Assembly: GCF_009917525.1 (NCBI RefSeq)
Contig: NZ_QZDU01000001.1
Span: 496,001-560,000 of the forward strand
Direction of reading: 5' to 3'
Length of the DNA stretch: 64,000 nucleotides
Source: Acutalibacter sp. 1XD8-36
GTDB taxonomy: Bacteria; Bacillota; Clostridia; Oscillospirales; Acutalibacteraceae
The notes below the pieces were generated by a model that was not told where the DNA came from, searched no databases, and saw only the letters and a program-made list of their open reading frames with translations. Both the position numbers and the translations under genes were made by a program. Positions 1-64,000 of the stretch are shown here, in pieces; position 1 is the first letter of the stretch; each line of letters starts with the position of its first letter.

Positions 1-1150
1 CAAAGTGCATACCGAAGAAGCGGCCCAGCCATAGGCCCAGGGCACCGGGGATGTATAGGGGCGATGGAAAGCTCAATGGGCTCTCCTCCATTATGTACAG
101 CGCGCCCTTCAGCACGTGGGCCCGCATATGCTGGAAGTATATCCCATTATATTCGTTGCTGGCATAGGCCGGGAAGTCGATAAGCCCCATCAGGCTGCGC
201 TCGGCCTTGGTGATATAGGCCTCCCCGCCGTAGGAGAGGCTTAGGGCATGCCGGTAGTGTATGCCGCCGTCCCCAGGGATATAGGCCGTGAGTGGCGAGG
301 CCGTGATAATCATAAGCCCGATTGTAAGGCTTAAAAGGGCAAAGACCCGCTGGGGGTACGTCTCCGCCTGGCCTCTCAACAGCCAGAGCCCCCAGGCCAT
401 TGCCCCCAGCAGGAAGAAATAGGCTATATGCTGCCAGGTATAGGGTATCCCCCTGAAACGGCACACAGACCAGGCCAGCAGCCCGGCGGCAATACCTGCT
501 GCCGCCAACTCCAGGAGCTTTAGGGAAAGCTGCTTTTTTCTTCCCCAAAGGGCCTGTAATCTGGGGGAGATACCGGGCCAAAACCTCAGTACCAGCTCCC
601 CCAAAGCCAGAAGCACCAGGAAGGGCATTGCAAAATCCCTGGCCCTAAATGGTGGTATAACATGGGTAAGGGACTCGACGGGGCTTGGGGAGACCAGTAT
701 CTCCTTCGGAATAAAGTCTGCGGGAATGCTCAGGCGCAGGAAGCTGTACTCCTTTAGAGGGAGCGTGAACAGGTACTCCAGCATACCCTCGTTGGACTCC
801 TTCTCCTCCATCCTGTCAGGGCTCAGCTCCCCCGAGGCGTCGGGATAGTGGAGGGTTATGACAGTCCTTGGGGGAAGCTGGGAGCTCAGCCTTACAGACA
901 CCGACTGTATCTCCCCTTCAAGGCCCTTCAGCAGTATGTATGGGCCGTCCTCTTCCACCATCAGGGCCTCCCCTTTTTCCCTGTAGTTATATAGCTGCCA
1001 CTGGCTTCTTGGCACAGGCTGTCCGTCCCCAGGGAAGCTCTCGGGATTCAGTTCCGGCGTGCGGGCCCAGTTTATCAGCCAGACCGACAGGGACATCACC
1101 AGCACCGCCGCCAGTAATATGCCCTGCCTGCGGAAGTCCACCTTTTTCAT
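1..1150 (-). CDS. polytopic membrane protein, C-terminus cut off by window edge (DUF2142-like)
   Basis: The frame is open from an ATG at 1150 down to base 1, so about 383 residues are visible and the C-terminus is missing. It has an N-terminal signal-anchor (MKKVDFRRQGILLAAVLVMS), then about 140 residues predicted to be extracytoplasmic, then several hydrophobic segments (around residues 170-185, 215-230, 240-255 and 270-290). A motif of the form GDGGIHYRHALSLSYGG lies about residues 300-316. A membrane-bounded loop with a 'PDE/GDG..H..RA' signature is typical of DUF2142 and related GT-C-like membrane proteins of cell-envelope polysaccharide loci. That assignment is from pattern memory only. 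It is divergent from the phosphoglycerol transferase gene, which fits an envelope role. Substrate unknown. Confidence 0.6.
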   Translation of the reverse strand, partial: MKKVDFRRQGILLAAVLVMSLSVWLINWARTPELNPESFPGDGQPVPRSQWQLYNYREKGEALMVEEDGPYILLKGLEGEIQSVSVRLSSQLPPRTVITLHYPDASGELSPDRMEEKESNEGMLEYLFTLPLKEYSFLRLSIPADFIPKEILVSPSPVESLTHVIPPFRARDFAMPFLVLLALGELVLRFWPGISPRLQALWGRKKQLSLKLLELAAAGIAAGLLAWSVCRFRGIPYTWQHIAYFFLLGAMAWGLWLLRGQAETYPQRVFALLSLTIGLMIITASPLTAYIPGDGGIHYRHALSLSYGGEAYITKAERSLMGLIDFPAYASNEYNGIYFQHMRAHVLKGALYIMEESPLSFPSPLYIPGALGLWLGRFFGMHF

Positions 1151-1190
1151 CTTCTCCAACGCCCCTCATTCAAATAGTTTCCTCTGACAT

Positions 1191-1219
1191 ATTATAGCAT
1201 TACAGTTTGTTGACTGCAA
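1191..1219 (-). promoter_or_regulatory. sigma-A promoter for the partial membrane gene
   Basis: On the minus strand: -35 TTGCAG, 17-bp spacer, -10 TATAAT, about 40 bp upstream of the ATG. Its -35 shares two base pairs with the -35 of the opposing promoter. Confidence 0.7.
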
Positions 1220-1238
1220 GAGGAATATGTGGTATACT
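1210..1238 (+). promoter_or_regulatory. sigma-A promoter for the phosphoglycerol transferase gene
   Basis: -35 TTGACT, 17-bp spacer, -10 TATACT, about 40 bp before the chosen start codon. Confidence 0.75.
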
Positions 1239-1279
1239 TCCACTGATAAGGTATATTGAACGGGAGCGGTGAATGGGAA

Positions 1280-2824
1280 ATGGGACGTTTAAATATAGTC
1301 AGGAAGCAGTCCGGCGGGAATGGGCGCACCTGGCCCGGTACCCTTGGGCTTGCGCTTACAAGCCTGCTGTTCATATTGGGGGCCGTGCTGTATGCGGCGG
1401 TGGGCTGGATGGACAGAACCCTGCGCATACAGTTCGGGGAGCTGCTATATACCCTCACCACGCCCCTAAAGGGCTCGAACCTGGACATGGTGGCCCAGTG
1501 CATACACGCCAGCGGCACCCAGATAACATTACTGCTGCTGTACTTCTTTGCCCTTGCAACAGTGTTGTTTTTACAGCGCAGGTACACGGTGGTATACCGC
1601 TCAGATAAGCGCGGTGACATGGACATTATAAAGCTCTCCCGCAGAGTGCTCATGGCAGCGGGCGGGATTTTCTTACTTGCGGCGCTCCTTTTTACTGAGC
1701 ACACCTTTAAGGTGACAGAATACATACGGCTGCGCATGTCCCCCTCCCTGTTGTATGAGGAAAACTATGTGGACCCTTTGGCTGTGGACATAAAAGGGGA
1801 GGGTAAAAGCCTTATCTGCATATATCTTGAGAGCATGGAGACAGCCTACGCCGACACTGCCTCTGGCGGCGTCCAGCCGGACGTGAACTATATTCCCGGC
1901 CTTACAAGGCTGGCTGATGAAAACATAAGCTTCTCAGGCTCAGACAAATTGGGCGGCTTCCATGCTATAAACGGCACTACCTGGACCATGGGAGCCCTTC
2001 TTGCCACCACCTCCGGGGTGCCCTACTCCTTCCCTACTGAGCGCAACTCCATGGGCAAGTGGGAGGAGTTTGCCGGTGGGCTCACCACCCTCGGGGACGT
2101 ATTGAAGGAAAAGGGCTATCAAAACGAATTCCTCTGCGGCTCCAACTCCGGCTTTGCCGGGCGCAGGACCTACTTCAAGCAGCACGGCGACTACAAAATC
2201 TTCGACCTGTACACGGCCCAGAATCTGGAATATATCCCCCGGAACTATTTCGTGTGGTGGGGCTATGAGGATTTGCATTTATATAAAATAGCAAGGGACG
2301 AGCTGACAAAGCTGGCCGAATCCGGGGAGCCCTTCAACTTCACCATGCTCACCGCGGACACCCACTATGTGAGCGGCTATGTGTGCAGCCTGTGCCGAAG
2401 CGATTACGATGTGCCCACAGCCAATGTGGTGGCCTGCGCCGACAGTCAGCTTATGGACTTCCTCGGCTGGTGCATGGAGCAGGATTTCTATAATGACAGC
2501 GTTATCGTCATCACCGGCGACCACCCACGCATGGACAAATTTCTTGTTGAGGACGTTGAGGATTACTACGACCGCACTGTGTACAACTGCTTCATAAACA
2601 GCGCCAAGGAGCCCTCCGGCAGCACCGCCAACAGGGATTTCACCACCCTCGACATGTTCCCAACCATCCTATCCTCTATGGGCTTTGAGATAGAGGGCAG
2701 CCGGCTAGGGCTGGGGGTGGATATGTTCAGCGGCGAGCCCTCCCTCTGCGAAACAATGGGTTTTGAGGCCCTTGAGGAAGAGACAAAGAAGTATTCAAAA
2801 TACTATATCGAGAATTTCTCCTAG
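1280..2824 (+). CDS. LTA synthase / phosphoglycerol transferase-like membrane sulfatase-fold enzyme
   Basis: 514 residues from ATG 1280. An in-frame TTG at 1256 is a weaker alternative. Three hydrophobic segments fill the N-terminal third. The rest is an extracellular alkaline-phosphatase/sulfatase-superfamily domain like LtaS or MdoB. Visible catalytic features are a metal-binding Glu in YLESMETAYAD (about 184), a Thr pair in NGTTWTM (about 233-234, the nucleophile position of LtaS) and Asp-His in TGDHPRMD (about 414-415). The family transfers glycerol-phosphate from phosphatidylglycerol onto an acceptor outside the membrane. With only three visible membrane spans rather than the five usual for LtaS, it may modify a glycan rather than make lipoteichoic acid. 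The DMT gene follows 11 bp later, probably in the same operon. Confidence 0.85.
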   Translation: MGRLNIVRKQSGGNGRTWPGTLGLALTSLLFILGAVLYAAVGWMDRTLRIQFGELLYTLTTPLKGSNLDMVAQCIHASGTQITLLLLYFFALATVLFLQRRYTVVYRSDKRGDMDIIKLSRRVLMAAGGIFLLAALLFTEHTFKVTEYIRLRMSPSLLYEENYVDPLAVDIKGEGKSLICIYLESMETAYADTASGGVQPDVNYIPGLTRLADENISFSGSDKLGGFHAINGTTWTMGALLATTSGVPYSFPTERNSMGKWEEFAGGLTTLGDVLKEKGYQNEFLCGSNSGFAGRRTYFKQHGDYKIFDLYTAQNLEYIPRNYFVWWGYEDLHLYKIARDELTKLAESGEPFNFTMLTADTHYVSGYVCSLCRSDYDVPTANVVACADSQLMDFLGWCMEQDFYNDSVIVITGDHPRMDKFLVEDVEDYYDRTVYNCFINSAKEPSGSTANRDFTTLDMFPTILSSMGFEIEGSRLGLGVDMFSGEPSLCETMGFEALEEETKKYSKYYIENFS

Positions 2825-2835
2825 GGGGATTTTGC

Positions 2836-3702
2836 ATGTGGATAGCTGCGGCTGTGGGCTCGGCGCTGTTTGCGGGGCTCACGGCGATACTGGCAAAATG
2901 CGGCATTAAGCGGACCGGCTCGGACGTTGCGACCGCACTGCGGACCGTAGTGGTGGCGGTATTCTCCTGGGTGATGGTCCTTATTGTGGGCTCGGGGAAT
3001 ACTATCGCTGAGCTATCGCCCCGGTCACTTCTATTCCTGGCCCTGTCCGGCCTTGCCACAGGGGCCTCATGGCTCTGCTATTTCAAGGCCCTGTCCCTGG
3101 GGGACGTAAACCGGGTGATGCCCATAGACAAGTCCAGCACCATCCTCACCGTGCTGCTGGCGATAGTATGCTTTGGCGAGACCGAGCGCCTGGCTGTTAA
3201 ACTCATATGCACGGTTGTATTAGCGGCGGGAATCCTCCTGATGGTGGAGAAAAAGTCCGGTGAGGAGAAATCTGCCCGCTCCGGCTGGCTGGTGTACGCG
3301 GTTCTCTCAGCACTGTTCGCGGCGCTGACCTCGATACTTGCCAAGGTCGGTATCAGCGGCGTTGAGTCAAATCTGGCCACGGCTATACGGACAGTTGTGG
3401 TGCTCATAATGGCCTGGGCCATGGTCTTCATCAAGGGCGAAGGAGCGGGGCTCAGGGGCATAGACAAGAGGGAGCTGCTGTTTATAGCCCTGTCTGGCCT
3501 GGCAACAGGCTGCTCCTGGCTGTGCTACTACTACGCCATACAGAACGGCATTGTCAGCATAGTCGTCCCCATTGACAAGCTGAGCATTGTGGTGACGGTC
3601 CTGTTCTCATACATAGTTTTCAGGGAGAAGCTCAGCCGGAAATCCCTTTTGGGCCTGTGCATGATGGTGGCGTCAGCTGTGGGTATGGCTGTGTTCTGCT
3701 GA
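2836..3702 (+). CDS. EamA/DMT-family transporter
   Basis: 288 residues, about ten hydrophobic helices arranged as two EamA halves (about 1-135 and 150-288). The halves are unusually alike: TALRTVVV versus TAIRTVVV, LSGLATGASWLCY versus LSGLATGCSWLCY, and MPIDKSS versus VPIDKLS. The family exports or imports small metabolites such as amino acids, nucleotide sugars or drugs, and substrate cannot be read from sequence. The start is ATG preceded by GGGGGA. It follows the phosphoglycerol transferase closely and is ended by a hairpin terminator. Confidence 0.88.
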   Translation: MWIAAAVGSALFAGLTAILAKCGIKRTGSDVATALRTVVVAVFSWVMVLIVGSGNTIAELSPRSLLFLALSGLATGASWLCYFKALSLGDVNRVMPIDKSSTILTVLLAIVCFGETERLAVKLICTVVLAAGILLMVEKKSGEEKSARSGWLVYAVLSALFAALTSILAKVGISGVESNLATAIRTVVVLIMAWAMVFIKGEGAGLRGIDKRELLFIALSGLATGCSWLCYYYAIQNGIVSIVVPIDKLSIVVTVLFSYIVFREKLSRKSLLGLCMMVASAVGMAVFC

Positions 3703-3727
3703 GGGAGCGTTCTTATGGGAGAAATAA

Positions 3728-3759
3728 AAACCCCTGGGGCTTTAAAGCTCCGGGGGTTT
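3728..3759. terminator. Rho-independent terminator, probably bidirectional
   Basis: A G/C-rich hairpin with arms starting AAACCCC and ending GGGGGTTT, between convergent genes. The DMT gene ends just upstream and the ABC ATPase just downstream on the other strand. Confidence 0.75.
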
Positions 3760-3781
3760 CACTGTTTTACTTTTCTGAAGG

Positions 3782-4459
3782 TCAGCCTATCTTCTCCTCA
3801 TTCAGCCTGCCGTCGCGCATATGGTAGATAACGTCGGCCTGGGCTGCGATTCCCTGGTCGTGGGTGACGACGATTATGCAGCGGTTTTCCTCCTTCGCCA
3901 GACGCTTGAGGAGGTCTATCACCATCTGCCCGTTCTCAGAGTCCAGGTTGCCGGTGGGTTCGTCGGCAAGCAGCACCGGGCTGTTGCTGGCAAGGGCCCT
4001 GGCTATAGCCACCCTCTGCTGCTGTCCGCCGGAGAGCATTGCGGGGAGCTTCCTAGGGTCCACGTCCTCAAGGCCCACAGCGGCTAAAAGCTCCTTTGCC
4101 CGCTCCTTTGGCTTGCCGGTCTGGGACTTCTGTATCATCATGGGGTACATTACATTCTCCAAAATATTGAGGCTTGGGAAAAGGTTGAAGGCCTGGTAGA
4201 TAACAGACACATTCTCCCGGCGGTGGCGCTCGCTGCCGAACTCTTTAACTGACTGGCCGTTAGCCACAACCTCCCCCTCGTTTGGGGTGCCAAGGCCCGC
4301 AAGCATGGACAGGAGAGTGGTCTTGCCCGAGCCGGACTGTCCCACTATGGCGTAGAACTTCCCCGCCTCAAAATCGCAGGAAACCTCGTCGAGGGCCTTC
4401 ACCTGCTGGTATTTGCTCTGGTATACATAGGTCACGTTTTCAGCTTTAAGAACACTCAT
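3782..4459 (-). CDS. MacB/LolD-type ABC transporter ATP-binding protein, no permease partner nearby
   Basis: 225 residues from ATG 4459, which has GGAG eight bases upstream. A GTG at 4468 in the same frame is less likely. Walker A VGQSGSGKTT (about 39-48), ABC signature LSGGQQQR, Walker B VLLADEPTGNLDS and the H-loop VVTHD are all intact. Sequence style is that of the MacB/LolD/SalX class that pairs with FtsX-fold permeases for lipoprotein, peptide or antibiotic export. No such permease is adjacent. Two FtsX-like permeases without an ATPase occur about 36 kb away in a different compositional segment. It has its own promoter. Confidence 0.9.
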   Translation of the reverse strand: MSVLKAENVTYVYQSKYQQVKALDEVSCDFEAGKFYAIVGQSGSGKTTLLSMLAGLGTPNEGEVVANGQSVKEFGSERHRRENVSVIYQAFNLFPSLNILENVMYPMMIQKSQTGKPKERAKELLAAVGLEDVDPRKLPAMLSGGQQQRVAIARALASNSPVLLADEPTGNLDSENGQMVIDLLKRLAKEENRCIIVVTHDQGIAAQADVIYHMRDGRLNEEKIG

Positions 4460-4507
4460 TTCAGTCACTCCATTTCCGGCCCTCCGGCCTTGTTCTTTAC
4501 TGAGTAT

Positions 4508-4536
4508 ATTGTACCAGTTTTTTGCTGTTTGTGCAA
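4508..4536 (-). promoter_or_regulatory. promoter for the MacB-type ATPase gene
   Basis: Minus strand: -35 TTGCAC, 17-bp spacer, -10 TACAAT, about 50 bp before the start codon. The rest of the 300-bp gap up to deoD is A/T-rich and holds no convincing gene. Confidence 0.65.
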
Positions 4537-4703
4537 TACCACAAAATACATTAACATATACCCCCGCACTGGCCTCGATTGTACAAAAAAGAGAAATTTT
4601 AAAATTCTAAAAATTTTTTCAGAAAATATGCAACCAAACCGAGAAAATATTGCTTCTTATAGGTGTATGGGTATGTTTTGCACCGGTAAAGGCCAATATA
4701 GTC

Positions 4704-4732
4704 TTGCTTCAAAACGGGAAATATGGTAGAAT
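4704..4732 (+). promoter_or_regulatory. promoter for deoD-deoB
   Basis: -35 TTGCTT, 17-bp spacer, -10 TAGAAT preceded by TGG (extended -10), 33 bp before the deoD ATG. AAAGGAGAG ribosome site follows. Confidence 0.75.
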
Positions 4733-4765
4733 CAGCTTAAATAAATTGCCAAAGGAGAGATAGCT

Positions 4766-5479
4766 ATGCCTAACCTAACCCCTACCCCCCATAACGCCGC
4801 CACCCCGGATATGATTGCCAAAACCGTCCTCATGCCCGGTGACCCCCTGCGGGCCAAGTTCATCGCTGAGAATTTCCTCACAGACGCGGTGTGCGTGAAC
4901 ACCGTGCGCAATATGCTGGCCTATACCGGCGATTATGAGGGCAGGCGCGTCACAGTCATGGGCGGCGGCATGGGTATGCCCTCCGTGGGTATCTATACCT
5001 ATGAGCTCTTCAACTTCTACGGCGTGGAGAAGATAATCCGTATCGGCTCTGCTGGCACATTAAACCCCCGCGCTGGCCTGCGTGATGTGGTGATAGGCGT
5101 TGGCGCCAGCACCGACTCAAACTACGCCCACCAGTACGGCCTACCCGGCACCTTCGCCCCCATTGCCGACTTTGACCTGGCCCGGGCCGCGGCTGAGGCC
5201 GGCGAAAGGCTGGGGATAAAGACCGTTGCCGGGAACATCCTCTCCTCGGACGTGTTCTACTCCGATGACAAAGAGAGCCTGAAAAAATGGCACAAGATGG
5301 GGATTCTAGCTGTAGAGATGGAGGCCGCTGCCCTCTATATGAACGCCGCCCGAGCCGGCAAAAGGGCCCTCTGCCTGCTGACGATTTCAGACTCCCCCGA
5401 CTCCGGCGAGGCCCTCTCCGCTGAGGAGCGTCAGAACAGCTTTACCGATATGATGAAGCTGGCCCTTGAGCTTGCCTGA
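4766..5479 (+). CDS. deoD: purine-nucleoside phosphorylase, DeoD type
   Basis: 237 residues, the normal length for the hexameric DeoD family. The enzyme cleaves purine (deoxy)ribonucleosides with phosphate, giving free base and (deoxy)ribose-1-phosphate in the cytosol. Visible family features are the phosphate-binding [13 protein letters not shown] near residue 24, the MGGGMGMPS loop, IRIGSAGTL, the nucleoside-binding VEMEAAALY and the catalytic Asp region [18 protein letters not shown]. Start ATG has AAAGGAGAG upstream. deoB begins nine bases after the stop, so the two act in sequence: DeoD makes pentose-1-phosphate and DeoB isomerises it. Confidence 0.96.
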
Positions 5480-5487
5480 GGCCGTAT

Positions 5488-6675
5488 ATGAGAAAGTATA
5501 AGCGTGTTTTTATCGTTGTGATAGACTCCCTGGGAATAGGGGCAATGCCGGACGCCGGTAAGTTTGGCGACGAGGGTGCCGACACCCTGGGACATATCGC
5601 CGGAACTGCAGGGCTCAGCATACCCAATCTCTGCCGCCTTGGGCTTGCCAATCTCCGCCCCCTCCTGGGGCTCCCGCCCTATGACATCCCCCTTGGATAC
5701 CGCATGGTTTTGGAGGAGGCTAGCAACGGCAAGGACACCATGACAGGCCACTGGGAGATGATGGGCCTGCATATCACCACGCCCTTTCGCACCTTCACTG
5801 ATACCGGCTTTCCCCCTGAGCTTATAGCTGAGCTGGAGCGGCTTACCGGTCGGAAGATAGTCGGCAATAAGAGCGCAAGCGGCACGGAGATACTGGAGGA
5901 GCTGGGCGAGGAGGAGCTTGAGAAGGGGCACCTTATTGTGTACACCTCCGCCGACTCGGTGCTGCAAATCTGCGGCAACGAGGAGGCAATGGGCCTTGAG
6001 ACCCTATACCGTTACTGTGAACTGGCCCGAGAGCTCACCATGCGTGAGGACTGGCGGGTGGGCCGGGTGATAGCGAGGCCCTATGTGGGAATGAAGCGCG
6101 GCGAGTTCAAGCGCACCAGCAACCGACATGACTACGCCCTGAAGCCCTACGGCAGGACCTGCCTGGATGCCCTTAAGGAGGCTGGCCTGGATGTGATATC
6201 CGTGGGCAAAATCTATGATATCTTCGACGGCGAGGGCCTTACTATGGCCAACCGCTCCAAGAGCTCGGTCCACGGCATGGAGCAGACTATCGAGCTGATG
6301 GGTTCGGACTTTACCGGGCTATGCTTTGTGAACCTGGTGGACTTCGACGCCCTTTGGGGGCACCGGCGGGACCCATACGGCTATGCCGAAGAGCTGGAGC
6401 GCTTTGATGTGAAGCTGGGAGAGGCTCTGCCGCTGCTGAGAGAGGACGACCTTCTTATGATAACTGCCGACCACGGGAATGACCCCACCTTCAGGGGGAC
6501 AGACCACACCCGAGAGCGGGTGCCGCTGCTGATGTATTCCCCGGGAATGACCGGGGGCGGGCAGCTTGATACAGGGAAATCCTTTGGGGTTATTGGGGTT
6601 ACTGTGGCTGAAAACTTCGGGGTGCCCATGCCAGTAGGGACGATTGGTAGCTCTCTGCTGGACAGGCTTGTTTAG
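5488..6675 (+). CDS. deoB: phosphopentomutase
   Basis: 395 residues, full length. It converts (deoxy)ribose-1-phosphate to the 5-phosphate with a two-metal alkaline-phosphatase-superfamily site. The N-terminal metal motif [13 protein letters not shown], the Thr-containing [11 protein letters not shown] (phosphorylated Thr), [11 protein letters not shown] and the C-terminal metal motifs [16 protein letters not shown] and [18 protein letters not shown] are all visible. It sits directly downstream of deoD in one operon, and no cell-transport or deoxyribose-phosphate aldolase gene is linked. A strong hairpin ends the operon. Confidence 0.96.
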
Positions 6676-6702
6676 GGCACCCTGCACGGTAAAAAATAAA
6701 GT

Positions 6703-6745
6703 AAGGATAGCAGACTTATGATTCTTGTCTGCTATCCTTTTATTT
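6703..6745. terminator. Rho-independent terminator after deoB, likely shared with the GH2 gene
   Basis: 13-bp arms AAGGATAGCAGAC / GTCTGCTATCCTT with an 11-nt loop. A T-rich run lies on the + side and a T-rich run on the opposite strand, so it can stop transcription from both converging genes. Confidence 0.8.
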
Positions 6746-6792
6746 ACTGTTAGAACCAAACCCGGAGTGTTACGGAAGCCTGTATACTATTT

Positions 6793-9165
6793 TTATTTCA
6801 CACTGATACTCAGCTGCTGGGCCTTAAAGCCGCCTCCGGAAACTGTCAGCTCAATCTCTCCAGGCTCTGTACCGGCACGCAGGACAATCATGGCCCTGCC
6901 GTTCCAGGTCCTTCTCCTGCCGGTGCCGTAATCTTCTTCGGTGCAGGGGTTATTGGAGCCGAAGCCAAGCAGGGTTCCCTGGCCGCTGACGGCGGCAGTG
7001 AGCTCCACGTCCTGGTCGTAGACCCTGCGGCCCTCCCTGTCCGCAAGGGTGACGGAAACATAACACAGGTCCATGCCGTCGGCGCAAAGCACGGCGGTCT
7101 CAGGCTCCAGAACCACCTGGGCCGCGGGGCCGGTGGTAATAAGCGTATCCTCAGCCACGACCTTACCGCCACGGTAGGCTACGGCCTTTATCTCCCCTGG
7201 ATGGTATGTGACGCTGGCCTTTGCCCTCATCTCCTCGGGCCTGACTTTGGCGCAGGACTCACCGTTGACAAAAAACTCCACCTCGTCACAGTCGGCGTAG
7301 GCCTCCACGTCGATGGGCTTGCCGTTGTAGCTTTCGTCGTATGTCCAGCTTGGGCGCACGTCGTACCAGTGCCAGCCTGTGCCGTACTGGGTCTGCCCGG
7401 CGTGCTCCGGATGGTTTACAAACAGGTGCACTCCCTTATCATTGCCCCATATAACATTGCGATAATACGCCCTTGGGAGCCACTCGCCATCCAGGGCCAA
7501 ATCCCCCTGGAAGCAGCTGAGCCAGGGCCAGTAGGCTGTGAGGCCGTGCTTCATTTCGTCCTCATTATAGAAGCAGCGTCCGGCTCCGGCCTCGCCCAGA
7601 TTGTCTATACATGTCCAGATGAAGTCGCCGATAACATGCTCGTTGCCCTTTACCGCCATCCAGTTGCCCCAGCTCTTGCTCCCCTGGGTCTCGGTGCCCT
7701 GTAGGGGCTTGTCCGGGAACAGCTCGTGGAATCTCTCATAGTTCTGGAACTGGTAGTTGATTGAGACTATGTCAAGATTATCTATCATGCTCTTAAAGAG
7801 CCGGAAATGCTCCTCATCACTCACATATAAGTCAGGCTTCTGAGGCGGTCCGGCCATGGAGCCGTCCACGGTAATGCACTTGGGCATAAACATGCCGCCG
7901 CAGGTCACCAGCCTGGTGCTGTCAAGGGTGCGGATATAGTCGGCCTGGAGCTTTGTCCAGTATTCACAGTCGCTGTAGCCGTTGGTCTCGGGTATCTCGT
8001 TGCCGAAGGACCAGCAGTATATGCTGGGATGGTTGCGGTCTCGCCTGATGGTATACTCCGTGTCCCTCTGCCACCAGTCCTCAAACCATAGGTTATAGTC
8101 GTTGCGGTTTTTGCCTGTGCGCCAGCAGTCGAAGAATTCATCTATCACAAAGAGCCCCAGCCTGTCGCATGCGTCGAGGAATGCCTCTGACGGCGGGTTA
8201 TGGGCGGTGCGCACGGCGTTATAGCCCGCCTCCTTCAGCAGCCGCAGCTTGCGCTCCTCAGCCTTGGGCATGGCCCGGGCCCCTATCATGGCGTTGTCGT
8301 GGTGGATACAGCCGCCATAGAGCTTGGTCTTACGCCCGTTCACTCTGAAGCCGTCCCCTGCGCTGACTTCAATCCTGCGGATACCCACATTCACGGTATT
8401 TACGTCCGGCTCCTGGCCCTCGGCCTCTACTGAGATAGTTGCCTTATACAGATTGGGGGTGATATCGTCCCAGAGAGCCGGGGAGTCAATGCTTATGGAA
8501 AGCTGGCAGTTGGTCTTGCCGCAGGCTTTAAGCTTGGCCTTTACCGAGCCCTCCCCACAGATTTTGCCATCCCGCTCCAGCCTGACGGAAAGCACCGCCT
8601 CCCTGTCCTCATGAAGGGTATTGGTAATGCCGGCGCTTACAAGCACCTCGCCGCGGTCTGTCCCGGCGACAGGCGTAGTGACAAACAGGTCCCGGGGGTC
8701 CAGGTAGCAGGGCTCGCCAATCCAGAGCTCTGCGCTGCGATATATACCTGTGCCTGAGTACCAACGGCTGGAGGGCTGGTTTGCGCTGGTGCGGATACTG
8801 AGCTCGTTCTTAACGCCGGAGCGAATCCTGGAGGTCAAATCCACCACCAGCGGGGTGTAGCCGTAGGGGTGCATGGCTATATTGTCGCCGTTGAAGGTCA
8901 CCCGAGTGTTCATATACGCGCCGTCAAGGTTTAAAAGCACCGTCCTGCCCTTCCAGTCCTCGGGCATGTCGAAGCTCTTTATGTAGGTTGCCACGGCGTC
9001 GGGCACAAAGCCCACGCTGGCCTTGCTCACGGCATTGGGGTCACGGTGCAGGTCGATGGCACAGTCGTCCGGGAGGTCAACCTTTACAATGTCGTCGGGC
9101 TCCTGCCAGGGCAGGCGCTCCTGCATGGTGCGCTCCCAGCCAAAGTTAAAGGGTATTTTTTTCAT
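6793..9165 (-). CDS. glycoside hydrolase family 2 protein (beta-galactosidase-like)
   Basis: 790 residues with no signal peptide, so cytosolic. Order: sugar-binding jelly roll (about 15-155), immunoglobulin-like domain (165-265), TIM-barrel catalytic domain (270-560), then C-terminal beta-sandwiches of the DUF4982 / invasin-like type (about 590-790). The acid/base Glu is in WSFGNE (390), and the nucleophile is likely Glu492 in GTETQG. Family activity is hydrolysis of terminal beta-galactosides (or glucuronides/mannosides), and the exact sugar cannot be fixed here. AAGGAAGG precedes the ATG. The divergent AraC regulator probably controls it. Confidence 0.9.
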   Translation of the reverse strand: MKKIPFNFGWERTMQERLPWQEPDDIVKVDLPDDCAIDLHRDPNAVSKASVGFVPDAVATYIKSFDMPEDWKGRTVLLNLDGAYMNTRVTFNGDNIAMHPYGYTPLVVDLTSRIRSGVKNELSIRTSANQPSSRWYSGTGIYRSAELWIGEPCYLDPRDLFVTTPVAGTDRGEVLVSAGITNTLHEDREAVLSVRLERDGKICGEGSVKAKLKACGKTNCQLSISIDSPALWDDITPNLYKATISVEAEGQEPDVNTVNVGIRRIEVSAGDGFRVNGRKTKLYGGCIHHDNAMIGARAMPKAEERKLRLLKEAGYNAVRTAHNPPSEAFLDACDRLGLFVIDEFFDCWRTGKNRNDYNLWFEDWWQRDTEYTIRRDRNHPSIYCWSFGNEIPETNGYSDCEYWTKLQADYIRTLDSTRLVTCGGMFMPKCITVDGSMAGPPQKPDLYVSDEEHFRLFKSMIDNLDIVSINYQFQNYERFHELFPDKPLQGTETQGSKSWGNWMAVKGNEHVIGDFIWTCIDNLGEAGAGRCFYNEDEMKHGLTAYWPWLSCFQGDLALDGEWLPRAYYRNVIWGNDKGVHLFVNHPEHAGQTQYGTGWHWYDVRPSWTYDESYNGKPIDVEAYADCDEVEFFVNGESCAKVRPEEMRAKASVTYHPGEIKAVAYRGGKVVAEDTLITTGPAAQVVLEPETAVLCADGMDLCYVSVTLADREGRRVYDQDVELTAAVSGQGTLLGFGSNNPCTEEDYGTGRRRTWNGRAMIVLRAGTEPGEIELTVSGGGFKAQQLSISVK

Positions 9166-9215
9166 ATTGCTGTCCTTCCTTTCAAATTCAGGAGTAAGAG
9201 TATTGGAATAGCTTT

Positions 9216-9244
9216 AGTATAATCCAGACAGGCTTTTTCTTCAA
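9216..9244 (-). promoter_or_regulatory. promoter for the GH2 gene
   Basis: Minus strand -35 TTGAAG, 17-bp spacer, -10 TATACT, about 50 bp before the ATG. Confidence 0.7.
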
Positions 9245-9289
9245 TGTCCAATCACCTTGCCTATGGCAAAAACTATATCCTATCCAGAC
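9222..9289. promoter_or_regulatory. candidate AraC-regulator operator: direct repeat ATCCAGAC x2
   Basis: ATCCAGAC occurs at 9222-9229, inside the GH2 promoter spacer, and again at 9282-9289, just upstream of the regulator's -35 box. The copies are in the same orientation exactly 60 bp apart. Their placement in the divergent region suggests binding sites for the adjacent regulator. This is inference from position and repetition. Confidence 0.45.
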
Positions 9290-9297
9290 TTAAAGGC

Positions 9298-9326
9298 TTG
9301 ACTCATAGTCTTGTAGAGTATATAAT
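9298..9326 (+). promoter_or_regulatory. promoter for the AraC regulator
   Basis: -35 TTGACT, 17-bp spacer, -10 TATAAT, 35 bp before the ATG, which has AAGGAGGG upstream. A second TATAAT overlaps eight bases downstream. Confidence 0.8.
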
Positions 9327-9361
9327 TTTATAATAATACTCAAGTTAAGGAGGGCAGGCTT

Positions 9362-10336
9362 ATGACAGAGCTCAGGCCCGGCGGGAAAGGTTCCGCTCCA
9401 AACGCTCCCTTTGTAATGTCATACATGGCTATCTCCGGCGGCAGGAGCACACACTTCGGCTTTATGGGCGGCTTTGGCCTGGGCCAATACTCCCCTCATC
9501 CGCCCGAGAGCCTGCACCGCCATTCAAGCTATGAAATTGTCTACGTGCTGGACGGCGAGTTCGTACAGCACCTTGAAAACGGTGTATTCCGCTATCAGGC
9601 CGGGGACGCCTGCTTCCTCAACCCCAACGTGTCTCATAGGGAGGGCTATGAGAGCGGCTGCACCCTTGTGTTCCTAAACCTCAGGCAGGAGTTCCTTGAA
9701 AACCTCTTTGCTCCGATACCACTCCACGCCGAGGTGGAGCAGTACGCTCCCGGGGCCATAAAAAGCTTTATCCAGGAGAATAAAAGCACATGCACGGAGT
9801 TCAAGCGGGAATACTTGGATTTTGCCGGGACTGCCAGCTTGAAGCAGGCCGGCAGTCCCCCCGCAGCGTCGGTCCTCCTGGACCAGATAGCCGCCGAGCT
9901 GGCGGCGGGGGACACCGGCTACGCCTTTAGGATACAGGCCCTGCTCCTGCGCCTGTTCGGAGAGCTTGAGGACCCGGGTAACTATCATCTTTCAAGGATA
10001 CGCATAGACTCAGGCTCCGAGGAGTTCATCCTCGCAAGGCTCCTGCGCTATATGGAGGAGCATAAAGGCCGCGCGGGAAGACAGGAGCTCTCAAAGCTCC
10101 TGCACTATAACGGCGACTACCTCAACCGCATAGTAAAGAAACAGCTGGGACTGAGCATATCCCAGCTGGGCCAGCGTATCTGTGTGCAGGAGGCCAAGCG
10201 CCTGCTGTCGGAGACTGACATGAGCGTATCTGACGTTGTCAGCGAGCTGGGGTTTGTGAACAGAACATATTTTTACCGGGTGTTCACTGAGCAGACCGGT
10301 GTGACGCCAGGAGAGTTTCGGCGTCACAGGAGGTAG
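9362..10336 (+). CDS. AraC-family transcriptional regulator
   Basis: 324 residues. The N-terminal cupin-type ligand domain has HRHSSYEIVYVLDGEF and GDACFLNPNVSH (about 55-100). The C-terminal AraC double helix-turn-helix has LLHYNGDYLNRIVKKQLG and a second helix pair ending FVNRTYFYRVFTEQTGVTPGEFRR. This layout is typical of sugar-responsive regulators. Divergent from the GH2 gene with about 195 bp between, so it most likely senses a galactoside or related sugar and activates GH2. Its last 53 bases overlap the tail of the convergent AraC gene. Confidence 0.92.
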   Translation: MTELRPGGKGSAPNAPFVMSYMAISGGRSTHFGFMGGFGLGQYSPHPPESLHRHSSYEIVYVLDGEFVQHLENGVFRYQAGDACFLNPNVSHREGYESGCTLVFLNLRQEFLENLFAPIPLHAEVEQYAPGAIKSFIQENKSTCTEFKREYLDFAGTASLKQAGSPPAASVLLDQIAAELAAGDTGYAFRIQALLLRLFGELEDPGNYHLSRIRIDSGSEEFILARLLRYMEEHKGRAGRQELSKLLHYNGDYLNRIVKKQLGLSISQLGQRICVQEAKRLLSETDMSVSDVVSELGFVNRTYFYRVFTEQTGVTPGEFRRHRR

Positions 10337-11195
10337 GCGGCCCCTCATCTCCCACGGCCTGCTTTTTCCTGTAGGCCAGGGGCGCCATACCCTTAAACCG
10401 GGAGAATGTGCGGGAAAAATAGCTCATATCATTAAACCCGCAGCTCAGCGCAATATCCGTCACCGCCTCGTCCGTGAGGGCAAGTCGCTCCCCCGCCTGC
10501 TCCACCCGGAAGTAGTTCAGGTACTCTATAGGCGTCCTGCCAGTCATTTGGGCGAAGGCCCGGCAGAAATATTTCGGGTTCATCCCGGCTACCCTGGCAA
10601 GCTCGTTTAATGTAACCGGCTGGTCATAATTATCGCGGATAAACGTCAGCACGTTCTTTAGCTGAAGTATACGCTTCCGGTTTTTGATAACGGCCTCTGC
10701 AGGCTCCTTTATCCTGAGCAGGCTCCCCATCATCTGCCATAAGATTCCCATAGCTGTCCACTCATAACCCCGCCCGCAGCTTTCCAGGGACTCAAAGAGC
10801 TGGGCGGCAAGCTGGGCTTGGGGGCTTTCCCTTGGGAATATGCCGCTAAACCCTGTTTCATCTGCGAGAAATTCCTGGGCGTTTCTGGCGCAGATTGGGG
10901 TGTTATGGAGCAGGGAGCTCAAATCAGCCACCACGCACCCATATACACAGTCCATGGGCGCGCCGCCATGGACCACCCCCTCCCCTATCCAGGCGCAGTC
11001 ACCTGGCCCCATCGGCATAGTGCGCCCGTCCATAGTGAGGGTGAAGCTGCCGCTTTTTATAAGTATCAGCTCATATTCCAGGTGCCAGTGCAGGGGCATT
11101 TGGTAGCGCGGGGAGGAGCGGTCTACATGGTATAGCTCCATAGGAAAATCAGGGGTCCCCCGCGGCTTGTTCTCGTATAGGCTGCTGTAATTCAT
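10284..11195 (-). CDS. AraC-family transcriptional regulator, divergent from fucA-fucI
   Basis: 303 residues. The cupin-like sensor has MPLHWHLEYELILIKSGSFTL (about 34-54, start and end approximate) and PGDCAWIGEGVVHGG. The C-terminal tandem helix-turn-helix has LARVAGMNPKYFCRAFAQMTG and CGFNDMSYFSRTFSRFKGMAP. About 28 residues after the second motif (PLAYRKKQ...) look unstructured and lie partly in the region shared with the convergent regulator. The neighbouring fucose genes 130 bp away on the other strand make L-fucose or a metabolite of it the likely effector. This is inferred from context. Confidence 0.9.
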   Translation of the reverse strand: MNYSSLYENKPRGTPDFPMELYHVDRSSPRYQMPLHWHLEYELILIKSGSFTLTMDGRTMPMGPGDCAWIGEGVVHGGAPMDCVYGCVVADLSSLLHNTPICARNAQEFLADETGFSGIFPRESPQAQLAAQLFESLESCGRGYEWTAMGILWQMMGSLLRIKEPAEAVIKNRKRILQLKNVLTFIRDNYDQPVTLNELARVAGMNPKYFCRAFAQMTGRTPIEYLNYFRVEQAGERLALTDEAVTDIALSCGFNDMSYFSRTFSRFKGMAPLAYRKKQAVGDEGPPTSCDAETLLASHRSAQ

Positions 11196-11256
11196 GATGA
11201 TTTCAAAAAAGTGAATATACTCCTATTTTACAGGCGTTTTTGTCCAAGAAACAAAG

Positions 11257-11285
11257 TTTGAAAAATACTATAATACAAATAGTAT
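11257..11285 (+). promoter_or_regulatory. candidate promoter and operator for fucA-fucI
   Basis: -35 TTTGAA, 17-bp spacer, -10 TAGTAT. The spacer and -10 contain an inverted repeat ATACTAT-7-ATAGTAT (11265-11285), so a bound regulator would cover the -10 box. Confidence 0.5.
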
Positions 11286-11325
11286 AGCATGGAATAAATA
11301 TGCTGTCAACGGAGAGGAGCTTCAT

Positions 11326-12033
11326 ATGGAGGATTATCAGGCTATCAAGGAACAGATATGCGATATCTGCCACAAAATGTGGCAGCTTGGCTGGGTCGCG
11401 GCAAACGACGGAAACGTCAGCGCTCGCCTGCCGGACAGCAGGATTATTGCCACGCCCACAGGTATCAGCAAGTCCTTCATCACCCCGGACAAGCTGGTCC
11501 TTTTGGACAGCCAGGGCAATATTTTAGAGGTCGGTGAGGGCTACCGCCCCTCCAGCGAGATAAAAATGCACCTGCGCTGTTATGACAGGCGACCGGATGT
11601 CCAGAGTGTCATACACGCCCACCCGCCGGGGGCTACCGGATTTGCCGTGGCCCATAAGGCCATGGATATGTACAATATGATAGAGGATGTGGCGGTGATG
11701 GGAGCAGTACCGCTGACCCCCTACGGCACACCCTCCACCAGCGAGGTGCCCGACGCTATTGAGCCGTATCTTGAGGAGCACGACGTAATGCTTCTTGAAA
11801 ACCATGGGGCCTTAGCCGTGGGCAGCGACGTGCTCACAGCCTTCTACCGCATGGAGAGCCTGGAGCTCTGGGCAAAGATAACCATCAATGCGGTGATACT
11901 CGGTGGCAGCTATGATATCAGCCGTGAAAACATTCAGAAGCTCATTGACCTTAGGGGCTACTACCGAGTTACCGGGCGGCACCCGGGGTATAAGCAGTTT
12001 AATCCCGGCGATGAGCTCCTACATAAAAAGTGA
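11326..12033 (+). CDS. fucA: class II aldolase, likely L-fuculose-1-phosphate aldolase
   Basis: 235 residues. Zn-dependent cleavage of L-fuculose-1-phosphate to dihydroxyacetone phosphate and L-lactaldehyde. The family features are GNVSARLP (about 29), TPTGISKS (43-50), SSEIKMH with the catalytic Glu78, zinc ligands His97 and His99 in IHAHPPG, and His159 in ENHG. The start ATG has GGAGAGGAG upstream. fucI follows 45 bp later in the same operon. L-rhamnulose or L-ribulose phosphate aldolases share the fold, but the fucI neighbour favours fuculose. No fuculokinase or fucose permease is in the window. Confidence 0.88.
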   Translation: MEDYQAIKEQICDICHKMWQLGWVAANDGNVSARLPDSRIIATPTGISKSFITPDKLVLLDSQGNILEVGEGYRPSSEIKMHLRCYDRRPDVQSVIHAHPPGATGFAVAHKAMDMYNMIEDVAVMGAVPLTPYGTPSTSEVPDAIEPYLEEHDVMLLENHGALAVGSDVLTAFYRMESLELWAKITINAVILGGSYDISRENIQKLIDLRGYYRVTGRHPGYKQFNPGDELLHKK

Positions 12034-12078
12034 GCGCTGCTCAAATGGTCCAGAAAAATTTATTATGGAGGTACAGTC

Positions 12079-13863
12079 ATGAATTATCCAAAAATCGGCA
12101 TCAGGCCTGTAATTGACGGCCGCTGGGGAGGCGTGCGCGAGAGCCTGGAGGCCCAGACCATGGGTATGGCGAAGGCGGCGGCGGAGCTTATCAGCTCCAG
12201 CCTGAGATACCCTGACGGCACCCCTGTGCAGTGTGTTGTCTCCGGCACGACCATTGGCGGCGGGGCTGAGGCCGCTAAATGCGCCGAACAGTTCTCCACC
12301 CAGAACGTGGTGGCTACCCTCAGCGTCACCCCCTGCTGGTGCTACGGCTCAGAGACCTTTGATATGGACCCCCAGACCATCAAGGCGGTATGGGGCTTTA
12401 ATGGCACCGAGCGCCCGGGAGCGGTGTACCTTGCCGCCGTCATGGCTGCCCACGCCCAAAAGGGCCTGCCGGCCTTCTCCATCTACGGCCACGATGTGCA
12501 GGACCTGGAGGACGGCTCCATCCCGGCCGACGTAGCTGAAAAGATACTGAAATTCGCCAGGGGCGCTGTGGCTGTGGGCTGGATGAAGAATAAATCCTAT
12601 GTCAACCTGGGCGGCGTGGCAATGGGTATCGCAGGAAGTTACTGCAATGCGGATATGTTCCAGAAATATTTTGGCATCCGTCCCGAGTGGGTGGATATGA
12701 CCGAAATCCTGCGCCGCATTACCCTTGAGATATACGACCATGAGGAGTATGCAAAGGCCCTTGGCTGGATAAAGAAAAACTGTCCCCAGGGCTTTGACCT
12801 GAACGAAGGCAAGAACCTGCCGGATATTATAACTAAGTCCAAGGTCGTCCCCGCCGATAAAGACTGGGAGTTCATCGCCAAGATGTCTATAATCGTCCGG
12901 GATATACTCTTCGGCAATCCCAAACTTAACGAACTGGGCTGGCACGAGGAAGCTCTTGGCAAGAACGCCGTTGCAGGCGGCTTCCAGGGCCAGCGCCAGT
13001 GGACCGACTGGCTGCCCAACGCGGACTTCACCGAGGCTATAATGGCCTCCACATTCGACTGGAACGGCCCCAAGGCCCCCACACCCTTTGCCACGGAAAA
13101 CGACACGCTGAATGGCGTGGCTATGCTGCTTGGCACCCTTATCACCAATACCGCCCCCTGCTTCCACGATGTGCGCACTTACTGGAGCCCCGAGGCCTGT
13201 GAGAGGGTCACTGGGCATAAGCCTGCCGGTGTAGCGGAGAACGGCTTTATCCATCTTATCAACTCCGGCGCAACCGCCCTGGACGGCTCCGGCGCGGCGA
13301 AAAATTCCCAGGGAGAGGGCTGCATGAAGCCCTTCTGGGATATGACAGGGGAGGACATAAGCGCTTGTCTCGGGGCCACTGACTGGTGCCGGGCCAACTA
13401 CGAATATTTCAGAGGCGGCGGGTTCTCAAGCCACTTCCGCTGCCACGAGGAAATGCCTGTTACAATGCTGCGTGTGAATGTACTGGACGGCATTGGCCCT
13501 GTGCTCCAGCTTGCCGAGGGCTGGACCGCCGACCTGCCCGACGAGATACACAACGTCATTGACAAGCGCACGGACCCAAGCTGGCCCACTACATGGTTTG
13601 TGCCCCGGCTCACTGGAATAGGGGCATTTACCGACGTGTACAGCGTCATGGCCAACTGGGGAGCCAACCACGGAGTCACTGTTTACGGACATGTGGGGGC
13701 CGAGCTGATTACCCTTGCCTCTATGCTGCGCATCCCGGTGAATATGCACAATGTTGAGGCCGTGCGGGTATTCCGTCCCCATGCCTGGGCAGCCTTTGGC
13801 ACAGAGGATATGGAGGCCGCCGACTACAGGGCCTGTGCACAGTATGGCCCGCTGTATAAGTAA
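12079..13863 (+). CDS. fucI: L-fucose isomerase
   Basis: 594 residues, full length for the Mn-dependent hexameric ketol isomerase that converts L-fucose to L-fuculose (and often D-arabinose to D-ribulose). Recognisable stretches are [20 protein letters not shown] at the N-terminus, [42 protein letters not shown] and the C-terminal block [17 protein letters not shown] with EHA-type ligand residues further upstream. GGAGG lies before ATG. It is the second gene of the fucA-fucI operon. The gene order fucA-fucI without fucK means the kinase step must be encoded elsewhere or be done by another sugar kinase. Confidence 0.96.
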
Positions 13864-13883
13864 GTTTTAAAGTATAGTCATAT

Positions 13884-13920
13884 AAAATGTCCCGGAGGTG
13901 AAAGCCTCCCGGGACATTTT
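13884..13920. terminator. Rho-independent terminator between fucI and the NhaC gene
   Basis: Hairpin with arms AAAATGTCCCGGAGG and CCTCCCGGGACATTTT. It has A- and T-rich flanks on both sides, so it can serve both convergent genes. Confidence 0.8.
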
Positions 13921-13941
13921 CCTGTTGTGCGTTATTTTGAT

Positions 13942-15555
13942 TTATGCCGTTTTTCTATTGTTCACCATCTTGATTGCAAAGAGCGTCCCTATCATAAGCA
14001 CGATTGCTATAGGCAGGACAATCAGCGCGTTGGGCACAAATCCCGCGATAATATAGGACACAAAGCTTACTGCCGCCGCCACTACCGCATAGGGCAGCTG
14101 GGTAGACACATGGGCCACGTGGTCGCATTGGGCACCGGCTGAAGCCATGATGGTGGTGTCGGAGATGGGAGAGCAGTGGTCGCCGCACACAGCCCCTGCC
14201 ATGCACGCGGAGACACATACCACGCCCAGAGGGTCAGTGAGCGGGAATACGCTCAGGGTGATGGGGATAAGTATGCCGAAGGTGCCCCAGCTGGTGCCTG
14301 TGGCAAAGGCCAGGAAGCAGCCGATAAGGAACACAACCGCCGGCAGGAATGACTGGAAGCCCTGGGCCGAGCCCTTCACCACACCCTCAACGAAAGCCTT
14401 GGCTCCCAGAGAGTCGGTCATGGCCTTGAGGGACCAGGCAAAGGTCAGGATAAGTATTGCGGGCACCATCGCCCTGAAGCCCTCGGGCAGGCACTCCATG
14501 GTCTGGCGGAAGGTCATGGTCCTGCGCAAGCAGTAGTAGATGATGGTAAAGGCCAAGGCGAACACTGAGCCAAGCATCAGGCCCACAGAGGCGTCGGAGT
14601 TGGAGAAGGCCTCAACGAAGGAAGCGCCGTTAAAGAAGTCGCCGGAATAAATCATGCCGATAACACAGGAGACAATGAGCACTACAATGGGCAGCACCAG
14701 GTCCAGCACGATACCCTTCTGCTCCTCACTCTCTTCGGCAGTATTGGCGTATGGGTTTTTGCCGCCGAAGATATCACCCTTCTCAATGGCATTCTCCTCA
14801 AACTTAGCCATTGAGCCAAACTCTGTCTTCATAATGGCCATGCCCACCATCATAACGATTGTGAGTATCGCATAGAAGTTGAAGGGTATCGCCTTTATAA
14901 ACAGGTTCAGCCCGCTGCCGTCTTCAACATAGCTGGCGACAGCCGCCGCCCAGGAGGAGATTGGAGCTATGATACACACCGGGGCCGCTGTAGCGTCGAT
15001 AAGGTATGCCAGCTTCACCCGGGAAATCTTATGCTTATCGGTCACCGGCCTCATGACCGAGCCCACAGTCAGGCAGTTGAAATAGTCGTCGATAAATATG
15101 AGCACGCCAAGGGCCACGGTGGCAAGCTGCGCACCCACCCTGGTCTTGATGTGCCGGGCCGCCCAGCGCCCGAAGGCCGCCGAGCCTCCAGCCCTGTTCA
15201 TCAGTGAGACCATAGCCCCGAGTATCACCAGGAACACCAGAATGCCGATATTGTAGCCGTCCGACAGCACGCTGATTATGCCGCCCTGGAACACATGGAG
15301 CACTGTGCCCTCAAAGTTATAGCCGGAGTACAAAAGGCCTCCCATGAGTATTCCCACAAACAGGGAGGAGTACACCTCCTTGGTGATAAGCGCCAGGGCT
15401 ATTGCCACTACCGGCGGCAGCAGTGCCCATCCTGTGCCGTAAAACCCGCCGCCCTCAGCAGCCGGCTCCCCGCTGCCAATAAACAGCGGGATTAGGACCA
15501 CTGCCAGCAGAATGACCGCAAGCAGCGCCCCTTTGATAATGCTTGATTTCTTCAT
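13942..15555 (-). CDS. NhaC-family transporter, predicted lysine carrier
   Basis: 537 residues with about 12-13 hydrophobic helices. NhaC-superfamily signatures include FIDDYFNCLTVGSVMRPV (about 155-172), AATAAPVCIIAPISSWAAA, and ATGTSWGTFGILIPI with GAVCGDHCSPISDTT near the C-terminus. By family alone it would be a Na+/H+ antiporter. However, its leader is a lysine riboswitch, and comparative work on lysine-responsive leaders named an NhaC-type protein (LysW) as a probable lysine transporter. Lysine uptake is therefore the better guess. ATG is preceded by GGGAAGA. Confidence 0.85.
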   Translation of the reverse strand: MKKSSIIKGALLAVILLAVVLIPLFIGSGEPAAEGGGFYGTGWALLPPVVAIALALITKEVYSSLFVGILMGGLLYSGYNFEGTVLHVFQGGIISVLSDGYNIGILVFLVILGAMVSLMNRAGGSAAFGRWAARHIKTRVGAQLATVALGVLIFIDDYFNCLTVGSVMRPVTDKHKISRVKLAYLIDATAAPVCIIAPISSWAAAVASYVEDGSGLNLFIKAIPFNFYAILTIVMMVGMAIMKTEFGSMAKFEENAIEKGDIFGGKNPYANTAEESEEQKGIVLDLVLPIVVLIVSCVIGMIYSGDFFNGASFVEAFSNSDASVGLMLGSVFALAFTIIYYCLRRTMTFRQTMECLPEGFRAMVPAILILTFAWSLKAMTDSLGAKAFVEGVVKGSAQGFQSFLPAVVFLIGCFLAFATGTSWGTFGILIPITLSVFPLTDPLGVVCVSACMAGAVCGDHCSPISDTTIMASAGAQCDHVAHVSTQLPYAVVAAAVSFVSYIIAGFVPNALIVLPIAIVLMIGTLFAIKMVNNRKTA

Positions 15556-15575
15556 GTTCTTCCCTCACTCAATAC

Positions 15576-15607
15576 AAAAAGAGTCATGACATACCCTGCC
15601 ATGACTC
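15576..15607 (-). terminator. expression-platform terminator of the lysine riboswitch
   Basis: Minus-strand hairpin with GAGTCATG / CATGACTC arms followed by a T run, about 20 bp before the transporter ATG. Lysine binding would be expected to favour this hairpin and stop transcription. Confidence 0.8.
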
Positions 15608-15629
15608 CAATAATATACTAACAAAGGGT

Positions 15630-15802
15630 CATAGACAGCGCTCCGCCCCAAAAAAGGGCGACAGTCTGTGAGATTTTCTCCCACAGCCCGGCAAGGGAGC
15701 CCAGGCATAGGCCTCCCAGCCTCGGCGGAATCCCCTTTCCGTCTGCCTCCCATGCCCGGGAAATACAGCAGCCGTACTCTTGTCATCCGCGCCTCTATCA
15801 TG
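15630..15802 (-). promoter_or_regulatory. lysine riboswitch (L-box)
   Basis: The minus-strand leader shows the conserved L-box elements in order: GATAGAGGCGCGGA, CAAGAGTA, GAAAGGGGATTCCGCCGA, then GGGCTGTGGGAGAAAA with the pairing CTCACAGACTGTCGC, and a closing GCGCTGTCTAT. The closing strand pairs with the first element to form P1 (ATAGA and GCGC blocks). About 170 nt, the usual aptamer size. It is followed by a terminator and the NhaC-family gene. A lysine-controlled transporter is the natural reading. Confidence 0.88.
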
Positions 15803-15812
15803 CTAATTATAT

Positions 15813-15841
15813 ATATTAGCCTATTTTGCGGGCAATGTCAA
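15813..15841 (-). promoter_or_regulatory. promoter for the lysine-riboswitch transcript
   Basis: Minus strand: -35 TTGACA (perfect), 17-bp spacer, -10 TAATAT, placed about 10 bp upstream of the aptamer. Confidence 0.8.
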
Positions 15842-15900
15842 TAGGTTACGGAACATATTGTAAATAATTCTATTGAGGTAATCCCGCTTTTGCATGTCCC

Positions 15901-17637
15901 CTACTCCCCCGGGTCCACAAACACAGTTTTATAATTCACATATATCACCATGCCCGGCCTGGCCCCCTGGGGCTTGCTGACATTGCGCACCTGGGTATAG
16001 TCCACCGGCACCTGGGACGAGCCCTTTGCCCTGCTGTGGCGGGCGGCAAGCACAGCCGCCTCCTCCATGGCGGTATTGGTGGGCTCGCGGCCCTCTGTCA
16101 CCAGCACCGTGTGGGAGCCGGGGATATTTTTTGTATGAAACCAGATGTCGTTATTATTTGCCAGCTTCATGGTGAGCCTGTCGTTCTGGCGGTTGTTCCT
16201 GCCCACAAGGATTGTGAAGCCGTCGGAGCTTGTAAAGCTCATGGGGGCGCTGACTGCCGGCGGGCGTTCCTTTTTGCCGCGGCCTGCCTTCAGGTAGCCC
16301 TGCTCCTTGAGCTCGGCCCGAATCTCCATCAGGTCCCGCTCAGTCTCGGCCCGCGCCAGCGCGTCCAGCACCGACTCTAAGTAGGTGAGCTCCCGGCCCG
16401 CAAGCTCTATCTGCTCGGTAAGCTTCTCCTCGGCGGTCTTGCGCTTGCGGTACTCCTTATAGTATTTCTGGGCATTTTGGTTGGGGGTCAGGGAGGGGTC
16501 CAGTTTTATCTTCACCATGGGCTGGCCCTCCTCATAGAAATTGGGCAGCTCCACGGACTCCATGCCCTTTTCCATGCTGTATAGGCTGGCGCTGAGGAGG
16601 TCCCCCATTATGCGCAGGCTGTCCCTTTGAGCACACTGGTCCAGCTCGGCTTTCTGGGCGTTTATCTTCCTTGAGAGCCGCTCCGAGTGGTTCCCCAACA
16701 GGCGCAGCAGGTCCTGCTCGCGCACACGCATACGCTCCTGCTGGTCCTTCTCCTGATAGAAGCTGTCCAGCATTCCCGAGATGCTCTCCCCCTTGCGTAT
16801 TACGGCAGAAGTTCCATACTGCTGTATATCCGTGAAGGAGAAGTCCATAGGCTTTTTCTGCAGGTTTACCGCCATATGGGGCTCGCCGCTCATGTCCTCT
16901 ACAGTCTCCCGCAGCTTCTGGTAGAAGAAGCTTAGCCGAAACGCCTGCTCCTCATCCATTGTCATGACCGTCAACTCCCGGCCCCGGCCCACCCTATGGG
17001 CCAGCTCCCGGCAGACCACCGGGGACACTCCCTGGAGCACGCTGAGCAGCCCCTTTGAGAGCTCCATGTCCCGGGGCAGGTTTTTCAGCGCTGTACTCAG
17101 CTCCTGCGGGGAGGCCGTTAGCATACAGAGCTTGTTCTGGGGCGGGGGCAGGTGATATGTCAGCCCGGGCAAGACCAGGCGCTGGGAGGTCATCGAGGCG
17201 TCAACACGCTTTAGGGCGTCGATGATTTTCCCGTCCGGGCCGGTTAAAATAATATTGCTGTAGCGGCCCATTATCTCCATTGTAAGGGTCAGCACAACCC
17301 TGTCGCCCAGCTCGTCTATGCAGTCAAAGTCAAAATGCAGAAGGCGCTCCAGCTCCGGCTGGCGTATGCCGCGGAGCTTTGCCCCAAGCAGCCTTTTTCG
17401 CAGGAGCATACAGAGCATGGGCGGCTGGGCTGGGTTTTCAAGAGGTATGCCGGTCAGGTGCACCCGGGCGCTGTTGGCCCTGGCTGAGAACAGCACCTTC
17501 TCCGCGCCCTCCCGGCTGCGGAATGAGACAACAAGCTCCTCACGGTTTGGCTGGTGAACCTTATCCACACGTGCCCCCAGTAGCCTGTTTTCAAGTTCGT
17601 TTTTTATGTGGCGTAGAAACGCGCCGTCTAGTGCCAT
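15901..17637 (-). CDS. rqcH: RqcH/NFACT ribosome quality-control protein
   Basis: 578 residues. The N-terminal NFACT-N domain (MALDGAFLRHIKNELENRLLGARVDKVHQP), helix-hairpin-helix region and long coiled coil (about 280-440) are followed by an NFACT-R domain. That domain has SSDGFTILVGRNNRQND and NDIWFHTKNIPGSH, which contain the DxW motif important for tRNA binding. RqcH binds obstructed 50S subunits and recruits tRNA-Ala to add C-terminal alanine tails. Older annotations call it fibronectin-binding protein. It is the last gene of a long minus-strand housekeeping run, 26 bp after the acetyltransferase gene. Confidence 0.93.
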   Translation of the reverse strand: MALDGAFLRHIKNELENRLLGARVDKVHQPNREELVVSFRSREGAEKVLFSARANSARVHLTGIPLENPAQPPMLCMLLRKRLLGAKLRGIRQPELERLLHFDFDCIDELGDRVVLTLTMEIMGRYSNIILTGPDGKIIDALKRVDASMTSQRLVLPGLTYHLPPPQNKLCMLTASPQELSTALKNLPRDMELSKGLLSVLQGVSPVVCRELAHRVGRGRELTVMTMDEEQAFRLSFFYQKLRETVEDMSGEPHMAVNLQKKPMDFSFTDIQQYGTSAVIRKGESISGMLDSFYQEKDQQERMRVREQDLLRLLGNHSERLSRKINAQKAELDQCAQRDSLRIMGDLLSASLYSMEKGMESVELPNFYEEGQPMVKIKLDPSLTPNQNAQKYYKEYRKRKTAEEKLTEQIELAGRELTYLESVLDALARAETERDLMEIRAELKEQGYLKAGRGKKERPPAVSAPMSFTSSDGFTILVGRNNRQNDRLTMKLANNNDIWFHTKNIPGSHTVLVTEGREPTNTAMEEAAVLAARHSRAKGSSQVPVDYTQVRNVSKPQGARPGMVIYVNYKTVFVDPGE

Positions 17638-17663
17638 TTTTTGTTCCTTTCTGTCGATTATAT

Positions 17664-18128
17664 CTATAAATCAAGCTGCATGATTTTCCTTGAATCCTTA
17701 AATCCCAGGCTTTCATACAGCCTGATTGCGTCTTCATTCTGGGCCAGAACGCCCAGCTCGATAAATTCGGCATCCCGGCTTTCGGCCCAGTCCTTTACCG
17801 CTCCCAGCAGCGCCCTGCCAATGCCGCGTCCACGGTGTTCGGGGGCAACCACCAGGTCCATCAGATATGTATACCGCCGCGGGATAAAGGCGGGGTACGG
17901 CGGAGTGTTCTTATCCTGCACAAGAGCAAGCCCAATCGCTCTGCCGCCCTCTCTTGCCACAAGGATATCGCCGTCGCCGCCCTCAATCACCGAGTGGATA
18001 AAACTGCCGTCTTCCCCGGCAGGCCGGAACATCTCTGGCTGAATGAGGGACATATCAGTGTTAAGCGCTTCATATAGCCCGGAAATATCCTGCAAATCCT
18101 GAAGCTTCGCCGGTTCAATTATTATCAT
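17664..18128 (-). CDS. GNAT-family N-acetyltransferase
   Basis: 154 residues from ATG 18128, which has GGGGAGA seven bases upstream. A longer frame back to 18164 would run into nif3. The acetyl-CoA site VVAPEHRGRGIGRALLGAVK has the standard R/Q-x-x-G-x-G/A pattern. The C-terminal FIELGVLAQNEDAIRLYESLGF is the usual GNAT motif B. Substrate unknown. It could be a protein, antibiotic or small amine. Confidence 0.88.
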   Translation of the reverse strand: MIIIEPAKLQDLQDISGLYEALNTDMSLIQPEMFRPAGEDGSFIHSVIEGGDGDILVAREGGRAIGLALVQDKNTPPYPAFIPRRYTYLMDLVVAPEHRGRGIGRALLGAVKDWAESRDAEFIELGVLAQNEDAIRLYESLGFKDSRKIMQLDL

Positions 18129-18141
18129 ACGGCCATCTCCC

Positions 18142-18912
18142 CTATACCGTCCTGAACGGCGCACTCTCCGCTTTGCTAACTATAAAGCCGGTATCCGGCA
18201 CACGCTTTTTAAGGTACGCCGCCAGGTACTCTGCAAAGACCCGCTCGGTCTCATAATGCCCGGCTACAACACAGGTAAGCCCGGTTTTTCTGGCCTCTAG
18301 GGCAACGTGGTGCTTCATCTCCCCGGTAATGTAGGCGTCGCCCCCGCGCATGGCGGCATGTGATGGGTAGTCATCCCCACCCGCGCCGCTGCACATGAAG
18401 ACACGCTTCACCATGCCATCCCCGGGAATGAGCTGCACCGCACCCACAGAGAGCCGTCCCTTCACATGCAGGGCAAATTCCTCTGGGGCCATGGGCTGCT
18501 CCAGCTCGCCGGAGTACAGCACGCAGTCCTCCCCAAATACCTCCTCGGGCCGGATGTTCCTAAGCCCCAGCCTGTTTGCCAGGGCCGCGTTCACCCCGCA
18601 TACCGGTGAGAGGTCCAGGTTGGTGTGGCAGCAGAGGGCCGCTATGCCGTTCTTTGCCAGCAGGTAGGCCGGGTCCTGGCTGCTCATGGACCTTATGGGG
18701 TCAAATATCACCGGGTGGTGGCTGATTATCAGGTTGGCATTCATGCCCGCCGCTTCGTCAATAACCTCCCAGGTGATGTCAAGGCATAGCAGCGCCCGGG
18801 TGACCACAGTGGCCCTGTCGCCCACCAGCAGGCCGGAGTTGTCAAAGGCCAGCTGGCTGTCAAAGGGCGCCGCGCAGTTTATAATATCGTATATATCGCA
18901 AATTCTAGCCAT
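18142..18912 (-). CDS. Nif3-like dinuclear metal-centre protein (YqfO family)
   Basis: 256 residues, the short form without the central PII-like insert. Metal ligands are in ISHHPVIFDP (about 63-72), HTNLD and the C-terminal VAGHYETER. Members form hexameric toroids with a two-metal site. The proposed role is GTP cyclohydrolase-like or cofactor-related, but the true function is not settled. Its start overlaps the end of trmK by eight bases, the usual trmK-nif3 arrangement in Firmicutes. Confidence 0.92.
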   Translation of the reverse strand: MARICDIYDIINCAAPFDSQLAFDNSGLLVGDRATVVTRALLCLDITWEVIDEAAGMNANLIISHHPVIFDPIRSMSSQDPAYLLAKNGIAALCCHTNLDLSPVCGVNAALANRLGLRNIRPEEVFGEDCVLYSGELEQPMAPEEFALHVKGRLSVGAVQLIPGDGMVKRVFMCSGAGGDDYPSHAAMRGGDAYITGEMKHHVALEARKTGLTCVVAGHYETERVFAEYLAAYLKKRVPDTGFIVSKAESAPFRTV

Positions 18913-19615
18913 GTGCTTCTCCTTGTCTAAGGTATTCCCTCTCTATCCCCTCGATTATCCCCCGAAGTCTCCCGGCCTCATCCCGAAGGCCGTTATGCTC
19001 AGCGCCAAGCAGTGAATTTCCAAGGCCTCGCAGGACTTTGCCTGCATACGCTGATACCTCCGCCGTGCCCGGCTTTAGTCTGCCCATATAGGGGTAAATG
19101 CTGTCCATATCCCCAAGCGCCCCCCTATACTCCACCGAAAACGCCGAATACACCTTGCCGCTCTCCTGGGCCGCCAGCTCCTCAATTATAGCAAAACCCA
19201 TCTGCCACAGGCCTGCGCGCAGCTTGTCCACGGCGCTCATCGGCTGCAAAACCAGGCGCTTGCCCGGGCCCTTCAGCCAGGCGGCGCTGCTGATTATATG
19301 CAGGATAAGCTCGCCGCCCATCCCGGCTATAACTATGTCCTCCGCGTCCTCCGGGCCGATACCGCAAAGGCCGTCGCCCAGTACCAGCCGCAGCCTGTCC
19401 CCCACGCCGTAAATCTCGCCATGCCTTCTGGCAGCGTCCAGGGGGCCGGGATTTATATCGCTGGCTATGGCCTTTTGCACCGCGCCGGTTTTTATAAGCC
19501 AGATGGGGAGGTAGCCGTGGTCCGTGCCGATATCCGCCACTGTCCTCCCGGGGCGCAGGAGCCTGGCGCATAGTGCAAGCCTTGGGCCAAGGGAGAATAT
19601 TTCCCTATTTGTCAT
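18905..19615 (-). CDS. trmK: tRNA (adenine22-N1)-methyltransferase TrmK
   Basis: 236 residues. A Rossmann SAM-dependent methyltransferase with motif I VADIGTDHGYLPIWL (about 25-39), SDINPGPLDAARRH and the catalytic-loop motif VIAGMGGELI (about 95). C-terminal coiled coil as in B. subtilis TrmK. It methylates A22 in the D-loop of tRNA-Ser and tRNA-Tyr types. Two tRNA-Ser genes are present in this window. Operon with nif3 downstream. Confidence 0.93.
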   Translation of the reverse strand: MTNREIFSLGPRLALCARLLRPGRTVADIGTDHGYLPIWLIKTGAVQKAIASDINPGPLDAARRHGEIYGVGDRLRLVLGDGLCGIGPEDAEDIVIAGMGGELILHIISSAAWLKGPGKRLVLQPMSAVDKLRAGLWQMGFAIIEELAAQESGKVYSAFSVEYRGALGDMDSIYPYMGRLKPGTAEVSAYAGKVLRGLGNSLLGAEHNGLRDEAGRLRGIIEGIEREYLRQGEAHG

Positions 19616-19693
19616 ATGCTCTCCAATAAACGAAGCCGCCGCCCAGCTAAAGGTCTCCCCTCGCCGCGCGGCTCACTTTCGTAGGTTACGGGC

Positions 19694-19894
19694 TTACTTG
19701 CTCAGGTGGGCGTTTATCTTGCTCACAAGCTCCTCAGCGTCTACGCCGTGGACGGCGCAGGCCTGCTCCAGGGTCTCCCCGCGTGCGGAAGGACAGCCCA
19801 GGCAGTGCATCCCCATCTCAAGGAAGAAGGGGGCCGTGGTCTCGTCAAGGTCTAAAATCTCTCCGATGATAGTGTCTTTGGTTATAGATGCCAT
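19694..19894 (-). CDS. DUF1858-domain small protein
   Basis: 66 residues from ATG 19894, with GGAGG nine bases upstream. An ATG six bases earlier sits too close to that site. Sequence features are ITKDTIIGEILDLDETTAPFFLEMGMHCLGCPSARGETLEQAC, quoted here only by its parts: the hallmark is the CLGCP motif around residue 30, followed by a helical C-terminus ending KINAHLSK. The DUF1858 fold often carries a disulfide or metal-binding CxxC and is found alone or fused to redox proteins. Own promoter, between sigF and trmK. Confidence 0.85.
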   Translation of the reverse strand: MASITKDTIIGEILDLDETTAPFFLEMGMHCLGCPSARGETLEQACAVHGVDAEELVSKINAHLSK

Positions 19895-19940
19895 TTTCAT
19901 TTTCCTCCATATTCCGGCCGGTTCAGCCTTTCTCTTAGTT

Positions 19941-19969
19941 ATTATACTATTTCCTGACGGAATATGCAA
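19941..19969 (-). promoter_or_regulatory. promoter for the DUF1858 gene
   Basis: Minus strand: -35 TTGCAT, 17-bp spacer, -10 TATAAT, about 45 bp before the ATG. Confidence 0.7.
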
Positions 19970-20007
19970 GACCTAAAAAGGGAAAATATACTAAATTAGT
20001 CTAGTTT

Positions 20008-20664
20008 TTATCCTTCACCGAACTCCCGCCGCATATACTCCAGCAGCTTCTTCTCCCGGCGGCTCACCTGCACCTGTGTCATCCCCAGCTCCTGGGCTGT
20101 CTTCGCCTGGGTCATACCCCTAAAGTACCGGCACCTTATGAGCTCCCTGTCACGCCCCTCCATGCCTTCGATTATTGCATAGAGCGTCAGCCGCTCGGCC
20201 GTCTGCTCCTCGGGCGCCTCCACAGGTATCTCCAGCTGCTCCCCTTCCTCCCCGCCTGTCAGGGACAGGGGCCTGCGCAGCGCCCCCAGCGCCAGCGCTG
20301 CCCGCTGCGGGGTCACGTCCAGCTCCCGGGCTATCTCGCCAACCGTAGGTGCACGCCCCAGCTCGTCGTCCAGCCGGTCCGAGACTCTTTGCGCCTGCTG
20401 AGCCAGTTCTCTAAGGCCCCTTGACACCCGCATTGCACCGCCGTCGCGAAAGAGCCGCCGTATCTCCCCCAGTATCACCGGCACGGCATAGGTTGAGAAG
20501 CGCAGGCCCCGGCCCGGGTCGAAGTTTCCCGCAGCCTTCACAAGCCCCAGGCACCCGGCCTGCACCATGTCCTCATAGTCTATCCCCCGGCCCATGAAGC
20601 GCCTGGCACACAGGTGCACAAGCCCCATGTTCTCGGTTACCAGGGGGTTATCCTCCTTCAGCAT
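20008..20664 (-). CDS. sigF: forespore RNA polymerase sigma-F
   Basis: 218 residues. Sigma region 2 has ENMGLVHLCARRFMGRGIDYEDMVQAGCLGL and GRGLRFSTYAVPVILGEIRR (read as separate blocks near residues 12-70). Region 3 is about 100-140, and region 4 has MTQAKTAQELGMTQVQVSRREKKLLEYMR. SigF is the first compartment-specific sigma factor in the forespore and is held inactive by SpoIIAB. It is slightly shorter than the roughly 250-residue Bacillus protein, mainly at the N-terminus. It overlaps spoIIAB by seven bases. Identity as SigF rather than SigG rests on the operon. Confidence 0.93.
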   Translation of the reverse strand: MLKEDNPLVTENMGLVHLCARRFMGRGIDYEDMVQAGCLGLVKAAGNFDPGRGLRFSTYAVPVILGEIRRLFRDGGAMRVSRGLRELAQQAQRVSDRLDDELGRAPTVGEIARELDVTPQRAALALGALRRPLSLTGGEEGEQLEIPVEAPEEQTAERLTLYAIIEGMEGRDRELIRCRYFRGMTQAKTAQELGMTQVQVSRREKKLLEYMRREFGEG

Positions 20665-21089
20665 CTGGGTGTAAAGTGCTTTGTCAGGGTCACGCTGGTG
20701 CCCCTGCCCACGGTTGAGCTCACCCGCACGCTGTCGCAGAAGCTCTGCATTACAGCAAAGCCAAGCCCCGCACGCTCCTCGCCGCCGGTGGTGAAAAGGG
20801 GCTCCATGGCCTGCTTCACGTCCGGGATACCGCAGCCCTTATCACGCACACGTACCTGGGCCCGCCCGTCCTCGAATATCTTAACGCTTATGTACACAGT
20901 CCCCAGCTTGTCCTTATAGCCGTGGACTATGGCGTTGGTGACGGCCTCGGATACCGCCGTGCGTATGTCAGATAAGTCAGCCACCGTCGGGTCCAGCTGA
21001 GCTAGAAATGCCGCCACCGCCGCCCGGGCGTAGCCCTCGTTTACAGAGTTTGAGCTAAAGCTTATCTGTGTCTGGTTTACCGGCTTCAT
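20658..21089 (-). CDS. spoIIAB: anti-sigma-F factor and serine kinase SpoIIAB
   Basis: 143 residues, GHKL ATPase fold. N-box EAVTNAIVHGY (about 46-56), G1 box DKGCGIPD and G2 EERAGLGFAVM are all present. It binds SigF, and it also phosphorylates a serine in SpoIIAA, which controls the partner switch at the start of forespore gene expression. Starts in the ATGA overlap with the spoIIAA stop. Second gene of the operon. Confidence 0.95.
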   Translation of the reverse strand: MKPVNQTQISFSSNSVNEGYARAAVAAFLAQLDPTVADLSDIRTAVSEAVTNAIVHGYKDKLGTVYISVKIFEDGRAQVRVRDKGCGIPDVKQAMEPLFTTGGEERAGLGFAVMQSFCDSVRVSSTVGRGTSVTLTKHFTPRC

Positions 21090-21406
21090 CAGCTCGCCCT
21101 CCTCTCTATGGCGGCAACGCTGGCTATGCCGGAAAGCTCAACCATTTTATTCAGATTCTGCGACAGGCCGCAGAGGACTACCCTCCCCCGCCAGAAGCCG
21201 CACATGCGCACCCGGCCCAGTATCAGCCCCACTCCTGAACTGTCCATAAAGGGCACGTTGGTAAAGTCCAGGCGCAGGCAGTAGGGCTTCAGCTTCTGGG
21301 CGGTGTCATCTATGGCCTCCCGCATTTCCCGGGCGCTGTGATGGTCTATTTCGCCGGAGAGCTTAGCGGTCATCACGCCCTCCTTATAGCTTATCTGAAC
21401 ATTCAT
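21089..21406 (-). CDS. spoIIAA: anti-sigma-F factor antagonist SpoIIAA
   Basis: 105 residues, STAS domain. The conserved loop DFTNVPFMDSSGVGLILGR carries the SpoIIAB-phosphorylated serine (Ser56 or Ser57). Unphosphorylated SpoIIAA frees SigF by binding SpoIIAB. AAGGAAG precedes the ATG by seven bases. First gene of the spoIIAA-spoIIAB-sigF operon. No clear sigma-H promoter was recognised upstream, though a TGTAGAAT box lies beyond the hairpin. Confidence 0.94.
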   Translation of the reverse strand: MNVQISYKEGVMTAKLSGEIDHHSAREMREAIDDTAQKLKPYCLRLDFTNVPFMDSSGVGLILGRVRMCGFWRGRVVLCGLSQNLNKMVELSGIASVAAIERRAS

Positions 21407-21459
21407 ATTTATACTTCCTTTCTCTCAAAAGCTTGGCCTGTTTCACCCGCTTATATGCC

Positions 21460-21498
21460 AAAAGCCCCTGGGAAAAGCGGGTTTTCCCAGGGGCTTTT
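21460..21498 (-). terminator. 17-bp perfect hairpin between folC and spoIIAA
   Basis: Arms AAAAGCCCCTGGGAAAA and TTTTCCCAGGGGCTTTT, loop of five. The T-run is built into the arm, so it is probably the folC terminator. It sits downstream of a TGTAGAAT extended -10-like box, so it could instead be a leader hairpin of the spoIIA transcript. Confidence 0.7.
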
Positions 21499-21544
21499 CA
21501 AGCATATTCTACACGGAGCGCACCGCGCTTTTTGTTAAAGCCTG

Positions 21545-22831
21545 TCACCTATCGGTAAATTTTTCCAGCAGCAGAGGCCTCAGCTCCCCTGCCATATAGA
21601 ACGAACCGCAGGCTATCAGCGCACCGTCCTCTCCAATGTCCTCCAGGGCCATGTCCAGGGCCTCAGGGAAGCTTTCCGCCGGCACAGCCTCCGGGCAGAA
21701 GCGCGAGGCTATGCCGGCTAAATCCCCGGCGCTGAGAGAGCGTGGGTTGTCGGGCCTCACGGTAATAATTTTGCTGAACATTGGGCCCACCGTCTCAAGG
21801 GCGGCAGCGCTGTCCTTGTCGGACATCATGCCGATTATGGCGACTTTCCGGCCCGGCACATAGCGCTCAAGTGCGTCCTTCAGCACCAGGGCACAGCCGG
21901 GGTTATGCCCGCCGTCCAGCAGGCATAGAGGCTTGCGCGACAGCACCTCCATCCGTGCGGGGATAAATGCCTTCCTAAACCCCTCTGCCAGTTTCTCGTC
22001 GGAGATATCAAAGCCGCGCCCGCGCAGTATCTTTATAAGCTCCAGGGCCACGGCAGCGTTCTTCACCTGGTGCCCGCCCAAGAACGGCGTGTGCAGCTTT
22101 AGACCCTCCGCCTCAAAGCCGGTGCCGTCTATATCCTCTGAGCATACGGTTACCCGGTCCATGTCAGGTATATGGAGCTCAGCGCCGCGCCCGGTGCAGA
22201 CCCCCTGTATCACGTCCCACACCTCCGGCTGCTGCTCTGGGTAGAGCACCACGTGCCCCCCCTGCTTTATGATACCGGACTTCTCCAGGGCTATCTGCTC
22301 CACCGTGTCCCCGAGCCAGGCGGTATGGTCCAGGGAGATTGACATGACCGCCGCCGCCTCGGGGGGGGGGATGACGTTGGTGGCGTCGTGCAGCCCTCCC
22401 ATCCCAACTTCAAGAACAGCTATATCGCAGCCCTTCAGGGCAAACCAGTGCAGGGCTATCGCAGTCACCAACTCAAACTCGGAGACGACTATATCCCGGG
22501 CATCCAGGCGCTCAACGGCGGGCCAGATTTCCTCAACCTCCCCTATGAGCTCCTCTTCAGTTATCATCTCCCCGTCTATCTGAAAGCGCTCCCTAAAGTT
22601 CAGCACATATGGTGAGATATTAAGGCCCGTCCTATAGCCGCTCTCCCTCAGGACGCTTGAGACCAGGGTGCATACTGAGCCCTTGCCGTTGGTGCCGCAG
22701 ACGTGCACGAATTTCACCTTCTCATGGGGGCTGCCAAGCTCCTCCATCAGCGCGCGCATACGCTCGAGCCCTGGCTTCATGCCGAAAAGCAGCCTTGAGT
22801 CTATCTTTTCTACCGCTTGCTGATATGTCAT
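21545..22831 (-). CDS. folC: bifunctional folylpolyglutamate / dihydrofolate synthase
   Basis: 428 residues. Mur-ligase fold: P-loop VHVCGTNGKGSVCTLVSSVL (about 43-62), omega loop LNISPYVLNFRERFQI, EVGMGGLHDATNVI (normally GGRLDATN), the SLDHTAWLGDTVEQIALEKSGI region, and DGGHNPG near residue 310. The enzyme adds glutamates to folates and, in many bacteria, makes dihydrofolate from dihydropteroate. Within the coding sequence, three proline codons form a 10-C tract. No other folate gene is adjacent. Confidence 0.94.
   Translation of the reverse strand: MTYQQAVEKIDSRLLFGMKPGLERMRALMEELGSPHEKVKFVHVCGTNGKGSVCTLVSSVLRESGYRTGLNISPYVLNFRERFQIDGEMITEEELIGEVEEIWPAVERLDARDIVVSEFELVTAIALHWFALKGCDIAVLEVGMGGLHDATNVIPPPEAAAVMSISLDHTAWLGDTVEQIALEKSGIIKQGGHVVLYPEQQPEVWDVIQGVCTGRGAELHIPDMDRVTVCSEDIDGTGFEAEGLKLHTPFLGGHQVKNAAVALELIKILRGRGFDISDEKLAEGFRKAFIPARMEVLSRKPLCLLDGGHNPGCALVLKDALERYVPGRKVAIIGMMSDKDSAAALETVGPMFSKIITVRPDNPRSLSAGDLAGIASRFCPEAVPAESFPEALDMALEDIGEDGALIACGSFYMAGELRPLLLEKFTDR
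22361..22370 (-). repeat. C10 homopolymer inside folC
   Basis: Ten consecutive G on the + strand, read as the end of an Ile codon plus three Pro codons in folC. The frame is intact as given. Runs of this length are slippage-prone. Confidence 0.95.
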
Positions 22832-22873
22832 AGGTAATCCCTCGTTTCTCCTTTAAGATAAAGTACCATATGT

Positions 22874-22903
22874 AGTATAGCACCGGTGAACGTGCCTAGT
22901 CAA
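22874..22903 (-). promoter_or_regulatory. promoter for folC
   Basis: Minus strand: -35 TTGACT, 18-bp spacer, -10 TATACT, about 45 bp before the ATG. Confidence 0.65.
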
Positions 22904-22983
22904 GCTACGTAGCAACGATTGGCGGCTTGCTGAACATACTCTCTCTTTGGCGAAAATTTCTTGCCAGTATCACAAAGTTTTCC

Positions 22984-23012
22984 TTGTCAAAACACCCTTG
23001 AACGAATATAAT
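22984..23012 (+). promoter_or_regulatory. promoter for the FapA gene
   Basis: -35 TTGTCA, 17-bp spacer, -10 TATAAT, about 50 bp before the ATG. Confidence 0.75.
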
Positions 23013-23062
23013 ATAGATAGCACATTATCTTGAAACTTTTTTTCAGAAAGCGAGGCACTTCT

Positions 23063-24892
23063 ATGGCTGCCCCCATTTCTTTCCTTTCAAAGCTTTTTGG
23101 CTCAAAGCTGTTCAAAATCCGGCGCAGGAAAAAATCTCCGGAGAAAAATCTGTCAAATCCCCGCCCAAGACCCGGCCACGGCGACAGGCCCCTGAAGCTT
23201 GCTGAGGAACAGCGCCCGGCAAAGGAGGCCCCTAAGCCCGAGCCTGTGGACCCCTATCTGCTCAGCCTGCCGGTGGACCACGTTATCTTCGAGCTCTGGC
23301 GGGTCTGCCGGGACCAGGGCGGCTGGCTCCCCCGGCCCGAGCTGAGCTTTAAGACGGCGGAGCCCCAGGTTTTCGACCCAAAGACCTCTATGACCGAGCT
23401 TACAAAGCTGCTGATGGCTGTCTCATCCTCTGCGGCTTCAAGGCTCTCGGCTATGACTCCCCCTGTCCTGCCGGCCCCAACCGCCCCTATAGCAGATACT
23501 GAGCAGGGTATGACCGAAGGACCCCAGGACCAGGAGCCTCCCCCGCCCCCGGACCTGGACGCCCAGGCGATGGTCTTTGTCGCCGGGGACAAGCTCAGCG
23601 CCTGGCTGCTGGCCTACCCGCCCTCAGGCAACGGCGAGGGTGTCACAAAGGGAATAATCATGAACGCCCTGGGAGCCGCCGGAGTTGCATTTGGCGTGGA
23701 TATGGAGGTTGTTGAGGGCATACCGGCTATGGAGGCCCCCTATTTCCGTATGCACCTAGTGGCCCGGGGCAAGGCCGCCGTGCCCGGCAAGGATGGGGCG
23801 GTCATTGACCTGTATCCCCGGGAGACCCGCAAGGAGCTGCCTGTTGACGATATGAACCGGGTGGACTTTACCGCCATGGGCACCACGCAGAACGTGGAGA
23901 AGGGCGCGGCTATCTGCCATATAAGCCCGCCCACGCCGGGGGTTGCCGGGCGCACGGTCACCGACAAGGAGCTGCCCACCAGGGACGGCATACCCGCCGT
24001 GGCGCCTATGGGCAGGAATACGGCGCTGAACGAGGACGGCACCTCCCTTATCGCCACAAGAGACGGCGGGCTGGAGTTCTCAGGCAGGGCCTTTCAGGTG
24101 AATCCCCTGTTGGAAATTGCCGGGAACGTGGACTACTCCTCGGGCAGCGTGAACTTCCTGGGTGATGTGCATATTGCCGGCGACGTCTGCAGCGGCTTTA
24201 CCGTGCGGGCCATGGGCAATATTAAAGTGGACGGCGTTGTGGAATCCAGCACTATTGAGGCCGGAGGCGACCTTATACTTGCAAAGGGCGTGCAGGGGAA
24301 TAACCAGGCGGTCATACGCGCCCATAGGGATATTTTTGCAAAGTACCTTGAGAACTGTATTGTGCACGCCAAGGAGAATCTGCACTCGGAGTGCATAATC
24401 AGCTGTGAGGTCTACAGTGACGCCGGTGTGTACGTGCAGAGCGGGCGGGGCGCCATTATCGGCGGCAGGGTCTGGGCCGGAAGGGAAGTCGACGCCAATA
24501 TAGTGGGCTCAAAGACCGAGGTGCGCACCACTGTTGTACTCGGCGGTCTGCCCTGCGAGAGCTATGAGAAGGACCTGCTCACCCAGGAGATTGAGGAGAT
24601 GGAGAAGCGCCTGGAGGAGACCGAGCGCCAGCCCTCCAGCCCCACAAAGCTCAGCCGCATGTCGAAAATGCGTATGCAGATATCGGTAAACCGGCTGAAG
24701 CTGAACCAGCACCAGAAGAGCCTGGATGAGCTTCAGGACGGTCTTGAGCACCGTCCCGCCGGGAGGCTCACCTTCCGGGTGGCCCATCCCGGCACCCTTG
24801 TGGAGATAGGCTCCTCCCAGCTGAAGCTTGAGAACGAGACCCGGCACAGTATCGCCACGCTCATTGACGGAGAGGTAAAGCTGATAACTTAA
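23063..24892 (+). CDS. FapA-family (DUF342) beta-helix protein
   Basis: 609 residues from ATG 23063, chosen over an in-frame TTG 33 bases earlier because GCGAGG precedes it. The N-terminus (about 1-170) is basic then proline-rich and probably disordered. The middle is the FapA N-domain (GKAAVPGKDGAVIDLYPRE, MGTTQNVEKGAAICHISPPTPG). A right-handed beta-helix of short hydrophobic repeats (VDYSSGSVNFLGDVHIAGDV, MGNIKVDGVVESSTIEAGGD) follows. Last comes a coiled coil (about 510-560). Despite the name 'flagellar assembly protein A', such proteins occur in non-flagellated Clostridia. No flagellar gene is visible here. Monocistronic. Confidence 0.9.
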   Translation: MAAPISFLSKLFGSKLFKIRRRKKSPEKNLSNPRPRPGHGDRPLKLAEEQRPAKEAPKPEPVDPYLLSLPVDHVIFELWRVCRDQGGWLPRPELSFKTAEPQVFDPKTSMTELTKLLMAVSSSAASRLSAMTPPVLPAPTAPIADTEQGMTEGPQDQEPPPPPDLDAQAMVFVAGDKLSAWLLAYPPSGNGEGVTKGIIMNALGAAGVAFGVDMEVVEGIPAMEAPYFRMHLVARGKAAVPGKDGAVIDLYPRETRKELPVDDMNRVDFTAMGTTQNVEKGAAICHISPPTPGVAGRTVTDKELPTRDGIPAVAPMGRNTALNEDGTSLIATRDGGLEFSGRAFQVNPLLEIAGNVDYSSGSVNFLGDVHIAGDVCSGFTVRAMGNIKVDGVVESSTIEAGGDLILAKGVQGNNQAVIRAHRDIFAKYLENCIVHAKENLHSECIISCEVYSDAGVYVQSGRGAIIGGRVWAGREVDANIVGSKTEVRTTVVLGGLPCESYEKDLLTQEIEEMEKRLEETERQPSSPTKLSRMSKMRMQISVNRLKLNQHQKSLDELQDGLEHRPAGRLTFRVAHPGTLVEIGSSQLKLENETRHSIATLIDGEVKLIT

Positions 24893-24905
24893 TATGAAAA
24901 CATAA

Positions 24906-24931
24906 AAAGGGACGCCCTCAGGCGTCCCTTT
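24906..24931. terminator. terminator shared by fapA-like gene and the TtcA-like gene
   Basis: Hairpin AAAGGGACGCC-ctca-GGCGTCCCTTT. It overlaps the stop codon of the convergent gene and is followed by T-rich sequence. Confidence 0.75.
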
Positions 24932-25766
24932 ACTTTTCGCTGTAGCTTTCCAGAAAGCTGTGCTCCTCCCCGCCCAGCTTATAGCCCGGGAAGGTGTCCA
25001 GGCAGACGGAGTGTATGCTGTTGAAAATACGCTTCTCTATGTCCGGGTCCTGCTGCCTGAGCCGCGCCAAAAGCCCCTTTATCTCCTGCCGCTTGGACTC
25101 CCCTATGCCGCTTGCGGTGTTCTCAGTAAAGCGGCAGGCACACTGTATAAACTCCAGATTATTATAGCGCTTCCAGGCCAATATATCCTCTTCGCGGATA
25201 CAGTACATGGGGCGTATCAGCTCCATGCCGGGAAAATTTTTGCTGTGCAGCTTTGGCATCATAGCCTGGAGCTGCCCTCCGTAGAACATGCCCAGCAGCG
25301 TTGTCTCCACCACGTCATTAAAGTGGTGCCCAAGGGCTATCTTATTGCAGCCCATGTCCTGGGCATAACGGTACAGATAACCCCGGCGCATTCGGGCACA
25401 GAGATAACAGGGGTTTTTCTCAGTTTTATTGGCCACATCAAAGATGTCCGTCTCAAATATAACCGCCGGAATATGCAGAAGCTCCGCGTTCTCCTCCATT
25501 CTCTGGCGGTTAGGCCGGTTATAGCCCGGGTCCATCACAATGAATTTCAGCTGGAAGGGCACATCGCTGACACGTACCAAAAGCTGCATGAGCTTTGCCA
25601 GCAGCATGGAATCCTTGCCGCCGGATATGCACACGGCTATCCTGTCTCCGCTCTCTATAAGCCGGTAGCGTTTTAAAGCCGCAATGAATGGCCCCCACAG
25701 CTCCCGGCGGTATTTTTTTACAATGCTCCGCTCGGCCTTTTCAAAGGGCTCCAAGTCCCGCTTCAC
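24930..25766 (-). CDS. TtcA/TilS-type PP-loop tRNA-modifying ATPase
   Basis: 278 residues. The PP-loop ISGGKDSML (about 47-55) activates a tRNA base as an adenylate. A CxxC pair (Cys120/Cys123 in NPCYLCARMRRGYLY) and a third cysteine near ECACRF-type position 205-210 match the [4Fe-4S]-binding arrangement of TtcA, which thiolates C32 of tRNA. GHHFNDVVETTLL is the second family motif. TtcA is the closest named enzyme, and other sulfurtransferases of the group are possible. The start overlaps the end of the pyridoxamine kinase gene by four bases (ATGA). Confidence 0.85.
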   Translation of the reverse strand: MKRDLEPFEKAERSIVKKYRRELWGPFIAALKRYRLIESGDRIAVCISGGKDSMLLAKLMQLLVRVSDVPFQLKFIVMDPGYNRPNRQRMEENAELLHIPAVIFETDIFDVANKTEKNPCYLCARMRRGYLYRYAQDMGCNKIALGHHFNDVVETTLLGMFYGGQLQAMMPKLHSKNFPGMELIRPMYCIREEDILAWKRYNNLEFIQCACRFTENTASGIGESKRQEIKGLLARLRQQDPDIEKRIFNSIHSVCLDTFPGYKLGGEEHSFLESYSEK

Positions 25767-26596
25767 AGGCCCAGCATCCGTATATAGTCCGGCAGTCCCT
25801 GCTCGAACTTCACCCCGTACCAGTGCCCGGAGTCCCCCTGGGTGCCCTCGATACAGAGCACCGTGTAGTCTGCGGCTATCTTCGCCGAGTCGATAAGGGG
25901 CCTGCCGCCCATCATGGCACCTACAAAGGCCGAGGCGAATATGTCCCCGGTGCCGTGGCAGCCCTTGGCTATTTTCCTGTGCTCGTAGTAGGAGCGCACG
26001 CCCTTCTCGTCCACCAGCACCCCAGTGGACCCGGGGGCAAAGCTCACTCCTGTGAGTATAACGGTAGAGGCACCTGCGCTCTCAAGGCTTTCGAGGAGGC
26101 CGTCAATATATGCCCTGTCATAGGATTCCCGGTACTCTGTGCCGGTGAGCATACAGGCCTCTGTGATGTTGGGCAGGATTATATCAGCCGAGAACACAAG
26201 GCTCTTCATGGCCTCCACAAAGTCCTGGTCGAAGCCCACATAGAGCCTGCCGTTATCAGCCATTGCAGGGTCTACTATGCTCACGCCGCCCTCTGAGGCC
26301 AGCCGCTTTGTTATATCCTTCACATACGCTATCTGCCGGGCGCTGCCAAGGTAGCCGGAGTATACGGCGTCGAATTTAATGCCCTCGCTCTCCCAATGGT
26401 CCGCTATGCCGGGGATATCGTCGGTGAGGTCGCGGAAGGTATAGCCCTTGAAGCCGCCGGTATGGGTGGACAGCACCGCCGAGGGCAAAATGCAGGTCTC
26501 CAGCCCTGAGGCCGACAGAATGGGCAGGGCCACTGTCAGGGAGCACTGGCCCACGCATGAGATATCCTGTATAGTCAGTATTCTTTTATATGACAT
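25763..26596 (-). CDS. pyridoxamine / pyridoxal kinase (PdxY-like, ribokinase fold)
   Basis: 277 residues from ATG 26596, with AAGGAGA eight bases upstream. The frame extends upstream without support. It phosphorylates pyridoxamine/pyridoxal for PLP salvage. Visible features: MSYKRILTIQDISCVGQCSL at the N-terminus, TVALPILSASGLETCILPSAVLSTHTG, the substrate and Mg site region LPNITEACMLTG, and the GCHGTGDIFASAFVGAMM anion hole with catalytic Asp. Followed by the TtcA-like gene as a two-gene operon. Confidence 0.92.
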   Translation of the reverse strand: MSYKRILTIQDISCVGQCSLTVALPILSASGLETCILPSAVLSTHTGGFKGYTFRDLTDDIPGIADHWESEGIKFDAVYSGYLGSARQIAYVKDITKRLASEGGVSIVDPAMADNGRLYVGFDQDFVEAMKSLVFSADIILPNITEACMLTGTEYRESYDRAYIDGLLESLESAGASTVILTGVSFAPGSTGVLVDEKGVRSYYEHRKIAKGCHGTGDIFASAFVGAMMGGRPLIDSAKIAADYTVLCIEGTQGDSGHWYGVKFEQGLPDYIRMLGL

Positions 26597-26633
26597 AGGT
26601 TTCTCCTTTTCTCTAATAAAGGGTATGTGGGCA

Positions 26634-26662
26634 ATTATAGCACAATAGCCACAGCGTGTCAA
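26634..26662 (-). promoter_or_regulatory. consensus sigma-A promoter for the pyridoxamine kinase operon
   Basis: Minus strand: perfect -35 TTGACA, 17-bp spacer, perfect -10 TATAAT, about 40 bp before the ATG. Confidence 0.85.
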
Positions 26663-26671
26663 CTTCCGGGC

Positions 26672-26700
26672 TTTACATCCTGTCCGGGCCGCGCTATAAT
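26672..26700 (+). promoter_or_regulatory. promoter for the M29 aminopeptidase gene
   Basis: -35 TTTACA, 17-bp spacer, -10 TATAAT, 32 bp before the ATG. Back-to-back with the kinase promoter. Confidence 0.8.
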
Positions 26701-26732
26701 ATATCTACACAAATCCAAAGGAGGATTTTTTA

Positions 26733-27920
26733 ATGGACCTGGAAAAGATGAAGCGCAAGTACGCGTATACCCTGGCAAGAGTCGGGCTGAACGTGCAGAA
26801 GGGCCAGACCGTGCTGGTGGAGGCCGCGGTGGAGGGCTGGGAGTTTACCTCTATCTTCGCCGAGGAGTGCTATAAGCTGGGGGCGGGCAATGTTGTCGTC
26901 CACTACCTGGACCTGCCCAACATGAAGGTCGCCGCAAAGTACCGCCCCGACAGTGATATGCGCCGGGTGGAGGACTGGGAGTACGCCATGCACCAGGGAT
27001 ATCTGGACGGCGGCGCCTGCTACGTTCGGCTGGAGGGGGTAAACCCCAAGCTCATGGAGGATGTGAGCGAAACGAACTCCAACGCTATATTCTCCCATGT
27101 GGACACAGTCAGGAATATCATGCGCAAAGCCAGCCGGGAGAAGCACTGCCAGTGGCTGATAGCCATGATTCCCACCGTCCAGTGGGCCGAGTATATACTG
27201 GACAAGACCGGGGATGAGGCGCTGAATGAGCTCTGGGAGATACTGCTGAAGCTCTGCTATATTGACGAAGATAACGACGTTGTGAAGACCTGGGAGGAGA
27301 AGGGCCGCAGGAACGCAGAAAGGGGCCGGGCCGTGGACGCCCTGAAGCTCACGAAGCTCCACTATACCGCCTCCAACGGCACGGACCTGACTGTGGGGCT
27401 CACCCCCTGGTCCAAGTTCGGCTATGACGGCAGCCAGCCGCAGGTGGTCTTCAACGCCAACATCCCCTCTGAGGAGATATTCACCACCCCCGATAAGTTC
27501 GGGACAAACGGCGTTGTCTATGCCTCACGCCCGCTGCTGCTGGGCGGCAAGAGCATAGAAAACTTTGGCTTTCGTTTTGAAAACGGCAAGGTTGTAGAAG
27601 TCCTGGCCGGCGAGGGCAAGGAAATGCTCGAGGCCCTTATTAACACCGACGAGAACGCCGGGTATCTGGGAGAAGCCGCCCTTGTGGAGTACCACTCCCC
27701 TATCAGCATGAGCGGACTGGTGTACTACACCACGCTTATAGACGAGAACGCCAGCTGCCATCTGGCTTTAGGCCGGGGGCTTGGAGGCCAGCGGGAGGAG
27801 TTCAACGACTCCACAATACACGTTGACTTTATGATAGGCACCCCTGACATGCGCATTGTCGGCACTACTGAGGACGGCCGGGAGGTAGATATCTTCCGGG
27901 ACGGGGATTTTGCTATTTAA
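26733..27920 (+). CDS. M29-family aminopeptidase (AmpS/PepS type)
   Basis: 395 residues with strong AAAGGAGGA before ATG. Family signatures: ARVGLNVQKGQTVLVEA near residue 15, GTDLTVGLTPWSKF, the metal-ligand region FNANIPSEEIFTTPDKFGTNGVV (two Glu), then EALVEYHSPIS-type and the C-terminal HLALGRGLGG and HVDFMIGTPDMRIVGT blocks with Tyr/His/Asp ligands. Cytosolic co-catalytic metal aminopeptidase with broad specificity. Monocistronic with terminator. Confidence 0.92.
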   Translation: MDLEKMKRKYAYTLARVGLNVQKGQTVLVEAAVEGWEFTSIFAEECYKLGAGNVVVHYLDLPNMKVAAKYRPDSDMRRVEDWEYAMHQGYLDGGACYVRLEGVNPKLMEDVSETNSNAIFSHVDTVRNIMRKASREKHCQWLIAMIPTVQWAEYILDKTGDEALNELWEILLKLCYIDEDNDVVKTWEEKGRRNAERGRAVDALKLTKLHYTASNGTDLTVGLTPWSKFGYDGSQPQVVFNANIPSEEIFTTPDKFGTNGVVYASRPLLLGGKSIENFGFRFENGKVVEVLAGEGKEMLEALINTDENAGYLGEAALVEYHSPISMSGLVYYTTLIDENASCHLALGRGLGGQREEFNDSTIHVDFMIGTPDMRIVGTTEDGREVDIFRDGDFAI

Positions 27921-27941
27921 CTTTAAGTAGAAAAACTTAAG

Positions 27942-27969
27942 GCAGGCCTGGGGCATATCCCGGGCCTGC
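27942..27969 (+). terminator. Rho-independent terminator after the aminopeptidase gene
   Basis: Arms GCAGGCCTGGG / CCCGGGCCTGC followed by CTTTTCT. The convergent gene ends six bases later. Confidence 0.75.
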
Positions 27970-27975
27970 TCTTTT

Positions 27976-30588
27976 CTATCTGTTTATCATATCCTCCATG
28001 GCATCCAGAAGCTGGCCCAGGTCGTCCATGTCCCACTGGCCGTGGGGACCGGCAGTGGATTGCAGAAGCTCCTGGCGCATATCCCACATAAGGGTGTCCG
28101 CCTCGCTGCCGTCCCGTACCACCTTTGTATACTGCCGCACACTGCCAAGGCCAGTAAGGCTCTGCTCCAGCTTGCCGTACACCGCCCTATATGCGTCCTG
28201 CAGCCGGTTTACCCAGCGTTTCCCTGCCGAGAGCTGCTTCACCGCGTCCCTTGCCGCCTCCTTGGTGGAGATATCCATGGCGTCCAGGCGCAGTGCCCTG
28301 GCAGATACCCTCAGCCCGGCTAAGCCGCTGCCGGAGCTCTCCTTCTCTGCGGCAGACTTTCTGCCCTCTATGGCCTTTACCCTGCCGCCGCGGATTATTA
28401 TGGGGGCCGTCTGTCCCCGCCCGAGTCCGCTGTCCCTGCCAATGCCGGGACTGGCGGCGCCGCCCTTTGCTGTAAGAATTCCGTCGGGCTCACCGGGGAA
28501 ATTGGGCTGGTCGATATAGAGGGCCGTGCCGTCGCCCAGGGATATTCCCGCACAGCCCGAGCCGCTCTCAAAGAGGTTCTCTGTGCCGCGCTTGAGCATC
28601 AGGGTAACCCTGTTGCCCCTTCCAAGGCTGCACGCCCGGCCTGAGGGCACCATGCACATAACGCCGTCTAAGGTTAGCTCCACTGCGCCGATACCGTCTG
28701 CAAAGGCCAGCCGCCCGCTGAAGGGCCTGTCGCCAGCGTCGGTGCCCATGCCGCCGGACAGACCGTCCACCTTTCCGGTAAGCACCCGGAGCGTCCGGCT
28801 GTCCTCCTCGTAGCGCCAGTCTATGTCCTCCTCCCCTCCAGTTACAGTAAATGGGTTAGGGAACATTGACACCGGGACGAACTTTCTCTGCATTCTGCTC
28901 CACTGAAGATATACGTATCTGGTCCTAAGCTCCCCGGCCCGGTCCCGGCCCTCCAGGGCTATCAGGTGGGCCGGGTAGCCCTGTGAGGGGTCTCCCTTCA
29001 TCAGCCAGAGCCTTGCAATGTCCGGCTGTGTGCTCCTCATAAGGGCCACCTGGGCGTGCCGCCCGTCTATCACTATGGACTCAACTGCGTTCCACTGGGG
29101 GAACATTTCCTTCCACTGAAGGTCGTATGGCTCAAGCTCCTCCCCTCCGGCGCCAAACACCCGGCTCTCTTTTGGGGCGTTCAGTATTACCGCGCCGTCT
29201 ACCACCAGCCGCACCGTCAGCTCCGCGGTCTGCCGCTCCAGCATGAACGCCCCCTCCTTCAGGTGCAGCACATTGTCCGGCCCGCCCTTTATGTCCCCTA
29301 TGCGGGTCAGCCCGCTGCCCGACAGGGTTAGCACTGCTTTCTCTTTAAAGCTAAGCTGGTGTACCTCCGTCCCGCCCTGGGTACGCAGCTGGGCCTGGGC
29401 GCTGTCAACCGTCACTTTGGTGGTGCTCACACTGTGCAGTTGGGTCTCACCCCTGCCGGTAAGCTCCATCTCAGGGGCCTGCCGCTCCTGCCCGCGCAGG
29501 ACTACGGTTTCCTCTCCCCTAATGGTTATGGTATTTGATGTGCTGTCATGGGTCACGCTCGACGGGTCGCGGCTCTCGGCTGTGACAGTGCCCATGTCCC
29601 GGGGCTCCGGGGATGGCTGGGGCGCTGTCTTGCCGTCCGCTTCCGGGTTCTGGCCTATGCCCTCCCCCAGCCCGGGGAGCAACATATCGTCCAGGCCCTC
29701 CAGCGCCGCCAGCAGCTTTAACAGCAGCTCCAGCTCCCCGCCGCTACCGTTTGAGAGCAAGTCCATAAGGTCAGGCATAGCGCCCAGAAACATACCTGAG
29801 AAAAGTGACCTCATGCCGGGCGCAAGGCCGTCTATGAACTGCCTCTGGAAATCCTCAAGGCTGTCAAAAAGCCCATCAGTAAGGTCAGACACCGCCTCAT
29901 CCGGGGTCTGACCCCCCTCTATAGCCTTTAATAGACGCAGAAGGCCCTCCGCCGCCTGTGCAGCGTCCAGCTTGTCAGTGCCGCCGTTTGCTATAACTGA
30001 GCCCAGATAGACCGCCGCCAGATACCCCGCCGCCGGGTCATCCAGGGTGAGCTTGCTGAGGGCAGCCATTATCTCGCTGCCGCTGGCGGTTGGGTCCAAG
30101 CCCAGGGCCTCCAGAAGCTCCCCGGGGTCCGGGGCGTCTGCCAGGCCCCACAGGAGCCAGGCGGGAAGCTGAGAGAGGACATTCCGGCCCCTCTCTGCAG
30201 TAAAGAGGTTTGCCCCCATAGTGCCGCTGCCCAATATGCGCATGAGCTCCTGGCGCAGCTTTGAAAGCTCCTCCTGTAAGGCTTTATTCTCCGGCTGGGA
30301 CTCAGCCTCCTTAGCCAGCTCCTCCATCCGGTCCAGGCTGTCCTTCACCTCTGCAAGGGTGGCCTCGTTGGTCTGCAGCACTTGGCGGGCCTTCTGCGCC
30401 CTCGACTCCGTCTGGTTTATGCGGCCCATCAGCTGTTTCAAGTCCAGGGACACGGCGGCGCTTGGTGCGGCCTGCTTTGACGAAACAGTGCCGGGCGCAG
30501 CGCCGTCCTGTTTCTCCGCCTTCGCCGGCTGCTGGTACTTTAACGCCGCCCTTATCTGATTCCTGCGGACGCTTCTGATTTCCTCCAT
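27976..30588 (-). CDS. uncharacterised 870-residue protein with coiled coil and beta-repeat region
   Basis: Not recognised as a named family. It starts MEEIRSVRRNQIRAALKYQQ, with no signal peptide and no membrane segment. Residues about 45-120 are a heptad-like coiled coil. About 130-310 is an alpha-helical, Leu- and Asp-rich region with repeated GLxxLL patterns. About 330-460 is a polar beta-strand-rich stretch (TITIRGEETVVLRGQ, ELTGRGETQLHSVS, VLTLSGSGLTRIGDI). Around 460-620 is a mixed domain with WKEMFPQWNAVESIVID. About 640-760 has Gly-rich repeats (GISLGDGTALYIDQPN, GILTAKGGAASPGIGRDSG, PIIIRGGRVKAIEG) reminiscent of clostridial surface proteins. The C-terminus is helical. Monocistronic. 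Function unknown. Confidence 0.75.
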   Translation of the reverse strand: MEEIRSVRRNQIRAALKYQQPAKAEKQDGAAPGTVSSKQAAPSAAVSLDLKQLMGRINQTESRAQKARQVLQTNEATLAEVKDSLDRMEELAKEAESQPENKALQEELSKLRQELMRILGSGTMGANLFTAERGRNVLSQLPAWLLWGLADAPDPGELLEALGLDPTASGSEIMAALSKLTLDDPAAGYLAAVYLGSVIANGGTDKLDAAQAAEGLLRLLKAIEGGQTPDEAVSDLTDGLFDSLEDFQRQFIDGLAPGMRSLFSGMFLGAMPDLMDLLSNGSGGELELLLKLLAALEGLDDMLLPGLGEGIGQNPEADGKTAPQPSPEPRDMGTVTAESRDPSSVTHDSTSNTITIRGEETVVLRGQERQAPEMELTGRGETQLHSVSTTKVTVDSAQAQLRTQGGTEVHQLSFKEKAVLTLSGSGLTRIGDIKGGPDNVLHLKEGAFMLERQTAELTVRLVVDGAVILNAPKESRVFGAGGEELEPYDLQWKEMFPQWNAVESIVIDGRHAQVALMRSTQPDIARLWLMKGDPSQGYPAHLIALEGRDRAGELRTRYVYLQWSRMQRKFVPVSMFPNPFTVTGGEEDIDWRYEEDSRTLRVLTGKVDGLSGGMGTDAGDRPFSGRLAFADGIGAVELTLDGVMCMVPSGRACSLGRGNRVTLMLKRGTENLFESGSGCAGISLGDGTALYIDQPNFPGEPDGILTAKGGAASPGIGRDSGLGRGQTAPIIIRGGRVKAIEGRKSAAEKESSGSGLAGLRVSARALRLDAMDISTKEAARDAVKQLSAGKRWVNRLQDAYRAVYGKLEQSLTGLGSVRQYTKVVRDGSEADTLMWDMRQELLQSTAGPHGQWDMDDLGQLLDAMEDMINR

Positions 30589-30635
30589 TGTCCGAGCCCC
30601 CTTTTCTCCTTATAAGTTTATTATCGTCTCCACGG

Positions 30636-30671
30636 AGAAAAAAATAAGGGGGCCGGAAGGTCCCGGTCCCC
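30636..30671 (-). terminator. terminator after metK
   Basis: Minus-strand hairpin GGGGACCGG / CCGGCCCCC followed by TTATTTTTTT. Confidence 0.85.
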
Positions 30672-30685
30672 TATGCTCATAAATT

Positions 30686-31870
30686 TTACGCGTTCTCAAC
30701 AGCCTCGCGCAATGCTTCGGTACGGTTTGTCTGCTCCCAGGTAACGCCCAGGTCCTCACGGCCCATATGCCCATAGGCGGCAAGCTTCCGGTAGATGGGT
30801 CGGCGCAGGTCCAGCTCCTTGATGATGGCGGTGGGCCTCAGGTCAAATACCTTCTGCACGGCCTCTGCCAGCGCCTCGTCAGAGACAGTGCCGGTGCCGA
30901 AGGTGTCCACCATTATAGACACAGGGCGGGCAACGCCGATAGCGTAGGCCAGCTCGACCTCAGCTTTTCTTGCAAGGCCAGCGGCTACTATGTTCTTTGC
31001 AACCCAGCGGGCGGCGTAAGCTGCCGAGCGGTCCACCTTGGTGGGGTCCTTGCCGGAGAAGCAGCCGCCGCCGTGACGCCCGCAGCCGCCGTAGGTGTCA
31101 ACGATTATCTTGCGCCCGGTAAGGCCGCTGTCCCCGACGGGGCCGCCTATAACAAAGCGCCCGGTGGGATTTATATATATCTTTGTGTCCTTGTCGACCA
31201 GCTCAGAGGGGATGATGGGCTTGATAACGTACTTTATAACGTCCCTCTTCAGCTTCTCCAGCTTCACGTCCGGGTCATGCTGGGTGGAGACTACAATGGC
31301 CTCAATGCGCTTAACAGAGTCATCCTCGCCATACTCCACGGTCACCTGGGTCTTGCCGTCGGGACGCAGGTATTTGAGCGTGCCGTCCTTGCGCACCGCC
31401 GTCAGCTGCTTTGCCAGCTTATGGGAGAAGGAGATGGGGGCGGGCATATACTCCGGGGTCTCGTTGCAGGCATAGCCGAACATCATGCCCTGGTCCCCGG
31501 CGCCGATAAGGCTGTTCTCGTCGGTCTCGCCGTTTTTAGCCTCCTGGGACTCGTTTACGCCCATGGCGATGTCTGCTGACTGGGCATCTATTGAGGTGAG
31601 CACGCCGCAGGTATTGCCGTCGAAGCCGCACTCGGGGTTGTCATATCCTATCTCCTTAACTACGTCCCGGACGATATTCGCGATATCAACGTAACAGCTG
31701 GTGGATATCTCCCCCATAACATGGATAACACCGGTGGTGGCGGTGGTCTCACAGGCCACATGGGCGTTGGGGTCCTGGCCGATTATAGCGTCTAAAACAG
31801 CGTCGGAAATCTGGTCGCACACCTTGTCGGGATGGCCCTCGGTCACGGATTCTGAAGTAAACAGTTTCAT
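30686..31870 (-). CDS. metK: S-adenosylmethionine synthetase
   Basis: 394 residues from the ATG that begins [20 protein letters not shown]. The frame upstream runs through the riboswitch and is not coding. The enzyme makes SAM from methionine and ATP. Family blocks: [49 protein letters not shown] and [22 protein letters not shown] (as successive motifs). Controlled by the SAM-I riboswitch in its leader, so product feedback on its own synthesis is expected. Monocistronic. Confidence 0.98.
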
Positions 31871-31925
31871 TTGGTATTTCCCCTTTCGGTAATTGTATCG
31901 GCAGGATAAACCCTTCTTGGCAAAT

Positions 31926-31954
31926 AAAATAGGACTCTCGAAAAACGAGGGTCC
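31926..31954 (-). terminator. expression-platform terminator of the SAM-I riboswitch
   Basis: Minus-strand hairpin GGACCCTCG / CGAGAGTCC followed by TATTTTATTT, about 55 bp before the metK ATG. Formed when SAM is bound. Confidence 0.85.
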
Positions 31955-31962
31955 ATACCACG

Positions 31963-32082
31963 CCTCATCTTTCGGTAGAGTTATCACCGGATAACTCCCT
32001 TCCGCAGGAATTAGCACCTTGCAGTTTCCACTACAGGTTGCCGGGCATCACAGGGCCTGTCCCTCCGCCGCTCTTGATAAGG
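31963..32082 (-). promoter_or_regulatory. SAM-I riboswitch (S-box)
   Basis: The minus-strand leader begins with the hallmark CTTATCAAGAGCGGCGGAGG, followed by GACAGGCCCTGTGATGCCCG and GCAACC, GGTGCTAATTCCTGC, then a P4 hairpin and GAAAGATGAGG closing P1. About 120 nt. Followed by an intrinsic terminator and metK. Confidence 0.97.
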
Positions 32083-32105
32083 ATTTATTCTGTTTTCTGC
32101 GATAT

Positions 32106-32134
32106 ACTATATCACGAGTTTCCCTATTTGTCAA
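32106..32134 (-). promoter_or_regulatory. promoter for the S-box metK transcript
   Basis: Minus strand: perfect -35 TTGACA, 17-bp spacer, -10 TATAGT, about 25 bp upstream of the aptamer. The -35 touches the end of the neighbouring broken flavodoxin gene. Confidence 0.8.
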
Positions 32135-32794
32135 TACTCTTTCCCGCATTTGCCGCCGCAGGCTACAAAAAACTTTTCCATATACTCTTTGAGCCTGTCC
32201 TCTGCCGCCTGCCAGTCATAGCTCTGCACCGGGAAAATGCCGCCATCCTCTGTCACCTCTGCTACAGGCAGGGATATGCCTGTGCCCCACTCCTCGTCAT
32301 AGACCACAGTTTTAAACTGGATAGTGTCCAGCGCGTTTGCAATAGTATCGTTCACCATCGCCTTATAGCTTTTCAGCGCCCAGTCCGAGGCGCCGCCATG
32401 GGATATAATAGCCGCCGGCTTGCCGTACACCTCAGAGCGGTATCCGTTGTCCTTCCACCAGTGCAGGAAGGTTATCTCCTCCAACTTCTCCAGGAGCATA
32501 CAGAGCCTTGCTGGAATTGGCGCATAGTGCGGCGAAACAAAAACCGCTCCGTGCCGCGCTTATTAACTTCTCATAAAGTCCGTTAAAGGCCTCGTCATGG
32601 GCACAGCGCCTTGTAGAATAACAGCGCCCACAGCCTATACACGGCGACATACCATAATACAGCCGCAGGTCAATTATATCGCAGTTGACTCCCCGGCTGC
32701 TTAATATATCATCGACTCTGCCGCATATCTCCATCGAGACACTGCTCCCCCCGCTGTGAAGGATATTTGACGCGGATATGCAGATAACTTTCAT
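32131..32794 (-). pseudogene. flavodoxin-like NAD(P)H-dependent FMN reductase, frameshifted
   Basis: The N-terminal part starts at ATG 32794 (overlapping the rarA stop by four bases). It reads MKVICISASNILHSGG, SVSMEICGRVDD and CIGCGRCYSTRRC, in the style of iron-sulfur or cysteine-rich flavodoxin-family reductases. Near 32550 the frame changes. Before it the protein reads KLISAAR, and after it the expected continuation GAVFVSPHYAPIPARLCMLLEKLEEITF appears in the next frame (read in pieces) and runs to 32131. The shift equals one extra base or two missing bases. The two halves make one normal-length protein, so this is either a recent pseudogene or a sequencing error. Confidence 0.8.
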
Positions 32795-34137
32795 TTCTTC
32801 TCCCCATCCTCCTGCTCCCTGTGCCTGCGCTTCCACTCCTCTATCTGCCTAAGCCTCTCCCCGAATCTGGCCTCGCTCCCCTGGTTCGTGGGCTCGTAGT
32901 ACCTGCGGTCCTTTAAGGAGTCCGGCAAACACTGCATGGTGGTGAGCTTTTCCGCGTAGTCGTGGGCGTACTGGTAGCCCTTGCCGTAGTCCAGGTCCTT
33001 CATCAGGCGTGTGGGAGCGTTGCGGATAATGAGCGGCACCGGCTCCGCCAGCATTTTCTGGGCGTCGGCGGCGGCGGACATATATGCGGCTTCCGCGGCG
33101 TTGGATTTTGGTGCCAGGGACATATATATCACCGCATGGGTCAGATTCACATTGCACTCCGGCAGGCCGATAAAATGGCTGGCCTGGTACGCCGCCACAG
33201 CTATCTCCAAAGCGCGGCTGTCCGCAAGGCCGATATCCTCGCTGGCAAAGCGTATCAGCCGCCGGGCCACGTACAGCGGATCCTCTCCTGCCTCCAGCAT
33301 CCGGGCCAGCCAGTACACCGCCGCCTGTGGGTCGCTGTTGCGCATAGACTTGTGTAGGGCCGAGATAAGGTTATAGTGCTCCTCACCGTTTTTATCGTAT
33401 AATAAGGATTTTTTGTTTACGCACTGCTCCAGTATCTCCTGGGTTACGGTTATCCTGTCCTCCTGCCGCTGGGCGTTGAGCACCACCATCTCCAGCGTGC
33501 CCAGGGCAGTGCGGGCGTCGCCGTTGGCAAATCCTGCTATCATCCCCAGCATATCCTCGCTTATCTGCACATTCTGCCCGCCGAAGCCCCTGGGGTCTGT
33601 GAGGGTGCGGCTCAGAAGTGAGACCAGGTCCCCGGTGCTGAGCGACTGGAGCACAAACACCTTGCACCTGGACAGCAGAGCGGAGTTCACCTCAAACGAG
33701 GGATTTTCCGTAGTGGCCCCTATGAGCACGATACTCCCCTTCTCAACAAAGGGCAGGAAAGCGTCCTGCTGGGCCTTATTGAATCGGTGTATCTCGTCCA
33801 CAAAAAGTATGGTGCGCTCTCCCAGCATCCTGGTGCGGTCGGCCTCGTTCATGACCTCTTTTATCTCTTTAATGCCGCTGGTGACGGCGCTGAAATTGAT
33901 AAAATTTGACTGGGTGCGCCGGGCGATTATCCGGGCAAGGGTGGTCTTGCCAACCCCCGGCGGGCCCCAGAATACCATGGAGGGCACCCGGTCCCGGTCG
34001 ATAAGCAGGCGCAGTACCTTGCCCTCCCCCAGTAAATGCCGCTGTCCCGCGAACTCATCCAAGTCCCTGGGGCGCATACGGGTTGCAAGGGGTGTATCCG
34101 CCGGATTTCCTTCAAAAAACGTTGTCTGCCGGTCCAT
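32791..34137 (-). CDS. rarA: replication-associated recombination protein A (RarA/MgsA)
   Basis: 448 residues, AAA+ clamp-loader-like ATPase acting at stalled forks. ATRMRPRDLDEFAGQRHLLG near the start, Walker A FWGPPGVGKTTLARII (about 54-69), Walker B ILFVDEIHRFNKAQQDAFLP, sensor GATTENPSFEVNSALLSRC and the C-terminal MgsA tetramerisation block DAQKMLAEPVPLIIRNAPTR. GGAAGGAGG precedes the ATG. 21 bp after the AraC gene, so probably cotranscribed. Confidence 0.96.
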   Translation of the reverse strand: MDRQTTFFEGNPADTPLATRMRPRDLDEFAGQRHLLGEGKVLRLLIDRDRVPSMVFWGPPGVGKTTLARIIARRTQSNFINFSAVTSGIKEIKEVMNEADRTRMLGERTILFVDEIHRFNKAQQDAFLPFVEKGSIVLIGATTENPSFEVNSALLSRCKVFVLQSLSTGDLVSLLSRTLTDPRGFGGQNVQISEDMLGMIAGFANGDARTALGTLEMVVLNAQRQEDRITVTQEILEQCVNKKSLLYDKNGEEHYNLISALHKSMRNSDPQAAVYWLARMLEAGEDPLYVARRLIRFASEDIGLADSRALEIAVAAYQASHFIGLPECNVNLTHAVIYMSLAPKSNAAEAAYMSAAADAQKMLAEPVPLIIRNAPTRLMKDLDYGKGYQYAHDYAEKLTTMQCLPDSLKDRRYYEPTNQGSEARFGERLRQIEEWKRRHREQEDGEKK

Positions 34138-34158
34138 GGGCCGCCTCCTTCCGATGTT

Positions 34159-35061
34159 TTATGTGTCTGTGCGGTCTATATCCCCTGCCTCCCTGCGGTA
34201 CTGGCTGGGGGAACGGCCCGTGTGGGCCCGGAATACTTTTGCATAATATGACGGGTCTGTAAAGCCCGAAGCCTCCGCAGCCTCGGCAACCGAGGAGCCC
34301 GCCTTCAGGCTTGCAAGGCTCTTGCCCACCCTATAGTCTGAGAGATAGTCAAAGAGCGGCGTGCCCATCTGGCGCTTGAAAAACCGGCAGCACTCGCTTT
34401 TGCACAGCCCTACATGGGCGGCTATATCATCAAGAGTTATCCTGTCCGCATAATGCTCGTGGAGAAATGTAAGTATTTCCCGAAGCCGCCGGAGCTTTTC
34501 CGGGTCCTCATTCTGCCCCTTCTGTGACCGGCTGGGACAATGTGCAAATAGCTCTGCCCATACCTGCATAAAGCAGGACTGTACGAGCATTTCATATCCG
34601 TTTTCCCTGCCGCCGCAGAGCTCGTATATCTTATGCAGATACTCAAGTATGCCGGCCTGCCAGGGCACATCCGGCGACAGCAGTAGCGATGGCAGCCCCT
34701 GGCTCTCAAGGAGCGGCGACACATATTTTGAGCCTATTACACTGCCCTCGAAGCCGGAGAGCAGCCGGGGATGTACCGTTATAGATATGTAGTCACAGTC
34801 CCGAGCCTCCTGGAGGGCGCTGCCTGAGTGGAGGGCCCCGGAGTTGCAGAAAAGCCCCTGCCCTGCCGAAAGCTGGTAGCGGCTGTCGTTGACACGGTAC
34901 TCCATGCTACCCGAGGCGGCAAGGGTAAACTCAACCTCGTCATGCCAGTGCCAGGGAAATGAGCCGGTAGGGTACGCCGAAATCGGCTTGCGCCCTACGT
35001 ATACAGGGAAGCCGTAGGTGCCGTGCAGCTTCAGTTCCCGTTTCTGGCTGGTAAGTTCCAT
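34159..35061 (-). CDS. AraC-family transcriptional regulator
   Basis: 300 residues from ATG 35061, with GGGGAGGG upstream. Cupin sensor block SFPWHWHDEVEFTLAASGSMEY (two parts) and AGQGLFCNSGALHSG, then C-terminal tandem HTH DDIAAHVGLCKSECCRFFKRQMG and ASGFTDPSYYAKVFRAHTGRSP. It is divergent from the Fic-like gene, with a 15-bp perfect inverted repeat between the two promoters. It therefore probably regulates itself and that gene. rarA follows downstream. Confidence 0.9.
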   Translation of the reverse strand: MELTSQKRELKLHGTYGFPVYVGRKPISAYPTGSFPWHWHDEVEFTLAASGSMEYRVNDSRYQLSAGQGLFCNSGALHSGSALQEARDCDYISITVHPRLLSGFEGSVIGSKYVSPLLESQGLPSLLLSPDVPWQAGILEYLHKIYELCGGRENGYEMLVQSCFMQVWAELFAHCPSRSQKGQNEDPEKLRRLREILTFLHEHYADRITLDDIAAHVGLCKSECCRFFKRQMGTPLFDYLSDYRVGKSLASLKAGSSVAEAAEASGFTDPSYYAKVFRAHTGRSPSQYRREAGDIDRTDT

Positions 35062-35080
35062 AGGCCATCCCTCCCCTTGT

Positions 35081-35109
35081 ATTATACCCCAGGGCATAAA
35101 GAAAAGCAA
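35081..35109 (-). promoter_or_regulatory. promoter for the AraC regulator
   Basis: Minus strand: -35 TTGCTT, 17-bp spacer, -10 TATAAT. Its -35 lies seven bases from the inverted repeat. Confidence 0.75.
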
Positions 35110-35115
35110 GCCCGG

Positions 35116-35153
35116 AATATCTGCATATTTACCACAAGAAATATGCAGATATT
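35116..35153. promoter_or_regulatory. 15-bp perfect inverted repeat between two divergent promoters
   Basis: AATATCTGCATATTT, an 8-nt spacer, then AAATATGCAGATATT. It lies symmetrically between the -35 boxes of the two divergent promoters (both TTGCTT), so a bound dimer would affect both. Best explained as an operator for the adjacent AraC regulator. Confidence 0.7.
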
Positions 35154-35165
35154 TTCCGAAAAGCC

Positions 35166-35194
35166 TTGCTTTTGCAGGTTTATTTTGTTATGAT
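35166..35194 (+). promoter_or_regulatory. promoter for the Fic-like gene
   Basis: -35 TTGCTT, 17-bp spacer, -10 TATGAT, 25 bp before the ATG, which has AAAGGAGA upstream. Confidence 0.75.
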
Positions 35195-35218
35195 ATTTCC
35201 ACAAAAGGAGATGGGACT

Positions 35219-35911
35219 ATGCATAAATATGACTACTCGTTTTTGGAGAACTTCCCCCTGCCGGAAAACCTGAAAGGACTGCTCGCCTGTCTGAAGGGTA
35301 TGCAGGAAAAATATGAGCGCGAAGCCCGGGAACCCCGGCAGAAGGTCAAGTCAGAGCCTCCTGCCGCCCTGCCCGAACAGCTTCTGGCAGCATATGGGGC
35401 ATCCGGTGCTGAGCCGCTGCTGCTGGTCCCCTGTGTGGCGCTGGACATGCTGTGCTCCCTGCCTGAGGGTGAGGGCTCCATGCACGCCGCCATAGAGTTG
35501 GCCCTGGGGCTGCTATGCCAGTCCGGATATACCATGTGCAGACACTTCCCCCTGGAGGAAATGATATGTAGATATCTCTACTTCTACCGGCGGGCCTTTG
35601 ACCGTGCCAAATCTCACTGGGAGCAGAACGGCAGCGAGTATCTGTATTATATTGAGATGTTCCTGTCCCTGCTCTATCTCTGCGGGCAGGACAAGCCAAA
35701 AGCTCCGGCGGCTCCCCGGCGCAGTACCAAGCGCGCGGCCATTGAAGCGCTGGTACTCGGGAGCGAGGTTCCTATCTCCAAAGCCGAGATTTGCGCCGCG
35801 CTGCCGGATGTGAGCCCCACCACCGTTGAGGCGGCTCTGGGAGCTATGGTGCGCTCCGGGAGCGTGCGGAAGGTGGGGGCAGCCAGGGCCGCCCGGTACA
35901 TCAGGGCATAG
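35219..35911 (+). CDS. degenerate Fic-family protein with winged-helix tail (active site lost)
   Basis: 230 residues from ATG 35219. The N-terminus MHKYDYSFLENFPLPENL matches the start of Clostridium-type Fic proteins. A short Pro/Glu/Lys-rich linker (about 38-65) then replaces the roughly 110 residues that normally carry the inhibitory helix and the first half of the Fic fold. The remainder again follows Fic: LLLVPCVALDMLC, then LPEGEGSM where HPFxDGNGRM should be, then LLCQSGYTMCRHFPLEEMIC and the helical end. Last is the winged helix ISKAEICAALPDVSPTTVEAALG. The catalytic His and the nucleotide-binding GNGR are gone, so AMP transfer is not expected. A DNA-binding or protein-binding role is inferred. 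Confidence 0.75.
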   Translation: MHKYDYSFLENFPLPENLKGLLACLKGMQEKYEREAREPRQKVKSEPPAALPEQLLAAYGASGAEPLLLVPCVALDMLCSLPEGEGSMHAAIELALGLLCQSGYTMCRHFPLEEMICRYLYFYRRAFDRAKSHWEQNGSEYLYYIEMFLSLLYLCGQDKPKAPAAPRRSTKRAAIEALVLGSEVPISKAEICAALPDVSPTTVEAALGAMVRSGSVRKVGAARAARYIRA

Positions 35912-36296
35912 TGCGCTCCTTTAATAGGGCGTAAGAGCACAGTCCCATCTCCTGCCAGCGGCAGTCCCCGCAGACGTGCTGAAACTCTGCCTCACTCACC
36001 CGGCTGAGGCGTTCCCGCAGCTCTGTCCAGCTCATATCCTGGCCTGTGGAAAGTCCGGTGACCTCCAATGCAGCCCTGTCCCGCCTGGACACATTCTCTG
36101 TGCCCAGGGAGCAGCCGTCCGACTCACGGTTTGGGCAGTATCTGCATATATCGTCGTGACCTTTCACAAGCCGGAAGCGCCCGCCCTTCTGCATATACTC
36201 TATTGTCTGCGTCATGTTCTCTGTGAAGGCCTGGTCGTAACCGCTGCCTGAAAACATGGTTGCACAGAACATGTGGTGCCCTCTGAACGCTTTCAT
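35901..36296 (-). CDS. DUF1284 iron-sulfur-binding-type protein
   Basis: 131 residues from ATG 36296. The longer frame upstream only antisenses bioY. Begins MKAFRGHHMFCATMFSGSGY and carries three cysteine groups: C near residue 11, CRYCPNRESDGC (about 52-63), and CGDCRWQEMGLC near the C-terminus. These are the DUF1284 hallmarks, which suggest an Fe-S cluster. Its start overlaps the bioY stop as ATGA, so it is translationally coupled to the biotin transporter. The 3' end overlaps the convergent Fic-like gene by 11 bases. Function unknown. Confidence 0.87.
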   Translation of the reverse strand: MKAFRGHHMFCATMFSGSGYDQAFTENMTQTIEYMQKGGRFRLVKGHDDICRYCPNRESDGCSLGTENVSRRDRAALEVTGLSTGQDMSWTELRERLSRVSEAEFQHVCGDCRWQEMGLCSYALLKERTMP

Positions 36297-36844
36297 GCTA
36301 TTTCCCCAAGGCCCGCTTTTTTCAGGCTGGCGGCAATGCCAATAGCCGCGAAATATGCCAGCACCAGCGATACCACGTCCTTTATTATGTACGGCGCCGA
36401 GGCCGTCAGGAAGGATACCGGGAAGCTCATGCCGCTCACCAGCCAGAACTGGAACACACCCGCCAGGTGGCACACGGCTAACCCGGCTGTGCCCAGCAGC
36501 AGCGCTATGTATTTTTTGCCTGCCCTGACGCCCAGGCCACAGAGGAAAGCCATCGGCAGAAAACCCCACAGGAAACCGCCTGTCATGCCGATAAACGCAC
36601 CGAAACCGCCGCTAAATCCCGCGAAAACCGGCACGCCTACCGCGCCCAAGGCCAGGTACACCCCAACTGCCAGAGTACCCATTGCCGACCCAAGCAGGTA
36701 GCCGCAAAGTGCCACGGCAAAGGTCTGCAGGGTAACCGGTACACCGGTTGGCAGCGGGATTTGCATTTGAGACATCACTGCCAGCAGCGCGGCCATCATG
36801 CCTGTCATAACTACCCGGCGTATAGTGTTTTTGTTGTTTTCCAT
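36293..36844 (-). CDS. bioY: BioY biotin transporter substrate-binding membrane component
   Basis: 183 residues, about six hydrophobic helices. Family features: QMQIPLPTGVPVTLQTFAV (about 25-43), LLGSAMGTLAVGVYLALGAVGVPVFAGFSGG (in parts) and GGFLWGFLPMAFL. BioY is the S-component of a biotin ECF transporter, and the ECF A/A'/T module is not in the window. TATAGGAG precedes the ATG. Downstream of birA with 52 bp between, and coupled to DUF1284, so birA-bioY-DUF1284 is a likely BirA-controlled unit. Confidence 0.94.
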   Translation of the reverse strand: MENNKNTIRRVVMTGMMAALLAVMSQMQIPLPTGVPVTLQTFAVALCGYLLGSAMGTLAVGVYLALGAVGVPVFAGFSGGFGAFIGMTGGFLWGFLPMAFLCGLGVRAGKKYIALLLGTAGLAVCHLAGVFQFWLVSGMSFPVSFLTASAPYIIKDVVSLVLAYFAAIGIAASLKKAGLGEIA

Positions 36845-36896
36845 TTTGCTTCACTCCTATATAATTTATTTAAATAATTTTTGATTTATAGTATTC

Positions 36897-37904
36897 TCAA
36901 ATGTTTTTGCTTTGGATGCTTTCAAGCAGCCCCTTTTTAACTATGCTGACCTCCCCTGCGCCGAAGGACTTCTCCTCCCCCGAGGCCAGCCTCACTATCA
37001 GCCGGGCTTCATCGTCGATGCCCAGCACTTTTCCCTCCCAGGACTCCCGGCCCTGCTGGAATGTTATATCCAGGCCGGTGAGCAGGGAGAGCTTTTTGTA
37101 TTCCACCATATAGCTCCGCTCCGGCAAGGCACGGTAGAAGCCAAAGAACCAGTTTAGTATCTCTGCAGCCAGCCTCGTGCGGGTGTCCACAGGGGCGTCG
37201 TACCTGTAAAGCGCACCCGCCACCTCAGATATCTCAGGCGGGAAGCCTTCCGGAGGCTCCTGGACGTTCACACCAATTCCAAGCACCGCATAGTTCAGGC
37301 CATTGTTCTCAAAGTCAATGGCGGCCTCGGTGAGTATTCCGCAAATCTTTTTGCCCTCAAGGTATACGTCATTGACCCATTTTATCATGGCCTGCCGCCC
37401 GGTGACTGCACTGACAGCCCCAGCCACCGCCACTGCCGCCGCCGTGGTTATGGAAAGCGAGTCCTCAGCGGCGAGCCCCGGGCGCAGCAGTATGCTCATA
37501 TAGAGCCCCGAACCCTCCGGCGAGTAAAAAGACCTGCCAAGCCGCCCCTTTCCCCGGGACTGCCGCTTGGCAATGAGCACCAGTCCTTCGGGCTTCCCCT
37601 GCTCCGCCAGCTCCTTGAGCACGGTGTTTGTGGAGCTTACCTCCTCGCGCAAATCAATTTCGATATCCTCCATCCCCGGCCCAAGCAGCCGGCGGATATT
37701 TCCCGGGACATACACCCCGCTCTCGGACACCAGCCTATAGCCCCTGTTAGTCCCGGCCTCAACCTGATAGCCGTCCTCACGAAGCTTTTTCACGGCCTTC
37801 CACACCCCGCTGCGGCTAACCCCCAGCTTGGCGGCAATGGCCTCCCCGGAGACATCCTGCTGGCTTTCCCGAAGTATCCCCAAGACTCTGTCTGCTATAT
37901 CCAA
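36897..37904 (-). CDS. birA: BirA bifunctional biotin-protein ligase / biotin repressor
   Basis: 335 residues from a TTG that lies eight bases after GGAGG. A GTG three codons earlier overlaps that site. N-terminal winged helix (GEAIAAKLGVSRSGVWKAVKKL, about 22-43) is the repressor domain. The ligase domain has SRGKGRLGRSFYSPEGSGLYMS (ATP/biotin loop, about 117-138) and WVNDVYLEGKKICGILTE. The C-terminal SH3-like domain ends the protein. It joins biotin to carboxylases and represses biotin genes. A matching operator overlaps its own promoter. Confidence 0.95.
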   Translation of the reverse strand: MDIADRVLGILRESQQDVSGEAIAAKLGVSRSGVWKAVKKLREDGYQVEAGTNRGYRLVSESGVYVPGNIRRLLGPGMEDIEIDLREEVSSTNTVLKELAEQGKPEGLVLIAKRQSRGKGRLGRSFYSPEGSGLYMSILLRPGLAAEDSLSITTAAAVAVAGAVSAVTGRQAMIKWVNDVYLEGKKICGILTEAAIDFENNGLNYAVLGIGVNVQEPPEGFPPEISEVAGALYRYDAPVDTRTRLAAEILNWFFGFYRALPERSYMVEYKKLSLLTGLDITFQQGRESWEGKVLGIDDEARLIVRLASGEEKSFGAGEVSIVKKGLLESIQSKNI

Positions 37905-37929
37905 GCCTACCACCTCCTGTTTTTTTCAC

Positions 37930-37958
37930 ATTGTAACATATGAACTTAGCATTGTCAA
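37930..37958 (-). promoter_or_regulatory. promoter for birA
   Basis: Minus strand: -35 TTGACA, 17-bp spacer, -10 TACAAT. The -35 lies within the BirA-type operator. Confidence 0.8.
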
Positions 37959-37984
37959 CCCATTATTTTACTTTTGGTAGACAA
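37952..37984. promoter_or_regulatory. BirA operator
   Basis: TTGTCAACC, 15 bp, GGTAGACAA. This matches the known bipartite biotin-repressor site (TTGTTAACC-N15-GGTTAACAA type), with one mismatch between arms. It covers the -35 of birA and would give autorepression by biotinyl-AMP-bound BirA. Confidence 0.8.
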
Positions 37985-38037
37985 TCGATTCTGCGTACTT
38001 ATCTCAAAAATAAATTGAATTTTTTTGCAAAAAGGGG

Positions 38038-38066
38038 TTGCAAAATGAAAAGGAATGTGGTATTAT
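38038..38066 (+). promoter_or_regulatory. promoter upstream of the tRNA-Ala pair
   Basis: -35 TTGCAA, 17-bp spacer, -10 TATTAT, 44 bp upstream of the tRNA-Ala pseudogene. It probably drives both copies. Confidence 0.7.
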
Positions 38067-38109
38067 AATTAAGCGCTAAGGGACAGCGCGAGTTAAGATA
38101 AGTGAATAT

Positions 38110-38198
38110 GGGGGTATAGCTCAGCTGGGAGCCCGAAAAGTTAAAAGTATGCCCCCACTGAGAGCACCAAATCTTCATTATTCCGCTTATATCGACCA
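38110..38198 (+). pseudogene. tRNA-Ala pseudogene / mini-tRNA-like copy
   Basis: The first 22 bases equal the 5' end of the intact tRNA-Ala downstream. Then 28 unrelated bases are inserted, followed by a degraded match to the rest, ending CCGCTTATATCGACCA (the intact gene has CCGCTTATCTCCACCA). The anticodon arm and T arm are gone. The inserted segment contains TGCCCCC (38150-38156), which can pair with GGGGGTA at the 5' end. A 47-nt form with an acceptor-like stem and an intact D arm is therefore possible. Confidence 0.75.
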
Positions 38199-38251
38199 AA
38201 ATTGAATAAAGTGTACTCCGATAAACAATATCATCATATGATGAAAAACTC

Positions 38252-38327
<76 letters not shown>

Positions 38328-38340
38328 CAGGGTACACGAG

Positions 38341-38376
38341 AGAAAAGGCTTGTTTCAAAAGAAACGAGCCTTTTCT
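38341..38376 (+). terminator. terminator after tRNA-Ala
   Basis: 16-bp arms AGAAAAGGCTTGTTTC / GAAACGAGCCTTTTCT with AAAA loop, one mismatch, ending in TTTTCTT. Confidence 0.8.
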
Positions 38377-38436
38377 TGTATGTCGTATGTGTTTCGTAGG
38401 CCAGCATATCCCGGCCATGCAAGCACATTCCCACTA

Positions 38437-38470
38437 GGGGCGTTCAGAACTTTATGAACGCCCCTTTTTT
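38437..38470 (+). terminator. hairpin with T6 upstream of repA
   Basis: Arms GGGGCGTTCA / TGAACGCCCC, loop of eight, then TTTTTT. It lies 47 bp before the RepA start and insulates it from upstream transcription, or attenuates it if a promoter lies between 38377 and 38436. Confidence 0.75.
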
Positions 38471-38516
38471 CATGCCCATTTTTAGATATCATCAATTTTT
38501 GAAAGGAGTTTGCCGT

Positions 38517-39452
38517 ATGAAAGACCGCCTTGACTTTGACTATTTTTATGGCGGGGAATCGGAACAGTTCAGCTTTTACCGTATCCCCCGGCAGCTCATC
38601 GTGGGCCCGGAGTTCAAGCACGTCTCCACCGACGCCAAGCTGCTCTATGGCCTTATGCTTGACCGTATGGGCCTTTCCGCCCGGAACGGCTGGTACGACG
38701 AGGAAAACCGGGTGTTCATCTACTACCCCTTAGATGAAATCAAGGAGGCCCTGAACTGCGGTAACGATAAGGCGGTCAAGCTGCTGGCTGAACTGGACAC
38801 TGGCAAAGGCATCGGCCTGATCCAGCGGGTCAAGCAGGGGCAAGGTAAGCCAGCCATGATATATGTCAAGCGTTTTACCTGCAAGGATATCCCGCCACAG
38901 GTTGAAAATCCTCCCTCTCCCCCGGCCCGAAATCCAGACTTCGGAAAAACCGAAGTCAAGAGTTCGGAAAATCAGAAGTCAAGACTTCGGGAAAGCCGAA
39001 GTGCAGAGTTCGGAAAACCGGAGTGTAATTATACTTACAAGAATCAGACTGAAAGGAGCTATACCAATCCATCTATCCAGCCGGTGACAGATGGGATGGA
39101 TTGGCAGGCTTACCGGGAGGAGGTGATGGAAAATATTAGTTTTGACCAGCTTGCGGAGGAGTACGGCAGGGAGGACGTGGAAGGGGTTACGGACCTGATT
39201 ACCGATGTTTTGACTTCTACCCAGCCCACTATACAGATTGGGCGGGAAAAAGTTTCAATCCAGGCGGTAGTTTCTCGCTTTAGGAAACTGGACGAAACGC
39301 ATATCCAGTATATGTTTGACTGCCTGCGTAAGAGTACGAAGAAAATCCACAATATCCGCGCTTATCTGCTGACAAGCCTTTACAACGCGCCCACTACCAT
39401 CGGGCAGTTTTATCAGGCAGAGGTGCAGCATGATTTGTACGGTTCCGGCTAA
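38517..39452 (+). CDS. RepA-type replication initiator of mobile-element origin
   Basis: 311 residues from ATG 38517, with AAAGGAG upstream. The N-terminal RepA_N domain reads FYRIPRQLIVGPEFKHVSTDAKLLYGLMLDRMG (in parts, about 22-54), WYDEENRVFIYYPLDEIKE and CGNDKAVKLLAELD. A polar linker rich in Ser/Arg/Glu repeats (about 140-175) and a C-terminal domain with YGREDVEGVTDLITDVL and RAYLLTSLYNA follow. Such initiators belong to Tn1549-like integrative elements and theta plasmids of Firmicutes. Here no relaxase, integrase or transfer gene is visible, so the gene is a relic or cargo of a degraded element. Confidence 0.88.
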   Translation: MKDRLDFDYFYGGESEQFSFYRIPRQLIVGPEFKHVSTDAKLLYGLMLDRMGLSARNGWYDEENRVFIYYPLDEIKEALNCGNDKAVKLLAELDTGKGIGLIQRVKQGQGKPAMIYVKRFTCKDIPPQVENPPSPPARNPDFGKTEVKSSENQKSRLRESRSAEFGKPECNYTYKNQTERSYTNPSIQPVTDGMDWQAYREEVMENISFDQLAEEYGREDVEGVTDLITDVLTSTQPTIQIGREKVSIQAVVSRFRKLDETHIQYMFDCLRKSTKKIHNIRAYLLTSLYNAPTTIGQFYQAEVQHDLYGSG

Positions 39453-39473
39453 TGTGTCCCAAGTTGGGACACA
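39453..39473. repeat. 21-bp palindrome directly after the repA stop
   Basis: TGTGTCCCAA-G-TTGGGACACA, perfect ten-base arms starting at the base after the TAA. There is no T run, so it is not a typical intrinsic terminator. It may be a protein-binding site. Confidence 0.7.
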
Positions 39474-39693
39474 AAAACAACCATGAAACTCAAGGTCACC
39501 GACTGTTGCCATTATATCCGTTCAGCACATCTTCGTCTGAGCTGCGATTATCTAAGATTACAGATAAATATAGTTATTCTTTATATCACATTATTAAAGG
39601 ATATTCAGATAAGTTTCATGTAAAAAGATTAGAACCAATAAAGATACTGAAATAACCAGGCAAGGTGAATTTTTTATTTAGACACAAAAAGTA

Positions 39694-39722
39694 TTGATAA
39701 AATAAAATTCATGGAGTAAAAT
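39694..39722 (+). promoter_or_regulatory. candidate promoter for the FtsX-like permease genes
   Basis: -35 TTGATA, 17-bp spacer, -10 TAAAAT, about 180 bp upstream of the first permease. Confidence 0.45.
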
Positions 39723-39899
39723 GTAATCAACGGATTAAAAAGGAAGAAACGATGGGCCTGCTTCATGTGGTTATACCATGTACGAGCGATTTTGTAGTGC
39801 TTACTAAATTTTCTTAGAAGAACAATGCATTTTATGCTTTCCCATCATTATTGGCTGGAGCTGAATTGGATTGACTTCATATCTTAAGGGTGTTTTCTG

Positions 39900-41105
39900 A
39901 TGTTTACTCTTACTCGAATCAAATATCAACTTTTCCGCTTGCCTGGCCGTACCGTTCTGCTGTTGTTGGCTGCAATGGTCTTTCTGACAAGCTTAGAGGT
40001 ATATTTAATCAACTTACATACTTGTCAGGCAGCATTGGACAGCTTGGCTGAGAACATCCCGGTTACCGCCAGAGTAGTTAATCGAAATGGTACGAAACAC
40101 AACCGGCTTGCAATAGATGCGGAGCTGTTCGACGCACTAACGGCCCAGAATGTCCATAACGTATTGTGCACAGCAAACGCTGCCGGTGCCCTTAGAGAGC
40201 CGGTGCAAACGGATGAGCAATTTGCTGGCGGCGATACATCTATCACTGCCGCAAATCATTTTTCTGCAGTGCCTGCTGTTTCTGCCGGGACGGTGAGTTT
40301 TGCAGAGGAGGCTGACCGCAGCTTCCTGACAGGAACAGAAGGCCTATGCGGTATTTCAGAGAAGTATGCTGAGCAAATGAAAGTGACTCTGGGTAATGAA
40401 TTGACATTGCCGGTATACACCGTCCACTATTCGCCGGTTGGAGTCCGGTATATCCCTATCGGAGAGCAAAACCTACGTATTGTGTGCACTTATCCGTATA
40501 CTGAAACGAATATTGGGCATTCACCTGACATAATTGTACCAGCCGCTTGGCTGCGCGCCAAAACAGAACAAGCAGGCGAACCTTTCGTATATAGTTCATT
40601 GTCCGTGGTTTTGGATGACCCCCTGAGGCTGGCAAGCTTCAAAAACAAACTGGCCCCTCTTGGCTTTATGCACGTCAGCGAGGGTGACGCTTGTGACGCC
40701 ATCTCTGTAGAGGATGAGATGTTCATCAAAACAGCAGAGGAATTACTTGAGCATTTAAGGCTGTACAAGATATTCCGGATACCTTTTTTCGTGCTGATTG
40801 TATTGCTGGTCATGCTGACGGTGTTCTTAGTGATGAAAAGCAGCAGACGGGATATTGCGATTGCCCGGTCTTTGGGGGAACCTAAACGGCAGATTGCAGT
40901 TGTTCAGTTCCTCAGCGCCATGCTGACACAGCTGGCAGGGGGGATTGTGGCAAATGGGATTCTTACTATAATTATACATACCTCCCTCAGGGAGTCTCAG
41001 GGAATTCTGCTGGTTTATCTGCTGTGCGCTGCTATTGGAACCGTATTTGCATTAGCTGGGCTTATGCGTTTTGACACATTGGCGCTTTTGGGTAAAGCTG
41101 ACTGA
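39900..41105 (+). CDS. FtsX-like ABC transporter permease
   Basis: 401 residues. One N-terminal membrane helix (LLLAAMVFLTSLEVYLI), a long extracytoplasmic domain (about 35-285) and three C-terminal helices (about 295-320, 340-365, 370-390), as in the MacB/FtsX permease fold. RRDIAIARSLGEPKRQIAVVQFLSA (about 320-344, in parts) is the characteristic cytoplasmic coupling loop. It is followed by a second permease. No ATP-binding partner is in this segment. G+C and codon use are lower than in the surrounding chromosome. Confidence 0.87.
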   Translation: MFTLTRIKYQLFRLPGRTVLLLLAAMVFLTSLEVYLINLHTCQAALDSLAENIPVTARVVNRNGTKHNRLAIDAELFDALTAQNVHNVLCTANAAGALREPVQTDEQFAGGDTSITAANHFSAVPAVSAGTVSFAEEADRSFLTGTEGLCGISEKYAEQMKVTLGNELTLPVYTVHYSPVGVRYIPIGEQNLRIVCTYPYTETNIGHSPDIIVPAAWLRAKTEQAGEPFVYSSLSVVLDDPLRLASFKNKLAPLGFMHVSEGDACDAISVEDEMFIKTAEELLEHLRLYKIFRIPFFVLIVLLVMLTVFLVMKSSRRDIAIARSLGEPKRQIAVVQFLSAMLTQLAGGIVANGILTIIIHTSLRESQGILLVYLLCAAIGTVFALAGLMRFDTLALLGKAD

Positions 41106-41141
41106 GTAATAGTTGCGTGAAGCGTGTTTAGGAGAATGATT

Positions 41142-43010
41142 ATGTTCATTATGAGTGTAAAACAGCTGCTGCGAAAGCCTGGAAGGATGTTTTTATTCTT
41201 TTCCCTGCTTGCCAGTTCTACCGCGTTATTGATATTCGCTATTGTTAGCATGGTGGCGTGTGGTCAGCGCATTGACATTGTGGAAAGTCAATTTACTACC
41301 ATTGCGACAGTAACGCAAAATGCAGAACCGGGCGATGGCATACTCAAAGCGGAGATACTGGAGTTTGATTCACCTGACTACATTGTTCCGCCGGAGACCC
41401 GTCCCTTTCTTTTGGCCTATAACCCTCAATTATATACCACCAATATTCAGTATACAGCCGACAGCATCCATATCGTGGAATTTTCCCCTCTGGAAAGTGA
41501 ACAGATGTCTAATAATTCTGTACCAGTCAAAATTGAAAAGATATATTATAATGATTATGACCGTACTTCAAATACAATAAACAACCTGATGGAGAAGGAT
41601 TTGGAGCCGGGCGATATTATCTCGATTCGTCAGGAACAAGGCCCTGTAACCTTATTGGAACCTGGGAAGCGGTATATCGCAAACCTGTCTTATAATCAAC
41701 AGGATGAGTATTCACCTTATTTTGGGCCGTTCTCTACCCAATACGACGCGCAGGGGCACCAAATATCAGATGGCGGGCGCCCCCGGATAGAGGAAGTAAC
41801 CAAGGATTTTTGGCTTCCCGGCGGCCGGGGAGAAATCTGGATGAATTGGGTTGAAGCACACCAATGGGAAAAGAATACTACGGCCCTCCCGGTGCTGCCA
41901 ACCAACAGTTTGAATGTTCTGCCGTCTTTTCATAGCAAGAACGCCTATATTAACGATGGACGCGAAATTACCCAGGAGGAATTTGCAGGCGGCGCAAAAG
42001 TATGTATGCTTCCGCAATCGCTTATGTCTAGAAATATTCTGTCAATTGGGGATAAAATCAGACTGCCTTTACGGTGCGCACTCTATGGCTATGTACCTAA
42101 TGGATATAAGACGCTGAACTTTAATTGCGGCTACTTCTTTACTCCGCTCGACGCCAATGGCGATTTATATGAACCCTTTTGGGAAGAAGAATATGAAATT
42201 GTTGGGTCGTATAAGCAGTTGAGTGAAGAAAATAACGAGCTTACCTATGATGTAATAATTGTTCCGCGGCAATCAGTTGAGGCCACCTGGGATGACTGTA
42301 TTGCGTATTACGAACCGATGAATGGCTTGAATGCCTCTTTTCAGATTCCTAATGGGAAAATTGCGGAATTCAATGCCAGCCTCCATTTTGCGGCGCCAGC
42401 AGCCTCTAAGCTGGAAATCACATATCATGACAACGGATATGAAAACATAATGAGCAGCCTGCTAAACACCCGGCTGAGCTCGATGCTGCTGCTAAGCGTA
42501 GGATGCATAGCAATCGTGGTGGTTATTATCCTGTTACTATATTTCTTTGTGGTAAGGGAAAAAAGAAGGACTGCGATTGAGCGGAGCCTAGGCATGACCC
42601 GAGTGCAGTGTTACATTTCTTCGCTGTCCGGGATATTCCTGCTGGCGCTTCTGGCAGTAGCCACCGGAAGCGGAATAGGCTGGACGGTGATGCACACCGT
42701 AATGGAATTCCAGCTGCAAAAACCTTCTGCTTTTTCACTGTCTTCAACCGCAGCCGATGAAAATGATGAATCCGCTATACCTGCTGAAGAACGTGAAGAT
42801 ATAGCCTATTTTAGTCGCGAGTATAGCTTATGGGCAGAAAATGAACAGTTTGAGACTACTCTCGAATTAGATACTGAAGCGGTATCTATTCATAATCGCA
42901 TTTATTATGCTACACCGCTTCTAGTCCTTTTTATCTTTACCACTCTTGCATTTATCTTGACCAGGAAAAATCTAAGTATTGAGCCAATAACCTTGTTAGG
43001 CGGTGGGTAA
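41142..43010 (+). CDS. FtsX-like ABC transporter permease, long form
   Basis: 622 residues from ATG 41142, with AGGAG seven bases upstream. Upstream in-frame GTG and ATG lie on top of that site. N-terminal helix (MFLFFSLLASSTALLIFAIV), a large extracytoplasmic domain (about 45-460), then a helix pair with the coupling loop REKRRTAIERSLGMTRVQC (about 475-493) and a final helix near 590-615. Ends EPITLLGGG. Together with the preceding gene it probably forms a heteromeric exporter or sensor complex such as those for peptide antibiotics. The ATPase is missing. The 3' end abuts an IS200-type scrap on the other strand. Confidence 0.85.
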   Translation: MFIMSVKQLLRKPGRMFLFFSLLASSTALLIFAIVSMVACGQRIDIVESQFTTIATVTQNAEPGDGILKAEILEFDSPDYIVPPETRPFLLAYNPQLYTTNIQYTADSIHIVEFSPLESEQMSNNSVPVKIEKIYYNDYDRTSNTINNLMEKDLEPGDIISIRQEQGPVTLLEPGKRYIANLSYNQQDEYSPYFGPFSTQYDAQGHQISDGGRPRIEEVTKDFWLPGGRGEIWMNWVEAHQWEKNTTALPVLPTNSLNVLPSFHSKNAYINDGREITQEEFAGGAKVCMLPQSLMSRNILSIGDKIRLPLRCALYGYVPNGYKTLNFNCGYFFTPLDANGDLYEPFWEEEYEIVGSYKQLSEENNELTYDVIIVPRQSVEATWDDCIAYYEPMNGLNASFQIPNGKIAEFNASLHFAAPAASKLEITYHDNGYENIMSSLLNTRLSSMLLLSVGCIAIVVVIILLLYFFVVREKRRTAIERSLGMTRVQCYISSLSGIFLLALLAVATGSGIGWTVMHTVMEFQLQKPSAFSLSSTAADENDESAIPAEEREDIAYFSREYSLWAENEQFETTLELDTEAVSIHNRIYYATPLLVLFIFTTLAFILTRKNLSIEPITLLGGG

Positions 43011-43101
43011 AAATTTGCGCATTTGAAATCTGTGTGATAGATGAGTCCCTTGAGATGAATAAATTGGGCCAACTCATTCACAATGTTCCTGCAATCACAA
43101 C

Positions 43102-43201
43102 CGAATGGTATACTTAACAGCAGATGGACATGATCTGCCACCATATGTCCTTCTACTATTTCTACCCCCTTGTACTTACACATCCACTTATGTATAATAC
43201 G
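43102..43201 (-). pseudogene. IS200/IS605-type TnpA fragment
   Basis: About 33 codons read RIIHKWMCKYKGVEIVEGH and MVADHVHLLLSIPF, matching the HUH region (His-x-His in DHVHLL) of Y1 transposases. A stop lies immediately upstream, and the sequence after SIPF no longer resembles the family. The catalytic Tyr helix and both ends are absent, so it is an inactive remnant. Confidence 0.75.
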
Positions 43202-43234
43202 CTAGACTGTTCGTTTCGTTTGCTATACGTTGCT

Positions 43235-43280
43235 CTGTTCTTGGACAATAGACCTTAGCACTCCTATTGTCCAAGAACAG
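43235..43280. repeat. 17-bp perfect inverted repeat at the island's right border
   Basis: CTGTTCTTGGACAATAG, 12-nt loop, CTATTGTCCAAGAACAG. It begins about 35 bp beyond the transposase scrap and ends seven bases before the stop of the PurF-like gene. There is no T run. It may act as a terminator for the PurF-like gene or be a leftover element end. Confidence 0.8.
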
Positions 43281-43286
43281 CGGCAC

Positions 43287-44702
43287 TTACTCCTCCCCAT
43301 TCCAGCAATAGGTGCAGAGCTTACACTTCGGCAGGCCCACCGACTCCACCATATCATCCAGCCGGTGATACCGAAGTGAGGTAAAGTTTAGCTTTTTGCA
43401 TATGGTATCCACCATGTTCTGGTACTCCTGTGTGTCCGGGTCGGCATACTTTTTGAAATTATCCGGATGGTTATTGCCCTCCAGCTCCGCTATGACCCGG
43501 CGGGAGATAAGGTCGTCAATGGACGTCGAGCGGGAGAAGTTCAGGTATTTGCAGCCAAACATCGGCGGCGGGCAGGCGGGGCGCACGTGGACCTCCCGGG
43601 CGCCGCTCTTGTATAGGAACTCGGTGGTCTCCCTGAGCTGGGTGCCCCTAACAATGGAGTCGTCTATAAGCAGCAGGCTGCGGTCCTTTATAAGGCCGTG
43701 GACAGGGATAAGCTTCATATGGGCTATGAGATTCCGCTGGCTCTGCATGGTAGGCATAAAGGACCTGGGCCAGGTCGGTGTATACTTGATGAATGGCCTT
43801 GAAAAGGGTATGCCCGAGGCGTTGGCATAGCCCACCGCGTGGGCCGTACCGGAGTCGGGCACACCCGCCACATTGTCCGGCGGCGCGTCGGGGAAGCTGT
43901 CGCGCTTTGCAAGGAGGGCTCCGCAGTTATAGCGCATCTCCTCTACGTTTACCCCCTCGTATGAGGAAGTAGGGTAGCCGTAATATACCCACAAAAATGT
44001 GCATATCTTCATATTACTGCCGGGTTTTGACAGCGTCTCCACAGCCTCGGGGCATACGGCAACTATCTCCCCCGGGCCCAGCTCCCGCTCCTCCTTATAG
44101 CCAAGGTTCAGATATGCAAAGCTCTCGAAGGACACGCAGTGCGCCCCCTCCTTCATGCCTATGGACACAGGAGTGCGCCCCAGCCTATCCCTCGCCGCAA
44201 GTATTCCCTTGGAGGTCAGCAGCAAAAGGCTCATGGAGCCGTCAACGGCCTCCTGTGCGTAGCGTATACCATCTATAATATTGTCCTTCTGGTTTATTAG
44301 GGCAGCCACAAGCTCGGTCTGATTTATGTCGCCGCCGCTCATCTCCATAAAGTGGGAGTGCCCGCCTGAGAATATCTCACTCACAAGCTGGTCTGTATTG
44401 TTTATCTTGCCCACGGTGACAATGGCATAGGTGCCGTGGTGGGAGCGCACCACCAGCGGCTGGGGCTCATAGTCTGATATACAGCCTATGCCCAGCTGGC
44501 CGTGCATCTCCGATACCTCTTTGTCGAATTTCGTGCGGAACGGTGAGTTCTCGATATTGTGGATGGACCTGTCAAAGCCCTTCTCCCTGTCATACACCGC
44601 CATGCCTGCCCTGCGGGTGCCCAGGTGGGAATGGTAGTCCGTGCCGAAAAACAGGTCGAAGATACAATTTTCCTTTGCCGCAACTCCAAAAAAGCCGCCC
44701 AT
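43287..44702 (-). CDS. PurF-like amidophosphoribosyltransferase homologue lacking the glutaminase cysteine
   Basis: 471 residues. The N-terminal Ntn-type glutamine amidotransferase domain starts MGGFFGVAAKENCIFDLFFG, where active PurF has Cys at position 2 (or after a propeptide). Here it is Gly, so glutamine hydrolysis should be impossible. HSHLGTRRAGMAVYD and NIENSPFRTKF are otherwise recognisable. The C-terminal phosphoribosyltransferase domain keeps the PRPP loop SLLLIDDSIVRGTQLRETTE (about 347-366). It diverges after it (ACPPPMFGCKYLNFSRSTS), with extra cysteines in KCKLCTYCWNGEE-type C-terminus. AAGGA precedes the ATG. It could use free ammonia or have a non-purine role. No other pur gene is linked. 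Confidence 0.85.
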   Translation of the reverse strand: MGGFFGVAAKENCIFDLFFGTDYHSHLGTRRAGMAVYDREKGFDRSIHNIENSPFRTKFDKEVSEMHGQLGIGCISDYEPQPLVVRSHHGTYAIVTVGKINNTDQLVSEIFSGGHSHFMEMSGGDINQTELVAALINQKDNIIDGIRYAQEAVDGSMSLLLLTSKGILAARDRLGRTPVSIGMKEGAHCVSFESFAYLNLGYKEERELGPGEIVAVCPEAVETLSKPGSNMKICTFLWVYYGYPTSSYEGVNVEEMRYNCGALLAKRDSFPDAPPDNVAGVPDSGTAHAVGYANASGIPFSRPFIKYTPTWPRSFMPTMQSQRNLIAHMKLIPVHGLIKDRSLLLIDDSIVRGTQLRETTEFLYKSGAREVHVRPACPPPMFGCKYLNFSRSTSIDDLISRRVIAELEGNNHPDNFKKYADPDTQEYQNMVDTICKKLNFTSLRYHRLDDMVESVGLPKCKLCTYCWNGEE

Positions 44703-44750
44703 ATTTTAGCCGTCCTTCCGTATATATAATGCTTGAGTATTACGCAGATA

Positions 44751-44779
44751 ATTATACCATGATTCGCCCGCATATGCCA
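44751..44779 (-). promoter_or_regulatory. candidate promoter for the PurF-like gene
   Basis: Minus strand: -10 TATAAT with a weak -35 TGGCAT at 17 bp. About 50 bp upstream of the start. Confidence 0.45.
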
Positions 44780-44882
44780 GTGGCAAAACGGAAAAAAGCG
44801 CGGATAAGGTTGCACATAAAATGGAAATGTAAAGTGAGAAATCGGTGCAAAACATAAAATTTGCAGGATTATAAAAATAAAC

Positions 44883-44911
44883 TTGCATTTTCACAGGGAA
44901 TGTATTAGAAT
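44883..44911 (+). promoter_or_regulatory. promoter for the aminotransferase gene
   Basis: -35 TTGCAT, 17-bp spacer, -10 TAGAAT, about 65 bp before the ATG. Confidence 0.7.
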
Positions 44912-44976
44912 ATATAGGGTTTGAAGGAGAAAAATGAAAACATATATTGCTGAATTATTCATGGAGGATAATTATA

Positions 44977-46278
44977 ATGAAAGCAACTGTAATGAGCGCA
45001 AAGAAAATGAAGCATATGAGCACAGAGGAGCTTGAGGCAATAGAGCAGCAATCCCTCTGTGAGTACCGCGAGATAAAGTCAAGAGGTCTGAGCCTTAATA
45101 TGTCCCGGGGCGTGCCCTGCGTAGAGCAGCTTGACCTGGCGCTTGGGGTGCTTGAGGCCCTCCATGCCCGCAGCGAGTTTGCAAACTCCAACGGCGACGA
45201 CTGCCGCAACTACGGCGTTTGGAACGGCCTTTTGGAAATGCGGGAAATCTTCTCGGAGCTGCTGGGGGTGCCAGCCGACCAGATTATTTTGGGTAATAAC
45301 TCCAGCCTTCAGATGATGTTCGACACTATCTCCCAGGGCTATACCCACGGCTGCGGCGGGCATACCCCCTGGTGCAAGCAGGACGAGGTAAAGTTCCTCT
45401 GCCCCTCCCCTGGCTATGACAGGCACTTTGCCGTCACTGAGTATTTCGGCATAAAGATGATACCCGTGCCCATGCTCCCCACCGGCCCTGACATGGACAT
45501 GATAGAGGAGCTTGTAAAGGACCCCACTGTGAAGGGCTGCTGGTGCGTGCCCAAATACTCCAATCCCACCGGCGTGACCTATTCCGATGAGACCGTCCGG
45601 CGCTTTGCAAAGCTCCATCCCGCCGCCCCGGACTTCAGAATCATGTGGGACAACGCCTACTGTGTCCACGACCTCACCGACGAGCCTGTGGAGCTTCTGA
45701 ATATATACGAGGAGTGCGTTAAGGAGGGCACCGAGGACCAGGTGATTATCTTTGCCTCCACCTCAAAGATATCCTTCCCCGGCGCCGGCGTGGCGGCACT
45801 GGCCTCCAGCGCCAAGACCATCCAGAGCCTCAAGGGGCGCACCACTGTGCAGACCATCGGCTCCGACAAGCTGAACCAGCTAAGGCATGTGCTGTTCCTG
45901 CACGACGCCGACGGCGTGCGCGGCCTGATGAAGGGCCACCGCCAGATACTCCGTCCCAAGTTCCGTATCGTGCTGGACGCTCTGGAGCGCGAGCTGGGCA
46001 GCCTGGGAATTGCCAAGTGGAGCGAGCCCAAAGGCGGGTATTTTGTGTGCCTGGATGTGCCGGACGGCTGTGCCAAGCGGGTAGTGGGACTCTGTAAGGA
46101 GGCCGGCGTCACCCTCACCGACGCCGGGGCAACCTACCCCTATGGCAACGACCCCAGGGACAGCAACATCCGCATAGCTCCGTCCTTCCCGCCCCAGAAT
46201 GAGCTGCGGGAGGCCATGGAGCTGCTGTGCGTAGCAATAAAGCTGGCGGCAGCAGAGAAGCTGCTGGCTGAGAGATAA
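44977..46278 (+). CDS. MocR-type class I aspartate aminotransferase (AspT-like)
   Basis: 433 residues from ATG 44977, with GGAGGA eight bases upstream. PLP fold-type I enzyme of the aminotran_MocR group, without the GntR DNA-binding domain of true MocR regulators. Features: LNMSRGVPCVEQLDLALG near residue 35, DCRNYGVWNGLLEMREIF, LGNNSSLQMMFDTISQG, CPSPGYDRHFAV, the PLP-holding Asn and Asp region WDNAYCVHDL, the Schiff-base Lys in FASTSKISFPGAGVA, and the C-terminal Arg in DSNIRIAPSFPP. It likely exchanges amino groups between aspartate and 2-oxoglutarate. Divergent from the PurF-like gene. Confidence 0.9.
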   Translation: MKATVMSAKKMKHMSTEELEAIEQQSLCEYREIKSRGLSLNMSRGVPCVEQLDLALGVLEALHARSEFANSNGDDCRNYGVWNGLLEMREIFSELLGVPADQIILGNNSSLQMMFDTISQGYTHGCGGHTPWCKQDEVKFLCPSPGYDRHFAVTEYFGIKMIPVPMLPTGPDMDMIEELVKDPTVKGCWCVPKYSNPTGVTYSDETVRRFAKLHPAAPDFRIMWDNAYCVHDLTDEPVELLNIYEECVKEGTEDQVIIFASTSKISFPGAGVAALASSAKTIQSLKGRTTVQTIGSDKLNQLRHVLFLHDADGVRGLMKGHRQILRPKFRIVLDALERELGSLGIAKWSEPKGGYFVCLDVPDGCAKRVVGLCKEAGVTLTDAGATYPYGNDPRDSNIRIAPSFPPQNELREAMELLCVAIKLAAAEKLLAER

Positions 46279-46290
46279 TAACTTAAAAGC

Positions 46291-46319
46291 AGCCCCGGAG
46301 CATTTCAGACTCCAGGGCT
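46291..46319 (+). terminator. hairpin after the aminotransferase gene
   Basis: Arms AGCCCCGGAG / CTCCAGGGCT, loop of nine. No clear T run, so termination may be partial and read-through into the flavodoxin-like gene is possible. Confidence 0.5.
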
Positions 46320-46346
46320 GTCTTCGGGAAATGGAGGGATTATTCC

Positions 46347-46901
46347 ATGGAGAAAATATGCGTCATTTCATTCAGCGGTCGGTCCGGGGGAAATTGTGCC
46401 AGCATAGCCGAGGAGATAGAAAACTTCTGGCTCGGCAAGGGAGAGGTAGAAGTTTTTGACTTCTCTACTTTTGAGGTGGCCCCCTGCGGGCGGTGCAGAT
46501 GCGAGTGTTTTAAGGAGCGGGAGAGCTGCCCATATTTTGGCGACTCTGAATTCACTATTTTTGACGCAATCACAAACAGCAGCCTTACATACTTCGTTGT
46601 GCCAAACTACTGCGACTACCCCTGCGCCAACTTCTTCATCTTTAACGAGCGCTCCCAGTGCTATTTCCAGCGCCACCATGAGCTGCTGGAGAGGTACCTG
46701 TCCGTAAAAAAGAAGTTTATCGTGGTGAGCAACACTGGTAGGGATAACTTCACGACCGCCTTTTGCTATCATGTGCCAGAGGGTTATGAGCCGGATGTGC
46801 TGTTTCTTGCCGCAAAAAAGTTTGGAAAGGTTAGTATACATGGTGACCTGATGGCCTCGGACGAGGCACAGAAGGCTGTCCGGGAGTTTATAATGCCGTA
46901 A
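46347..46901 (+). CDS. flavodoxin-like NAD(P)H-dependent FMN reductase family protein
   Basis: 184 residues. The N-terminal beta strand and phosphate loop CVISFSGRSGGNCASIAEEI (about 5-24) bind FMN in this family. A cysteine-rich segment CGRCRCECF with CPYFGD follows (about 48-68). VVPNYCDYPCANFF and the C-terminal VSNTGRDNF complete the fold. GGAGGG precedes the ATG. It follows the aminotransferase and precedes the NifU-like/GGGtGRT pair on the same strand, although that pair has its own promoter. Substrate unknown; electron transfer to an Fe-S protein is plausible. Confidence 0.8.
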   Translation: MEKICVISFSGRSGGNCASIAEEIENFWLGKGEVEVFDFSTFEVAPCGRCRCECFKERESCPYFGDSEFTIFDAITNSSLTYFVVPNYCDYPCANFFIFNERSQCYFQRHHELLERYLSVKKKFIVVSNTGRDNFTTAFCYHVPEGYEPDVLFLAAKKFGKVSIHGDLMASDEAQKAVREFIMP

Positions 46902-46944
46902 TATGCCAAATCGCTGATTTTAGAGGAAAATTTTGCCAAAAGTC

Positions 46945-46973
46945 TTGAATATTCTCTCGTTTTTGATTATAAT
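46945..46973 (+). promoter_or_regulatory. promoter for the NifU-like / GGGtGRT operon
   Basis: -35 TTGAAT, 17-bp spacer, -10 TATAAT, 78 bp before the scaffold ATG. Confidence 0.75.
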
Positions 46974-47051
46974 TAATGCAGATTGGTATTTTGGGCAGCG
47001 TTCGCAAAACGCCTATGTCCGAAACATTATGAAACCGAAAGGAGTACCAAT

Positions 47052-47744
47052 ATGAACTATTCCCATGAAGTGGAAAATATGTGCACCGTGACAAAAGGCC
47101 CCCATCACGGGCCGGCCCCCATCCCTGAGGAGGGGAAATGGGTCAAGGCTTATGAGATTAAGGATATCTCCGGCCTGTCCCACGGCATCGGCTGGTGCGC
47201 CCCCCAGCAGGGCGCGTGCAAGCTGACCTTGAACGTGAAGGAGGGCATTGTGCAGGAGGCCCTGGTAGAGACCCTGGGCTGCTCCGGCATGACCCACTCC
47301 GCTGCTATGGCGGCTGAAATCCTTCCCGGCAAGACCCTCTTAGAGTGCCTGAACACCGACCTTGTCTGCGACGCTATCAACGTGGCAATGCGCGAAATCT
47401 TCAAGCAGCTGGCCTATGGCCGCAGCCAGACCGCCTTCTCCGAGGACGGCCTGCCCATCGGCGCTGGCCTTGAGGATTTGGGCAAGGGCCTGCGCTCTCA
47501 GGTAGGCACCATGTTCTCCACCGGCGCAAAGGGCGTCCGCTACATGGAGATGGCCGAGGGCTATGTTATCAAGATGGCCCTGGACGAGAACAACGAGGTC
47601 ACCGGCTATCAGTTCGTGAAGCTGGGCAAGATGCTTGAGGATATCCGTCACGGCGTCTCCCCTGACGAGGCCTATAAGAACAATATCGGCCAGTACGGCC
47701 GCTTCGACGGCGCTGCCAAGTACATCGACCCCAGAGAAGAATAA
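47052..47744 (+). CDS. NifU-like iron-sulfur scaffold protein, long form
   Basis: 230 residues from ATG 47052, with AAAGGAG upstream. The IscU/NifU-N core (about 40-140) keeps the three ligand-position cysteines: Cys49 or Cys56 in GWCAPQQGACKLTL, Cys77 in TLGCSGMTHSAA and Cys106 in TDLVCDAINVAM. Extra N-terminal (about 35 residues) and C-terminal parts (from about 140, GLRSQVGTMFSTGAKGVRYMEM) are not present in IscU. This form typically stands next to the GGGtGRT gene, here 34 bp downstream in one operon. No cysteine desulfurase (NifS/SufS) is linked. A role in building or delivering a cluster to the partner is inferred. Confidence 0.87.
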   Translation: MNYSHEVENMCTVTKGPHHGPAPIPEEGKWVKAYEIKDISGLSHGIGWCAPQQGACKLTLNVKEGIVQEALVETLGCSGMTHSAAMAAEILPGKTLLECLNTDLVCDAINVAMREIFKQLAYGRSQTAFSEDGLPIGAGLEDLGKGLRSQVGTMFSTGAKGVRYMEMAEGYVIKMALDENNEVTGYQFVKLGKMLEDIRHGVSPDEAYKNNIGQYGRFDGAAKYIDPREE

Positions 47745-47778
47745 TCGGGAGACAATACTTAATTAGGAGGACAACTAA

Positions 47779-48789
47779 ATGGCTAACGAAGTCATGTTTG
47801 AAGGCAAAGAGAGAAGGATGCCCAAAATTGAGAAATGTCTCGCGGAGTACGGCCTGGGCAGCCTTGAGGAAGCCCGTGAGCTCTGTAACTCTAAGGGCTT
47901 CGACCCCTATGATATTGTAAAGGGCGTACAGCCCATCGCATTTGAGAACGCCGGCTGGGCCTATACCCTGGGCTGCGCCGTCGCCATAAAGAAGGACGTA
48001 AAGACCGCCGCCGAAGCCGCTGAAGCTATCGGCATCGGCCTTGAGGCTTTCTGCATTCCCGGCTCCGTGGCCGAGCAGCGCAATGTTGGCCTTGGGCACG
48101 GCAACCTGGGCGCAATGCTCCTTCGCGACGAGACCAAGTGCTTCGCTTTCCTGGCGGGCCATGAGTCCTTTGCCGCCGCAGAGGGCGCTATCGGCATTGC
48201 CAAGACCGCTAACCGCGCCCGCAAGGAGCCCCTGCGCATAATCCTCAACGGCCTGGGCAAGGACGCGGCCTATATCATCTCCCGTATCAACGGCTTCACC
48301 TATGTAAAGACAGATTACGACTTCTTTACCGGCGAGCTGAAGATTGAGGAGACCAGGCCCTTCTCCGACGGCGAGCGCGCCGCGGTTAAGTGCTACGGCG
48401 CCAACGACGTGCTTGAGGGCGTTGCCATCATGAAGCACGAGGGCGTTGACGTCTCCATCACCGGCAACTCCACCAACCCCACCCGCTTCCAGCACCTGGT
48501 GGCCGGCACCTACAAGAAGTGGGCCCTGGAGAACGACAAGAAGTATTTCTCCGTGGCCTCCGGCGGCGGCACCGGGCGTACCCTGCACCCGGACAATATG
48601 GCAGCCGGTCCCGCCTCCTACGGCCTGACCGACTCCATGGGCCGTATGCACGGCGACGCCCAGTTCGCCGGCTCCTCCTCCGTGCCTGCCCACGTTGAGA
48701 TGATGGGCCTCATGGGTATGGGCAACAACCCCATGGTCGGCGCTACCGTTGCCTGCGCTGTGGCGGTGTTCGAGGGCCTGAGCAAGTAA
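47779..48789 (+). CDS. GGGtGRT-family protein of unknown function
   Basis: 336 residues. The family-naming motif GGGTGRT is at residues 262-268, preceded by VDVSITGNSTNPTRFQHLVAGTYKKW (in parts, about 224-249) and followed by MAAGPASYGLTDSMGRMHGD and SSSVPAHVEMMGLMGMGNNP. The N-terminal half has repeated Gly-rich helices (GSVAEQRNVGLGHGNLGAML, about 95-114). Cys20, Cys36, Cys66, Cys92, Cys121 and Cys205 are present. There is no signal peptide. AGGAGG precedes the ATG. Biochemical function is not known to me. Its constant pairing with a NifU-like scaffold suggests an Fe-S dependent or Fe-S handling role. Confidence 0.88.
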   Translation: MANEVMFEGKERRMPKIEKCLAEYGLGSLEEARELCNSKGFDPYDIVKGVQPIAFENAGWAYTLGCAVAIKKDVKTAAEAAEAIGIGLEAFCIPGSVAEQRNVGLGHGNLGAMLLRDETKCFAFLAGHESFAAAEGAIGIAKTANRARKEPLRIILNGLGKDAAYIISRINGFTYVKTDYDFFTGELKIEETRPFSDGERAAVKCYGANDVLEGVAIMKHEGVDVSITGNSTNPTRFQHLVAGTYKKWALENDKKYFSVASGGGTGRTLHPDNMAAGPASYGLTDSMGRMHGDAQFAGSSSVPAHVEMMGLMGMGNNPMVGATVACAVAVFEGLSK

Positions 48790-48801
48790 ATATCTGCATA
48801 T

Positions 48802-48837
48802 AAAAAGGCCGGTCCGGAGCTTTCCGGGCCGGTTTTT
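48802..48837 (+). terminator. terminator of the NifU-like / GGGtGRT operon
   Basis: Hairpin AAAGGCCGGTCCGG / CCGGGCCGGTTT with a T5 run. Confidence 0.85.
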
Positions 48838-48855
48838 ACTTGGTTTAAAAAAGTG

Positions 48856-48884
48856 TTGACTTTTTAAGAGAGCTATGCTAGAAT
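48856..48884 (+). promoter_or_regulatory. promoter for sdpR-sdpI
   Basis: -35 TTGACT, 17-bp spacer, -10 TAGAAT with TGC extended element. Confidence 0.8.
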
Positions 48885-48885
48885 A

Positions 48886-48914
48886 TATTTAACATATAAA
48901 TTAAATGTTAAATA
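48886..48914. promoter_or_regulatory. operator for the ArsR/SdpR-type repressor
   Basis: TATTTAACAT, nine bases, ATGTTAAATA: ten-base perfect inverted arms, starting one base after the -10 box and ending before the ribosome site. This position blocks promoter clearance and fits autorepression by the first gene of the operon. Confidence 0.75.
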
Positions 48915-48932
48915 AGAAAGTGGTGATACTGG

Positions 48933-49220
48933 ATGGGAAACATGCAGGCAACACTCCGGGCCCTGACGGACCCTATACGCAGGGAGATACTCACCATGCT
49001 TAAGGGTGGCAGGCTCTCTGCCGGAGAGATAAGCGACCGCTTCCCGGTGAGCGGCGCGGCGGTGTCAAGGCACCTGTCCGTGCTGAAAGAGGCAGGCCTT
49101 GTCCGGGACCAGCGCGAGGGAAAATATATCTACTATGAGCTTAACACCTCCGTGCTGGAGGAAATAATGCTGTGGCTCACGGAGCTGAAGGGAGATTCGG
49201 AATATGTGGAAGCAAAATAA
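48933..49220 (+). CDS. ArsR-family autorepressor (SdpR-like)
   Basis: 95 residues. Winged-helix HTH: LRALTDPIRREILTMLKGGRL (about 7-27, in two parts), SDRFPVSGAAVSRHLSVLKEAGLV, and the wing REGKYIYYELN. It lacks the metal-binding CxCxxC of ArsR/SmtB and matches SdpR-type repressors. The sdpI-like gene overlaps its end by 17 bases, as in the B. subtilis sdpR-sdpI operon where membrane SdpI senses toxin and traps SdpR. Confidence 0.9.
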   Translation: MGNMQATLRALTDPIRREILTMLKGGRLSAGEISDRFPVSGAAVSRHLSVLKEAGLVRDQREGKYIYYELNTSVLEEIMLWLTELKGDSEYVEAK

Positions 49221-49845
49221 GGCAAAGATTATCATTACGTCACTGGCAACTCTGCTCCCAAGCCTTATCGGGCTCATTCTCTGGAATAAACTGCCGGAGC
49301 TTGTACCTATACATTTCAATTTCAGTGGGGTAGTTGACGACTGGGCGGGCCGACCCGTTGCGGTATTTGCATTGCCGGGATTCTTTTTAGCCTGTCAAAT
49401 TGTCTGTGCCGTCGCCATGCTCCACGACCCAAGGAAGGAAAATACCGGCTGGAAAGTCATCTCCATACTGCTGTGGGTACTACCGGTAACATCCATAGTG
49501 ACATGTATGTGCATATATGCAACAGCCCTAAATGTGCAGATAAATATCGCCGTGGTCTGCTTTTCCCTGCTGGGTGTGCTGCATATAGTTATGGGCAATA
49601 TACTGCCAAAGCTCAGGCATAACTATACCATCGGCATCAGGACCTCCTGGACCCTTGCAAGCCAGGAAAACTGGCACCATACCCATCGGGTGGCCGGCTG
49701 GAGCATGGTCATAACAGGGGTTATCATACTGGCTTTGGCGCTGTGGATGAATACCTGGCTCATACTTATCCTGCTGACAGCGGACGTAGGTATACCAATC
49801 GTCTACTCCTTCGTTTACTATAAGAGGCACGGCGAAAACAGCTAA
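49204..49845 (+). CDS. SdpI-family membrane protein (immunity/sensor type)
   Basis: 213 residues with six hydrophobic helices. The N-terminal DUF1648 block LPELVPIHFNFSGVVDDWAG (about 26-45) and the SdpI block NYTIGIRTSWTLASQENWHHTHRVAG (in parts, about 139-164) are clear. In B. subtilis SdpI gives immunity to the SdpC killing peptide and signals its presence. No sdpABC-like toxin genes are visible here, so this pair may only confer resistance to, or sense, foreign peptides. The start overlaps sdpR. Confidence 0.92.
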   Translation: MWKQNKAKIIITSLATLLPSLIGLILWNKLPELVPIHFNFSGVVDDWAGRPVAVFALPGFFLACQIVCAVAMLHDPRKENTGWKVISILLWVLPVTSIVTCMCIYATALNVQINIAVVCFSLLGVLHIVMGNILPKLRHNYTIGIRTSWTLASQENWHHTHRVAGWSMVITGVIILALALWMNTWLILILLTADVGIPIVYSFVYYKRHGENS

Positions 49846-49878
49846 GCCGGCGGAAAGCAAAAATTTTGCAGAAAAGCA

Positions 49879-49907
49879 TTGACAGAGCCGCAATAATATG
49901 GTATTAT
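49879..49907 (+). promoter_or_regulatory. promoter for the tRNA-Ser pair
   Basis: Perfect -35 TTGACA, 17-bp spacer, -10 TATTAT, 14 bp before the first tRNA. Confidence 0.85.
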
Positions 49908-49920
49908 AATCGAGCGAGTT

Positions 49921-50009
49921 GGAGAGGTGTCCGAGTGGTTTAAGGAGCTAGTCTTGAAAACTAGTGATCCCGCAAGGGACCAAGAGTTCGAATCTCTTCC
50001 TCTCCGCCA
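49921..50009 (+). tRNA. tRNA-Ser (TGA anticodon)
   Basis: 89 nt with CCA. Anticodon stem CTAGT/ACTAG, loop CTTGAAA (anticodon TGA). Long variable arm (GATCCC/GGGACC) typical of Ser. Confidence 0.97.
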
Positions 50010-50061
50010 TCTGACAACTCCGTTCTGGTAAAAGCCAGCTTACAGATATAATACCATCCTT

Positions 50062-50151
50062 GGAGAAGTACCCAAGTGGTGAAGGGGCTCCCCTGCTAAG
50101 GGAGTAGGTCGGGAAACCGGTGCATGGGTTCAAATCCCATCTTCTCCGCCA
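50062..50151 (+). tRNA. tRNA-Ser (GCT anticodon)
   Basis: 90 nt with CCA. Anticodon stem CTCCC/GGGAG, loop CTGCTAA (anticodon GCT). Long variable arm GGTCGG-GAAA-CCGGTGC. Confidence 0.97.
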
Positions 50152-50155
50152 AGGT

Positions 50156-50190
50156 CCGCCGCAGTCTTATTGATTGCGGCGGGCTTTTTT
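50156..50190 (+). terminator. terminator after the tRNA-Ser genes
   Basis: Arms CCGCCGCA / TGCGGCGG followed by GCTTTTTT. Confidence 0.85.
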
Positions 50191-50194
50191 CTGC

Positions 50195-50223
50195 AAAAAA
50201 GCTCCCCAAAACGGAGAGCTTTT
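50195..50223 (-). terminator. terminator for the DnaC-like gene
   Basis: Minus-strand hairpin AAAAGCTC / GAGCTTTT with a TTTTTT tail, 24 bp after the stop codon. Confidence 0.75.
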
Positions 50224-50246
50224 ACATGGAGACATCCTTCTGCATA

Positions 50247-51212
50247 TTATGACTGTATCTTCTGCACACGTACGTCTTTTCCCATGAAACCCAAAAGCGC
50301 GTAATTCCCGGCAATCCGTGAGGTGAAGCGCTCGCCGTACCGCTCCTCCAGCCCAGAGAGTCCGAGGTTTGTGCTGATTACTGTTGGCCTCCCGGACATG
50401 AGGCGGGCGTTTACCACATCGTAGATTGCGGCGTTTGAGTAGGCCGAGGAGAACTCCGTGCCCAAGTCGTCCAGGATAAGCAGATCGCACTCCTTTAGGT
50501 TTACCGAGGTCCCCTCAATACTGTTGTCCCGCCCGAAGCGCTCCCGCTCCAGGGCCACCGCAAACCTTTGGGCCGAGCCGTACACCACCCCGAAGCCCTT
50601 ATCCAGCGCTGAATTGGCTATAGCCAGGGACAGGTGGGTCTTGCCGAGGCCTGTGCCTCCCCAGAACAGGAGGTTTGGAGAGTTTGCGCGGAAGTTTTCA
50701 GCATATTCCCGGCAGCTCCGGAGAATGCTCTGCATACGCCCATAGGCCGCCGGGTCGTTCCTGTAATACTCCAGGGAAAAGCCGTCAAAGGTGCACTGGT
50801 CTAGGGGCAGCTCCGCGCTCATATTTCTGTATGCAAGGTTGCGCCGCAGGGCCTTATAGCAGCCGCAGAGCTTACCGTCGGCAAATCCGGTGTCTTTACA
50901 GCGTGGACAGGTATACTGGGGCTCTATGTCCCGCCGTGTGAGCCCGCACTCCCCCAGCAGCTCCTCATACTCCCTTCGCAGGGCCATCCCCCGCTCCTTG
51001 CGCTGCTCCAGCGCTTTATGCACATCCCCGCCGGATAGGACGGCCCTGGCTGCCCCTGCAGCATTTGCGGCCAGCTCCCGGCGTATCTCCCCCGCTCTTG
51101 GGCAGCCCTGCAGAAATCCCTCCAGATTGCGCCGGGCGGTCTCCTCCGCAAGCTTCCTGCGCCGCTCCAGCTCGGCCTTTGCAGCCTGATTTACATTACT
51201 GTCATAGCTCAT
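50247..51212 (-). CDS. DnaC/DnaI-type helicase loader ATPase
   Basis: 321 residues. A zinc-finger-like CPRCKDTGFADGKLCGCY (about 100-117) precedes the AAA+ domain with Walker A FWGGTGLGKTHLS (about 183-195), Walker B DLLILDDLGTEF, and sensor PTVISTNLGLSGLEERYGERFTSRI. It loads the replicative helicase onto DNA with DnaD. Its partner gene lies 26 bp upstream, forming a two-gene primosome operon. Confidence 0.92.
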   Translation of the reverse strand: MSYDSNVNQAAKAELERRRKLAEETARRNLEGFLQGCPRAGEIRRELAANAAGAARAVLSGGDVHKALEQRKERGMALRREYEELLGECGLTRRDIEPQYTCPRCKDTGFADGKLCGCYKALRRNLAYRNMSAELPLDQCTFDGFSLEYYRNDPAAYGRMQSILRSCREYAENFRANSPNLLFWGGTGLGKTHLSLAIANSALDKGFGVVYGSAQRFAVALERERFGRDNSIEGTSVNLKECDLLILDDLGTEFSSAYSNAAIYDVVNARLMSGRPTVISTNLGLSGLEERYGERFTSRIAGNYALLGFMGKDVRVQKIQS

Positions 51213-51238
51213 GATATTCTCCTATGTAATACGCAGAT

Positions 51239-52252
51239 TTAAAGCTTATCCGGCAGCCGCAGCCCGCTTAGCCTCTCCAGCTCGCTTATGTCGTAGCTCT
51301 TTTCGGCCCCGCCCCTGTCGCTATTTTTAGCCGCGGCGGCCTGCTTCTGCTGCTGGAGCCCCTGGCGGTCGGTGATACCCTGCTGGCGCCATTTCGTCAG
51401 CACCTTATCCATATAGGCCGCGCTGAACTTTCCTGTATGGTCCGCACAGGCCTCATACGCCGCCTCCAGCATTTCCTGTCTGAACCCCCACTCGTACACC
51501 CAGCGGCAGGCCCTCTCCTCCTCTGACTTGGTAGGCGAACGCTTCGGCAGTCCCGCCACGGCTGAAACCTTGCTCCAGGCCAGCCGCGCCTTGGAGAGCT
51601 GCTGCAGCTTCTCCTCTGCTGCCTCAATGGAGAAGATACTGCTCTCGGCCCAGTCCCTTGCCACAGAGTCGATGTAGCTCGTGCCGATATGCCCCACCTC
51701 CCTGGCGTAGTTCAAAAGCATGACCGTGACCTCCACCGGCAGGCCGTAGTCATCGGTAATGGTCAGCAGCAGCGAGCTCATAGCCGGGGAGAGTGTCTTC
51801 CCCAGGGCAGACTCGGCCTCCTGCATAAGGTACCGCACCCCCTCGGACTCGGCAAGCCTTGCAGTCAGGTGCTCGCCGTCGGGCCTAAGCATACGTTTTT
51901 TAGGCGGCAGTCCCGGCTTTTCCTCTGCCGGCTCCTCTTTTACTGTCTCCATCTCAGGCTCAGGAGCCTGCACAGCGGCTCTCTCCTCCTGGGGCACCGG
52001 CAGCAGCTCCCTCCCCGTCTGGCTGAGAAGCCCCCTGTCGCACCAGTACTCAAGGCTGTCCAAGGCCTCATTATCTGTCATGCCAAGCTCCCGGGAAATA
52101 CCTTCTACAGTAAACCCCTCCCCTGCGTGCCGCAGGGCGTAGAGCAGGACCTGAAGCTGCTCCTTCCCGGCCAGCTTCAAGTGCTTGTCCACCAGGGCGC
52201 AGGGCACGGCAAACACCTGGTTCCACATGCCGATATCCAAACGGTAGTCCAT
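51239..52252 (-). CDS. DnaD-domain replication initiation protein
   Basis: 337 residues. The N-terminal winged-helix region (about 1-90) has FTVEGISRELGMTDNEALDSLEYW. The linker is Glu/Pro-rich (about 95-130). A DnaB_2/DnaD C-terminal domain (about 145-215) has LTITDDYGLPVEVTVMLLNYA. A second copy-like C-terminal region (about 230-290) has RACRWVYEWGFRQEMLEAAYEAC and AYMDKVLTKWRQQGI. The last motif is the YxxxIxxxW DNA-binding signature. It recruits the loader and helicase at origins and restarting forks. Upstream partner of the DnaC-like gene. Start GGAGGAAGCATATG. Confidence 0.9.
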   Translation of the reverse strand: MDYRLDIGMWNQVFAVPCALVDKHLKLAGKEQLQVLLYALRHAGEGFTVEGISRELGMTDNEALDSLEYWCDRGLLSQTGRELLPVPQEERAAVQAPEPEMETVKEEPAEEKPGLPPKKRMLRPDGEHLTARLAESEGVRYLMQEAESALGKTLSPAMSSLLLTITDDYGLPVEVTVMLLNYAREVGHIGTSYIDSVARDWAESSIFSIEAAEEKLQQLSKARLAWSKVSAVAGLPKRSPTKSEEERACRWVYEWGFRQEMLEAAYEACADHTGKFSAAYMDKVLTKWRQQGITDRQGLQQQKQAAAAKNSDRGGAEKSYDISELERLSGLRLPDKL

Positions 52253-52283
52253 ATGCTTCCTCCCATGTTTACACTGTCCGACT

Positions 52284-52289
52284 ATTATA
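52284..52289 (-). promoter_or_regulatory. -10 box for the dnaD operon
   Basis: Minus-strand TATAAT preceded by TGC (extended -10), about 30 bp before the ATG. No good -35 element was found. Confidence 0.5.
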
Positions 52290-52359
52290 GCATATTTTCA
52301 TGGAATTTCATAGTGCGGAAAGAAAATTTTAGTTCCCGGTCAAAACTTACAATTATAGC

Positions 52360-52388
52360 TTGCTTTTTAGAAAATACCATTGTATAAT
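52360..52388 (+). promoter_or_regulatory. promoter for nfeD-SPFH
   Basis: -35 TTGCTT, 17-bp spacer, -10 TATAAT, 39 bp before the nfeD ATG. Confidence 0.75.
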
Positions 52389-52427
52389 ACAAATAGAAAC
52401 CGCTCTCTGCGGGAAAGGGGGCTCTAT

Positions 52428-52865
52428 ATGGGCTATATGGACTTTGTTTGGCTGGGGGTCACCATACTGGCGGCTGTTGTTGAGGCTGCCGTACCGGCGC
52501 TGGTGTCCATTTGGTTTGTACCGGGAGGGCTGCTTGCCCTTATCGCCAGCCTTTTGAGAGCACCTGCCTATATACAGGTGGGCCTGTTCGTGGCGGGCTC
52601 GGCAGCCGCTATTGTAATCACGCGGCCTCTGGCAAAGCGCCTGCAAAAACCCGGGCCCGTGTCCACAAATGCGGACAGAGTCATCGGGGCCGCCGCTGTG
52701 GTCACTGAAGAGGTGAACAACCTGCGGGAGGCCGGGCGGGTGTCCGTGCTGGGCAATAGCTGGGCGGCGCGCAGCGAGCGCGGTGATACGATACCTGCCG
52801 GGGAGACCGTCATGGTGGTGCGCATTGAGGGCGTCAAGCTAATCGTCGCCCGGGCGGGTCTGTAA
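52428..52865 (+). CDS. NfeD-family membrane protein
   Basis: 145 residues from ATG 52428, with AAAGGGGG upstream. Two or three N-terminal membrane helices (VWLGVTILAAVVEAAVPALV, IWFVPGGLLALIASLL, VGLFVAGSAAAIVI), then a C-terminal OB-fold (about 85-145) starting VIGAAAVVTEEVNNLREAG and ending GETVMVVRIEGVKLIVA. NfeD proteins partner with SPFH scaffolds in membrane microdomains. Here the SPFH gene is 58 bp downstream. It has no protease domain (short form). Confidence 0.92.
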   Translation: MGYMDFVWLGVTILAAVVEAAVPALVSIWFVPGGLLALIASLLRAPAYIQVGLFVAGSAAAIVITRPLAKRLQKPGPVSTNADRVIGAAAVVTEEVNNLREAGRVSVLGNSWAARSERGDTIPAGETVMVVRIEGVKLIVARAGL

Positions 52866-52923
52866 GCACCGTTCTGTTCCATATTATAATGCCTAAGGGC
52901 AAAACCTGAGAGGAGATTAATTC

Positions 52924-53871
52924 ATGAGCTTATTCGCGTTATTGTCAGCTATGCCAAACTTCGGGGCCATCGGCGGGGTCGTGGTGCTGGTGGTGCTGAT
53001 ACTGTTTATCCTGCTTGTCATAGTTTCAAACATCAAAATTGTACCCCAGGCCCACGCCTACGTTATAGAGCGCCTGGGAGCCTTCCACGCCGCCTGGGGC
53101 ACCGGCCTGCATATAACCATACCCTTTATCGACCGCATTGCCAAAAGGGTGAGCCTGAAGGAGCAGGTCATTGACTTCCCGCCCCAGCCTGTTATCACCA
53201 AGGACAACGTCACCATGCAGATAGACACGGTGGTCTATTTTCAGATAACCGACCCCAAGCTCTATGCCTATGGCGTTGAAAATCCCATCTCCGCTATTGA
53301 GAATCTGAGCGCCACCACCCTTCGCAACATCATCGGCGAGATGGAGCTGGACCATACCCTGACCTCCAGGGACGTTATCAACTCAAAGATACGCGTTATT
53401 CTCGACGAGGCCACCGACCCCTGGGGTATCAAGGTAAACCGTGTTGAGCTGAAAAACATTATCCCTCCCAGGGAGATACAGGACTCCATGGAGAAGCAGA
53501 TGAAGGCCGAGCGCGAGCGCCGCGCCAAGATACTGGACGCTGAGGGCGAGAAGCGCAGCGCCATACTCATTGCCGAGGGCGAGAAGGAGTCCGCGGTGCT
53601 GAGGGCCGAGGCTGTAAAGGAGACCAAGATACGGGAGGCCCAGGGCGAGGCCGAGGCTATCCTGTCTGTACAGAGGGCCATGGCTGACGCTATTAAGCTT
53701 ATGAACGAGGCCCATCCCAGCGAGCAGGTCATAGCCCTCAAGAGCCTGGAGGCTTTCCAGGCGGCGGCTGACGGCAGGGCTACAAAGATTATAGTGCCCT
53801 CCAGCATTCAGGGCCTTGCGGGGCTTGCCACCTCGGTGAAGGAAATCTTTGATACAGACGCGGCAAAGTAA
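52924..53871 (+). CDS. SPFH/band-7 membrane scaffold protein (QmcA/stomatin type)
   Basis: 315 residues. One N-terminal membrane helix (GGVVVLVVLILFILLVIVSN, about 19-38), SPFH domain (about 45-200) with QAHAYVIERLGAFHAAWGTG and ENLSATTLRNIIGEMELD, then a Glu/Ala-rich coiled coil (about 195-265). The C-terminal conserved block is KIIVPSSIQGLAGL. It forms oligomeric rings or cages that organise membrane proteins and proteases. Paired with NfeD in one operon. AGGAGA precedes the ATG. Confidence 0.94.
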   Translation: MSLFALLSAMPNFGAIGGVVVLVVLILFILLVIVSNIKIVPQAHAYVIERLGAFHAAWGTGLHITIPFIDRIAKRVSLKEQVIDFPPQPVITKDNVTMQIDTVVYFQITDPKLYAYGVENPISAIENLSATTLRNIIGEMELDHTLTSRDVINSKIRVILDEATDPWGIKVNRVELKNIIPPREIQDSMEKQMKAERERRAKILDAEGEKRSAILIAEGEKESAVLRAEAVKETKIREAQGEAEAILSVQRAMADAIKLMNEAHPSEQVIALKSLEAFQAAADGRATKIIVPSSIQGLAGLATSVKEIFDTDAAK

Positions 53872-53885
53872 GCAGCATCAAAACC

Positions 53886-53914
53886 AAGAGCCTCCCGGAC
53901 ATTCCAGGGGGCTC
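53886..53914 (+). terminator. weak hairpin after the SPFH gene
   Basis: Arms AGAGCC..CCC / GGGGGCTCT followed by ATTTGA. The T run is short, so read-through into the next gene is possible. Confidence 0.5.
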
Positions 53915-53951
53915 TATTTGAATATATATTACTATTGAAAGGTGGCATAAT

Positions 53952-55130
53952 ATGCAGTACCGCAAGGACAAAAAGGGCAATGATATCTCCCTTCTGGGCT
54001 ACGGCTGTATGCGCTTCACAAAGAAGGGCGGCAGCGTGGACCTGGACAAGGCCGAGAAGGAGCTGGGGGCGGCTATAGAGGCGGGCGTAAACTATCTGGA
54101 CACGGCCTATATTTACCCCGGCAACGAGGCTGCAGTTGGTGAGCTTTTACAGCGCCTGAACTGTCGGGACAGAGTGTATATCGCCAGCAAGCTCCCACAC
54201 TATATGATGAAGTCCGTACAGGGGGCCGAGCGGCTGTTCCAGGAGGAGCTGAAGCGCCTTCGGACGGACCATATCGACTACTACCTTATGCACATGCTCA
54301 CCGATACCGCCACCTGGCAGAAGCTGTTGGATATGGGGCTGGACAGCTGGATAAAGGGGAAGCTTGAGAGCGGGCAGATACGAAATATCGGCTTCTCGTA
54401 TCACGGCAGCTCTGGCATGTTCTGCAAGCTGGCGGAGGCCTACGACTGGGATTTCTGCCAGATACAGTACAACTACATGGACGAACACTCCCAGGCCGGT
54501 GTGGAGGGGCTGCGCTTTGCCCATGAGCGCGGGCTGCCGGTGATAATAATGGAGCCGCTCCGGGGCGGCAGGCTTGTTGACCTGTTGCCAAAGTCCGCAA
54601 AGGAGCTCTTTGAGCGGGACCCTGAGGGGCGTACCCCGGCAGAGCTCGCCTTTAAGTGGCTGTATGACCAGCCGGAGGTGACCTGCGTGCTCTCGGGGAT
54701 GAACTCTATTGAGATGGTAGAGGAAAACATCAGGCTTGCCGAGCGCTGCGGCGCCGGCTGCATGACCGATTCCGACCATGAGCTACTGGGCCGGGTCCAG
54801 GAGGAGATACGCCGCTCGGTGAAAATAGGCTGCACAGGCTGCGGCTACTGTATGCCCTGCCCCAAGGGCGTGGACATCCCCGGCACCTTCCGCTGCTATA
54901 ACGCCATGTATTCAGAGGGCAAGGCCTCCGGGCGCAGGGATTATTTGCAGTGTACGGTCATGCGCAAGGACCCCTCAAGCGCCTCCCAGTGCATATCCTG
55001 CGGCAAATGCGCCGCCCACTGCCCACAGGGTATCCCCATACCCGACCGGCTGCGGGAGGCCTCAAAGGAGCTGGAGACAGTGCGCTATAAGGCCGCAAAG
55101 TGGGCTGTAGGTGTGTTTAAACTGTGGTAA
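53952..55130 (+). CDS. aldo/keto reductase with C-terminal ferredoxin-type 4Fe-4S domain
   Basis: 392 residues. The N-terminal aldo-keto reductase barrel shows LLGYGCMRF, GVNYLDTAYIYPGNEAAVG (Asp and Tyr of the catalytic tetrad), IASKLPHYMM and YLMHML (His position). It is NAD(P)H-dependent. From about 290 the C-terminal domain carries CTGCGYCMPCPKGVDIPG and a second set CISCGKCAAHCPQGIPIP, enough for two [4Fe-4S] clusters. Such fusions are common in anaerobic Clostridia and probably couple ferredoxin to carbonyl reduction; the substrate is unknown. DegV follows with 23 bp between. Confidence 0.93.
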   Translation: MQYRKDKKGNDISLLGYGCMRFTKKGGSVDLDKAEKELGAAIEAGVNYLDTAYIYPGNEAAVGELLQRLNCRDRVYIASKLPHYMMKSVQGAERLFQEELKRLRTDHIDYYLMHMLTDTATWQKLLDMGLDSWIKGKLESGQIRNIGFSYHGSSGMFCKLAEAYDWDFCQIQYNYMDEHSQAGVEGLRFAHERGLPVIIMEPLRGGRLVDLLPKSAKELFERDPEGRTPAELAFKWLYDQPEVTCVLSGMNSIEMVEENIRLAERCGAGCMTDSDHELLGRVQEEIRRSVKIGCTGCGYCMPCPKGVDIPGTFRCYNAMYSEGKASGRRDYLQCTVMRKDPSSASQCISCGKCAAHCPQGIPIPDRLREASKELETVRYKAAKWAVGVFKLW

Positions 55131-55153
55131 GCTTACCTGAAAGGAGAGATACT

Positions 55154-56011
55154 ATGAAAACAGCGGTCATGACCGATACCAACAGCGGTATCACCAAAAA
55201 GGAAGCCCGAGAGCTGGGGCTGTACCTAATGCCAATGCCGGTGATAATAAATGGCAGCGTCTATTATGAGGACGAGAACATCAACGAGGCCGGCTTCTAT
55301 GCCGCCCAGTCCTCCGGCGCTGAGGTGAGCACCTCCCAGCCCTCGCCGGGTGAGGTGCTGGGAATGTGGGATCTGGCCTTTAAAGAGGGCTGGGACGAAA
55401 TAGTATACATACCAATGACAAGCGGGCTTAGTAAGTCCTGTGAGATGGCTATAGGGCTTGCGGCGTCCTACGAGGGCAAAGTCCAGGTAGCCGACAACCA
55501 TAGGATATCCGTGCCCCTGAGAGAGTCTGTGCTGCGGGCTGTAAGCCTTGCCAAGGAGGGGCATTCAGCCGCCGGGATAAAGGAGCAGCTGGAGCGGGAG
55601 GCGTATCTTGCCAGCATTTACATCACCGTAGACACCCTAGAATACCTGAAGAAAGGCGGGCGCATAAGCCCGGCGGCGGCAATGCTTGGGACTGTTATGC
55701 AGATAAAGCCGGTGCTCTCCATACGCGGCGGGGTTCTGGAGGCATTCGCAAAATCCCGGGGCAGGAAGAACAGCCTGGAGCTGATGGTCCGGGCACTGAA
55801 AAAGGACGCCGAGACCCGCTTCTCCTCTCTGGACCCGGAGTCCATGCGGGTATGCGCCGCAGGCACCGCCCTGTCCCAGGAGGAGATTGACATGTTAAAA
55901 GCTGCCCTTCTTGAGGAGTTCCCGGGCCATGAGGTGCTCTATAACCCCCTGCCCATAAGCGTGGGCTGCCATACCGGGCCCGGGGCCATGGGTGTCGGCA
56001 TCTGCTTCTAG
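55154..56011 (+). CDS. DegV-family fatty-acid-binding protein
   Basis: 285 residues from ATG 55154, with AAAGGAGAG upstream. An in-frame ATG 10 codons earlier overlaps the previous gene and lacks a ribosome site. Family blocks: AVMTDTNSGITKKEARELGL, STSQPSPGEVLGMWD, YIPMTSGLSKSCEMA, VADNHRIS-type and VDTLEYLKKGGRISPAAAMLGT (about 160-181), with GCHTGPGAMGVGI at the end. DegV/FakB proteins bind fatty acids and feed them to the FakA kinase for phospholipid synthesis. No fakA is linked. Confidence 0.92.
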   Translation: MKTAVMTDTNSGITKKEARELGLYLMPMPVIINGSVYYEDENINEAGFYAAQSSGAEVSTSQPSPGEVLGMWDLAFKEGWDEIVYIPMTSGLSKSCEMAIGLAASYEGKVQVADNHRISVPLRESVLRAVSLAKEGHSAAGIKEQLEREAYLASIYITVDTLEYLKKGGRISPAAAMLGTVMQIKPVLSIRGGVLEAFAKSRGRKNSLELMVRALKKDAETRFSSLDPESMRVCAAGTALSQEEIDMLKAALLEEFPGHEVLYNPLPISVGCHTGPGAMGVGICF

Positions 56012-56047
56012 GTGACAAAATTTTTTGAAATATATCTATAACACCCC

Positions 56048-56076
56048 TTGACAAACCTGCCAGGGGGTGTTATACT
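56048..56076 (+). promoter_or_regulatory. promoter for the GntR-ABC-CHAP operon
   Basis: Perfect -35 TTGACA, 17-bp spacer, -10 TATACT, about 50 bp before the gntR ATG. Confidence 0.85.
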
Positions 56077-56086
56077 ACCACCATAG

Positions 56087-56106
56087 TTAGTTACTCAACT
56101 AGCTAA
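56087..56106. promoter_or_regulatory. candidate GntR operator
   Basis: TTAGTTA, six bases, TAGCTAA (one mismatch), just downstream of the -10, between promoter and ribosome site. It suits autorepression by the YtrA-type regulator that follows. Confidence 0.6.
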
Positions 56107-56128
56107 CCAGTCCAGGAAGGAGGCAAAT

Positions 56129-56515
56129 ATGCAAAAGCTTGACCTAAGCGGAGAAAAGCCTATCTTTCTACAGATAGCTGAAAGTCTTGAGGACGCAGTG
56201 CTCTCCGGGGCGCTGACAGAGGGAGAGCAGCTCCCCTCCATTACCGAGCTCTCCGTACAGTACACCATAAACCCTGCCACGGCGCTAAAGGGTATAAATC
56301 TCTTGGTAGACCAGGGGGTCGCCTATAAGAAGCGCGGCGTGGGTATGTTTGTGGCCAAGGGCGCGAGGGCCCTGCTGCAAAAGAAGCGCCAGGGGGATTT
56401 TTCCAAGCGCTTTGTGGCTGCCATGGTCCTTGAGGCCGCGCGGCTTGGTATAGCCCGGCAGGAACTGCTGGACATGGTGGCGCAGGAATACGACTGCGCC
56501 GGGAAAGGAAGGTAA
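56129..56515 (+). CDS. GntR-family regulator, YtrA subfamily
   Basis: 128 residues. Winged helix at the N-terminus (IFLQIAESLEDAVLSGALTEGEQLPS, in parts; VQYTINPATALKGINLLVDQGVAYKKRGVGMFV), then only a short helical C-terminal dimerisation tail. It lacks a large ligand domain, the hallmark of YtrA-like members that sit in front of ABC transporter genes. AAGGAGG precedes the ATG. The ABC gene starts four bases after its stop. Confidence 0.93.
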   Translation: MQKLDLSGEKPIFLQIAESLEDAVLSGALTEGEQLPSITELSVQYTINPATALKGINLLVDQGVAYKKRGVGMFVAKGARALLQKKRQGDFSKRFVAAMVLEAARLGIARQELLDMVAQEYDCAGKGR

Positions 56516-56519
56516 ATAA

Positions 56520-57371
56520 ATGTCAATAGAACTTGCTAACATCACAAAGAGCTTCGGGCAGGTACAGGCCTTAAAGGGGGTCAGCGCCGTCTTTCATGAG
56601 GAGCGGATATACGGCCTGCTGGGACGCAATGGCGCCGGGAAGTCAACGCTGCTGAACATCCTCACCGGGCGCATATTCCCCGACAGCGGCACAGTTACCG
56701 TGGACAATGAGCGCGGCACAGAGAACGACAGCGCCCAGTCCAAAATATTCCTAATGAGCGAGACCACCCTGCACCCCGACTTTATGCGGGTAAACAAGGC
56801 GTTCCACTGGGCCGGGATGTTTTATCCGGGTTTTGACGAGAGTTATGCCAAGGGGCTCGCCCAGGAATTCGGGCTCAGCCTTAAAGCAAAGATATCCGGG
56901 CTGTCCACCGGCTATAGGTCCATCTTCAAGCTGATACTGGCCCTGTCCGTAAACGTACCATATGTGCTTTTAGACGAGCCCGTGCTGGGCCTGGACGCGA
57001 ATCATAGGGAGCTGTTTTATAGGCGCCTATTGGAAAAGTACACCGAGAAGCCCTTCACCGTGGTGCTCTCAACCCACCTTATTGAGGAGGTGGCAAACCT
57101 CATAGAGGACGTGATAATCATTAAGGAGGGCAAGGTCCTGCGGCAGGAGTCCCGGGAGGAACTGCTTTCCGGTGGGTACACCGTCTCAGGTGGGAGCGCG
57201 GCAGTTGAGACCTATATCCAGGGTAAAAATGTGCTGGGTATTGACGCTCTGGGCGGGCTTCGCACGGCATATGTGCTTGGGGTTCCTGAGAAGGATTCCC
57301 AGTCCGCAATGGACCTTGAGTTTGGGCCCATGGACCTGCAGAAGCTATTCATACAGCTCACCAATTCTTAA
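56520..57371 (+). CDS. ABC transporter ATP-binding protein
   Basis: 283 residues. Walker A LGRNGAGKSTLLNIL (about 35-49), a signature region GLSTGYRSIFKL that is shortened relative to LSGGQ, Walker B YVLLDEPVLGLDA and switch His in STHLIEE. The LSTGYR signature is as in YtrB/YtrE-type exporters and viologen- or cell-wall-antibiotic-responsive systems. It partners the membrane protein that follows. Substrate unknown. Confidence 0.92.
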   Translation: MSIELANITKSFGQVQALKGVSAVFHEERIYGLLGRNGAGKSTLLNILTGRIFPDSGTVTVDNERGTENDSAQSKIFLMSETTLHPDFMRVNKAFHWAGMFYPGFDESYAKGLAQEFGLSLKAKISGLSTGYRSIFKLILALSVNVPYVLLDEPVLGLDANHRELFYRRLLEKYTEKPFTVVLSTHLIEEVANLIEDVIIIKEGKVLRQESREELLSGGYTVSGGSAAVETYIQGKNVLGIDALGGLRTAYVLGVPEKDSQSAMDLEFGPMDLQKLFIQLTNS

Positions 57372-57405
57372 ACTCATTAAAGCAATCATAGAAAGAGGTA
57401 ACCCA

Positions 57406-58146
57406 ATGAAAATTTATCCGTCCTTCCGGCTGCAGCTCCGGGACCATATCCCGGCTGTCATTATATATTATATAGTGCTTATAAGTATGGCCCTGCTGTC
57501 CCTTGCACTTATACCCTTTATGACCCCCGATGACAACGTACATGTTACCACCAACGGCGTCACCGCCGTGACTATAATATTTGCCTTTATATGCTCCCTC
57601 TGCGCCTTTAAGGACAGCTTTTTCCTGAGCATCCAGCACAGCGTATCAAGGCGCACCCAGTTTATAGCAAGGCTGGGCACCCTTGGAGCAGTCTGCGCTG
57701 TTTTGGCGCTGGGCGACGAGCTCTATACCCTAATGCTCACAGGGCTGGGGCGCCTATTCCCCACGGTCTTTTCAGGGGAATCCCTGTACCAGATGATTTA
57801 TTCCTACGACGGAATGTCCCCCAAAGGCTCGGTCTTTGATATAATATTCAGCTTCTTCTCCTTCCTAGCGGTTTCCTCTCTCGGCTATCTGCTCACAGTG
57901 CTCAACTACCGCCTGAACAAGATTGGCAAAGTGCTCTTCTGGGCCGGCACCCCCATAGCCGTCGTGCTCATAGCCTCCTATATCTCTGCGCACCCATCCG
58001 TAGCAGGCATAATAATACCCTTCCTTACAGGCCTTATCTGGGCCCTCTTTTCCAGCCTGCCCAGGATGATTATAAGCTGCACGCTGCTCACGGTAGTATT
58101 TTCGGGGCTGACATGGCTGCTAATGCGGCGGGCGGGGGTGAAATAA
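57406..58146 (+). CDS. ABC transporter permease-type membrane protein
   Basis: 246 residues from ATG 57406, preceded by GAAAGAGG. A much longer frame upstream is antisense-like and overlaps the ATPase gene. About six hydrophobic helices (AVIIYYIVLISMALLSLALI, VTIIFAFICSLCAF, FLAVSSLGYLLTVLNY, VLFWAGTPIAVVLIASYI, IIIPFLTGLIWALF, MIISCTLLTVVFSGLTWLLM). Not similar to a named permease that I recognise, but position and size fit the membrane partner of the ATPase. The CHAP-like gene starts four bases after its stop. Confidence 0.8.
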   Translation: MKIYPSFRLQLRDHIPAVIIYYIVLISMALLSLALIPFMTPDDNVHVTTNGVTAVTIIFAFICSLCAFKDSFFLSIQHSVSRRTQFIARLGTLGAVCAVLALGDELYTLMLTGLGRLFPTVFSGESLYQMIYSYDGMSPKGSVFDIIFSFFSFLAVSSLGYLLTVLNYRLNKIGKVLFWAGTPIAVVLIASYISAHPSVAGIIIPFLTGLIWALFSSLPRMIISCTLLTVVFSGLTWLLMRRAGVK

Positions 58147-58150
58147 GCCT

Positions 58151-58672
58151 ATGCAAACAGCTACAAGACAGTATCTCGCCCAGGTTGCAAGGGAAAAAGC
58201 CCTTCTCCCCTTCCACGGATATCTTGAGGGCAGGGAGCCAAATATTGAGCCTATAGTAAGTCTTTTCCCCAAGTGGAGCCTTAAAGAGGCCGACCGGCTG
58301 TGGTGCGCGGCTTTCGTATACTATTGCTGCATTGAGGCAGGTTTTAAGATACCCTATAGCCCGGACAAATATGTTACCTGCAGCCTGGCAGGCTGCAGCA
58401 GCTGGGAGGAATTCGCCATGGGTGACAGCCGGGTGGAGTACCATAGGCGCGGCAGCGGATTTGTGCCGGAAGCCGGCGATATCGTGATTTATGACAGGGT
58501 CTTTATTAACCGCGAGCACGACCATATCGGCATAGTTCTCAAGGTCAGCGAGGAGAGTATTCTGGCCGCAGAGGGGAATATTTTTGACGAGAATATATCC
58601 GGGCTTGTAGAGCGGGCGAGGGATGAGCATATCCGGGCATTTATCCGGCTGCCGGATGGGTTTGTTTATTAG
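58151..58672 (+). CDS. CHAP/NlpC-P60-like cysteine peptidase or amidase domain protein, cytosolic
   Basis: 173 residues. LWCAAFVYYCCIEAG (catalytic Cys about residue 52), PEAGDIVIYDRV (about 113-124), DHIGIVLKV (catalytic His about 133-138) and AAEGNI are the papain-like CHAP/NlpC fold features. There is no signal peptide and no membrane segment, unlike cell-wall hydrolases. It is tightly coupled to the ABC genes. Possible roles are processing an exported peptide or acting on an imported cell-wall fragment. Function is inferred only from fold and context. Confidence 0.78.
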   Translation: MQTATRQYLAQVAREKALLPFHGYLEGREPNIEPIVSLFPKWSLKEADRLWCAAFVYYCCIEAGFKIPYSPDKYVTCSLAGCSSWEEFAMGDSRVEYHRRGSGFVPEAGDIVIYDRVFINREHDHIGIVLKVSEESILAAEGNIFDENISGLVERARDEHIRAFIRLPDGFVY

Positions 58673-58725
58673 TTTCATAGTATAAAAGGAGGAGGCAAAA
58701 TCAGCAGCGTCCGAAAGTCTGACTC

Positions 58726-58755
58726 TTGCAAACCCCTCCCTTTTTATGGTATAAT
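58726..58755 (+). promoter_or_regulatory. promoter for the carboxylesterase gene
   Basis: -35 TTGCAA, 18-bp spacer, -10 TATAAT, 32 bp before the ATG, which has AAGGAGGA upstream. Confidence 0.75.
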
Positions 58756-58787
58756 TTAGGAAACTGAGTTCTAAGGAGGAAGCGCAA

Positions 58788-60095
58788 ATGGTCGAAACAA
58801 AGTATGGGAAAATATCCGGCCTGGACCGGGGCTGGTATGAGGAATTCCGGGGAATCCCCTATGCGAAGCCGCCGGTGGATGAGCTGCGGTGGAAGGCTCC
58901 CCAGAGGCCGGAGCCCTTTGACAGCGTCTATGAGGCGGTGGACTTCCACAGTAAATGCATGCAGGGCGAAGGGTCTGTGCCGCCCTGGGACAAGGACTTC
59001 TACGACGACCCTGTCTTTAACCGTCCGGCAGATGAGGACTGCCTGTACCTGCACATCTGGGCCCCGAAAGACGCGAAGGACTGCCCAGTGGCCCTGTGGA
59101 TACACGGCGGGGCCTTCCTCCACGGCTGGGCATTTGAGAAGGAGTTTGACGGAGTTGAGTTCTGCCGCAGGGGAGTCATATTTGTCAGCGTGGAATACCG
59201 CTGTAATGTATTCGGCTTTTTGGCCCATCCCTGGCTGACAGAGGAGGCAGGTACTTCTGGTAACTACGGTATGCTGGACCAGATTGCCGCGCTGGACTGG
59301 GTACATGAGAACATCGCTTCCTTTGGCGGCGACCCCGGTAACATCACCATCTTTGGGCAGAGCGCCGGTGCCATGAGCGTACAGACCCTTATCTCCTCTC
59401 CCATCACTGAAAATAAGATTGCAAAAGCTATAATGCAGAGCGGCGGCTCCTATGGAAACGGGCTGCACCGGGACATCCCACTCTCTGAACAGGAGAGCTA
59501 CGGGAAGGTCTTCTCCCAGGTGCTGGGCGTGAACAGCCTTGAAGAAATGCGCTCCAAGTCCTCTAAGGAGATATACGACGCCATGGGCCCATTCACTGAG
59601 AAAGTTATGCCTATAGCGAAGGGGCTTTTCCTCACCCCCACCCTGGACGGCAAACTGCTCACGGACGGCTATTATGAACTGGTGGACAGCGGCAGGATAA
59701 AGGATATCCCCTATATGCTAGGCTCCACTAAAAATGACATTATGACTCCTGAGAATATGAACGACCCCATGGACGACCCGCTCTATAGGGGCTGCGTCGG
59801 CTTCAGCCACAAGCTGGAGGAGCTTGGGAGAAACCCCGCCTATGTCTATTACTTCACCCGGGACCTGCCCGGAGACGATAAGGGCGCATGGCATTCCAGC
59901 GAGCTCTGGTACATGATGGGCACCCTCCCCCGCTGCTGGAGGCCCTGGACTCCTGAGGACTACGCCCTCTCCGCCCGGATGCTCGACTACTGGTGCGGAT
60001 TCATGAAGTCCGGCGACCCCAACGGCGATGGGCTGGATAAGTGGGAGCCCTGTAAAAAGGATGGAAGTTTCGTGATGAAGCTGGACGTAAAATAA
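58788..60095 (+). CDS. type-B carboxylesterase / lipase (PnbA-like)
   Basis: 435 residues, alpha/beta-hydrolase of the cholinesterase-like family. Start block FRGIPYAKPPVDELRWKAP, oxyanion loop VALWIHGGAFLHGW, nucleophile elbow FGQSAGAMSVQ (Ser about 194), and the His region ending KGAWHSSELWYMMGT. No signal peptide is evident, so cytosolic. Hydrolyses small carboxylic esters, with the natural substrate unknown. Somewhat shorter than the 480-500-residue PnbA. Monocistronic with terminator. Confidence 0.93.
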   Translation: MVETKYGKISGLDRGWYEEFRGIPYAKPPVDELRWKAPQRPEPFDSVYEAVDFHSKCMQGEGSVPPWDKDFYDDPVFNRPADEDCLYLHIWAPKDAKDCPVALWIHGGAFLHGWAFEKEFDGVEFCRRGVIFVSVEYRCNVFGFLAHPWLTEEAGTSGNYGMLDQIAALDWVHENIASFGGDPGNITIFGQSAGAMSVQTLISSPITENKIAKAIMQSGGSYGNGLHRDIPLSEQESYGKVFSQVLGVNSLEEMRSKSSKEIYDAMGPFTEKVMPIAKGLFLTPTLDGKLLTDGYYELVDSGRIKDIPYMLGSTKNDIMTPENMNDPMDDPLYRGCVGFSHKLEELGRNPAYVYYFTRDLPGDDKGAWHSSELWYMMGTLPRCWRPWTPEDYALSARMLDYWCGFMKSGDPNGDGLDKWEPCKKDGSFVMKLDVK

Positions 60096-60134
60096 GCCAA
60101 GTTGGGCAGCTTTCGCCTAAAAACGTGTAGAAAA

Positions 60135-60165
60135 GGACCCGGGATTTCTCCCGGGTCCCTCTCTT
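60135..60165. terminator. terminator between the esterase gene and the opp operon
   Basis: Ten-bp arms GGACCCGGGA / TCCCGGGTCC, TTTC loop, then CTCTCTTT. Confidence 0.8.
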
Positions 60166-60199
60166 TATGGCAGGCTTGAATATTAGGTGTACTCTGATT

Positions 60200-61183
60200 T
60201 TAACCCTCTTTGCTATTCAGCGGGTGATAGCACAGCACCATCCGCTCATCGCCCATCTTAGTGGGCTCAGGGCGGGACTGGCGGCACTTGTCCGTGGCAT
60301 AAGGACAGCGCGGGGCAAACTTACAGTAGGAAATGGAATACTCCTTACCCTCCATATCGGGCATGGCAAGCTCCTTGTCCCACTTATCGCCAACCCTTGG
60401 CACGGAGCTCATCAGCAGCTCAGTGTAGGGGTGGGCAGGCTGGTCCATTATCTCCTTCGCAGGGCCGTACTCTATGAGGCAGCCACGGTACAGTGTGGCG
60501 ATATAGTCCGACACATAGTAGGCCGTAGACAGGTCGTGGGTGATATAGATGAAGGATATTTTATACTTATCCCGCAGGTCCTTGAAGAGGTTTACTATGT
60601 TCATCTTCATGGACGCGTCTATAGCCGCCACAGGCTCGTCGGCAATTATCAGCTTCGGGCGGGTGATAAGGGCCCGAGCGATGGAAACACGCTGGAGCTC
60701 GCCGCCGGAGAACTGGGTGGGGTACTTGCCCTTCACCACTTCCAGGGACATACCCACGCTCTTCAGGGCCTCGTCCACCAGATTATCGGCCTCGGACCTG
60801 TTCTTGGCAATGCCAAGGCGCAGAGCCGTGTTGTACAGATAGGTGTCAACAGTCTTACGTGCGGAGAAAGACTCGTAGGGGTTCTGGAAGATGGGCTGGA
60901 CGTCCAACTTGAACTGATGGGGGTCATAGCTCTTTTTGTCAGCATAATTATTGCCGTCAAGGATAATCTCGCCCATATCCGGGTCATGCAAGCGCAGGAC
61001 CATCTTACAGAGAGTGGACTTACCGCAACCGGACTCACCGACAACGGAGAGTATCACGGGTTTATCGCTGTCTATAGACAGGGTCACGTCGTCAACAGCC
61101 ACAAGCTTCTTGCCGCGCAGAATGCCGCCAACGCGGAAAATCTTGCTGACGCCGTTTATTTCCAGTAATTTCTTAGCCATCAA
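60200..61183 (-). CDS. oligopeptide ABC transporter ATP-binding protein, OppF/DppF type
   Basis: 327 residues. Walker A VGESGCGKSTLCKMVL (about 48-63), signature FSGGELQRVSIARAL, Walker B LIIADEPVAAID and H-loop YITHDLS, with the C-terminal oligopeptide-type cysteines CKFAPRCPYATDKCRQSRPE (near 295-315), which bind an Fe-S cluster in this family. Energises di/oligopeptide uptake with OppD. Last gene of the operon, overlapping oppD by 11 bases. Confidence 0.93.
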   Translation of the reverse strand: MMAKKLLEINGVSKIFRVGGILRGKKLVAVDDVTLSIDSDKPVILSVVGESGCGKSTLCKMVLRLHDPDMGEIILDGNNYADKKSYDPHQFKLDVQPIFQNPYESFSARKTVDTYLYNTALRLGIAKNRSEADNLVDEALKSVGMSLEVVKGKYPTQFSGGELQRVSIARALITRPKLIIADEPVAAIDASMKMNIVNLFKDLRDKYKISFIYITHDLSTAYYVSDYIATLYRGCLIEYGPAKEIMDQPAHPYTELLMSSVPRVGDKWDKELAMPDMEGKEYSISYCKFAPRCPYATDKCRQSRPEPTKMGDERMVLCYHPLNSKEG

Positions 61184-62153
61184 TCTTCCCCTCCTCGTTC
61201 AGTAGATGGCAGGCGGCGAAGCGTCCGGGCTTTATCTCCCGGAACTTGGGCACTTCTTGCCTGCACTTGTCCGTGGCGTGGGGGCAGCGGGGAGCGAAGC
61301 GGCAGCCCGGCGGGGGATTCTTCAGGGCCGGAGGACGGCCCGGGATACCCACGCGCTGGATGTCCTCGCCCACTCTGGGCAGGGCGCCCACCAGCATGGT
61401 GGTGTAGGGGTGGATGGGGTCGTTGAATATATCCTCGGTCTTGCCCAGCTCTATGACACTGCCCGAGTACATGATAGCCATGCGGTCGGTTATCTGGTAA
61501 TGCACGCCCATATCATGGCTCACGATTATCAGCGTGTTCTTCAGCTGCTTCTGCAGGCGCATGAGCATCATAAGTATGCCCTTCTGCACCACCACGTCCA
61601 GGGCGGTGGTGGGCTCGTCGGCCAGCACTACATTGGGGGACATGAAGGTGGCAAGGGCTATAATGGCCCTCTGCCTCATGCCGCCGGAGAGCTGGAAGGG
61701 GTAGGCCTCCAGCACGTCGGGAGACAGGCTTAGCTCCTTAAGATAGCTTGCCACGCGCTCCAGAGTCTGGGCCTCGGTCTCGTTCTTCCGGTCCTCCTTG
61801 GGGATGGAGTCCACAAACTGCTTCTTCAGGCGGACGATGGGATTCAGCACGCTCTGGGCGGCCTGGGGCACATAGGAGATATTGTTCCACCAGGTCTTGC
61901 GAATCTCTCCGGACTCGTATGAGAACTTACTGCCGTTCTTCTCACCCTCCAGCACTACCCGGCCCTTGTCGATGACAAGGGGGAACTCCACAATGTCGTA
62001 GAGTGTGTTCAGCAGGGTGGTCTTGCCGCAGCCGGACTCGCCGGCAATACCGAATATCTCGTTGTCGTTGATGGTGAAGTCCAGGTCGTTGATAACATGC
62101 ACATCGCCGTCGATGGTCTTATAAGAAGTGGACAGATTTTCAATTTTTAGCAT
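61173..62153 (-). CDS. oligopeptide ABC transporter ATP-binding protein, OppD/DppD type
   Basis: 326 residues. Walker A GESGCGKTTLLNTLYDI (about 37-53), signature LSGGMRQRAIIALA, Walker B VVLADEPTTALDV and IVSHDMGVHYQ. The C-terminal signature is GCRFAPRCPHATDKCRQEVPKF (about 288-309, in parts). The Opp C-terminal extension is normal. Pairs with OppF. Transported peptide class cannot be read. Confidence 0.93.
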   Translation of the reverse strand: MLKIENLSTSYKTIDGDVHVINDLDFTINDNEIFGIAGESGCGKTTLLNTLYDIVEFPLVIDKGRVVLEGEKNGSKFSYESGEIRKTWWNNISYVPQAAQSVLNPIVRLKKQFVDSIPKEDRKNETEAQTLERVASYLKELSLSPDVLEAYPFQLSGGMRQRAIIALATFMSPNVVLADEPTTALDVVVQKGILMMLMRLQKQLKNTLIIVSHDMGVHYQITDRMAIMYSGSVIELGKTEDIFNDPIHPYTTMLVGALPRVGEDIQRVGIPGRPPALKNPPPGCRFAPRCPHATDKCRQEVPKFREIKPGRFAACHLLNEEGKIDG

Positions 62154-62158
62154 ATGCG

Positions 62159-62995
62159 TTACCTGCCTCTCTTCATGGATTGATAGTCGTTATAGCCCGT
62201 TATCAGCAGGAACAGGCCTATAAACAGTATCACGGTGGCGATAATAGGAGAGCCTATCCACAGCCATCTCTGAGCAAGGACCGCGTTATAGTTCCTCGCC
62301 CACTGAATCATGTTGCCCAGTGACACCAGGTTGCCGGGAGAAAGCCCCAGCACCGCGAGGCTGGACTCTGAGCCGATGGCGGAAAGAGTAGCGTTCATGA
62401 AGTTAGAGAGGGACCAGCTCAGGGCAAAAGGCAGTATCTCAGTGACAACTATCTGCATGGTACTCTCGCCGGAGAACCGCGCAGTGTGGATGAAGTCGCG
62501 CTCCTTGATGGTAAGGGCCATGGAGCGTATCTGACGGCTGGGCCAGGCCCAGGCGAACATGGCAAGGACAAGCGCCATAACGACGACCGTTGAATTGCCC
62601 TTCATCAGAGAGGTCATCATTATAAGTATGGGCAGCGAAGGGATAACCACGAAGGTATCGGTGATTATCATAAGCACGCGGTCCAGCGCACCGCCAGCAA
62701 AGCCTGCCAGCAGGCCTACCAGAACGCCCACAACCGTGCCGATGGTAGCGACGATAAGGCCTATCATCAGGGAGTTGTGTATGGCCTCAACGAGGAGCCA
62801 GGCAACGTCCTGCCCAAGGCTGGTGGTCCCCAGAAGGTGCTCTGCTGAAGCGCCCAGGTTGTTCGGGTAGGAGTTAGAGATAAACGGGTCCTTATGTGGG
62901 AAGAAATAGACCACAAAGCCGATTATCACAAAGATTAAGGTGACGATAAGACCGGTCTTAAGACGGAAGTTGGCGACTTTCCAAAACTTTTTCAT
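62159..62995 (-). CDS. oligopeptide ABC transporter permease, OppC/DppC type
   Basis: 278 residues, six hydrophobic helices. N-terminal helix (LIVTLIFVIIGFVVYFFP), LGQDVAWLLVEAIHNSLMIGL and TIGTVVGVLVGLLAGFAGG-type blocks, then the coupling loop region RSMALTIKERDFIHTARFSGEST. Contacts the ATPases. Third gene of the operon. Confidence 0.92.
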   Translation of the reverse strand: MKKFWKVANFRLKTGLIVTLIFVIIGFVVYFFPHKDPFISNSYPNNLGASAEHLLGTTSLGQDVAWLLVEAIHNSLMIGLIVATIGTVVGVLVGLLAGFAGGALDRVLMIITDTFVVIPSLPILIMMTSLMKGNSTVVVMALVLAMFAWAWPSRQIRSMALTIKERDFIHTARFSGESTMQIVVTEILPFALSWSLSNFMNATLSAIGSESSLAVLGLSPGNLVSLGNMIQWARNYNAVLAQRWLWIGSPIIATVILFIGLFLLITGYNDYQSMKRGR

Positions 62996-63013
62996 AATGC
63001 CACCCTCCTTTTA

Positions 63014-64000
63014 TCAGCTGTAGCGGATACGCGGATCCACGAAGGGGTAGATAAGATCCACGATCAGCGTTGCGGTGGAAATAGCTACGATGGAAATAGT
63101 GATACAGCCAAGTATCATATTATAGTCGGACTGCAGTATAGCCTTCTGTATCAGCGTGCCCACACCGGGATAGCCGAAGATAATCTCGGTCATGATGGAG
63201 CCGCCGAAGACGCCGCCCAGGCTCATTGCAAGAGCGGTCACCTGGGTCAGGATAGAGTTGCGCAGCACATAGCTGGTGCCGATGGTGAACTCGGAAAGGC
63301 CCCTATAGCGGGCGTAGCGCACATAGTCCTCCTCGGAGGTTGTGCCGGCCAGGGACTTCATGGAGATAATCCACCAGCCTGTGCCCAGGAGCAGCATGGA
63401 GACTGCGGGAAGGATGGACGCCTGCACAACAGAGCCCAGCCAGGCGCCGAATCCGCCATTTGCCTGTATGGTCGCCTGCAGGGGGAACCACTTGAGCACG
63501 AAGGCGAAGACTATCTGCAAAACCAGAGCCACCAGGAAGTAGGGTATCGGGTAGATACAGATGGCTATGCCCTCAAGAATCTTTGAGGAGCGCTTGTTTT
63601 TTCTGAATCCGGCTAACAGGCCGATGACGTTGCCTATCACCCACGCCAGCAGAGTTGAGGTGAGAGACAGCATGAGCGTATAGGGCAGGTTGCGCCCTAT
63701 GATAGAGCCCACGCTCTCGGGATAGCTCATCAGTGAGGGGCCAAAGTCGAAGCGCAGAAGGCCATGGCTCAGATAGTAGCCGTACTGCTCTAAAAGTGAG
63801 CCGTCCAGACCGAACTGCATACGCAGCTGTGCGCGCAGCGCGTCCTTCTCCTCAGGAGCCATATTGCCCGAGCGGGTTTCCATCTGGGATATCATGTTCT
63901 CAACAGGGTCAGAGGGGAACATGCGGGGAATGAAGAAAATGAAGGTCACGCCAATCAATATTGTCAGCGCCCAAGCCAGTATGCGCTGCAAAAAGAATGT
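63014..64000 (-). CDS. oligopeptide ABC transporter permease, OppB/DppB type, N-terminus cut off
   Basis: The frame is open through base 64000 (reading TFFLQRILAWALTILIG at the edge), so the true start lies outside. About 328 residues are seen. Six hydrophobic helices, an extracytoplasmic loop with SDPVENMISQMETRSGN, the coupling loop DYVRYARYRGLSEFTIGTSYVL-type near residue 225 and the C-terminal LIYPFVDPRIRYS that marks OppB/DppB. The substrate-binding protein should be just outside the window. It precedes oppC by 18 bp. Confidence 0.93.
   Translation of the reverse strand, partial: TFFLQRILAWALTILIGVTFIFFIPRMFPSDPVENMISQMETRSGNMAPEEKDALRAQLRMQFGLDGSLLEQYGYYLSHGLLRFDFGPSLMSYPESVGSIIGRNLPYTLMLSLTSTLLAWVIGNVIGLLAGFRKNKRSSKILEGIAICIYPIPYFLVALVLQIVFAFVLKWFPLQATIQANGGFGAWLGSVVQASILPAVSMLLLGTGWWIISMKSLAGTTSEEDYVRYARYRGLSEFTIGTSYVLRNSILTQVTALAMSLGGVFGGSIMTEIIFGYPGVGTLIQKAILQSDYNMILGCITISIVAISTATLIVDLIYPFVDPRIRYS

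Follow-up and report, generated by a model that had tools for sequence, protein, structure and literature searches.

The closest described relatives of the protein reported here combine a Fic fold and a C-terminal helix-turn-helix (HTH) domain in one chain. CccR of Yersinia pseudotuberculosis, a class II Fic-HTH protein, represses its own gene independently of AMPylation as a dimer on a palindrome near the -35 and -10 elements, and both dimerization and repression require N13 and K175 (PMC9755527). It is nevertheless an active, secreted AMP-transferase with a catalytic motif and an inhibitory helix, and its operator is AGATAATCAT-N26-ATGATAATCT (PMC9755527). CbFic2 of Coxiella burnetii, a Fic core with a C-terminal winged HTH, is an active AMPylase/deAMPylase whose dimerization is induced by DNA and uses an interface helix at amino acids 17-41 (PMC10628234). 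In addition, Fic/Doc clades lacking key catalytic residues have been noted and another function suggested for them (PMC4454073). The protein examined here, pFic (pseudo-Fic/winged-helix protein), resembles those clades in being conserved without key catalytic residues, but they carry substitutions in otherwise normal Fic/Doc domains and were not accompanied by any operator or winged-helix argument. Unlike CccR and CbFic2, pFic has no active site; it is also much shorter than CccR, and its candidate operator is an upstream site only, placed between divergent promoters. The literature searched, mostly outside the subscription journals, yielded no description of a catalytically dead Fic lineage that persists for its regulatory role alone.

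pFic is encoded on the plus strand by a 230-codon open reading frame (positions 35219-35911) of a 64,000-nucleotide stretch, the window, from the 3.2-Mb genome of the gut bacterium Acutalibacter sp. 1XD8-36 (G000). Neither Pfam nor NCBIfam called it a Fic protein; it lies below the Pfam gathering threshold for Fic (PF02661), with no Pfam Fic match at E <= 10, and the full-length dead relative from genome G009 scores 32.1 bits against the Fic cut-off of 24. We accept the kinship because a phmmer search of solved structures matched pFic residues 57-229 to a Fido protein (PDB 8uqu, E = 9.7e-13) and because orthologues from the genus and family align end to end; the trees likewise place pFic in common descent with live class II Fic-winged-HTH genes. 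The original prediction described a protein that follows Fic proteins at both ends, with about 110 central residues replaced by a short linker, the catalytic motif overwritten and the winged helix well kept, and each of these points was borne out. pFic is collinear with class II Fic proteins, and relative to an intact orthologue (G058) it is reduced from 348 to 230 residues, a net shortening of 118. What is retained comprises residues 1-32 (35219-35314, beginning MHKYDYSFLENFPLPEN), the C-terminal half of the Fic core (residues 61-155; 35399-35683) and the winged helix (residues 171-230; 35729-35908), while a linker of about 28 residues (residues 33-60; 35315-35398) takes the place of the region in which the inhibitory helix, helices of the Fic core and the beta-flap lay. 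The active AMP-transferase motif HxFx(D/E)GN(G/K)R with its catalytic His is absent from pFic, where LPEGEGSMH (35459-35485) aligns with HPFRDGNGR, and in the 8uqu match with HPFPDGNGR. At the C-terminus, ISKAEICAALPDVSPTTVEA is nearly identical to the SKAEIC..PD(I/V)SPTTVEA of intact enzymes, and (F/Y)DY(S/T)FL is retained in all family members with a complete N-terminal end. The intact clostridial class II orthologues (G058, G624 and others) are members of the same family, with the same operator half-sites, an FDYSFL N-terminus and an SPTTVEA recognition helix, but they have a live motif, a flap and a promoter-enclosing operator, all of which are absent from the dead clade.

The AlphaFold2 comparison with an intact Fic protein that had been proposed agrees with this picture: the pFic fold was predicted confidently (mean pLDDT 88.9, against 91.7 for the live G058 orthologue) and contains an N-terminal helix (residues 16-35), core helices and a winged helix (helices 171-181, 188-194 and 200-213; wing strands 216-219 and 226-229). 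The flap strands present in the live model are missing from that of pFic. Foldseek ranked Fic proteins first, followed by the winged helices of PerR, Zur and DIP2311, and whole Fic structures fitted poorly (TM 0.34-0.44 on the query), a result that the deletion leads one to expect. Helix 16-35 sits about where the CbFic2 dimer helix lies (amino acids 17-41, PMC10628234), and the retained parts include the N-terminal region corresponding to the CbFic2/CccR dimerization region; by analogy, pFic would also form dimers.

Orthologues of pFic were found in 14 of 29 genomes of the genus, with an open frame in every one. A column-by-column check showed that the catalytic His, the SxxxEG motif and the 22-residue beta-flap are missing from all 14, a count that includes two sequences ending at contig ends (G023 and G001); the flap columns are mostly gap across the dead proteins. 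The class II inhibitory helix (S/T)xxxE(G/N) is deleted in clade A, substituted in the other dead proteins and intact in live sisters. Homologues sharing the loss, on whose existence the original prediction had staked its case, are therefore present in 14 genomes, and the central deletion of pFic itself is common to four species (G000, G020, G010 and G003); other species carry different deletions. Remnants of the motif differ as well: nearly full-length proteins at locus II, one of two loci described below (G009, G025, G008 and G023), read xPFxPGGxR, and the rest are unrecognizable. The full-length G009-type protein, for example, reads CPFSPGGRR. No intact copy of the subfamily was found among the 29 genomes.

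In two tree builds the 14 dead proteins formed one clade (support 100/99) within the intact group, and an AU test rejected splitting them or placing either half with live genes (p 0.018 and 0.0014). Long branches flagged in the second tree make a single origin likely rather than certain. By gene names assigned by eye, nine genomes carry all or part of locus I (rarA-AraC / pFic / CRYCP-motif gene / bioY / birA) and five carry locus II (esterase genes / pFic / malQ-glycogen phosphorylase in several). Intact Fic genes are 94-97% identical across genomes of different families, which suggests recent horizontal spread; three of them (L106, L107 and L108) show this identity to the G058 gene (L058) across families f26, f21 and f14. 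In phage and plasmid collections the relatives were all live and distant, with identities no higher than 45%.

Upstream of the intact genes of this group, half-sites TCTGCATAT-N13/14-ATATGCAGA flank the -10 box on both sides in 25 of 28 orthologues, which come from many genera. These half-sites are the same as those at pFic. The -35 hexamer usually abuts the left arm on its 5' side, and 21 of the 28 have a second, more distal copy, usually 43-55 bp farther upstream. This is an autorepressor layout, of the kind demonstrated experimentally for CccR, whose palindrome is a different one. At a set of intact genes (L106-L119, L136-L143 and G058/G354/JAFGGL) the two palindromes are mostly 54-55 or 43-44 bp apart. 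Such distances are near whole helical turns, which suggests cooperative autorepression across this widespread clostridial Fic group.

Upstream of pFic, the inverted repeat mentioned in the original prediction is real: a candidate operator at 35116-35153, AATATCTGCATATTT-N8-AAATATGCAGATATT, has perfect 15-bp arms (35116-35130 and 35139-35153) and an 8-bp loop, and pattern searches found no other exact copy in the G000 genome. Between G000 and G010 the arms are the same at 30 of 30 positions, compared with 2 of 8 in the loop and 53 of 71 in other non-promoter intergenic positions (Fisher p 2e-4). In the three closest dead genes (G000, G020 and G010) the proximal copy is lost and the distal copy is kept at -99/-98 to -70 from the start codon, a position matching the distal copy of many live genes (about -101 to -70). 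At the level of sequence and model, pFic thereby has both features of a self-regulating Fic-HTH protein, a winged helix and a palindromic candidate operator at its own gene. The good ribosome-binding site and promoter that had been proposed were found in part: the ribosome-binding site AAGGAG (35205-35210) and the conserved probable -10 element TATGAT (35189-35194, 17-bp spacer) are as described, but the probable -35 element TTGCTT (35166-35171) matches consensus at only three of six positions and was not flagged by a promoter scan, yet it is kept in the closest species (G020 and G010).

Elsewhere in the clade the site is less regular. The right arm has decayed at the G003 gene, and at locus II, where there is no divergent AraC gene, candidate sites are degenerate or shifted. 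At the G002 and G013 genes (L055 and L067), the order of the half-sites is inverted (ATATGCAAA...TTTGCATAT); they lie just 3' of the -10 box, 29-44 bp before the pFic start, and are possibly a newly arranged candidate operator. We considered whether a shorter operator loop paralleled the protein deletion and dropped the idea, as loops among the dead genes are too variable. A search for further regulon sites in the G000 genome gave next matches with two to three mismatches, and we claim no further target because the control, a reversed pattern, likewise gave one match at every spacing. One near-operator, TCTGCAAATCGGGCAAACCCGATTTGCAGA (G000:C3:3047-3076, L179), has two mismatches and is nearly fully self-complementary; it may be unrelated. 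Genome G016 carries a second exact palindrome, CTGCATATAAAAATATATGCAG (G016:C2:335835-335856, L076), far from its pFic gene, and this is possibly another target in that genome.

On the other side of the palindrome lies a divergent gene for an AraC-family regulator (34159-35061, minus strand), followed on the same strand by a gene that we named by eye as rarA, encoding an AAA+ replication-associated recombination ATPase (32791-34137). The gap of 21 bp between them indicates that they are probably co-transcribed. The AraC gene has a probable -35 element TTGCTT (35104-35109, minus strand) and, across a 17-bp spacer, a probable -10 element TATAAT (35081-35086, minus strand), both conserved. The palindrome begins 6 bp past this -35 element and ends 12 bp short of that of pFic. 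We set aside the weak -35 hexamer as a sign of activation, since the AraC promoter of G027, which has no operator, also has TTGCTT. The AraC gene is present in 16 of 29 genomes of the genus and adjoins pFic in six of the eight syntenic genomes with upstream sequence; at AraC genes without an adjacent pFic gene, the palindrome was absent from all nine with upstream sequence. In G003 the AraC gene is located elsewhere, away from pFic. Of the six species retaining the divergent pairing, only three have the full palindrome, G007 having a half-site and G002 and G013 the rearranged site.

These arrangements can be combined into a mechanism. The ancestor would have been a Fic-winged-helix enzyme, spread horizontally, whose strong promoter it kept repressed itself by way of a palindrome around the -10 box; another copy of the palindrome would have lain about 55 bp upstream. 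The genus then lost the catalytic His, the SxxxEG helix, the target-docking beta-flap and the promoter-blocking operator copy, and it retained the winged helix, a portion of the core and the N-terminal (dimer) helix. In the window species, the distal palindrome that remains (35116-35153) would be bound by a homodimer of pFic, which from this position would act on two promoters facing outward, one for pFic and one for the AraC-rarA operon. Because the center of this site lies about -66 (pFic) and -60 (AraC) from the presumed start points, an activator or co-regulator would fit better than the old promoter-blocking repressor, and pFic is most likely one of the former. The lack of the palindrome at AraC genes without an adjacent pFic gene, and its decay in G003, suggest AraC-rarA as the target; this is the weakest step, given that only three of six pairings have the full palindrome and that locus II has no AraC gene. 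In its fullest form, the proposal is that a mobile, self-repressed Fic gene was domesticated in one genus as a vertically inherited, bidirectional activator of a chromosomal AraC-rarA operon, and that we advance only tentatively, as something that may well not hold in all its parts.

Alternatively, pFic might control its own gene only, acting from the distal site without any effect on AraC-rarA. The ancestor was probably self-regulating, and at locus II, with no divergent AraC gene present, a site is still found 5' of the promoter of some orthologues, so that AraC cannot be the sole reason for the operator. On the other hand, no full palindrome is left where the AraC gene has moved away (G003 and G026), and an enzyme-less protein serving only itself would hardly be kept under selection as strong as that described below; we regard this explanation as unlikely.

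The original prediction had left the choice between a regulator and a partner protein, and of these the regulator is favored by the conserved candidate operator. A partner would act like an antitoxin, forming a heterodimer that inhibits an intact Fic protein, and its winged helix would serve autoregulation only. Class I Fic toxins do use separate inhibitors, and G000 encodes another nearly intact Fic protein (G000:C63, HPFNDGNDR). That protein, however, belongs to a distant Fic group, and a search of the 14 genomes with dead genes for a co-occurring partner found a comparably strong full-length Fic in G000 alone. Moreover, a partner of this kind would depend on the inhibitory motif, the very element that pFic has lost. 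We regard this role as very improbable. The G000:C63 gene (103412-104449; L002, L078) has Asp for the second Gly of GNG, and the activity of its product is uncertain.

The claim that this is not a dying gene was supported by a codon model applied to the four species with the deletion seen in pFic (G000, G020, G010 and G003), which showed purifying selection and not neutral decay. Overall omega was 0.143, and omega = 1 was rejected (p about 1e-49). By segment, omega was 0.23 for the N-terminus (p 1e-4), 0.26 for the linker, 0.164 for the Fic remnant (p 2e-16) and 0.033 for the winged helix, with omega = 1 rejected in each. Pairwise dS reached about 1, and therefore neutral decay would have destroyed the pFic frame. 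In a comparison of dead with live proteins that amounts to one phylogenetic contrast rather than many independent ones, 34-40 of 62 winged-helix residues match the live reference in dead proteins and 37-46 of 62 in other live proteins, whereas identity of the Fic core falls from 67-80% in live to 23-39% in dead proteins. Judged from these alignments, the DNA-binding domain has stayed under almost the same constraint and the enzyme part is reshaped. The least probable explanation, that pFic is a decaying relic whose winged helix is simply the slowest part to erode after activity was lost, could draw on the collapsed core identity and on progressive deletions that differ among species, but it is countered by the lack of any stop or frameshift in the 14 orthologues, by omega well below 1 in all segments including the linker and Fic remnant, and by palindrome arms that stayed unchanged though the loop diverged. 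We consider it likely that in pFic a class II Fic AMP-transferase has become a dedicated, non-catalytic DNA-binding transcription regulator.

Because Fic-HTH proteins join an enzyme to a DNA-binding domain, they raise the question of which part natural selection preserves. Here one lineage has shed the enzyme and maintained the DNA-binding part until synonymous sites neared saturation. The two-site operator of the live family provides a concrete model of autorepression for a class II Fic group that is widespread in clostridia, and the living intermediates (full-length dead, partly deleted and strongly deleted proteins) mean that the steps from enzyme to transcription factor can be ordered and tested.
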